Shown one piece after another: positions 1-26,182 of a stretch of DNA of 26,182 bases; position 1 is the stretch's first letter, and the number at the start of each line of letters is the position of its first letter. Source of the DNA: a virus. The stretch covers positions 1 to 26,182 of IMG/VR virus record IMGVR_UViG_3300002835_000947; one strand, written 5' to 3'. Both the position numbers and the translations under genes were made by a program. The notes under the pieces were generated by a model. It was not told where the DNA came from, did no database searches, and was given only the letters and a program-made list of their open reading frames with translations.

Positions 1-15
1 TCTTTATTTTTTCTA

Positions 16-21
16 TATAAT
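16..21 (+). promoter_or_regulatory. Possible -10 box for the hli operon
   Basis: A perfect TATAAT lies 28 nt upstream of the first hli start codon. The matching -35 position would fall before base 1, so only half of the promoter can be seen. It would fit early expression of hli by the host-type sigma-70 RNA polymerase. Confidence 0.35.
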
Positions 22-48
22 TGTGTAACAATTCGTAATAAAACGAAA

Positions 49-258
49 ATGACTGTAACAACTAACGAACGTGGTCAGCAAAATATGTTTGCGAAAGAAC
101 CACAAATGTACATCTCTCAATCCGATGCAGAACGTTATGCACTTCAAACACATGCTGAACGTGCCGAACTTGCAAATTCACGATGGGCAATGGTCGGCAT
201 TATTGCTGGGTTTATTTCTTATGCTATCACTGGTAAACTCTTCTTCGGAATCTTCTGA
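49..258 (+). CDS. hli: High-light-inducible protein (Hli), single-helix chlorophyll-binding family
   Basis: 69-aa member of the phage-carried Hli family, single-helix thylakoid proteins related to plant light-harvesting proteins that bind chlorophyll and protect photosystems during light stress. The C-terminal half carries the family signature: AERAELANSRWAMVG (with the E and N/R pigment-ligand positions), then a hydrophobic helix ending in TGKLFFGIF. The N-terminal ~35 residues are a polar extension. No clear Shine-Dalgarno sequence precedes the ATG at 49; an in-frame ATG at 85 is an alternative start that would keep the whole helix. The stop overlaps the next start (ATGA), so it heads a four-gene cluster closed by the terminator at 667. 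The family call is firm; the exact start is less so. Confidence 0.93.
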   Translation: MTVTTNERGQQNMFAKEPQMYISQSDAERYALQTHAERAELANSRWAMVGIIAGFISYAITGKLFFGIF

Positions 259-344
259 TGAATGAACTTATTTGGACAGTAACCACTGTTGCTTTTTTTG
301 TGACTTTGGGTTATGCTGTGGAGAAACTTGCTGAAACTTATTGA
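258..344 (+). CDS. Tiny single-span membrane protein
   Basis: 28-aa ORF starting in the ATGA overlap with the upstream hli gene and ending in a TGATG overlap with the next one. Residues 3-20 (LIWTVTTVAFFVTLGYAV) would form one membrane-spanning helix, followed by a short charged tail. No family is recognised. Its support is positional: it is bracketed by stop/start overlaps on both sides within an hli cluster, the usual arrangement for translationally coupled phage genes. It could plausibly act at the thylakoid membrane with the Hli proteins, but that is inference from neighbours. Confidence 0.5.
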   Translation: MNELIWTVTTVAFFVTLGYAVEKLAETY

Positions 345-541
345 TGCTTGGAAATCTTGAACCCGAAGAATCTGTGATGTCCACGGGTAGTTGGTTAGGA
401 AAACTCTCAACTGCTATCCAAGAACTTCAAGAATCTGGTGCTTGGGATAATGATGACGAACTTAAAGTCTGTATTGCAGGCACTTTACCCAAAGACAAAT
501 TTATTGTAATTCAAAACACTACTAAAAGAGGAGAAAACTAA
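344..541 (+). CDS. Small protein of unknown function within the hli cluster
   Basis: 65-aa soluble ORF starting in the TGATG overlap with the preceding gene; an in-frame ATG at 377 (MSTGSWLGKL) is an equally possible start and would give 54 aa. No domain is recognised. The stretch LSTAIQELQESG could be a short helix. The tail runs straight into a strong ribosome binding site (AAGAGGAG) for the next hli gene, and its stop overlaps that gene's ATG (TAATG). Its function is unknown; the context is purely the hli operon. Confidence 0.55.
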   Translation: MLGNLEPEESVMSTGSWLGKLSTAIQELQESGAWDNDDELKVCIAGTLPKDKFIVIQNTTKRGEN

Positions 542-660
542 TGAAATTCGGATGGACTGAACAAAACGAAAAACTAAATGGAAGACTGGCAATGTTGGGA
601 TTTGTTATTGCCGTTGGCACTTATCTCACAACTGGCCAGGTGGTGCCAGGAATTTGGTGA
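541..660 (+). CDS. hli: High-light-inducible protein (Hli), minimal form
   Basis: 39-aa minimal Hli protein consisting almost only of the chlorophyll-binding helix: EQNEKLNGRLAMLGFVIAVG followed by TYLTTGQVVPGIW. The ExxNGRxAMxGF core with its pigment-ligand E and N is the diagnostic part of the family. The start overlaps the previous stop, and an AAGAGGAG ribosome binding site sits at good spacing. This is the second Hli of the cluster. It differs from the first in having almost no N-terminal extension, as in the shortest cyanobacterial and phage Hlis. It is followed 7 nt later by an intrinsic terminator. Confidence 0.93.
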   Translation: MKFGWTEQNEKLNGRLAMLGFVIAVGTYLTTGQVVPGIW

Positions 661-666
661 AATAAG

Positions 667-691
667 AGGAGGGATAAAACCCTCCTTTTTT
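667..691 (+). terminator. Intrinsic terminator of the hli cluster
   Basis: A seven-base-pair stem, AGGAGGG with CCCTCCT, closes an ATAAAA loop and is followed by a run of T to 691. It lies 7 nt after the second hli stop codon. Confidence 0.9.
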
Positions 692-699
692 CATAAATA
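692..699 (+). promoter_or_regulatory. T4-type late promoter, one mismatch (CATAAATA)
   Basis: CATAAATA directly follows the hli terminator and differs from the T4 late box TATAAATA at the first base. By T4 geometry transcription would start around 704-706. That lies after the ATG at 702 and before the ATG at 723, so it favours the later start for the peptidase gene. Late timing fits a lysis-related gene pair. Confidence 0.5.
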
Positions 700-722
700 T
701 AATGCAGAGTTGTTTCAAATAT

Positions 723-1421
723 ATGTTAGTAGATCTTCATAACTTTTTTAAGCATTATGATGAAAAGAATCCAAGGCACGTTGCTGCTGTAGAAAAACTT
801 GAAAAGGACTTGCTTCTAAAAGCACAAGACTTAATTCAAGATGAATCTGAGTGGGTGAAGACTTTTAGATCAAAACCAGAAGTACCAAAATCAAATATCT
901 TAACTGTTCCATTTTATCCACAAACAGATAACTATAGAGATGCAGATCGTACCTGCAACTCATCTGCTTGTGCGATGTGTTTAGAATATTTTAAACCTGG
1001 TACTCTTAAAGGAGCAAAGGGGGATGATGCCTACGTTCAAAAAGTTTTCGCAATCGGTGACACGACTGATCACTTGGTTCAAACCCGTGTTTTGGCGTCT
1101 TATGGCATTAAGTCACATTTTAGTTATGGTCTATCTTTTAATGACCTTGACCGTGAGCTTGCTGCTGGGAGACCCGTGGTTATTGGGATTCTCCACCGTG
1201 GCACTTTATCTACTCCTACTGGCGGGCACATGGTTGTAGTTATTGGTAAAACTCCTGGTGGAGATTATGTGGTTAACGATCCTTATGGATCATTAAATGA
1301 TGGATATACAAGTGCTGTAACCAATGGTAAAGGTGCTGTGTATAAGAGATCTGATTTATCCCGTAGATGGTGCCCTGCTGGCAATGATGGGTGGGGTAGA
1401 ATCTTTGACGAAAAAAAGTAG
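723..1421 (+). CDS. C39-type (papain-fold) cysteine peptidase, probable N-terminal part of a frameshifted peptidase-lysozyme
   Basis: 232-aa protein resembling peptidase family C39-like enzymes. With a start at 723, the likely catalytic Cys is C78 in RTCNSSACAMC, the His is H169 in GGHMVVVIG and the Asp is D186 in VNDPYGS, in the right order and spacing for the fold. An upstream in-frame ATG at 702 adds 7 residues but would lie before the predicted late transcript start. The gene ends GAC GAA AAA AAG TAG. The frame one base back is open from there through the lysozyme, and the join carries a strong -1 frameshift signal (separate entry). In lysis such an enzyme could cleave peptidoglycan cross-bridges or stem peptides while the lysozyme cuts the glycan; this is inference. 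The peptidase fold call is fairly secure; the substrate is unknown. Confidence 0.82.
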   Translation: MLVDLHNFFKHYDEKNPRHVAAVEKLEKDLLLKAQDLIQDESEWVKTFRSKPEVPKSNILTVPFYPQTDNYRDADRTCNSSACAMCLEYFKPGTLKGAKGDDAYVQKVFAIGDTTDHLVQTRVLASYGIKSHFSYGLSFNDLDRELAAGRPVVIGILHRGTLSTPTGGHMVVVIGKTPGGDYVVNDPYGSLNDGYTSAVTNGKGAVYKRSDLSRRWCPAGNDGWGRIFDEKK

Positions 1422-1477
1422 ATAACTCTACTCCTTCTGCGAGCAAATATGATGTGCCCGTAAAGGGAGTAGAGTTA
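1412..1477 (+). promoter_or_regulatory. Candidate programmed -1 ribosomal frameshift signal (A_AAA_AAG plus stem-loop)
   Basis: The slippery heptamer A_AAA_AAG occupies 1412-1418 in the peptidase frame and is followed directly by the TAG stop (1419-1421). After a 4-nt spacer, bases 1423-1434 (TAACTCTACTCC) pair perfectly with 1466-1477 (GGAGTAGAGTTA): 12 base pairs plus a possible G-U pair, around a loop of about 31 nt. A -1 slip gives GTA GAT AAC and then an open frame through linker residues into the lysozyme, yielding a protein of about 396 aa. The lysozyme's own candidate start (GTG at 1454) lies in the loop and has no good ribosome binding site. The alternative is a lost A in a former A8 tract, by mutation or sequencing error. 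Confidence 0.7.
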
Positions 1478-1912
1478 ATCAAAGAGTTTGAAGGATGTCA
1501 TCTCTCTGCCTATCCTGATCCGCTATCGGGTGGACTACCTATCACTATAGGATGGGGAAGCACTAGAGATTTCAATGGTAAACCATTCAATCTTGGTGAT
1601 AAAATTTCTCAAAAGGTTGCTGATGATTTGCTTATCAGTCAAATCAAGCGAGAATTTATTCCTGCCCTATCTAAGATACCTTATTGGAGTGAGATGAATG
1701 ACAATCAACGCGGAGCACTTTTATCCTTTGCTTACAATCTCGGTGCTGGCTTTTACAATTCAAGCAATTTCAATACTATCTCTCGACATCTTCGTGAAAA
1801 GAATTGGGGATTCATCCCAAAAACATTAGAGATGTATCGCAATCCTGGTAGTAATGTAGAGGCGGGATTGCTGAGACGTAGAAAATCGGAAGGTAAACTC
1901 TGGGTTTCTTAA
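1454..1912 (+). CDS. GH24 lysozyme (T4 lysozyme-like endolysin domain)
   Basis: 152 aa if begun at GTG 1454. It resembles phage endolysins that cut the MurNAc-GlcNAc bond of peptidoglycan. The catalytic triad of the family is visible: E13 in KEFEG, D22 in AYPDP and T31 in ITIGWGS. Downstream motifs also fit: GALLSFAYNLGAG, then FNTISRHL, then the C-terminal EAGLLRRRKSEGKLW. There is no signal peptide and no good start: GTG 1454 lacks a ribosome binding site and sits in the loop of a 12-bp stem, and the next ATG is too late to keep the catalytic residues. The frame is open upstream to 1409, so it is probably made as the C-terminal half of a -1 frameshift product with the C39 peptidase. Its last bases overlap the convergent gene ending at 1909. 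Confidence 0.92.
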   Translation: MPVKGVELIKEFEGCHLSAYPDPLSGGLPITIGWGSTRDFNGKPFNLGDKISQKVADDLLISQIKREFIPALSKIPYWSEMNDNQRGALLSFAYNLGAGFYNSSNFNTISRHLREKNWGFIPKTLEMYRNPGSNVEAGLLRRRKSEGKLWVS

Positions 1913-2154
1913 TCATCCATCTTTGCTTTTAATCCTAGTAACGCTGTAAACAAAGTAAACAAAGCATTATATCCTCTACTTTCGGATTCTTTACAATCTA
2001 GGGGTGGTGGGTTTACTAATCCACCTAATGCGTCTGCTCTCTCCATAGAACCTGGAAGCATAAAGTTACAGTTGACAAATGTAATACCAACATATCCAAG
2101 TGTTGCTACTACAATACCAACAATTAATTTATCTATTAGTTTAATGTTTTTCAT
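1909..2154 (-). CDS. Small two-span membrane protein next to the endolysin, holin candidate
   Basis: 81-aa protein with an N-terminal hydrophobic segment (about residues 9-27, DKLIVGIVVATLGYVGITFV) and a second near the C-terminus (about 64-75, ALFTLFTALLGL), ending in charged KAKMDD. Two spans, small size and a charged C-terminus are typical of class II holins but also of many unrelated proteins. The two Cys residues (C29, C54) flank the central loop. It is the last of three minus-strand genes with overlapping ends, and it converges on and overlaps the lysozyme gene by 4 nt. The antiparallel orientation is unusual for a holin-endolysin pair. No family is recognised; a lysis role is inference from position and topology. 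Confidence 0.62.
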   Translation of the reverse strand: MKNIKLIDKLIVGIVVATLGYVGITFVNCNFMLPGSMERADALGGLVNPPPLDCKESESRGYNALFTLFTALLGLKAKMDD

Positions 2155-2269
2155 TGCTACTATCCTTTAGTTCTTGATTTGCCATCCATAATATTTTATA
2201 GATCACCCAACCAACACCAATCATTCCAATACCTAACATAATATTTACTGACCAAACAATGTTATTCAT
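2141..2269 (-). CDS. Tiny single-span membrane protein of the minus-strand cluster
   Basis: 42-aa ORF (MNNIVWSVNIMLGIG...) with a hydrophobic helix over residues 4-28 and a polar, charged tail ending KDSSNEKH. Its ATG overlaps the stop of the upstream gene (ATGA at 2266-2269), and its 3' end overlaps the next gene by 14 nt, so it is probably translated by coupling within a three-gene operon. No family is recognised. With the neighbouring 81-aa membrane protein it could form a small membrane module beside the endolysin (holin, antiholin or spanin-like); nothing in the sequence decides which. Confidence 0.55.
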   Translation of the reverse strand: MNNIVWSVNIMLGIGMIGVGWVIYKILWMANQELKDSSNEKH

Positions 2270-2457
2270 TTTTCTTCTTGTTTATGAATCCAAGTTTTAA
2301 GTTCATGCAAATATTTTCTTAACATTTCTGCTTTTTGTAAATGCCACACATCACCACTCTTGAAATATTCGTGAGTGTGATTATCGATTGCTTTTAATAT
2401 TTGATGTATTGGTGCATTCCAAGGTTCTCTTTTGGGAGTGTTCCATTCCCGTGGCAT
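2266..2457 (-). CDS. Small soluble protein of unknown function, first gene of the minus-strand cluster
   Basis: 63-aa protein rich in Trp, His and Lys (MPREWNTPKREPWNAPIHQI...), probably helical from residue 17 to the end, with no membrane segment. The amphipathic repeats around HLQKAEMLRKYLHELKTWIHKQ could support a short coiled coil. It heads a minus-strand cluster of three overlapping genes; an exact late promoter box lies about 80 nt upstream at 2539-2546. No function can be assigned. Confidence 0.6.
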   Translation of the reverse strand: MPREWNTPKREPWNAPIHQILKAIDNHTHEYFKSGDVWHLQKAEMLRKYLHELKTWIHKQEEK

Positions 2458-2538
2458 TTGGGGAAAGCAATTTTAAATATTTAGATTATACGATTTGTTA
2501 TATGACTAAAAATAATACACCTGTTAAGGTTTTATTAA

Positions 2539-2546
2539 TATTTATA
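2539..2546 (-). promoter_or_regulatory. T4-type late promoter (exact TATAAATA) for the minus-strand cluster
   Basis: The minus strand reads TATAAATA exactly, about 80 nt upstream of the first gene of the cluster at 2457. A weaker CTAAATAT lies nearer, around 2476-2483. Late expression would match the timing of the lysozyme gene. Confidence 0.5.
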
Positions 2547-2575
2547 AGGATTGCTGATCTTTTGAGGTTTTGACG

Positions 2576-2604
2576 TTGAATTTTCTTCAATCCTGGGGTA
2601 GAAT
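2576..2604 (+). promoter_or_regulatory. Sigma-70-like promoter for the subtilisin gene
   Basis: TTGAAT (2576-2581) and TAGAAT (2599-2604) are separated by exactly 17 nt, about 45 nt upstream of the protease ATG. The -35 element lies in the inverted repeat TTGAA-TTTTC-TTCAA. No ribosome binding site is visible before the ATG at 2650. Confidence 0.5.
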
Positions 2605-2649
2605 AATATAGTTTCTACTACGTGCTGAAGAATTTTTTCCATATTAATT

Positions 2650-4470
2650 ATGAATCCTCTAAGTTCATTCCGCAACTTTACCAACAGGTTTCCCCTTAGA
2701 TCTGCTGAATACAATAGCAACAATGACAAATCATCCAATCAATCACAGGGGCAATCTGCCATCAGTATTGCATCAGTGAGTTATCAGAGCAAGTCTTATG
2801 AAAGTGGTGAAACACTTCCGTGGGGAATTCAAGCAGTCTGGCAGGGAGAAGACATTTCCAAAAGAGGTAATTTTGCATCTGAATCCTATGCATTTGTAAT
2901 TGACTCTGGAGTTTCCGATAAAACAGATGATTTAAACTTAAATAAAGATTGGGCACGAAGTTGGGTTTATACTCCATCTGGACTTGAATCTCCTTTTTCA
3001 GACGGAAATGGACACGGGACTCATATTGCAGGAGTCATTGGAGCACTTGTTAACGGCAAAGGTATTATTGGAGTATCACCAGGAGCACAAATTGTTTCAC
3101 TTAAGGTGAATAATGACTTTGGTTTTGGAGATGGCAACACCACTGCTGAAGCAGTCAACTATGCCGCAAACATCATCAATGATAATAAACTAGACAAAAA
3201 GAAATGTGTCATCAATTTGAGTCTTGTTGCACACTCCCGTGATCCAAAACTGGAGTCGGCAATTCTTCGTGCCGCAGATCAGGGAATTCAATTCACTATT
3301 GCTGCGGGTAACTTTGGCAAAGATGTAGATAACTTTGCCCCTGCTTGTATTGGAAGTCATCCAAATGTTTATGTGGTATCTGCCGTAGACAGTTCAAATC
3401 AAGTCCCATTCTGGTCAAATTATGATCGTCTTGATACCGCAACCGATGCTGATGATGTTGATTATGCTGCACCAGGAGTTAACATTCTTTCATATCATAA
3501 AAACGGACAACTCGGCACTTTGAGTGGAACATCTCAAGCAGCACCCCATCTTGCTGGATTGCTGATTAGTGGAGGGGTACAAGCAGGAAATATGGTCAAG
3601 TCAAATTATGCCAATACCGCAGATCCTTTTGTAATATCTGCGACTCAATCATTATTGCCTGTACAAGTACAACCTGCCGCAAAACAATCCCCACCAACAT
3701 ATAACCTAGTAAGTAATGCCACTATCAATGAGGGGCAAACATTAAAGATTGACATCGCAACAACTAATTTAACAAAGGGTACACCTTTGTACTGGAGCAT
3801 TTCTGGTAACGGTATTTCTACTAACGATTTCACTGGACTTTCTGATTTGAAAGGAAATCTATCAATAGATGCCAAAGGCAATGCCACCGTTAGTTTTAAC
3901 CTAAAGAATGATTTGAATACAGAAGGAACTGAGTCAATTAAATTTGAACTCTTCAGTGATTCTGCCCGTTCAATTAAAGTTGGGGATAAAAGTGCTGAGA
4001 TTCAAGATACATCCAAAACACCATCTCCAAGTTTAACACTTTGGGGTACAAATGGTAATGATATTATTACAGGTGGTGCTGGTGATGATTTTATTGCTGG
4101 TGTTGCACGGACTGGGACTGATTTGACATCAATGGGTCGTGGACAATTTGATATTCTTACGGGTGGTCTTGGAAAGGATGTATTTGTATTGGGTGATAGT
4201 CGTGGAACATTTTATGATGATGGCATTAAATCCAATCACGGTGCAAATGACTATGCTTTAATCAAAGATTTCAAAGCAGGTGAGGATAAAATTCAACTCA
4301 AAAAGGGTCAAGGAGCCGTATGGAAAGCATTGGATGCCAATGTTTTAGTTTATTATGACTTGAATCGTAATCGTGGTATTGAAACGTCTGGACCTAACCG
4401 AGATGATTTAATTGCAATTCTTGAAGGTGTAACGACATTGAGCAACAGTGATATTCTCGTTGCTAGGTAA
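2650..4470 (+). CDS. Subtilisin-like serine protease (peptidase S8) with Calx-beta-like and RTX-type C-terminal regions
   Basis: 606-aa multidomain protease. The S8 catalytic set is complete: D85 in FVIDSGVS, H122 in NGHGTHIAG, oxyanion-hole N221 in AAGNFG and S295 in LSGTSQAAPHLAG, preceded by the typical LPWGIQAVW entry motif near residue 57. Residues ~355-450 look like a Calx-beta-type calcium-binding sandwich (INEGQTLKI ... TEGTESIKFELF). Residues ~470-606 contain hemolysin-type nonapeptide repeats (GTNGNDIITGGAGDDFI, then GGLGKDVFVLGD) as in cyanobacterial secreted proteins. There is no classical signal peptide; RTX proteins usually leave by type I secretion using C-terminal signals. The domain combination looks host-derived. 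It sits directly upstream of psbA and has its own promoter. Its role in infection is unknown: cleavage of host surface or extracellular proteins, or virion maturation, are guesses. Confidence 0.9.
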   Translation: MNPLSSFRNFTNRFPLRSAEYNSNNDKSSNQSQGQSAISIASVSYQSKSYESGETLPWGIQAVWQGEDISKRGNFASESYAFVIDSGVSDKTDDLNLNKDWARSWVYTPSGLESPFSDGNGHGTHIAGVIGALVNGKGIIGVSPGAQIVSLKVNNDFGFGDGNTTAEAVNYAANIINDNKLDKKKCVINLSLVAHSRDPKLESAILRAADQGIQFTIAAGNFGKDVDNFAPACIGSHPNVYVVSAVDSSNQVPFWSNYDRLDTATDADDVDYAAPGVNILSYHKNGQLGTLSGTSQAAPHLAGLLISGGVQAGNMVKSNYANTADPFVISATQSLLPVQVQPAAKQSPPTYNLVSNATINEGQTLKIDIATTNLTKGTPLYWSISGNGISTNDFTGLSDLKGNLSIDAKGNATVSFNLKNDLNTEGTESIKFELFSDSARSIKVGDKSAEIQDTSKTPSPSLTLWGTNGNDIITGGAGDDFIAGVARTGTDLTSMGRGQFDILTGGLGKDVFVLGDSRGTFYDDGIKSNHGANDYALIKDFKAGEDKIQLKKGQGAVWKALDANVLVYYDLNRNRGIETSGPNRDDLIAILEGVTTLSNSDILVAR

Positions 4471-4491
4471 CAGTTTAAGTCGTTTTACCTA

Positions 4492-4525
4492 TTGACAGGA
4501 TTTCCTAACAATGTTATGATAAATA
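4492..4525 (+). promoter_or_regulatory. psbA promoter: consensus sigma-70 with overlapping late box
   Basis: TTGACA (4492-4497) and TATGAT (4515-4520) stand 17 nt apart, matching the consensus cyanobacterial housekeeping promoter in 11 of 12 bases. The -10 runs into GATAAATA (4518-4525), one base from the T4 late box. One site could therefore serve both early host-type and late phage-type transcription of psbA. The transcript would have an untranslated leader of roughly 115-160 nt. Confidence 0.75.
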
Positions 4526-4534
4526 CATCAAACG

Positions 4535-4685
4535 TTACAGAACGTAACAGTTCTTTAATGTTGTCCTCTACCTAACCGGGACCTATGGGGAGGTTAAACA
4601 CAGTCTCTCATATCCGCAAATTAGGGTGTTGCGGAGCATAATGTATTACCAGTTCCCTGCTGGATTACTTACCCTTTTAAAACAA
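4535..4685 (+). promoter_or_regulatory. Structured psbA leader with hairpin hiding a ribosome binding site
   Basis: Bases 4613-4619 (TCCGCAA) pair perfectly with 4629-4635 (TTGCGGA) around a 9-nt loop. The 3' arm contains the GCGGAG that would serve the ATG at 4641, which is in frame with psbA and would add 15 residues ([10 protein letters not shown]...). Upstream, GTTAC-AGAAC-GTAAC and TAACC...GGTTA could form further weak stems. The canonical psbA ATG at 4686 has no ribosome binding site. Translational control is an inference. Confidence 0.45.
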
Positions 4686-5765
4686 ATGACTGCTACTATT
4701 GCACAAAGACAATCTACTAACTCCTGGGAACAATTTTGCCAGTGGGTTACTTCAACAAACAACCGTCTTTATGTTGGTTGGTTTGGAACTCTGATGATTC
4801 CTACACTGCTTGCTGCAACTGTATGTTTCATCGTAGCCTTCATTGCCGCACCTCCGGTGGACATTGATGGCATTCGTGAACCTGTTGCTGGTTCACTCAT
4901 GTATGGTAACAATATCATTTCTGGTGCTGTTGTTCCTTCTAGCAACGCAATCGGACTTCATTTTTATCCAATCTGGGAAGCAAATTCACTTGATGAATGG
5001 CTTTACAATGGTGGACCCTATCAGTTGGTTGTTTTCCACTTCCTTATTGGCATCTTCTGCTATATGGGTCGTGAATGGGAACTTTCCTATCGTCTTGGTA
5101 TGCGTCCATGGATTATGGTTGCCTATAGTGCTCCTGTTGCAGCTGCCACCGCAGTATTTCTTGTCTATCCTTTTGGTCAAGGTTCTTTTTCTGATGGTAT
5201 GCCTTTGGGTATTTCTGGAACCTTTAACTATATGTTTGTGTTCCAGGCTGAGCACAACATCCTGATGCACCCCTTCCATATGCTTGGAGTTGCTGGTGTA
5301 TTTGGTGGTTCTCTATTCAGTGCTATGCATGGATCTCTGGTCACTAGCTCACTCGTTCGTGAAACAACGGAAACTGAATCACAAAACTATGGATACAAGT
5401 TCGGACAAGAAGAAGAAACCTACAACATTGTTGCAGCACATGGATACTTCGGACGACTCATCTTCCAATACGCTTCCTTTAACAACAGCCGTAGCCTACA
5501 TTTCTTTTTGGCTGCTTGGCCTGTCGTTGGTATTTGGTTTGCTGCTCTTGGAGTCAGCACGATGGCATTCAACCTGAATGGTTTCAACTTCAACCAATCA
5601 ATTCAAGATAGTCAAGGACATGTAATTAATACTTGGGCAGACATCTTGAATCGTGCTGGACTTGGAATGGAAGTGATGCATGAGCGTAATGCACACAATT
5701 TTCCTTTGGACCTTGCCACTGCTTCTACTACTGAAGTTGCCTTAACTGCACCTTCCATCGGTTGA
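4686..5765 (+). CDS. psbA: Photosystem II reaction-centre protein D1
   Basis: 359 aa, the standard full length; uninterrupted by any intron. All key positions fall on standard D1 numbering when the start is 4686: TyrZ Y161 and its partner H190; Mn-cluster ligands D170, E189, H332, E333, H337, D342 and A344; chlorophyll ligand H198; iron ligands H215 and H272. The C-terminal extension [15 protein letters not shown] after A344 would be removed by the host CtpA protease. Residue 130 is Glu, the high-light (D1:2-type) form. Phage D1 replaces photodamaged host D1 so that photosynthetic energy supply continues during infection. A possible longer start at 4641 (15 extra residues) has a better ribosome binding site but is not family-typical. 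psbD is not next to it. An intrinsic terminator follows. Confidence 0.98.
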
Positions 5766-5786
5766 TATAAAACCTAAAATAAATAG

Positions 5787-5813
5787 AGGAGTTCCACAAG
5801 AACTCCTTTTTTT
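5787..5813 (+). terminator. Intrinsic terminator after psbA
   Basis: An eight-base-pair perfect stem, AGGAGTTC with GAACTCCT, closes a CACAA loop and is followed by seven T. It lies 22 nt after the psbA stop codon. Confidence 0.93.
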
Positions 5814-5888
5814 ATGCTCCTCATCCTTTTCCTCTTCCAACTCTTTGGATTTTTTATGTTCATAATATCTCTTACTCAAGATTTATGA
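5814..5888 (+). CDS. Possible tiny hydrophobic peptide
   Basis: 24-aa ORF (MLLILFLFQLFGFFMFIISLTQ...) that is almost entirely one membrane helix. Its ATG directly follows the T-run of the psbA terminator, with no ribosome binding site, which argues against it. Its stop overlaps the next ATG (ATGA), which argues for it. It might be translated from read-through transcripts. No family is recognised. Confidence 0.3.
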   Translation: MLLILFLFQLFGFFMFIISLTQDL

Positions 5889-6010
5889 TATCTTCTACAA
5901 CATCACACAAACTTGCAGAAATTATTCGTGATACTTGGCCTCAACTTTACAGAAAACCAGAAGCATCTTACAATAAACAAAAGACTTTAAAAAATGAAAA
6001 AGTACAATGA
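5885..6010 (+). CDS. Possible small basic protein
   Basis: 41-aa ORF (MISSTTSHKLAEIIRDTWPQ...) starting in an ATGA overlap with the tiny upstream ORF and running 17 nt into the following gene. It is soluble and Lys-rich at its C-terminus (NKQKTLKNEKVQ). No domain is seen. Its main support is that it forms a link in a chain of overlapping ORFs from 5814 to 6436 in a phage that otherwise leaves little DNA unused. Confidence 0.4.
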   Translation: MISSTTSHKLAEIIRDTWPQLYRKPEASYNKQKTLKNEKVQ

Positions 6011-6299
6011 AGAATATTTTTCTGTGATTGAAACCAAAATAGGAAGGAAAATTGTTGATTGTGGTGATGAAATGGATGCATATGCAATGGTTGCCTTTGA
6101 CCCACAAAACCGAACGATTACAAGAAATAAAGTTTTGATGAGTCCAGTAATTGATGTTGAAATTCCAAAAGCACTTCCTACAACAAATGTCGTTGTATCA
6201 AACGTAAAAGAAGGTGGATGTACAACAAGAGAACAACAACTACTTGATGCTGGACAATTGAGATTTTCAGAGGGGCAAGGAGAACCAGTAAGAATATGA
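5994..6299 (+). CDS. Conserved-looking small protein, function unknown
   Basis: 101-aa soluble protein. It opens with a charged stretch (MKKYNEEYFSVIETKIGRKIVDCG), has an acidic centre (DCGDEMDAYAMVAFDP) and a C-terminal part with VSNVKEGGCTTREQQLLDAGQLRFSEG, which looks like a folded or peptide-binding tail. Two Cys residues (C23, C75) are not arranged as a metal site. It overlaps the ORF before it and the one after it (ATGA), so it probably belongs to the small-gene run between psbA and the glutaredoxin. I do not recognise a family. Confidence 0.65.
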   Translation: MKKYNEEYFSVIETKIGRKIVDCGDEMDAYAMVAFDPQNRTITRNKVLMSPVIDVEIPKALPTTNVVVSNVKEGGCTTREQQLLDAGQLRFSEGQGEPVRI

Positions 6300-6436
6300 T
6301 ATTTAAAATAAAAAAATTTTTTGAAAGAGATGGGGACATTACTTACTATGATGAATTAAGTTACATCTTGATTTGTTTGAAAGAAACTATTAAAATATTA
6401 ATATATAATGTTAATAAAAACCACATCAAATTTTAA
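6296..6436 (+). CDS. Possible small protein overlapping its upstream neighbour
   Basis: 46-aa ORF beginning in the ATGA overlap with the previous stop: MIFKIKKFFERDGDITYYDE followed by a hydrophobic-basic half (LSYILICLKETIKILIYNV). It ends 4 nt before the glutaredoxin start. It has no recognised domain; AT-rich codons (Ile, Lys, Asn) dominate, so chance is not excluded. The coupling overlap is the main reason to list it. Confidence 0.4.
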   Translation: MIFKIKKFFERDGDITYYDELSYILICLKETIKILIYNVNKNHIKF

Positions 6437-6440
6437 ATTT

Positions 6441-6677
6441 ATGGCATTTACAATTTATTCAAAAGATGGTTGTCCTTATTGCGTAAAAGTTCAGCAAGTG
6501 CTAGAATTAGCAGAACTACAACACGTGGTTTATAAATTGAATAGAGATTTTACTCGTGAAGAGTTTTATGCAGAATTTGGAGAAGGGTCTACCTTTCCCC
6601 AAGTAATTGTTGATGAAAAACACATCGGAGGTTGCTCCGACACTGTTCAATATTTGAAGGAGCAAAATCTAGTTTAA
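6441..6677 (+). CDS. nrdC: Glutaredoxin
   Basis: 78-aa protein with the glutaredoxin fold: the active site CPYC (residues 11-14) after the first strand (FTIYSKDG), the cis-Pro region TFPQVIV around residue 53, and the glutathione-binding GGCSDT at 64-69. T4-like phages carry such a protein (T4 NrdC is a thioredoxin/glutaredoxin hybrid) to re-reduce ribonucleotide reductase, which supplies deoxynucleotides. No ribonucleotide reductase gene is in this window. The ATG at 6441 begins at the first strand of the fold; an in-frame ATG at 6408 would add 11 residues without family support. Its stop overlaps the next gene (TAATG). Confidence 0.93.
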   Translation: MAFTIYSKDGCPYCVKVQQVLELAELQHVVYKLNRDFTREEFYAEFGEGSTFPQVIVDEKHIGGCSDTVQYLKEQNLV

Positions 6678-7036
6678 TGAATACTAATTTTCACGAAGTT
6701 TACAATGATGTTGAAAAGGCAATTGATTATGCCTTTAATGGCCAATTTGTTTTGAAGTTTTATGATTATTTGAAAATTCGTGGAACAAAAAGAAGTCAAG
6801 TTGAAGAGTTTATTGAAAGCACCACAGCAAATGAAATTAATAATCTTGTAATGGATTTAGATACGTATTTGGAAGGTGGTGCTGATGACCTTCATAAACA
6901 ACTTCGTGAGGCTTATGGGCATATTCCTAAACCTCAAGCAAGAAAAATAAGAAACTACATCTATGGCATCTTAGAAGATGCTTGGAAATATAGTAATGAC
7001 AAACGACCAGGAAGACGCAAGAAGAACACTAAATAA
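6677..7036 (+). CDS. Helical protein of unknown function with basic tail
   Basis: 119-aa protein starting in a TAATG overlap with the glutaredoxin stop, so the two are probably co-translated. It appears all-helical, with amphipathic segments such as YNDVEKAIDYAFNGQFVLKF and VEEFIESTTANEINNLVMDL. The last 11 residues are strongly basic (KRPGRRKKNTK), which would suit nucleic-acid contact. I do not recognise a family. A longer in-frame start at 6632 would lie inside nrdC and is unlikely. Confidence 0.72.
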   Translation: MNTNFHEVYNDVEKAIDYAFNGQFVLKFYDYLKIRGTKRSQVEEFIESTTANEINNLVMDLDTYLEGGADDLHKQLREAYGHIPKPQARKIRNYIYGILEDAWKYSNDKRPGRRKKNTK

Positions 7037-7140
7037 CAATGAACTCCAAATTAATCGGGGTGTTGAGTTATTACTACGCAATAGGAGGAAAGAGAAATCA
7101 AAACCAAAAACTTTTCAAGTGAAGTTTGGTAGAATGATTT

Positions 7141-7172
7141 CTCTCTTCCGTAGAGAGTTTCATTTTTTTATT
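7141..7172 (+). terminator. Possible weak terminator
   Basis: A six-base-pair stem, CTCTCT (7141-7146) with AGAGAG (7152-7157), is followed by TTTCATTTTTTT. It lies in the 185-nt stretch 7037-7221, which otherwise holds only very short ORFs (27 and 22 codons) that I do not support. Confidence 0.4.
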
Positions 7173-7221
7173 GAATTTCACTTCGACATTAGGAAAAAAT
7201 AAACCTCTCTGGAGAAGAAAA

Positions 7222-7446
7222 ATGTTAGCAGTAACTCTAACTATAGGAACATTAGTTTCAATTATGTTCTTTTTTGTAGGAGGTGTGGTAGGATGGTTAG
7301 CAAAAGAGCATTTCTATCAAACCCAACCAGTTTTTACACACCCAGAGATGTTTGACTCTAATGGTAATGTAATACCCGACGAAATTTTAGCTGTGAGATT
7401 TGAAAACGATTATGACTACGACGAAGACGACGAAGACGAAGACTGA
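7222..7446 (+). CDS. Single-span membrane protein with very acidic C-terminus
   Basis: 74-aa protein with a GGAG ribosome binding site 7 nt before ATG 7222. Residues 2-25 (LAVTLTIGTLVSIMFFFVGG...) form a membrane helix, followed by an exposed middle and a tail of almost pure Asp/Glu/Tyr (DYDYDEDDEDED). It resembles small proteins I recall from marine T4-like phages, but I know no function. The acidic tail is encoded by near-repeated GAC GAA codons that also encode, one base over, the Thr/Lys-rich start of the next gene, giving a 35-nt overprinted stretch (7412-7446). Confidence 0.75.
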   Translation: MLAVTLTIGTLVSIMFFFVGGVVGWLAKEHFYQTQPVFTHPEMFDSNGNVIPDEILAVRFENDYDYDEDDEDED

Positions 7447-7987
7447 AACTCCAATTGAGAGTCTTCCATCCAACCCATTTGTATTTGAAATTTTGAATCT
7501 TGTTTCAAAACAAAAAAGCAATGTAAAAAAAGTTGAAATCCTTAAAAAATATGAAGATCCTTCATTAAAAACTATTTTAATTTGGAATTTTGATGATACA
7601 GTAATATCATTATTACCAGAAGGAGAAGTTCCTTATGCAAGCACTGGAGAACAAACTTCTTATAGTGGGACTTTAACTTCTAAAATTGACGATGCAGTAT
7701 TGAAGATGGAAGAATTAAATTCCAATTCTTTAGGTTCGATGGATCAAGGAAAATCCTCAATTAGAAAAGAATACCATATGTTTTATAATTTTGTAAAAGG
7801 TGGAAATGATGGATTAAGTTCTCTTCGAAGAGAAACAATGTTCATTAACATTCTTCAAGGACTTCATCCACTTGAAGCAGAAATTGTTTGTTTAGTCAAA
7901 GATAAAAAGCTTGCGAATAAATATAAAGTAAGTCTGGATAATGTAAAAGAAGCCTATCCTGATATTCAATGGGGTGGGCGTTCGTGA
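7412..7987 (+). CDS. Conserved phage protein with Thr/Lys-rich start (DUF6433-like)
   Basis: 191-aa protein found, as far as I recall, in most cyanomyoviruses and resembling the DUF6433 family; function unknown. The first 12 residues (MTTTKTTKTKTE) come from overprinting on the acidic tail of the upstream gene. The rest looks like a compact helical domain: FVFEILNLVSKQKS, EILKKYEDPSLKTILIWNFD, then YNFVKGGNDGLSSLRRETMF and EAEIVCLVKDKKLANKYKVS, ending in PDIQWGGRS. The helix-turn-helix-like C-terminal half could suggest DNA binding, but nothing proves it. The stop overlaps a GTG that could start the next frame. Confidence 0.8.
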   Translation: MTTTKTTKTKTETPIESLPSNPFVFEILNLVSKQKSNVKKVEILKKYEDPSLKTILIWNFDDTVISLLPEGEVPYASTGEQTSYSGTLTSKIDDAVLKMEELNSNSLGSMDQGKSSIRKEYHMFYNFVKGGNDGLSSLRRETMFINILQGLHPLEAEIVCLVKDKKLANKYKVSLDNVKEAYPDIQWGGRS

Positions 7988-8013
7988 CAGTTGCAGTAAG
8001 TGGAGAAAAAAGT

Positions 8014-8319
8014 ATGGCAGAATCTGGAAATGAAGAAAAAAATATTTTGCCATCAAGATATGGTTGCGAAATTCTTTTAGAAAAAACAACTCTTGATAAA
8101 GCAAAAGATTCTTCTTTTCCAAGTGATGCTTACTTAGTTTGGTACATTGTTGAAGGAAAACAATATCTTGATTTAACAAGAGGCACCAAGATTCGTATTT
8201 TTGATATGTATTATGATACTTATGGTGTGGGATCACTCAAAAAAATTGATTTTGGATATGGAAGAGTGAATCCCAAACTTTGGGGATATAGGCAACCAGA
8301 AAAAAAGAAAAGAAGATGA
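8014..8319 (+). CDS. Conserved small basic protein, function unknown
   Basis: 101-aa protein; start chosen at ATG 8014 because a GGAG (8002-8005) sits 8 nt upstream. A GTG at 7984 overlapping the previous stop would add 10 residues. It looks like a small beta-rich domain (YGCEILLEKTTLDKAKD, AYLVWYIVEGKQYLDLTRG, TKIRIFDMYYDTYG, IDFGYGRVNPKLWGY) ending in the basic tail PEKKKRR. I recall similar proteins next to the DUF6433-like gene in other cyanophages. The function is unknown. Its stop overlaps the next ATG. Confidence 0.75.
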   Translation: MAESGNEEKNILPSRYGCEILLEKTTLDKAKDSSFPSDAYLVWYIVEGKQYLDLTRGTKIRIFDMYYDTYGVGSLKKIDFGYGRVNPKLWGYRQPEKKKRR

Positions 8320-8501
8320 GTGAAGGATTTAGTAAAGAAAATATTGAGGTATCAATCAATAAAGACGAGATAAATAAGATATTAAAAAAATACAAGAAAA
8401 TTAAAAAGTATCAAAGGTCTCCTCTTTTTGAAGTTAAAACTATGGATGGAACCGAAACTTATGTGAGTAAATTAATTCAGGAAGCACAGGAGAACTTATG
8501 A
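8316..8501 (+). CDS. Small Lys-rich helical protein
   Basis: 61-aa ORF beginning in an ATGA overlap with the previous gene and ending 3 nt before speD. The central part (KDEINKILKKYKKIKKYQRS) is a strongly basic amphipathic helix; the C-terminal part has a short strand-like stretch (LFEVKTMDGTETYV). It has no recognised domain. It is likely real given the coupling on one side and the tight spacing on the other. The charge pattern suggests nucleic-acid or membrane-surface contact, but that is a guess. Confidence 0.6.
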   Translation: MSEGFSKENIEVSINKDEINKILKKYKKIKKYQRSPLFEVKTMDGTETYVSKLIQEAQENL

Positions 8502-8504
8502 TAA

Positions 8505-8831
8505 ATGGGCAAGCACTATTTACTTAACTTGTACGGTTGTTCGTTTGTTCTTTTGAATGATGAACGATGTCTTGTTGACTTATTAGAAAATGCAGCTGCT
8601 GCATCAGGTGCAACTGTGGTTCAAACGATTTGGAAAAAGTTTGAACCACAGGGAGTCACTGTAATGTGTTTATTATCTGAAAGTCATATAAGCATTCATA
8701 CTTGGCCTGAAGAAGGGAAAGCAGCAGTAGATGTTTATACTTGCGGAGACTGTAATCCAAAGATTGGATGCGATATCATTATCCAACAACTTTATGCATC
8801 AAACCATACACTAAGTTATATTGAAAGATAG
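8505..8831 (+). CDS. speD: S-adenosylmethionine decarboxylase proenzyme
   Basis: 108-aa proenzyme of the prokaryotic (class 1B) AdoMet decarboxylase family, which makes decarboxylated AdoMet for spermidine synthesis. The self-cleavage signature is intact: LLSESHISIHTWPE, with cleavage expected between E59 and S60, where S60 becomes the pyruvoyl cofactor of the alpha chain. The catalytic C80 in VYTCGD is present, as is the supporting His. Length is at the short end of the family (usually ~115-130 aa). speD is a recurrent cyanophage metabolic gene; polyamines might condense DNA or stabilise host photosynthesis, both unproven. It is the last gene before a new strong promoter. Confidence 0.96.
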   Translation: MGKHYLLNLYGCSFVLLNDERCLVDLLENAAAASGATVVQTIWKKFEPQGVTVMCLLSESHISIHTWPEEGKAAVDVYTCGDCNPKIGCDIIIQQLYASNHTLSYIER

Positions 8832-8843
8832 TCAAATTTTTAT

Positions 8844-8872
8844 TTGACAAATCAGAATATAAGTAGTATATT
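8844..8872 (+). promoter_or_regulatory. Strong sigma-70-like promoter
   Basis: TTGACA (8844-8849) and TATATT (8867-8872) are 17 nt apart, 24 nt upstream of the ATG at 8896. The -35 lies in the inverted repeat GTCAAAT-TTTT-ATTTGAC just after the speD stop, which could form a hairpin in read-through RNA. Confidence 0.7.
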
Positions 8873-8895
8873 AAAAATAAAAGTACTTTTTGATT

Positions 8896-9099
8896 ATGAC
8901 AGATTATAAACCATACTCCCCCGAGTGGCATCGGAAAAGATATCTTAAAGAATCTTTAGATAAGTATCTGGATGATTATATTGATAATGATGTAATTTTT
9001 GAAGACATTTGTAGTATCTTACACGAACGATCCGAAAAAGCCTATCAAGAATTTTCCAAACTTAATGATTTGGAAAGACAATTTAGACGTAATTACTAA
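8896..9099 (+). CDS. Small acidic/basic helical protein, function unknown
   Basis: 67-aa protein first in line after a consensus promoter, which argues for early expression. The sequence starts MTDYKPYSPEWHRKRYLKES and continues as helices rich in Asp, Tyr, Arg and Lys (DKYLDDYIDNDVIFEDICSIL, then EKAYQEFSKLNDLERQFRRNY). It looks like a small DNA- or protein-binding helical bundle. No family assigned; I recall similar proteins in other cyanomyoviruses only as hypotheticals. The alternative TTG start at 8890 would add two residues and is not favoured. Confidence 0.72.
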   Translation: MTDYKPYSPEWHRKRYLKESLDKYLDDYIDNDVIFEDICSILHERSEKAYQEFSKLNDLERQFRRNY

Positions 9100-9122
9100 A
9101 TACACCTATACGAAAATTACTT

Positions 9123-9449
9123 ATGCTCTCTACACAATATAGACTTCGACTAGAAGAAATTTGTAAGAAAATCGTTCTTCATCAAGAAGTAAGTCTTGAA
9201 GATATGATTTGGGCAGAAAAACTTGCTAAAGCAAATCGTTCTGCGGGAACAATACTTCGTCAGGCAAGACGAAAAGCAGAAAATCCTGATATGCAAGAGG
9301 GTGATTTGGATGACTTTCTAAATCAACTTGATATTGGTGGTATTGGTAATGATAGCAAAGGAATTCGTCGTTTTGAAAGTGTTGATGACATCGTAGATTT
9401 CTTCTCAGAGGGAAGAGATAAACCAGAAGACTGGCGACAAAGAGACTGA
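9123..9449 (+). CDS. Conserved cyanophage protein of unknown function
   Basis: 108-aa, mainly helical protein. The N-terminal ~60 residues (QYRLRLEEICKKIVLHQEVS, AEKLAKANRSAGTILRQARR) look like a basic helical domain; the C-terminal half is acidic (EGDLDDFLNQLDIGGIGN..., VDDIVDFFSEGRDKPEDW). The basic-then-acidic layout could mean an adaptor, but no family is recognised. The upstream ACTAAATAC (9095-9103) weakly resembles a late box. The stop overlaps the next ATG (TGATG), implying coupling. Confidence 0.7.
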   Translation: MLSTQYRLRLEEICKKIVLHQEVSLEDMIWAEKLAKANRSAGTILRQARRKAENPDMQEGDLDDFLNQLDIGGIGNDSKGIRRFESVDDIVDFFSEGRDKPEDWRQRD

Positions 9450-9922
9450 TGAGTGAAGTAACGTTTAAAAAACACAGAGTATTTCGTGAGACTGAAGATG
9501 TTGTTTTCTATGATATTTCTGTAGATGGTTCTAATGCACAAGACCTTGTTTGCCATACTGGTCCTGCTATCTCTCCTCCTGATGATATTGTAGGAGCAAA
9601 GCAGTTCTATATTCACTATCACCAAATTGATAACAATCGTGTTCTGTCCGGACTTCGTACATTTGAATTGGTTAATAAAGAATGGAGATATCCATATCAT
9701 ATTATCCATCTAAATCGTTCTTCTGGAGCATTAGTTATTCCCAAGATGACATTTCATCGTTCATACTCTGGAGTTGAAGGTTCTATTGTTATCAATCAAG
9801 CGATTCGTGATGGTGAATTTAATCCTGAGACGGAATTTATTCCCATATCGGCAGCAAAAGATAGAGACTTATACCATATTTTGGTGAACGAAAAACCAGT
9901 TATTCATACACTTGGAGAGTGA
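9449..9922 (+). CDS. Conserved protein with cupin-like features
   Basis: 157-aa beta-rich protein coupled to the gene before it (TGATG) and to the one after it (overlap at 9920-9924). Alternating strands and the stretch FYIHYHQIDNNRVLSGLRTF ... YPYHIIHLN ... LVIPKMTFHRSYSGVEGSIV, with His pairs and a Pro followed by TFHRS, resemble the two conserved motifs of a cupin barrel that can bind a metal. The key metal residues cannot be set with confidence. Function unknown; I recall it as a widespread cyanomyovirus protein. A cupin-like fold is my best guess, at low to moderate certainty. Confidence 0.75.
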   Translation: MSEVTFKKHRVFRETEDVVFYDISVDGSNAQDLVCHTGPAISPPDDIVGAKQFYIHYHQIDNNRVLSGLRTFELVNKEWRYPYHIIHLNRSSGALVIPKMTFHRSYSGVEGSIVINQAIRDGEFNPETEFIPISAAKDRDLYHILVNEKPVIHTLGE

Positions 9923-10122
9923 TGAATTACGAAGAGTTTTTGGATATGCCAACAACTTTTATGGATGATATGTTAAAGTTGATTCAACTTAAAAATAAGT
10001 ATCGTTTAGATTTTACGCCACAAGAAAAAGAAATAAATGATCATCTTTTAACTTATTGGGAAGAAATGAAGTTAAATGAACTTAGGGGAAAATTTGAAAG
10101 ATGTTGGAAAATTGAAGAATAA
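9922..10122 (+). CDS. Small helical protein of unknown function
   Basis: 66-aa ORF whose ATG overlaps the stop of the previous gene. It reads as three short helices: YEEFLDMPTTFMDDMLKLIQ, KEINDHLLTYWEEMKLNEL and RGKFERCWKIEE, with high Glu/Lys/Leu content and no membrane segment. It is the last gene of a coupled run that started at 9123 and is followed by a terminator hairpin 37 nt downstream. No function can be given. Confidence 0.62.
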   Translation: MNYEEFLDMPTTFMDDMLKLIQLKNKYRLDFTPQEKEINDHLLTYWEEMKLNELRGKFERCWKIEE

Positions 10123-10159
10123 ATAATAATGCTCTAATTGGTTGGCGCTTTTTAGGGTT

Positions 10160-10187
10160 GGGCGGAGAAATCTGCCCTCTTTTATTA
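10160..10187 (+). terminator. Intrinsic terminator
   Basis: GGGCGGA (10160-10166) pairs with TCTGCCC (10171-10177), with one G-U pair, around a stable GAAA tetraloop. It is followed by TCTTTTATT. It ends the run of genes 8896-10122. Confidence 0.75.
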
Positions 10188-10193
10188 TAAATA
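10186..10193 (+). promoter_or_regulatory. T4-type late promoter (exact TATAAATA)
   Basis: An exact TATAAATA overlaps the tail of the terminator, 26 nt upstream of the GIY-YIG gene start at 10220. It suggests late expression of the endonuclease, as seen for several T4 free-standing homing endonucleases. Confidence 0.65.
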
Positions 10194-10219
10194 CTAATGC
10201 CAACCAAAATTAGAAGCAG

Positions 10220-10663
10220 ATGGAATACTATACCTACGCTTATTTGCGTGAAGATGGAACTCCTTACTATATTGGAAAGGGAATAAACAATCGTGCTTAT
10301 AAGGGAGATTGTAAATCTGTACGAGTTCCACCTAAAAATAGAATACTTTTCTTGAAAACTGGTTTAACTGAAGAAGAGGCTTTTAAGCACGAGATTTATA
10401 TAATAAACATCTTAGGTCGTAAAGATATTGGAACGGGTATTTTAAGAAATTTGACTGATGGTGGGGAAGGTTTCTCTTCTAAACAAATGACTATTCTTTG
10501 GGAAAGGAGAAGAAAGAAAAAGTTGGAATTAGAAATAAAAAAGTGGAGAAAGGAATATGATAAAGGTGTTATTTGGAGAGAAAAAAATAGAGAAGTTTTT
10601 GATGAATTGATAAAAAATGTCATTAGTAATAGAACATTTATGTATAATAATGATACCATTTAG
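10220..10663 (+). CDS. Free-standing GIY-YIG endonuclease
   Basis: 147-aa protein of the GIY-YIG nuclease family, like the Seg homing endonucleases of T4. Visible motifs: YTYAYLR (GIY position, residues 4-10), YYIGKG (16-21), catalytic R25 in NNRAY, metal-binding E58 in FKHEIYII, and the family's later LTDGGEGFS at about residue 86. After residue 95 it is a basic helical tail (ERRRKKKLELEIKKWRKEY) that could contact DNA; no clear NUMOD or HNH module is seen, so target recognition may be minimal. It sits between a terminator and a new promoter, as expected of an inserted mobile gene. The target is unknown; homing endonucleases usually cut near their own insertion site in phages lacking them. 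Confidence 0.9.
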   Translation: MEYYTYAYLREDGTPYYIGKGINNRAYKGDCKSVRVPPKNRILFLKTGLTEEEAFKHEIYIINILGRKDIGTGILRNLTDGGEGFSSKQMTILWERRRKKKLELEIKKWRKEYDKGVIWREKNREVFDELIKNVISNRTFMYNNDTI

Positions 10664-10692
10664 TATCTATTGCTACTATTTTAAAATAAAAC

Positions 10693-10740
10693 TTGCTATA
10701 TAGGATGAATAGGGGTATAATAATCCCCTAACGTTCATCC
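10693..10740 (+). promoter_or_regulatory. Sigma-70-like promoter inside a large palindrome
   Basis: TTGCTA (10693-10698) and TATAAT (10716-10721) have 17-nt spacing. The -10 lies in the centre of a long inverted repeat: GGATGAATAGGGG (10703-10715) against CCCCTA (10725-10730) plus TTCATCC (10734-10740), giving 13 pairs with a 3-nt bulge. Transcription would begin near 10728, so the RNA would not contain both arms; the symmetry would act on DNA, for instance as an operator. Confidence 0.65.
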
Positions 10741-10741
10741 T

Positions 10742-10951
10742 ATGACTAAGGCACTTTTGTTCTTGGCCTGGGTTCCACTTCTTTCTATTTCTACGCCACA
10801 ACTTACCCAAACTAATCAAGTTACGATAAGTTGCGACGCATCGTGGGAACTAATGGACATCGTTAAAAACGACGATGTAGTACATCAAAAGATAGAAGAC
10901 CAATTGCTATTAGAACTCCGAAAGGATTTCATTCAAGTGTGCAATAGATAG
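10742..10951 (+). CDS. Small probably exported protein
   Basis: 69-aa protein with an N-terminal signal-like segment (MTKALLFLAWVPLLSISTPQ: Lys at position 3, then a hydrophobic core to about residue 17), followed by a soluble part that contains two Cys (C30, C67) able to form a disulfide in the periplasm. The rest is helical and charged (MDIVKNDDVVHQKIEDQLLL...). Its ATG lies 1 nt after the palindromic promoter region, so the leader would be only about 14 nt and has no ribosome binding site. No family is recognised; a membrane anchor instead of a cleaved signal is equally possible. Confidence 0.62.
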   Translation: MTKALLFLAWVPLLSISTPQLTQTNQVTISCDASWELMDIVKNDDVVHQKIEDQLLLELRKDFIQVCNR

Positions 10952-11062
10952 GACGGAAGTAAGCCGACTCGGAACGGATCGTTCATTCTCTATTCGCAAA
11001 TAGAGAACGCAAAAGCCGACTGAAGGAACGCTCTTTAACTTAAACAACTAAGGAGAACCCTA
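10952..11062 (+). ncRNA. GC-richer structured leader or small RNA region
   Basis: This 111-nt non-coding stretch is visibly richer in G and C than its surroundings. It holds a perfect 9-bp hairpin (TTCTCTATT 10986-10994 with AATAGAGAA 10999-11007, loop CGCA) and two copies of GCCGACT (10963 and 11015). It also has three copies of GAACG (10972, 11005, 11026) that could compete for one CGTTC (10980-10984). It ends in a clean AAGGAG ribosome binding site for the next gene. It may be a regulatory leader; no known riboswitch class is recognised. Confidence 0.45.
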
Positions 11063-11200
11063 ATGTCACAAGTCGTATACCGTGGTGTCGCATATGACAC
11101 CGAAGTTCGTCGCCAGCAACAACAGCAGGCACAACAACAGTCCCAACAATATAATGAAACTTATCGTGGTGTTAAGTTTGTAAAGGAGGGGCAAAAATGA
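11063..11200 (+). CDS. Small Gln-rich protein with two YRGV motifs (DUF4278-like)
   Basis: 45-aa protein with a strong AAGGAG ribosome binding site 7 nt upstream. It carries two copies of a YRGV(A/K)(Y/F) motif, at residues 6-11 and 34-39, separated by a Gln-rich linker (QQQQQAQQQSQQ). The YRGxxY motif recalls the short cyanobacterial DUF4278 proteins, whose function is unknown; the duplication is unusual. It lies downstream of a structured leader and is coupled to the next gene (ATGA). The Gln tract is encoded by near-repeated CAA/CAG codons, which can expand or contract. Confidence 0.72.
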   Translation: MSQVVYRGVAYDTEVRRQQQQQAQQQSQQYNETYRGVKFVKEGQK

Positions 11201-11298
11201 ACACTTATTTTGTTCGTTATCTTAAACTTAAAGCAAAAAAAGAAAAGTTTCTTAAAATTGCACAACTGAATATGGCAAAGCAACCACAAGTTGCATAA
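11197..11298 (+). CDS. Tiny basic protein
   Basis: 33-aa ORF, MNTYFVRYLKLKAKKEKFLK followed by IAQLNMAKQPQVA. It is preceded by a near-perfect ribosome binding site (AAGGAGG) placed inside the end of the upstream gene and starts in the ATGA overlap. It is basic and probably helical. An intrinsic terminator begins 4 nt after its stop, so it is the last gene of its unit. The strong initiation signals make it more credible than its length suggests; its function is unknown. Confidence 0.62.
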   Translation: MNTYFVRYLKLKAKKEKFLKIAQLNMAKQPQVA

Positions 11299-11301
11299 TT
11301 T

Positions 11302-11332
11302 AAGAGAGGTGCTTGACACCTCTCTTTTTTTT
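11302..11332 (+). terminator. Strong intrinsic terminator
   Basis: A perfect 10-bp stem (AAGAGAGGTG with CACCTCTCTT) closes a CTTGA loop, followed by T to 11332. The loop and 3' arm contain the -35 element of the next promoter. Confidence 0.95.
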
Positions 11333-11341
11333 ATGTATAAT
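11313..11341 (+). promoter_or_regulatory. Perfect consensus sigma-70 promoter overlapping the terminator
   Basis: TTGACA (11313-11318) and TATAAT (11336-11341) with a 17-nt spacer match the housekeeping consensus in all 12 bases. The -35 is in the loop and stem of the preceding terminator and the spacer is its T-run. It would drive the 11365 gene and thyX, possibly through phoH. Confidence 0.85.
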
Positions 11342-11364
11342 TACCTTTGTTGAGGTTAATAAAG

Positions 11365-11535
11365 ATGGATAAAGAAAAGCTTAAGCTTATTGTAAGAAAT
11401 CTTGAGTCTTTAGTTGATTGTCTTAAGACAGAGATTTATTCTGATACTTCTTCATACAAATATGAAGAAATTGCCACACATTTAAATGATTACGACGAAG
11501 TTTTTTATGAAGATGACGATGGATACGCAGATTGA
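11365..11535 (+). CDS. Small acidic protein upstream of thyX
   Basis: 56-aa protein, first gene after the perfect promoter at 11313-11341; a GAGG lies 9 nt before the ATG. The N-terminal half is a helix (KEKLKLIVRNLESLVDCLKTE) and the C-terminal half is very acidic (NDYDEVFYEDDDGYAD), as in DNA-mimic or inhibitor proteins, but no family is recognised. First position under a consensus promoter suggests early expression and perhaps host takeover; this is inference. Its 3' end overlaps possible early starts of thyX. Confidence 0.65.
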   Translation: MDKEKLKLIVRNLESLVDCLKTEIYSDTSSYKYEEIATHLNDYDEVFYEDDDGYAD

Positions 11536-11548
11536 TGAATTTGAGTTT

Positions 11549-12238
11549 ATGAAACCAGAAGTTAAACTCATTAGTGTTACTCCAGATGCAGAAAAGCATA
11601 TGGCATACTGTGCTCGGGTAAGTAATCCAGATAATCAACAGAATGAAAAGTTTTCTGGATTACTTAAGTATTGTATTCAGCATCAGCATTGGAGTATCTT
11701 TGAACAGGCTTCAATGACTGTTGAGATTAATACTACAAGAGGTATTGCAGCACAAATTTTGAGACATCGTAGTTTTACTTTTCAAGAGTTTTCTCAACGA
11801 TATGCTGATACTGGACTTTTAAGTAAATCAATTCCTCTCCCCGAACTTCGTAGGCAAGATACTAAAAATCGTCAAAATAGTATTGATGATATTCCTGATT
11901 ATTTGAAATTGGTTTTGCTTGAAGATATTCGTGTGCTTTTTGAACACTCTCAGAGCATCTACAATCGTCTTCTGGATAAGGGTGTGGCAAAAGAGTGTGC
12001 AAGGTTTGTACTGCCCTTAGCAACCCCCACAAGACTCTATATGACGGGTTCTGTGCGTTCTTGGATTCATTACATTGATCTTCGTTCAGCACACGGAACA
12101 CAGAAGGAACATATGGAGATTGTAGAACTGATTCGTTGCATCTTTACCTGCCAATTTCCTGCAGTATCTGAGGCACTTGGTTGGACTCGTGAAGGATGTG
12201 CTGAGTGTGTGGATGCCCCATCCATCACTATTGAATAA
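11549..12238 (+). CDS. thyX: Flavin-dependent thymidylate synthase
   Basis: 229-aa ThyX, which makes dTMP from dUMP using FAD, NADPH and methylene-tetrahydrofolate. The signature RHR-x7-S-x-R is at residues 72-84 (RHRSFTFQEFSQR). The later SVRSWIHYIDLRSAHGTQKE region supplies substrate- and flavin-binding Arg/His residues. Length fits the family (about 220-250 aa). The start at 11549 gives the family-like MKPEVKLISVTPDAE; in-frame ATGs at 11519 and 11486 would overlap the upstream gene. It serves dTTP supply for phage DNA synthesis and is common in cyanomyoviruses. A weak late-like AATAAATA follows its stop. Confidence 0.96.
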   Translation: MKPEVKLISVTPDAEKHMAYCARVSNPDNQQNEKFSGLLKYCIQHQHWSIFEQASMTVEINTTRGIAAQILRHRSFTFQEFSQRYADTGLLSKSIPLPELRRQDTKNRQNSIDDIPDYLKLVLLEDIRVLFEHSQSIYNRLLDKGVAKECARFVLPLATPTRLYMTGSVRSWIHYIDLRSAHGTQKEHMEIVELIRCIFTCQFPAVSEALGWTREGCAECVDAPSITIE

Positions 12239-12267
12239 ATATTTTTGTATACTATGGAGAATTAAGA

Positions 12268-12516
12268 TTGGCAACATACCCTGTTTATAATAAAGTTACT
12301 GGTGAACAAAAAGAAGTGACAATGAGTATTCACGATTGGGATCAATGGAAAAGAGATAACTCTGATTGGGATAGGGATTGGTCAGACCCTTCAACCTGTC
12401 CCTCATCTGGTGAAGTTGGAGAGGTATATGATAAACTTAAAAAATCTCATCCTGGGTGGAACGATATTTTACACAAAGCATCAAAGGCTCCTGGATCCAA
12501 AGTAAAACCAATCTAA
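12268..12516 (+). CDS. Conserved small protein with TTG start, upstream of phoH
   Basis: 82-aa protein that begins with TTG (MATYPVYNKVTGEQKEVTMS); a GGAG ribosome binding site lies 8 nt upstream and no ATG precedes the conserved start. The middle is rich in Trp and Asp (HDWDQWKRDNSDWDRDWSDP), followed by a C-terminal KKSHPGWNDILHKASKAPGS. I recall it as a conserved neighbour of phoH in cyanomyoviruses. The first residues resemble zinc-ribbon regulators of the FmdB type, but the cysteine pairs of that fold are absent (one Cys only). Function unknown. Confidence 0.8.
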   Translation: MATYPVYNKVTGEQKEVTMSIHDWDQWKRDNSDWDRDWSDPSTCPSSGEVGEVYDKLKKSHPGWNDILHKASKAPGSKVKPI

Positions 12517-12523
12517 AAAGTAA

Positions 12524-13279
12524 ATGGCAAGAAAAAGAAATCAACCCGCAACACCTGTTCCTTTTGGTATGAGTAATAAACAAATGAAACGGAAGAAACC
12601 AATTAATGTAGATTTGATGAGAGACATTGAAGCTCTCACTGACAATCAAGAAGAATTTTTTAGATCTTACCGATTGGATAAAAACATTGTTGCTTATGGA
12701 TGTGCAGGGACGGGTAAGACTTTTATTGCACTTTATAATGCACTTAAAGATGTTCTTGATGAAAAATCTCCATATGAAAAAATTTACATTGTCCGTTCAC
12801 TCGTAGCCACAAGAGAAATTGGTTTCCTTCCTGGAGATCACGAAGATAAGTCTTCACTTTATCAAATTCCTTATAAGAATATGGTAAAGTATATGTTTGA
12901 AATGCCAACAGATGCAGACTTTGAAATGCTCTATGGTAATCTTAAAACTCAAGGAACGATTAGTTTTTGGAGCACATCGTTTATTCGTGGAACTACTTTG
13001 GATAATTCAATCATTATTGTTGATGAATTCCAAAATCTTAATTTTCACGAATTAGATTCTATTATCACTCGTGTTGGTGAAAATTCTAAAATTATGTTCT
13101 GTGGTGATGCAACTCAGTCCGATTTAATCAGAACGAATGAAAAGAATGGGATTGTTGATTTTATGAAAGTTCTTCGTATAATGCCATCAATTGATATTAT
13201 TGAATTTGGAGTTGAAGATATTGTTCGTTCTGGATTAGTCAAAGAATATATTCTTGCAAAAATGGAAGTAGGTGTATGA
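12524..13279 (+). CDS. phoH: PhoH-like P-loop ATPase
   Basis: 251-aa member of the PhoH family, related to superfamily 1 helicases. Walker A is GCAGTGKT (residues 59-66), Walker B is IIIVDEFQN (about 163-171), and CGDATQSD resembles the later sensor/helicase motif. The first ~35 residues are a basic tail. PhoH is induced by phosphate starvation in E. coli; in phages its role is unsettled (RNA metabolism or phosphate stress have been proposed). Its stop overlaps the start of the exonuclease gene (13276), so the two are coupled. No pho-box-like repeats were seen nearby. Confidence 0.96.
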   Translation: MARKRNQPATPVPFGMSNKQMKRKKPINVDLMRDIEALTDNQEEFFRSYRLDKNIVAYGCAGTGKTFIALYNALKDVLDEKSPYEKIYIVRSLVATREIGFLPGDHEDKSSLYQIPYKNMVKYMFEMPTDADFEMLYGNLKTQGTISFWSTSFIRGTTLDNSIIIVDEFQNLNFHELDSIITRVGENSKIMFCGDATQSDLIRTNEKNGIVDFMKVLRIMPSIDIIEFGVEDIVRSGLVKEYILAKMEVGV

Positions 13280-13956
13280 GTTTTATTCATCATAATTTTT
13301 TAGGTGATCTTGAATTAGAAAAGAAAGAACAAAACGGCATCCGTCTGTATCATCTTCCTGATGGTCAGTGGGTGCCTTCTATCACTTCTGTAACGTCTTT
13401 CTACAATAGACAGATTTTTGTGAAGTGGAGAGAACGTGTTGGTCTTGAAGAAGCAAATCGTATTACTAAAAGAGCAACAGCACGAGGGACTGATTTTCAC
13501 CAAGTTTGTCAGGACTATCTTGAAAACAAAGAACTGAACTGGAATGATTATCAACCCCTGACAAAGTTTATGTTTTATCACCTCAAACCAGAACTTGATA
13601 AGATAAATAATATACACGCAATTGAAAGAACTTTATATTCACAGTACTACGGGCTTGCAGGACGAGTTGATTGTATTGCTGAATATGAAGGAGAACTTGC
13701 GGTCATTGACTTTAAAACTTCAGACAAAATTAAACCAGAAGAGTGGATTGAAAACTATTTCGTTCAAGAAATGTTTTATGCAGCAGCTTATTATGAACTG
13801 ACGGAAAAACCAATTAAAAAACTGATTACTTTGATGGTCACTCCTGGTGGTGAAGTTAAAGTATTTGACAAAAGAAACAAAGGGGATTATATTAAGTTAC
13901 TAGTCCGATATATCAAAGAATTTGTACATCACAATACTGGATCAGATGGAGAATGA
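13276..13956 (+). CDS. PD-(D/E)XK exonuclease (RecB/MGME1-like)
   Basis: 226-aa nuclease. Core motifs: H75 in RGTDFHQVCQ, D132 in GLAGRVDCIAEY, D145 and K147 in LAVIDFKTS, and a later QEMFYAAAYYEL that is the usual glutamine/tyrosine motif. This set matches RecB-type and MGME1-like single-strand exonucleases, often annotated just as exonuclease in cyanomyoviruses. It probably helps process recombination or replication intermediates, or degrade host DNA. It overlaps phoH by 4 nt and the gp33 gene by 11 nt, placing it at the head of the 33-59-32 replication block. Confidence 0.9.
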   Translation: MSFIHHNFLGDLELEKKEQNGIRLYHLPDGQWVPSITSVTSFYNRQIFVKWRERVGLEEANRITKRATARGTDFHQVCQDYLENKELNWNDYQPLTKFMFYHLKPELDKINNIHAIERTLYSQYYGLAGRVDCIAEYEGELAVIDFKTSDKIKPEEWIENYFVQEMFYAAAYYELTEKPIKKLITLMVTPGGEVKVFDKRNKGDYIKLLVRYIKEFVHHNTGSDGE

Positions 13957-14203
13957 ATTAGAAAAAGCATTAGAAAGTAAGTTCTTTTGTCCATCAAAAT
14001 TTGCTCAAGAAATTGAATCTCTGGTTCATACCAATGAGGATATGAATTATATTGATGCAATTATTCACTTCTGTGAAAAGAATAGCATTGATGTAGAATC
14101 TGTTCCTAAATTGATCTCTAAGCCATTGAAAGAGAAAATCAAGTATGAAGCAATGGAACTTAACTTTCTTAAAAAAACTTCCCGTGCTAGATTAGTTTTT
14201 TGA
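13946..14203 (+). CDS. 33: gp33-like late transcription coactivator
   Basis: 85-aa protein matching T4 gp33 in position (order 33-59-32, as in T4) and in general character: small, acidic to neutral, helical (NELEKALESKFFCPSKFAQE, then AIIHFCEKNSIDVESV, ending in FLKKTSRARLVF). In T4, gp33 joins the late sigma gp55 to the sliding clamp and RNA polymerase to activate TATAAATA promoters, which this window uses. T4 gp33 is 112 aa; this one is shorter, as cyanophage versions are. The ATG at 13946 overlaps the exonuclease end; a longer start at 13922 lies deeper in that gene. The call rests largely on synteny. Confidence 0.8.
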   Translation: MENELEKALESKFFCPSKFAQEIESLVHTNEDMNYIDAIIHFCEKNSIDVESVPKLISKPLKEKIKYEAMELNFLKKTSRARLVF

Positions 14204-14800
14204 ATGATGCCTTTTGATGTATATCGTGAATATCTTGCGTTAAAAAATCACTTTACAAAAGATAGTTATGACTACTTTAAGTATTGTGGTAAAAGTCGTG
14301 CAACGGTTCAATCTTTTTACAAACGCAAAGATCGTTTTTGGTTTGAAAAAGTAGCACGTCAAAAAACAGATCAAGAAGTTGTAGAGTTCTTTGTATCAAA
14401 CTTTATTACCTGCACTGATCCAAGTAAACTTTGGATTGGTGAAATGATCCGAGAAGGTGATAGAAGATATGAAGACTGGAAAAAGAAAAATCAATCACTT
14501 TCCTATGTCTTTAAACAAGAAACGCAAAGTTTCTTTGAAGATAAAAAAGTAGATGAAGTCTTTAAGTGTTCTAAAGGTCATCCACCAGTTCTTAAAAATT
14601 TCCTGAACGGGAACATTAGTCTTGAAACACTAGTCATTTATGATAGAATATTCCTGTTCGGGAAAAACTTTGATAAGAAACTTAAAGATCCTGTGTGGGA
14701 ATCTGTAAGTATGAAGATGAAAAAGTATTCTCCTTTCCTACATATTGATGTGCAACGTTATAAACATATTTTAAAAGAAATTATTTTGGGGGATAAATGA
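14204..14800 (+). CDS. 59: gp59 loader of gp41 DNA helicase
   Basis: 198-aa protein corresponding to T4 gp59 (217 aa), which binds fork DNA and gp32 and loads the replicative helicase gp41. It shows the family's N-terminal pattern PFDVYREYLALKNHFTKDSY, DYFKYCGKSRATVQSFYKRK, and the following KVARQKTDQEVVEFFVSNFI. It is all-helical and basic. The start at 14204 abuts the gp33 stop; a second ATG at 14207 is equivalent. Its TGA overlaps the next ATG. Order between gp33 and gp32 supports the identity. Confidence 0.92.
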   Translation: MMPFDVYREYLALKNHFTKDSYDYFKYCGKSRATVQSFYKRKDRFWFEKVARQKTDQEVVEFFVSNFITCTDPSKLWIGEMIREGDRRYEDWKKKNQSLSYVFKQETQSFFEDKKVDEVFKCSKGHPPVLKNFLNGNISLETLVIYDRIFLFGKNFDKKLKDPVWESVSMKMKKYSPFLHIDVQRYKHILKEIILGDK

Positions 14801-15141
14801 GTTTCTTTAAATCTGAAGTCGTCCGTGCTGAGATGGCAGAAATTAGTGAGTTGCAGGAAGACGTTTATCGTAATGTCTTTAAGTTCTCTACAATGTCAAA
14901 AGAAGAAAAACTTAATCACGTCAAAGTTCTTGAAAAACTTCTTGAAAAACAGAAAGTTCTTTATACTAGATTAAGTTTATCTGATGATCCTGAAGCAGTT
15001 GAAATGAAAGAACGCATTACGCAATCTGCAACAATGATGGGACTCCCCCAAAATGTTGATATGAATATCATTTTGAATAATATGTCCAAAATGCTTGAAG
15101 TGATGAAACAGCAAATTGACAAAACAGGTTCCGACCTGTAG
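14797..15141 (+). CDS. Conserved protein between gp59 and gp32 (DUF1825-like)
   Basis: 114-aa helical protein, coupled to gp59 by an ATGA overlap. The pattern FFKSEVVRAEMAEISELQED, then HVKVLEKLLEKQKVLYTRLS, then LSDDPEAVEMKERI, resembles the cyanobacterial DUF1825 family, suggesting either a host origin or a shared fold. A predicted coiled coil runs through the first 60 residues. The function is unknown; position between two single-strand DNA/helicase factors suggests a replication role. The gp32 promoter begins inside its last 26 bases. Confidence 0.78.
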   Translation: MSFFKSEVVRAEMAEISELQEDVYRNVFKFSTMSKEEKLNHVKVLEKLLEKQKVLYTRLSLSDDPEAVEMKERITQSATMMGLPQNVDMNIILNNMSKMLEVMKQQIDKTGSDL

Positions 15142-15144
15142 AAT
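15116..15144 (+). promoter_or_regulatory. Strong sigma-70-like promoter of gene 32
   Basis: TTGACA (15116-15121) and TAGAAT (15139-15144) stand 17 nt apart. The spacer holds the inverted repeat ACAGGT-TCCG-ACCTGT (15124-15139), which abuts the -10 and could be an operator. The promoter lies in the end of the upstream gene and gives a leader of about 40 nt. Confidence 0.72.
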
Positions 15145-15190
15145 AACGAAGTACACAAAAGCCAAATCTGTACAAATACGAGGTAATCTA

Positions 15191-16126
15191 ATGTCTTTTA
15201 AAGATCTTAAGAAACAATCTTCTCTGGGTTCTCTTACACAGAAACTAGTAAAAGAAGTAGAGAAGATGAGTACAACTTCTGGAGGCACTGATGAACGTCT
15301 CTGGAAACCTGAAGTGGATAAAACTGGTAACGGTTTTGCCGTGATCCGTTTTCTCCCTGCACCCGAAGGTGAAGAACTTCCCTGGGCAAAAATGTATTCT
15401 CACGCCTTCCAAGGTCCTGGTGGTTGGTACATTGAGAATAGTCTGACTACAATCGGTCAGAAAGATCCCCTTGGAGAACACAATCGTGAACTTTGGAACA
15501 GTGGAACTGAAGCAAACAAAGAAACTGTTCGTAAGCAAAAGCGTAAACTGTCTTACTATAGCAACATCTATGTTGTAAAGGACCCCACTAATCCTACTAA
15601 TGAAGGTAAAGTCTTCCTGTTTAAGTATGGTAAGAAAATCTTTGATAAGATTATGGAAGCAATGCAACCTGAGTTTGAGGATGAAACTCCTATTAATCCT
15701 TTTGATTTCTGGCAGGGTGCAAACTTCAAACTGAAGATTGTGAAGAAGGATGGTTATTGGAACTACGACAAGTCTGAGTTTGGTTCTGTGGAACCTCTGC
15801 TGGACGATGATGATGCTCTGGAAGCAATCTGGAAGAAAGAGTATTCTCTTGCTGCTGTGACTGCTCCCGATCAATTCAAGTCTTATGAAGAACTTGAGAA
15901 ACGTCTGAATTATGTTCTTGGACAGAAAGGTTCTTCTCGTTCTTCTGTTGAAGAAGAAACTGAGTATGATGATTATTCGGAGAACAATGTTGAGAGTGCT
16001 GTTGTAAAGGAACTTGAAGAGTCCTATGCTCGTTCTAAGTCCCCTTCACTTCCCGTTGTCACCAAAGAGGTGGATGACGATGAAGATGATGCTCTTGCAT
16101 ATTTCTCTCGTCTTGCTGACGAATGA
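15191..16126 (+). CDS. 32: gp32 single-stranded DNA-binding protein
   Basis: 311-aa homologue of T4 gp32 (301 aa), which coats single-stranded DNA in replication, recombination and repair. Recognisable segments: LKKQSS at residues 6-11 (counterpart of T4's basic KRKST cooperativity motif), GNGFAVIRFLP, GGWYIENSLTT, SYYSNIYVVKDP, NEGKVFLFKYGKKIFDKI, FDFWQGANFKLKI, and a very acidic C-terminus (DDDEDDALAYFSRLADE) that contacts other replication proteins. It contains no cysteine at all, so the T4 zinc site (one His, three Cys) is absent. Start at 15191 with AGGT upstream; a longer start at 15116 lacks support. It has its own promoter and ends in a terminator placed inside the opposite gene. Confidence 0.96.
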   Translation: MSFKDLKKQSSLGSLTQKLVKEVEKMSTTSGGTDERLWKPEVDKTGNGFAVIRFLPAPEGEELPWAKMYSHAFQGPGGWYIENSLTTIGQKDPLGEHNRELWNSGTEANKETVRKQKRKLSYYSNIYVVKDPTNPTNEGKVFLFKYGKKIFDKIMEAMQPEFEDETPINPFDFWQGANFKLKIVKKDGYWNYDKSEFGSVEPLLDDDDALEAIWKKEYSLAAVTAPDQFKSYEELEKRLNYVLGQKGSSRSSVEEETEYDDYSENNVESAVVKELEESYARSKSPSLPVVTKEVDDDEDDALAYFSRLADE

Positions 16127-16795
16127 TTAAGAGTAAAGTTTAATATTATCTCCTCTCTTAAGGTCCTCACTAACATACTGTGAGGACCCTTTTTTATACG
16201 ACATAATTTCTTCTATATCGTTCAAAACGACATTTAAGTATTGGGATTTTAAAGTGTAAATATTTCTTTTATCATTTTCTAGTTTTTCTTCATATTCATA
16301 ATTTGTGACTGGAACTGCTATATTTCCACTATCAACTTGTTGATCAATAAAGTAATCATAAAAACTTACAGAGTATGGTGATGAAACTTGAAGTCCTCGA
16401 GGAACAACGATTACATCCTGACTATTTTTAATTTCTGTTGTTTCGTAATGATGAATCCCTCCGTATAAAGTTTCATAATCTCCGTATTTGGATAACATCA
16501 AATCATCAAATTGTTGTTGGGGTAATGGCCATTCTGTTTGAATATTCACAATATTGTTGCATAAAAGAATCACCCAGTCTAAACTGGAATCTTGATAAAC
16601 TTCATAAGCAACATTATCTGGACGATCATTGCCTTTTATTTGATACTTAGTGAAGAATGCTAAGTTTTGAAAAATGTCTTCTCTTAATTTTCCTTTCTTG
16701 AATAGATTTTTAAGAGGAGCATAATCTCCAATTTTAGCATCTGGAAGTCTGCTAACGTATTCAAAGTTTGGAACTTGGCGGAAGTAACTTGGCAT
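16127..16795 (-). CDS. 53: gp53 baseplate wedge subunit
   Basis: 222-aa homologue of T4 gp53 (196 aa), a baseplate wedge component that completes the six wedges into a ring. Family-like segments: PSYFRQVPNFEYVSRLPDA, then VYQDSSLDWVILLCNNIVNI, a typical gp53 Trp-containing core, then EWPLPQQQFDDLMLSKYGDY. The C-terminal ~25 residues (KKGSSQYVSEDLKRGDNIKL) contain the antisense of the gp32 terminator. Its stop codon directly abuts the gp32 stop with no spacing. It is the last gene of a minus-strand structural operon gp4-unknown-gp48-gp53. Confidence 0.92.
   Translation of the reverse strand: MPSYFRQVPNFEYVSRLPDAKIGDYAPLKNLFKKGKLREDIFQNLAFFTKYQIKGNDRPDNVAYEVYQDSSLDWVILLCNNIVNIQTEWPLPQQQFDDLMLSKYGDYETLYGGIHHYETTEIKNSQDVIVVPRGLQVSSPYSVSFYDYFIDQQVDSGNIAVPVTNYEYEEKLENDKRNIYTLKSQYLNVVLNDIEEIMSYKKGSSQYVSEDLKRGDNIKLYS
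16162..16196 (+). terminator. gp32 terminator embedded in the gp53 coding sequence
   Basis: GGTCCTCAC (16162-16170) pairs perfectly with GTGAGGACC (16180-16188), loop TAACATACT, followed by a T-run. The whole element lies in the antisense of codons for GSSQYVSEDL near the gp53 C-terminus. There is no T-run on the minus side, so it acts only on plus-strand transcripts. Confidence 0.92.
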
Positions 16796-16796
16796 T

Positions 16797-18161
16797 TTAG
16801 TAACCTATGTAATCGTCTTTATCTCTATCAATTTCTGTATAATCATCATCATAAATTGGTTCAAGTTCTTGGAAAGTCAAATCAACTTGATATGAAACCA
16901 TTGCTCCATCTTCAAAAGACATATATGTTGCTTCTGGAGTGTAATTTACATTACAACTTGTTAATGCACACTCTTTAAATTTATTTAAGTATGGGTGATT
17001 TTCGTTCTTAAAAATATAAGAAATTGCAAAAGTGTGTGGTGTTTGTAATAAAAATGAAGAAGCAGATCTTTTTACTGACATTGCTTGTTTAAATGTTCTA
17101 ATAATTTTTCTAACTATTTCTGCTTCAGATTTTGAACGTGGTGATAATTTAAAACTAAAAGAAAACTGACGAAGATCTGGAGAATTAAAAAGCAATTCTA
17201 AGTTTGGATTGATTATTGCACCAAATTCTCTTTGCATAAGACCACCAGAATTAATAGCACCTTCTATTGTTTTGGTGATTATTGCTTTTCTTAAATCGGA
17301 AATATTAGCCCTATTAAATTGCTCCTCTGCTTTTTTTGTAACATCTCCTCCTTGAAGAGCTGTTTGAACTAATTTTCCTGCTGCACCTTGGGGATCATAT
17401 AAAGGTTCTGACCCAGACCATACAACTCTATTTGAATCTTGAATCCCACCTGGTATTGGAAGAACTATTGTACCTAATATTGTTCTTTTTTTATCTGCAG
17501 ATTTTGGTATTCCTCCTTCAACAACTACTCTTCTTAAATTTCTATCTCCTTCTCCAAATCCTTTAAGACCTGTTTGTTTATATTTTACGATTGAAAATTT
17601 AATACAATCTTGATAATTTAATTTTAAACCTTCTGGATAAACAATAGGTGTGTTACCATAGTCTTCTCTAGACGCAATTTTATCTTTACCACTTTTTATG
17701 TAATTTGCTTCATTTTCTGTTAGAGCACCTTGTTGGTCTCCTGCTCCTGATTTTGCTTTTGGTGTTGTTGTTGCTGCACTATTTGGAAATATTAGTTGTT
17801 GCGCATTTTTTTCTCCACCATTTTGTGCTGTAATAACTCCATAATTTTTTACTGATTTTTGTCCTACTGCGCTTGAAAAATATTTGTTTTCTGCTGCATT
17901 GTTTTGTGAATTAGGATTTGGTTGAAAAACACCATCTTTTGGAATCGTACCAACAGTTCTATCTTGACCGACAGTTCCCAATACGAGCACTGATGAAGAA
18001 ACACCGTTGTATTCTTTAATTGTAATTTCTCCCGATTGAGAATCTACCAAAGTATAGTATTTTTTTGTACTATCAATATTGGTTGGAGTGTCAACTCCAT
18101 TTAATTTATAAGTTTCTGGAACTCGAAATAGATTTCTGTCCCTGCTACCATAAGTTGCCAT
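16797..18161 (-). CDS. 48: gp48 baseplate tail-tube cap
   Basis: 454-aa homologue of T4 gp48 (364 aa), which sits on the hub and with gp54 starts tail-tube assembly. The conserved part is the C-terminal half: GTIVLPIPGGIQDSNRVVW, GAIINPNLELLFNSPDLRQF, then FSFKLSPRSKSEAEIVRKII. The extra N-terminal part (residues ~1-150) is low in complexity, rich in Asn, Gly, Ala and Gln. The start at ATG 18161 has a GGAGGG ribosome binding site; a TTG at 18164 just before it is not needed. The gene abuts gp53 with 1 nt between and has a late-type box at 18221. Confidence 0.9.
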   Translation of the reverse strand: MATYGSRDRNLFRVPETYKLNGVDTPTNIDSTKKYYTLVDSQSGEITIKEYNGVSSSVLVLGTVGQDRTVGTIPKDGVFQPNPNSQNNAAENKYFSSAVGQKSVKNYGVITAQNGGEKNAQQLIFPNSAATTTPKAKSGAGDQQGALTENEANYIKSGKDKIASREDYGNTPIVYPEGLKLNYQDCIKFSIVKYKQTGLKGFGEGDRNLRRVVVEGGIPKSADKKRTILGTIVLPIPGGIQDSNRVVWSGSEPLYDPQGAAGKLVQTALQGGDVTKKAEEQFNRANISDLRKAIITKTIEGAINSGGLMQREFGAIINPNLELLFNSPDLRQFSFSFKLSPRSKSEAEIVRKIIRTFKQAMSVKRSASSFLLQTPHTFAISYIFKNENHPYLNKFKECALTSCNVNYTPEATYMSFEDGAMVSYQVDLTFQELEPIYDDDYTEIDRDKDDYIGY

Positions 18162-18220
18162 CAAACTCCCTCCCCGTTTACAAGAGGATTAATGATCTCA
18201 ATTTTTTGTAGAGTATGAGA

Positions 18221-18228
18221 CATTTATA
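18221..18228 (-). promoter_or_regulatory. T4-type late promoter, one mismatch (TATAAATG), for gp48
   Basis: The minus strand reads TATAAATG, 60 nt upstream of the gp48 start and inside the 75-nt gap after the 129-aa gene. It could give gp48-gp53 their own late transcript. Confidence 0.5.
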
Positions 18229-18236
18229 AGGAGTTT

Positions 18237-18626
18237 TTATTTATTTAGAAGGAATTTTGCATAAGGTATAGAAAGAAGTTCATCAAGTTCTTCATACTTA
18301 ATGACGTGAAGTTGTCCTGCTATTTCTTCCCAAGTATAATTTCTTGATTCTCTCCAGTGAAAATTAATTGCTTTAAATCCCCACCGTTGAACTTCTGTAC
18401 AAGCAATTAACGGGTGCTGATCATATTCAATATTTGGAGTCTTAGGATTATAAACGAACGTATAAAACTTTCCTGGTTCTGGTATCCAAGTTTTTTCTTT
18501 AAAGATATCCATAATCAAAACCATAATGTCTTCTGGATCTTTTACACTCATCCTTCCAACTTCTTGTTTGAGTTTTCTAACTCTTGCCGTTGATCCTGCA
18601 ATATATTGACCGAAACCTTCTGCCAT
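18237..18626 (-). CDS. Probable virion or assembly protein of unknown role
   Basis: 129-aa protein between gp4 and gp48, coupled to gp4 (TAATG overlap). The stretch PEPGKFYTFVYNPKTPNIEY followed by DQHPLIACTEVQRWGFKAIN is a pattern I recall from many T4-like phage proteins of unknown structure role; the rest is helical (ARVRKLKQEVGRMSV, WEEIAGQLHVIKYEELDELL). Being in a late structural operon, it is probably a virion or assembly factor. T4 has gp2 next to gp4; I see no convincing gp2 similarity. Confidence 0.72.
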   Translation of the reverse strand: MAEGFGQYIAGSTARVRKLKQEVGRMSVKDPEDIMVLIMDIFKEKTWIPEPGKFYTFVYNPKTPNIEYDQHPLIACTEVQRWGFKAINFHWRESRNYTWEEIAGQLHVIKYEELDELLSIPYAKFLLNK

Positions 18627-19069
18627 TACTTGATACCCAAATCTTCTTCTGTGATTACTTTAAACTCCAATAATCTGTCCTTACAAAACTCTTCTGCAGC
18701 TTTCCACTTTGCTTGATTCACTGCATAAGTCGTACATTCATAAAGATATGATTTAGTGACTCTACTCTTTTTTTGTGGAGGAACAGTTTGTTTTTTGGGT
18801 TTTACTTCAATTACATAAGTTTTAACTTTTCCAGATTGTTCTTTTACTTTAATAATAAAATCTGGAAAGTATCTGTGAACTCTATTATCTACTGGAGAAC
18901 GATATGGAATGTAAAATTCTTCACTGCCCCATTCTAAAATATTTTCATTTAAATCACACCAACTACAGAAACGTCTTTCCCAACTACTTCTACAAATAAT
19001 ATTATTTGGGTCACCTTTGTATTTTTGTGGATAAGATGGTTTGTATTTACTCTTAATACTTTCTGCCAT
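18626..19069 (-). CDS. 4: gp4 head completion protein (nuclease-like fold)
   Basis: 147-aa homologue of T4 gp4 (also called gp50/65; about 150 aa), needed to finish DNA-filled heads before tail joining. The sequence has the PD-(D/E)XK-like layout: SSWERRFCSWCDLNENILEW, then HRYFPDFIIKV (D85-type acidic position) and YVIEVKPKKQT (E-x-K). In T4 the protein may trim DNA ends; activity here is not shown. AAGGAA gives a good ribosome binding site, and an exact late promoter sits 35 nt upstream. It heads the minus-strand operon. Confidence 0.93.
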   Translation of the reverse strand: MAESIKSKYKPSYPQKYKGDPNNIICRSSWERRFCSWCDLNENILEWGSEEFYIPYRSPVDNRVHRYFPDFIIKVKEQSGKVKTYVIEVKPKKQTVPPQKKSRVTKSYLYECTTYAVNQAKWKAAEEFCKDRLLEFKVITEEDLGIK

Positions 19070-19103
19070 TTTCCTTAATACATAATATATACCAGTTAAA
19101 AAG

Positions 19104-19111
19104 TATTTATA
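19104..19111 (-). promoter_or_regulatory. T4-type late promoter (exact TATAAATA) for the gp4-gp53 operon
   Basis: The minus strand reads TATAAATA exactly and is followed by the expected C-rich-free leader of about 28 nt to the gp4 start at 19069. The box ends 1 nt before the gp54 ATG on the other strand, so the divergent promoter and the gp54 initiation region overlap. Confidence 0.78.
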
Positions 19112-19112
19112 G

Positions 19113-20006
19113 ATGGCATCTCCGTCTCCATCAAAGAAAAGTGTATTTGATATAAAATCAAAAATATTAAGACCTGCACTAACTTCTCATTTTCAATGTT
19201 GGTTTAATCCTCCAGTTGATGTTCAAAATTGGTTGAAGCAAAGACAAGAAGCTGGTATTGGAGTTGCTTATGATAATAATTATGCAGAGATTTATTCTTT
19301 GCTTTGTTGTGAAACTTCTTTGCCCGGTTCTTCTTTAGCAACTTTGGATATTAATAATGATTTTACTGGTGTAACTGAGAAGCACGCATATCGTAGGATT
19401 TATGATGACCGAGTTGATTTTACTTTTTATGTTGATCACGATTATAATATAATTAAATTCTTTGAAAATTGGATTGGGTATATTGTAAATGAGCAATATA
19501 CTGATGAAAATGGAGTAAAAAATAATGCAATAGAACTACCAAATTATTCTTATAAGGTGAGATATCCAAATGGTACTGGAAGAGCTAGAAGATCCAATCA
19601 ATCTGGAAGTGGATACAGAACAGAAGTTTATTTGAATAAATTTGAAAGAGATTATAATGGAAGATATATTCGTTATAGATTTTTTCAGGCATATCCAATT
19701 AATATACAATCAATGCCCGTATCTTATGATTCCTCTTCTTTGTTAAAATGTACAGTTTCTTTTACTTATACTAGATATCTTGTCAGTGGAGAATTTAATA
19801 CAGAGTCGCAGGAAAATCTATTTAATAACATAACTCCGGAACAAGCCGCAGCAATTAATGCAGCTTCTTATAATCCAAATCTTAATCTTGGAATAGACTA
19901 TGCAAGATATAATGTAACTGGTGGAGTTAACTATGCTGCTGCATTTGCATCCGGCAATTCTGTCAATATTACTCCAGAGACTAGTGATTACAGAGATTAC
20001 AACTAA
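19113..20006 (+). CDS. 54: gp54-like baseplate tail-tube initiator
   Basis: 297-aa protein, close in length to T4 gp54 (320 aa), which polymerises on gp48 and starts tube assembly. The central part has the tube/initiator family pattern: ETSLPGSSLATLDINNDFTG, then KHAYRRIYDDRVDFTFYVDH, then IIKFFENWIGYIVNEQ. Two beta-rich halves follow (NYSYKVRYPNGTGRARR, RYRFFQAYPINIQSMPVSYD). It is divergent from the gp4 operon. No ribosome binding site is obvious before ATG 19113, which lies 1 nt from the opposite-strand promoter. The gp54 identity is by pattern and context; a gp19-like tube paralogue is the alternative. Confidence 0.78.
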   Translation: MASPSPSKKSVFDIKSKILRPALTSHFQCWFNPPVDVQNWLKQRQEAGIGVAYDNNYAEIYSLLCCETSLPGSSLATLDINNDFTGVTEKHAYRRIYDDRVDFTFYVDHDYNIIKFFENWIGYIVNEQYTDENGVKNNAIELPNYSYKVRYPNGTGRARRSNQSGSGYRTEVYLNKFERDYNGRYIRYRFFQAYPINIQSMPVSYDSSSLLKCTVSFTYTRYLVSGEFNTESQENLFNNITPEQAAAINAASYNPNLNLGIDYARYNVTGGVNYAAAFASGNSVNITPETSDYRDYN

Positions 20007-20035
20007 ATAATCATACTGAAATTCTATAGGTCATT

Positions 20036-20755
20036 ATGCCTTTACCAAAGATTAGTACACCAACTTATGAAGTTGAATTGCCATCAACAGGAGAGACAAT
20101 TCAATACAGACCGTTTTTAGTTAAAGAAGAAAAAGTATTAGTGATTGCTTTAGAAAGTGAAGACACAAAGCAAATCACAAATGCAATTAAGACAGTAATT
20201 AAAAATTGTATTTTATCAAAGGGTGTAAAAGTAGAAACACTTCCAACATTTGATATTGAATATTTGTTTCTTAATATTCGTGGCAAATCTGTTGGAGAGG
20301 AAATAGAGGTTAATATAATCTGCCCTGATGATGAAGAAACTACAACTACAGTAACTCTTAATTTGGATGATATTAAAGTCCAAAAGAATGAAGATCACAC
20401 AAATAAAATTCGTGTAGATAAAAGCATTATGATGGAAATGAAGTATCCATCACTTGAGCAGTTTATTAAAACTAATTTTGATTTTTCAAATACAAATGCA
20501 ATGGATCAATCATTTGAATTGATTGCTTCTTGTATTGATAAAATCTATACTGAGGATGAAGTTTGGTCTACTGCTGATGTGACTAAAAAAGAACTGAATG
20601 AATTTTTAGAGCAAATGAATTCATCGCAATTCAAGGAAATTGAAAAGTTCTTTGAAACGATGCCTAAACTTTCTCATAAAGTTAAAGTTACAAATCCAAA
20701 AACTCAAGTTGAAAGTGAAGTTGTTTTAGAAGGGTTAGCATCTTTTTTCGCATAG
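20036..20755 (+). CDS. 26: gp26-like baseplate hub protein, probable frameshift donor
   Basis: 239-aa protein of the T4 gp26 family (T4 gp26, 208 aa), needed for baseplate hub assembly. It shows the family's N-terminal pattern: PTYEVELPSTGETIQYRPFL, KEEKVLVIALESED, then KGVKVETLPTFDIEYLFLNI and RGKSVGEEIEVNIICPDDEE. A helical C-terminal half includes NEFLEQMNSSQFKEIEKFFE. The last codons are TCT TTT TTC GCA TAG, holding T_TTT_TTC; a -1 slip would continue into gp51 without a stop and make a ~303-aa fusion. It lies two genes before a tape-measure-like gene, matching the position of the chaperone genes of other tailed phages. Confidence 0.88.
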   Translation: MPLPKISTPTYEVELPSTGETIQYRPFLVKEEKVLVIALESEDTKQITNAIKTVIKNCILSKGVKVETLPTFDIEYLFLNIRGKSVGEEIEVNIICPDDEETTTTVTLNLDDIKVQKNEDHTNKIRVDKSIMMEMKYPSLEQFIKTNFDFSNTNAMDQSFELIASCIDKIYTEDEVWSTADVTKKELNEFLEQMNSSQFKEIEKFFETMPKLSHKVKVTNPKTQVESEVVLEGLASFFA

Positions 20756-20773
20756 CACTGGTTCATATGAACC
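20743..20773 (+). promoter_or_regulatory. Candidate programmed -1 frameshift signal at the gp26/gp51 junction
   Basis: T_TTT_TTC at 20743-20749 is in the gp26 frame, two codons before its TAG. Reading -1 from there gives CGC ATA GCA CTG GTT CAT ATG and continues in the gp51 frame with no stop. Ten nt downstream is the perfect palindrome GGTTCATATGAACC (20760-20773), able to form a 5-bp hairpin that also covers the gp51 ATG. gp51 has no visible ribosome binding site. Confidence 0.68.
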
Positions 20774-20946
20774 TTGAAAGCTATTTTCGTCTTAACTTTG
20801 CCTTGATGCAGTACCATAAATACTCATTAACGGAGATCGAAAATATGATGCCTTGGGAACGAGACATCTATGTTGAATTGTTAATGCAACACCTGGAAGA
20901 AGAAAAAACAAAACAACAGCAAGTAAATGGCACTCAATTCTTCTAA
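20767..20946 (+). CDS. 51: gp51-like baseplate hub assembly factor
   Basis: 59-aa protein (MNLESYFRLNFALMQYHKYS ... MMPWERDIYVELLMQHLEEE). The pattern PWERDIYVELL is typical of small tail-assembly factors annotated as gp51 in T4-like phages that follow gp26; T4 gp51 itself is 249 aa, so this is a short form or a different protein in the same slot. The ATG sits inside a palindrome and has no ribosome binding site, and the frame is open upstream to the gp26 slippery site, so much of it may be made as a gp26-gp51 fusion. Its end overlaps the next gene by 20 nt. Confidence 0.68.
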   Translation: MNLESYFRLNFALMQYHKYSLTEIENMMPWERDIYVELLMQHLEEEKTKQQQVNGTQFF

Positions 20947-23011
20947 AATTGTACCAGTATTAAAACCGAAGAATGGTCGTGCCTTAGTTGATGAGAAGAT
21001 AGACGAAAGGATACTAAGATTACTTGGTCTTGAAGGTGTTTTTGATATTGATTATGATACTTATGCATCTCTTCTCAAAGAGAGGATGGGTGCTGCAAGA
21101 ATGAGAAAGCAAACTCTTCCAACAGAAGAAGTTGAATTGCTTACAAATGAATGGAAAAAAATAAAGGGTAAGAAAGGTAGATTTAAAGTCAAAAAGATTA
21201 CTGCAGAAAGTTTTAAAAAAGGTACTGCAGTTGGAATGAATTTGGGAAAACAGAGAGCACTTTCTGGAATCAAAAAACTATCACTTTCTCCAGCAATTGG
21301 TAAAGGAGAAACTCAAGATAGTTTTAATGAAATTACAAGTTTATTGAATGAAATTGTTAAAAATCTAACTCAACAAAATAAAACACAAAAAGATTCAAAC
21401 GAGAGAGAAAGAAAGGAAGGTGAGAATGCAAAGAGAGCACTTGCTGAATCAAAACTAGAAAAAGGATTTGCTCTTGCAATTAAAACAGCAGAAAAGGTTG
21501 TTGCTCCAGTGAAATCAATGCTTAGAAGAATCATTGATTTCTTTATGGCTATTTTCTGGGGTAAAGTTTTTCTCAAGTTGTTAGATTGGTTTGCAGATCC
21601 AGCAAACAAGAAAAAGATTGATTCCTTGTTTAGATTCTTTGGTGATCATTGGCCAAAACTTCTTGCACTTTATCTTAGATTTGGAACAGGTTTGGGTAAG
21701 TTTGTTGGTAGTCTTACTAGTTTAGTATTTTTGGGAACAAGAAAGTTGCTTCAAACTGTTTTTCAAATGGTTGGGGCAAAGGGAGCAGCAAAATTTCTTG
21801 GAGGTAAAGGTGGTAAATTAGTTGCAACAGGATTATCAGTTGCAACAACAGTTGGAACCACAATGGCTCTAAGTGAAGGAATAGAAAATTTTGCGGGACA
21901 AGGTGAGGATAAGCAACCAAAAATTCCTACCTATAATGGTGGTGGGTTTGCAAACTTTAAGAAATTGTTTGGAATGTTTGGTGGTGGTTCTTTTAGTCCT
22001 GGATATGTAAGTGGTGAAAAAGGTGTAGATAAGGTTCCTGCAATGTTAAGTGATGGTGAATTTGTAATGTCTCGTGGTGCTGTTGAAAAATATGGTGTGA
22101 ATACTCTGGAAGCAATGAATGCTGCCGGTGGTGGTACAAATAGGCCAAAAATGATTAGTGGGACTACTTATGCTGCTGGTGGTGGATTGGTTGGAGGTTC
22201 TCCTGATTTTTGGAAGATAGCAGCACTTGCATCAAAGGAGGATAGTATAAATCCTCAAGGTCAGGCAGATGTAGCACAGTCAATATACAATCGTATCAAC
22301 CTTGGATCTTATCCTGGTGGAAAAAGTATTTCTGCAGTAATTACTGCTCCAGGTCAATATCAACCTACTTTTTCCAATCCATCTAAGTGGAGATCAATAA
22401 AAGATAGAGTTTCTGCAATCAATGCTACTGGCAATGAAAAAAAGATTGATATGGCTGCTAAATCAATTACAAATCCAGTATTGCAAAGAGAATCTGCAAA
22501 ATTTGTTGGTGGAAGAACTGATTTTCAAGGAGAAAGTCAGAAAAAATATATGAAACCTTCCGATGTTACCCGAGGTAAAAGTCATAATTTCTTTGGGTGG
22601 TTTTATGATGCAAAATTACCAAAACCTGCACCAATACCCAATATAGTTTCTTCTCAATCCAAACAAATTCAAACTCCTCCTATGAAACCAGATATGAATG
22701 GGAGTAAAAATCAACCAAACATTATAGAGAGAGTTAAAAACTTTATTTTTAGTCCATCACAACCAAAAGAACCAAGGTATGCTCAAGGTGGAATGGTGCA
22801 GTCACCAATGCAACTATCAAAAATGCCTTTTAGAGCAAAAAATATTACTCCTCCATCTGCTCCACCTGTACTTGTTTCTACGACAAGTAAAACAAGCACG
22901 ACGATGCCTTCCATACCATCATCACCAGGAGTTCCAAAAGCTCCATCATTTAATTCTATTCACAGTAATAATGAAAGAAAGAGAATACTTGCAATTCACG
23001 GAGTAGCATAA
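20927..23011 (+). CDS. Large tail protein with membrane-like segment and SleB-type hydrolase domain, tape-measure candidate
   Basis: 694-aa protein with three parts. Residues ~1-190: charged and helical (KKIKGKKGRFKVKKITAESF, coiled-coil-like NERERKEGENAKRALAESKL). Residues ~195-310: hydrophobic and Gly-rich (RIIDFFMAIFWGKVFLKLLD, GKLVATGLSVATTVGTTMAL). Then a GEFVM motif near residue 378 (KVPAMLSDGEFVMSRGAVEK), common in tape-measure proteins. Residues ~425-570 look like a SleB-type cell-wall hydrolase: E438 in ALASKEDSINPQGQADVAQS and the following IYNRI, then PGQYQPTFS and NFFGWFYD. It follows gp26-gp51 and precedes a paralogue at 23021. It may be the tape-measure (gp29 role) or a hub hydrolase; T4 gp29 is 590 aa. 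Confidence 0.75.
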   Translation: MALNSSKIVPVLKPKNGRALVDEKIDERILRLLGLEGVFDIDYDTYASLLKERMGAARMRKQTLPTEEVELLTNEWKKIKGKKGRFKVKKITAESFKKGTAVGMNLGKQRALSGIKKLSLSPAIGKGETQDSFNEITSLLNEIVKNLTQQNKTQKDSNERERKEGENAKRALAESKLEKGFALAIKTAEKVVAPVKSMLRRIIDFFMAIFWGKVFLKLLDWFADPANKKKIDSLFRFFGDHWPKLLALYLRFGTGLGKFVGSLTSLVFLGTRKLLQTVFQMVGAKGAAKFLGGKGGKLVATGLSVATTVGTTMALSEGIENFAGQGEDKQPKIPTYNGGGFANFKKLFGMFGGGSFSPGYVSGEKGVDKVPAMLSDGEFVMSRGAVEKYGVNTLEAMNAAGGGTNRPKMISGTTYAAGGGLVGGSPDFWKIAALASKEDSINPQGQADVAQSIYNRINLGSYPGGKSISAVITAPGQYQPTFSNPSKWRSIKDRVSAINATGNEKKIDMAAKSITNPVLQRESAKFVGGRTDFQGESQKKYMKPSDVTRGKSHNFFGWFYDAKLPKPAPIPNIVSSQSKQIQTPPMKPDMNGSKNQPNIIERVKNFIFSPSQPKEPRYAQGGMVQSPMQLSKMPFRAKNITPPSAPPVLVSTTSKTSTTMPSIPSSPGVPKAPSFNSIHSNNERKRILAIHGVA

Positions 23012-23020
23012 TCATAAACT

Positions 23021-26000
23021 ATGAAACCTAAAGCACTTCCTCCTGCAAAAATTAATCCAGCAAAACTTTTAAAGGGAAGTTCTTTAATACCTACTGTGAA
23101 AAGGATTAGTGCTAAATCGGTTGTTGATGATAATCTTTCTTTTGGGGTAAGTTTTATTAAGAAACAAGTGATTAAAATTGGTGATTTAATCAAAACAAAT
23201 ACATTATTAAAAGCAGAAAATGAAAAGAGAAAGAAAAAAGAAGGTGAGAAAAAAAGATTTGCCAAAAAAGAAGAAAAACTTGAAAAACCAAAAGAAGGTA
23301 AAGGAGATAAAATTAAATTACCTTCATTACCTCGTTTAGGTTTTCTTGATAGAATTAAGAAGTTTTTATTTAATATTTTTCTTGGTTACATTTCACTTCG
23401 TTTATTGCCATATCTTCCAAAACTTGCAGGAGTTGTTGGTACGATTATAAAGGTTCAGGATACTGTGATTGATGTATCTGGTAAAATTTTAAATGGTTTG
23501 GTTTCTTTTGTTGATAAAGCATATGAGGTTCACGATAAAACAAGAAAGTTTTTAGGAAATCTTGGAGGAGAAAACTTTACCAAAGCATTTGATGAATTTG
23601 TTGGTGCGATGGATAAAGTCATCACAGCATCTATTATTGCTGCGATTGCTTTTGATGAACTTCGTGATATGGGTGGTCCTGGTGCTGGAAAATGTGATTG
23701 TGGACCAACTAAAAATGGTATGGGGTCAACTGCTGCTTCTGCATACCAAGCAAGTAAAGCAGGTAGATCTTATGCTGCAATGATGGCAGAAAGAAATTTG
23801 CCAAAATGGGTTCAAAAACAATTAGGTGGTAGTGCTGGTAGATTTTCAGATTCAAATTTAAGAATTGCTTTAGGTAAAGGGAATGTTGGGGATTATGTTA
23901 GAATTATTACTCAAGGAAAGTTGGGAAGGGGTGCATTATCCAAAGCAGTAATGACTGTTGTGAAACCAAGATTAAGTATGATTCCATTTGGTATTGGTGC
24001 TTTGATTGACTTTGGATTATCTTGGGCTTTAGGAGAAAACCCTGGTAGAGCAGCTTTTAGATCAATTGGTGCAGGTTTATTGAGTTGGGTTGGAACTGCT
24101 TTGGGTGGTGGTATTGGACTTGCTGGGGGTCCTTTAGCAATTGCTGGAGCCATTATTGGTGGTGCTGCTGGTGGAATAGCTGGTGATGCTATTGGTGGAT
24201 TTTTATATGATTTGATGTTTGGAAATAAAAATCCACAAAATCAAAAGGTTCAAGGTCGTGCTCAAGGTGGACAAGTTACAAGAGGTGGAAAATATACTGG
24301 TCCAATCAAAAGAACTATAAAAAAAACACCACCAAGAACTTTAAAAGTAAAATCAACAGAAGTTAAACCGGGTCAATCTGTTGGTGGTAAGGATAAGATT
24401 AAAAAAATATTCCCTGAAGAAGACCAGACAAAAAATGTAAATCCACTTGGTTATATGAATAGTTCTTATAAGACAGCATCTTCAACACCAGGATTAGGTG
24501 GATTATTTGGTATTATGATGAAGGCACAACTTGGTGAGAGACCATCTAGTGCAGATTATCAAAGTGCAGCAGATGGTTTAACTGCTTGGATGCAGAGAAC
24601 TGTTGGTGGGGGAATTCAAAGAACTGTAGGTGCATTTGCTGAAGGTGGAGAAGTTGATGCTGGAATGTTTAGTAATGGTGCTGATATGAAAAACGTAATT
24701 GCAAAAGCACTTCAAGATAGTGTTGCCCCTAAAGTTGATGATATACTTAATGATTTGAAGAAACAACTTGAATTGAAAGTAATTGAAGGTAAAGCAAAGG
24801 AGGGAGCAACACTTCCACCAGAGGATGGAGACTTTTCAGTTAGTGGTGGCACAGAAGATTTTTGGACTTTGGTTGCAGTTGCATCAAGAGAAGATGCCGA
24901 CCCCCAGGGAAGTGCTGATGTTGCACAAACAATTTATAATCGTCTTGCATCTGGTGCATATACTGGAAAGACAATTAAACAACTTATAACAGCAAGAAAC
25001 CAATATCAACCAACTTGGGATTATCCAAATGGACCTACTCAAGGAAATGGCAATCCAAATCCAGAGTGGTTGTCTATTCAAGATGCAGAATCAGCTGCAG
25101 CAGCTGCTGGTATGGAAGTTGGCACAATAAAAAAAGTCGCAGCCAACATATTAAATCCTACGTTACAAAAAAATGCCAGAGATTTTATACAGGGAAGAAC
25201 TGATTTCAAGGCACAAGGACAAGGTGTAACTGGTATCAGTAGATCCGCAAGAGGGAATGTTTTTGGATGGCATTATAACTATAAAGAAAATAAAATTGCA
25301 AGTATTCCTAATTTTGGTGCCACTGTTGCATCTCGTCCCGGTGGAGGTGTTGATATTAAACTAGGAAAATTTGGAGGTAATCTTTCTGCAGCACAACAAC
25401 TTGCTGCAAGTATGGGACTTCAGGTTACAAGTTATCTTCGTCCGGGAGATCCTGGATATCACGGATCTGGTAGAGCAATGGACTTCCAAACGATTGGTGC
25501 TCCGGGAAATAGAGGAACTCCCAGTCAATTGGCATTTGCTCAAGCAATGATTTCTAAATATGGAACTAGTTTAAAACAACTAATTTATACTCCTTTAGGG
25601 TTTGGAATTTCTGGAGGAAAACAAGTCCCACTATCAACTTGGGGGAATAAAACAAATTCTACACATTATGATCACGTTCACGTTGCTTTTAATAAAGGTG
25701 GAAAAGTAAAAGGAAAAATGGGTATTGATCAAATAAGAGCAATGTTAACTCACGGTGAATTTGTTCTTGATGTGAATTCAACAACCGCACTAGAAGATAA
25801 TTATCCAGGATTTTTGGATGCATTGAACAAAGCAGATTATCAAGGAGCATTAAATGTTCTAAAAAGTTATGCATCTTATGAAATGGGAGCAACAATTCGT
25901 GCGATTGTAGATGAGAAATTAATTCCTGTTCCAGTTCCAGTTGGTTCTTCTCAACAATCTTCAATGATGGTGTCTATATTTGATGAAGTAGAAGATTATA

Positions 26001-26023
26001 TGGCATCCAGTTATAAAGGGTAA
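23021..26023 (+). CDS. 1000-aa tail protein with SleB-type and M15-like peptidoglycan hydrolase domains
   Basis: Paralogue of the gene before it. Residues ~1-95 are Lys-rich; ~100-135 and ~315-395 are hydrophobic, the second Gly-zipper-like (GPLAIAGAIIGGAAGGIAGD). A CDCG (about residue 224) is unusual. Residues ~611-775 repeat the SleB-type domain (E624 in VASREDADPQGSADVAQTIY, then NQYQPTW and NVFGWHYN). Residues ~790-895 look like an M15/VldE-type metallopeptidase: H814 and D821 in YHGSGRAMDF and H882-D884-H885-H887 in HYDHVHV. A GEFVL motif follows (about residue 912). Such a protein at the tail tip would open the host cell wall during DNA entry. It starts 9 nt after the previous gene and has no clear ribosome binding site. 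Confidence 0.8.
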   Translation: MKPKALPPAKINPAKLLKGSSLIPTVKRISAKSVVDDNLSFGVSFIKKQVIKIGDLIKTNTLLKAENEKRKKKEGEKKRFAKKEEKLEKPKEGKGDKIKLPSLPRLGFLDRIKKFLFNIFLGYISLRLLPYLPKLAGVVGTIIKVQDTVIDVSGKILNGLVSFVDKAYEVHDKTRKFLGNLGGENFTKAFDEFVGAMDKVITASIIAAIAFDELRDMGGPGAGKCDCGPTKNGMGSTAASAYQASKAGRSYAAMMAERNLPKWVQKQLGGSAGRFSDSNLRIALGKGNVGDYVRIITQGKLGRGALSKAVMTVVKPRLSMIPFGIGALIDFGLSWALGENPGRAAFRSIGAGLLSWVGTALGGGIGLAGGPLAIAGAIIGGAAGGIAGDAIGGFLYDLMFGNKNPQNQKVQGRAQGGQVTRGGKYTGPIKRTIKKTPPRTLKVKSTEVKPGQSVGGKDKIKKIFPEEDQTKNVNPLGYMNSSYKTASSTPGLGGLFGIMMKAQLGERPSSADYQSAADGLTAWMQRTVGGGIQRTVGAFAEGGEVDAGMFSNGADMKNVIAKALQDSVAPKVDDILNDLKKQLELKVIEGKAKEGATLPPEDGDFSVSGGTEDFWTLVAVASREDADPQGSADVAQTIYNRLASGAYTGKTIKQLITARNQYQPTWDYPNGPTQGNGNPNPEWLSIQDAESAAAAAGMEVGTIKKVAANILNPTLQKNARDFIQGRTDFKAQGQGVTGISRSARGNVFGWHYNYKENKIASIPNFGATVASRPGGGVDIKLGKFGGNLSAAQQLAASMGLQVTSYLRPGDPGYHGSGRAMDFQTIGAPGNRGTPSQLAFAQAMISKYGTSLKQLIYTPLGFGISGGKQVPLSTWGNKTNSTHYDHVHVAFNKGGKVKGKMGIDQIRAMLTHGEFVLDVNSTTALEDNYPGFLDALNKADYQGALNVLKSYASYEMGATIRAIVDEKLIPVPVPVGSSQQSSMMVSIFDEVEDYMASSYKG

Positions 26024-26048
26024 ATAATAGAATAGGAGTTTTATTTCA

Positions 26049-26182
26049 ATGCAAGAGAGTACTAGAAATTATTCTATTGATAAATTCATAATCAATCCCT
26101 CAGCAGGAAGAAAAACTTCTCCAATTGATTTGGGTGCAAGTGGAACAACTATTACTGACTTTTATTATTATGAAAGTATTTT
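26049..26182 (+). CDS. Partial gene, probable baseplate hub protein (gp27-like)
   Basis: The first 44 codons are present: MQESTRNYSIDKFIINPSAG, then RKTSPIDLGASGTTITDFYY and YESIF, cut by the end of the window. The start has AGGAG upstream (AATAGGAGTTTTATTTCAATG) at about 12 nt. The segment ending in DFYYYESIF recalls the N-terminus of hub and spike proteins of T4-like cyanophages, where T4 has gp27 after gp51. The call depends on this short pattern and on position, so treat it as tentative. Confidence 0.5.
   Translation, partial: MQESTRNYSIDKFIINPSAGRKTSPIDLGASGTTITDFYYYESI

Follow-up and report, generated by a model that had tools for sequence, protein, structure and literature searches.

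Introduction

The heptamer A_AAA_AAG is the slippery site of dnaX and is shifty in E. coli (PMC5009743). It is also often found, together with a stem or a pseudoknot, in the IS3-family OrfA-OrfAB arrangement, in which the second product is a −1 fusion (PMC5009743, PMC4066793). Another heptamer, G_GGA_AAG, is the slippery site of the lambda tail chaperone. Bacterial −1 frameshift signals may include a Shine-Dalgarno-like stimulator upstream of the heptamer, an optional part. According to the title of Vladimirov 2022, listed among the references of PMC12859696, T4-like phages appear to use a non-frameshift mechanism for their chaperones. Previous mentions of frameshifting in lysins are isolated cases: the PRFect paper cites the lactococcal phage vML3 (PMC10885494), and a putative site was described in the lysin of Alteromonas phage H4/4 (PMC5658483). 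The open-access literature that we searched yielded no account of frameshifting in cyanophage endolysins, and the sections consulted of the major recoding review (PMC5009743) mention neither endolysin nor cyanophage frameshifting; our statement of novelty is limited to that search and to general knowledge.

Here we describe a junction between a peptidase and a lysozyme gene for which conserved −1 programmed ribosomal frameshifting, yielding the peptidase alone and a peptidase-lysozyme fusion, is very likely, although the products have not been shown experimentally. In many cyanobacterial viruses the lysozyme has no start of its own and appears to be made only by −1 slippage, as a fusion.

Results

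Organization of the peptidase-lysozyme junction

The window that we analyzed is an entire IMG/VR record of 26,182 bases. The elements of the junction, all on the + strand, are the following:

723 to 1421, + strand: C39-like peptidase in frame 0, 232 aa from the ATG at 723, stop TAG at 1419-1421 (Pfam PF13529, 3.3e-13; start assigned by homologues)
1412 to 1418, + strand: slippery heptamer A_AAA_AAG in frame 0 (sequence; kept in relatives)
1419 to 1421, + strand: frame-0 stop UAG adjoining the heptamer (sequence; UAG is favored at this place)
1423 to 1434, + strand: 5' arm of the putative stimulatory stem, TAACTCTACTCC (perfect 12-bp complement of 1466-1477; covaries in relatives)
1466 to 1477, + strand: 3' arm of the stem, GGAGTAGAGTTA, on the lysozyme codons G-V-E-L (pairing with 1423-1434)
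1418 to 1912, + strand: −1 frame with a linker and a GH24 lysozyme, predicted to be entered by slippage (Pfam PF00959, 8.8e-22; frame open from 1409)

The peptidase frame ends in GAC GAA AAA AAG TAG. In the −1 frame a TGA at 1406-1408 is followed by an open stretch from 1409 up to a TAA at 1910-1912; both frames overlap by 13 nt with the heptamer inside, and the first −1 codon past the heptamer is GTA (1418-1420). Folding of positions 1419-1493 gave −29.3 kcal/mol (z −6.9), a stability that none of 200 shuffled sequences reached. An earlier note, made before any comparison, had proposed the heptamer, the adjoining stop, the −1 frame open from 1409 and the perfect 12-bp stem, all of which held on inspection of the sequence and its fold. 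The 4-nt spacer that it placed after the stop needs a small correction: the 4 nt (TAGA) are counted from the heptamer and include the stop codon. Its fusion of ~396 aa also held provided that translation starts at ATG 723, as in the homologues; a second in-frame ATG at 702 would give 403 aa.

Upstream of the heptamer lies GGGGTAGA or GGGGAAG, which could be read as a Shine-Dalgarno-like stimulator. Because the same bases are the codons of a conserved WGR (the GW-GR motif), selection on the RNA cannot be separated here from selection on the protein.

The two predicted enzymes

The Pfam matches listed above (Peptidase_C39_2 for the peptidase and Phage_lysozyme for the lysozyme) confirmed the C39 and GH24 identities first suggested for the two domains. 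The lysozyme match covers the whole domain (positions 1-125 of 125), and its relatives in the PDB are lysozymes and endolysins, with values down to 9e-12. A PDB sequence search with the peptidase found no solved relative. Residues C85, H176 and D193 of the peptidase are invariant in eight homologues and are presumably its catalytic residues. The earlier note had spoken of two peptidoglycan-targeting enzymes, but cleavage of peptidoglycan by the C39-like peptidase is not shown; that it cuts peptidoglycan cross-links is inferred only from its partnership with the lysozyme.

Other genes of the window also deserve mention. Positions 2650-4470 encode a subtilase (Peptidase_S8, 1e-28) that carries an RTX calcium-binding repeat, unusual for a phage; it is flanked by the lysis genes and by a photosystem II D1-like (psbA) gene at 4626-5765. 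Two large ORFs (20927-23011 and 23021-26023) have weak matches to Hydrolase_2 (cell wall hydrolase), just under the Pfam cut-off, and adjoin a T4 baseplate protein. Outside the window, in S-CREM1 (L011), a single annotated gene at 1009-2190 carries the two domains in reversed order, lysozyme and then peptidase.

The heptamer accompanies lysozymes without an overlapping start

We collected 167 distinct peptidase-to-lysozyme junctions from five IMG/VR scans (four protein and one alignment) and from isolates. The counts describe sampled relatives, with 80 kept per scan, and not prevalence. The lysozyme lies in the −1 frame behind an in-frame heptamer, without an overlapping start, in 95 of the 167 junctions; in 30 others the lysozyme start overlaps the peptidase stop (29 ATGA and one GTGA), and the rest divide evenly into in-frame fusions (21) and separate genes (21). 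The heptamer is found in 95 of 95 junctions without an overlapping start, compared with only 8 of the 30 that have one (Fisher p 3e-18, uncorrected for relatedness). Within the peptidase bodies that we collected, A_AAA_AAG never stands in frame at any of 36,355 codon positions; at the junction, by contrast, nearly every locus without an overlapping start codon for the lysozyme has it, which excludes a chance heptamer. Comparison with homologues showed that the heptamer and the stem are kept in very diverged relatives, cultured phages included.

Of the 95 heptamer loci, 57 have no ATG, GTG or TTG ahead of the lysozyme core; the earlier note had seen no usable ribosome binding site for the lysozyme. 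The other 38 have some such codon, mostly GTG or TTG, upstream of the core in the −1 frame (ATG in only 4 of the 95), and for them weak independent initiation remains possible. The overlap between frames in the heptamer loci is usually 13 nt, that is, the heptamer and the stop and little more. Of 103 heptamer loci, 76 have UAG as the stop directly after the heptamer, whereas lysozyme genes favor UAA (132 of 163 stops). This UAG is mostly part of UAGA; the preference may be due to slow termination or to what the −1 codon requires.

The slippery sequence itself varies. Besides A_AAA_AAG we found T_TTT_TTT (S-CAM7), C_CCA_AAG (in L236, after a C39 peptidase) and G_GGA_AAG, the latter in a differently built lysozyme gene. 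On the tree of relatives the frameshift label changes 21 times and the overlap label 14 times, so that frameshift, start-stop overlap and plain in-frame fusion are three interchangeable solutions. Neither the fusion nor a separate peptidase is universally required, as close relatives use an overlapping start or a plain fusion. Since relatives interconvert these arrangements, we infer that the common constraint is the coupled, limited synthesis of lysozyme behind the peptidase and not fusion as such.

The downstream stem is conserved by compensatory change

Heptamer loci lacking a start have a median downstream fold z of −2.45. For the eight that possess an ATGA start the median is +0.26, and for the interior of lysozyme genes it is −0.20. 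Relatives with an overlapping start mostly lack both heptamer and stem. The 5' arm mostly lies 5-8 nt past the heptamer and the 3' arm has a fixed place on the lysozyme, on the codons of conserved residues (GVELI, CGVDLI or LVGI). Between lineages the arms differ wholly in sequence with their complementarity kept, the pairs being AGTTCTATTCC/GGAATAGAACT, GAGTCAACACCACA/TGTGGTGTTGATTT, GCCAACTAAT/GTTAGTTGGC and GTAGAAC/GTTCTAC; three loci were left out of this listing of arms. In a duplex swap, own arms paired with −16.6 kcal/mol and foreign arms with about −8.5 kcal/mol, and none of 2000 permutations matched this difference. Pair counts at fixed register revealed compensatory changes. For each of the two largest registers, none of 1000 shuffles paired as well as the real arms; for the third stem family (register 0), where the signal is less clear, 39 of 1000 column shuffles did. 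The stem is thus kept by compensatory change as its sequence diverges. A few loci, L149, L151 and L325 among them, showed no stem at the expected place in the folds. A chance hairpin was considered and ruled out by the fold z-scores together with the arm-swap tests.

The junction in cultured phages and in independent contigs

Two other IMG/VR contigs, L016 and L017, have an A7 junction identical to that of the window. Both GenBank records of the cultured Synechococcus phage S-PM2, the wild type and a later deletion mutant, read GCA AAA AAG TAA; their lysozyme follows in the −1 frame and does not begin with a start codon. The annotation of the S-PM2 lysin covers only 72 aa at the C-terminus. 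Three S-CAM7 isolates have the same layout with GTT TTT TTT CCA CAG TAG (T_TTT_TTT), and their annotation is truncated too. We attribute these short annotations, and the much lysozyme that they miss, to the lack of a start codon in the gene. Short C-terminal lysin annotations are found in NC_006820.1 (S-PM2p157), NC_031927.1 (BOW86_gp246) and KU686213.1 (S420910_211). Separately, L158 (five loci) and L143 are continuous fusions with one A more than the usual run of their relatives, and the stem is still there.

A second cassette, a reversed polarity and an apparent exchange at the junction

In other relatives the gene ahead of the lysozyme is an ORF of ~73 aa with an LHNFF domain, an A/S/G-rich linker and CPHCGK[PS]LGK. 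It ends in CTG GGA AAG followed by TAA or TAG, that is, G_GGA_AAG and an adjoining stop. A stem (z −2.3 to −5.3) lies at about +6, and the lysozyme is encoded in the −1 frame. We found this cassette in 11 distinct loci (L264, L248, L254, L261, L242, L249, L232, L256, L244, L266 and L268). LHNFF is common to the cassette and to the N-terminus of the peptidase, and the genes are consequently partly related; the heptamer, the stop context and the stem are distinct.

ACG-2014f, whose 45 records in the phage collection match closely here, has the polarity opposite to that of the window. The members that we read, L009 and L010 (around 2200-2250) among them, are continuous frame-0 fusions that keep GCA AAA AAG TCT GA, and it is the −1 frame that stops at once, in UGA. 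The heptamer and the hairpin GGAGGGUA/UGCCCUCC are invariant or keep their pairing at most positions, with variable codons upstream. L215 and L218 share this arrangement (fusion, heptamer, immediate −1 UGA and hairpin) elsewhere on the peptidase tree, which makes two changes. The reversed arrangement may be what an insertion left behind, or it may work as an alternative; either is possible.

Finally, DNA identity between the window (702-1912) and L198 is 95-100% over the last part of the peptidase and falls to about 52-67% just past the stop. Because identity drops from the stop onward, recombination at the frameshift junction appears to have replaced the lysozyme side. Each of the two carries a heptamer and a stem, and the stems differ.

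Discussion

A frameshift model and its alternatives

We propose that a ribosome translating the peptidase mRNA would meet A_AAA_AAG with the hairpin a few nucleotides ahead. Most ribosomes would terminate at the adjoining UAG and release the 232-aa peptidase. Some would slip by −1 as the two lysine tRNAs re-pair from AAA-AAG to AAA-AAA, pass the stop, and read the short linker and then the GH24 lysozyme to give the fusion of ~396 aa, which in these loci would be the sole form of lysozyme made. The heptamer, the adjoining stop, the stem, the open −1 frame, the missing starts, the covariation and the wide conservation are shown by the sequences. That slippage occurs in infected cells, its efficiency, and termination as the commoner outcome are inferred, with no protein, reporter or ribosome data behind them. 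Every feature of a −1 signal of the X_XXY_YYZ type that can be tested on sequence alone is met, and the products remain undetected.

We weighed three other explanations. Under one of them the peptidase and the lysozyme would be two ordinary genes, the latter starting independently or by coupling at a GTG, a TTG or a non-standard codon past the stop. Thirty relatives do use an ATGA or GTGA overlap, and in the window the lysozyme frame contains a GTG (1454) ahead of the core. However, most heptamer loci have no candidate start before the core, and ATG is rarer still. This explanation also leaves the heptamer and the covarying stem unaccounted for; such a stem would impede initiation, and the heptamer loci that do have their own ATGA start lack it. 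We consider it very unlikely. As a general explanation independent initiation was ruled out by the missing start codons, with a minority of relatives using ATGA or GTGA overlaps. Also very unlikely is transcriptional slippage on the A run, by which some mRNAs would gain or lose an A and join the frames. The runs at the junction (A6-A7, and T8 in S-CAM7) speak for it, but 6-7 A is short for polymerase slippage, and such slippage does not require a covarying downstream stem at ribosomal spacing. Since the 11 distinct G_GGA_AAG loci and the C_CCA_AAG locus have no long homopolymer, it is disfavored as the general mechanism.

The remaining alternative, that a plain fused gene was split by an error of sequencing or assembly or by a recent frameshift mutation, is practically excluded. 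In its favor, in-frame fusions exist in relatives, and L158 and L143 differ by a single additional A. Against it stand the repetition of the A7 run in two further contigs and of the S-PM2 junction in two records, the dozens of diverged loci with an identical frame relation, and the maintenance of the stem by compensation. The earlier note had named relatives with a continuous frame and neither heptamer nor stem as what would make the junction an artefact; the other contigs and the conservation reject that artefact. Its central claim of a programmed −1 frameshift is supported by the conserved heptamer, the covarying stem and the missing starts. The two products that it foresaw, the peptidase alone and a bifunctional fusion, are likewise supported, but the synthesis of both and their ratio are not shown, and a regulated ratio, the "switch" of that proposal, is only inferred.

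Implications

Under programmed frameshifting, we infer that both products would act on the cell wall or serve lysis, and that the selected purpose may be to set the ratio and couple the synthesis of peptidase and fusion. A bolder reading, which we would neither defend nor dismiss, is that frameshifting is widespread and was repeatedly gained in T4-like cyanophages to set the dose of lysozyme relative to its partner; with at least four heptamers, two gene architectures and a switched polarity, the ratio of short to fused product would be what selection keeps. If frameshifting is confirmed, the lysis of Synechococcus by many T4-like cyanophages would hinge on a recoding event missed by current gene callers. 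S-PM2 and S-CAM7 would then offer cultured, testable cases of natural −1 frameshifting in cyanobacterial hosts, the heptamer, stem and stop variants would form a large natural set for work on recoding mechanisms, and there would be a route to asking why a phage rations lysozyme relative to a second lysis enzyme.

Comparison with known systems

With E. coli dnaX the window shares the heptamer A_AAA_AAG and a similarly spaced 3' stem of the same type. It differs in that the −1 frame gives the long product, that the stop adjoins the heptamer and that the genes encode lysis enzymes; the polarity of dnaX is the one matched by ACG-2014f, with its immediate UGA in the −1 frame. As in the IS3 family, an upstream protein alone and its −1 fusion to a downstream catalytic domain are predicted, but there is no transposase, the genes are phage lysis genes and both halves are predicted enzymes. 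The tail chaperone of the lambda G-GT type resembles the window as a −1 frameshift in phage genes with a short and an extended product, and the G_GGA_AAG of the second cassette is the lambda site, although the cyanophage cassettes are not tail genes. Also comparable are the lysin of vML3, H4/4 and LysA of mycobacteriophage Ms6, in which a lysis gene makes or adjoins a second polypeptide and frameshifting has been suggested in some (PMC10885494, PMC5658483, PMC3111421). In the literature searched, none of them is reported as a conserved heptamer and stem fusing two cell-wall enzymes in cyanophages, which is the arrangement that we predict here.
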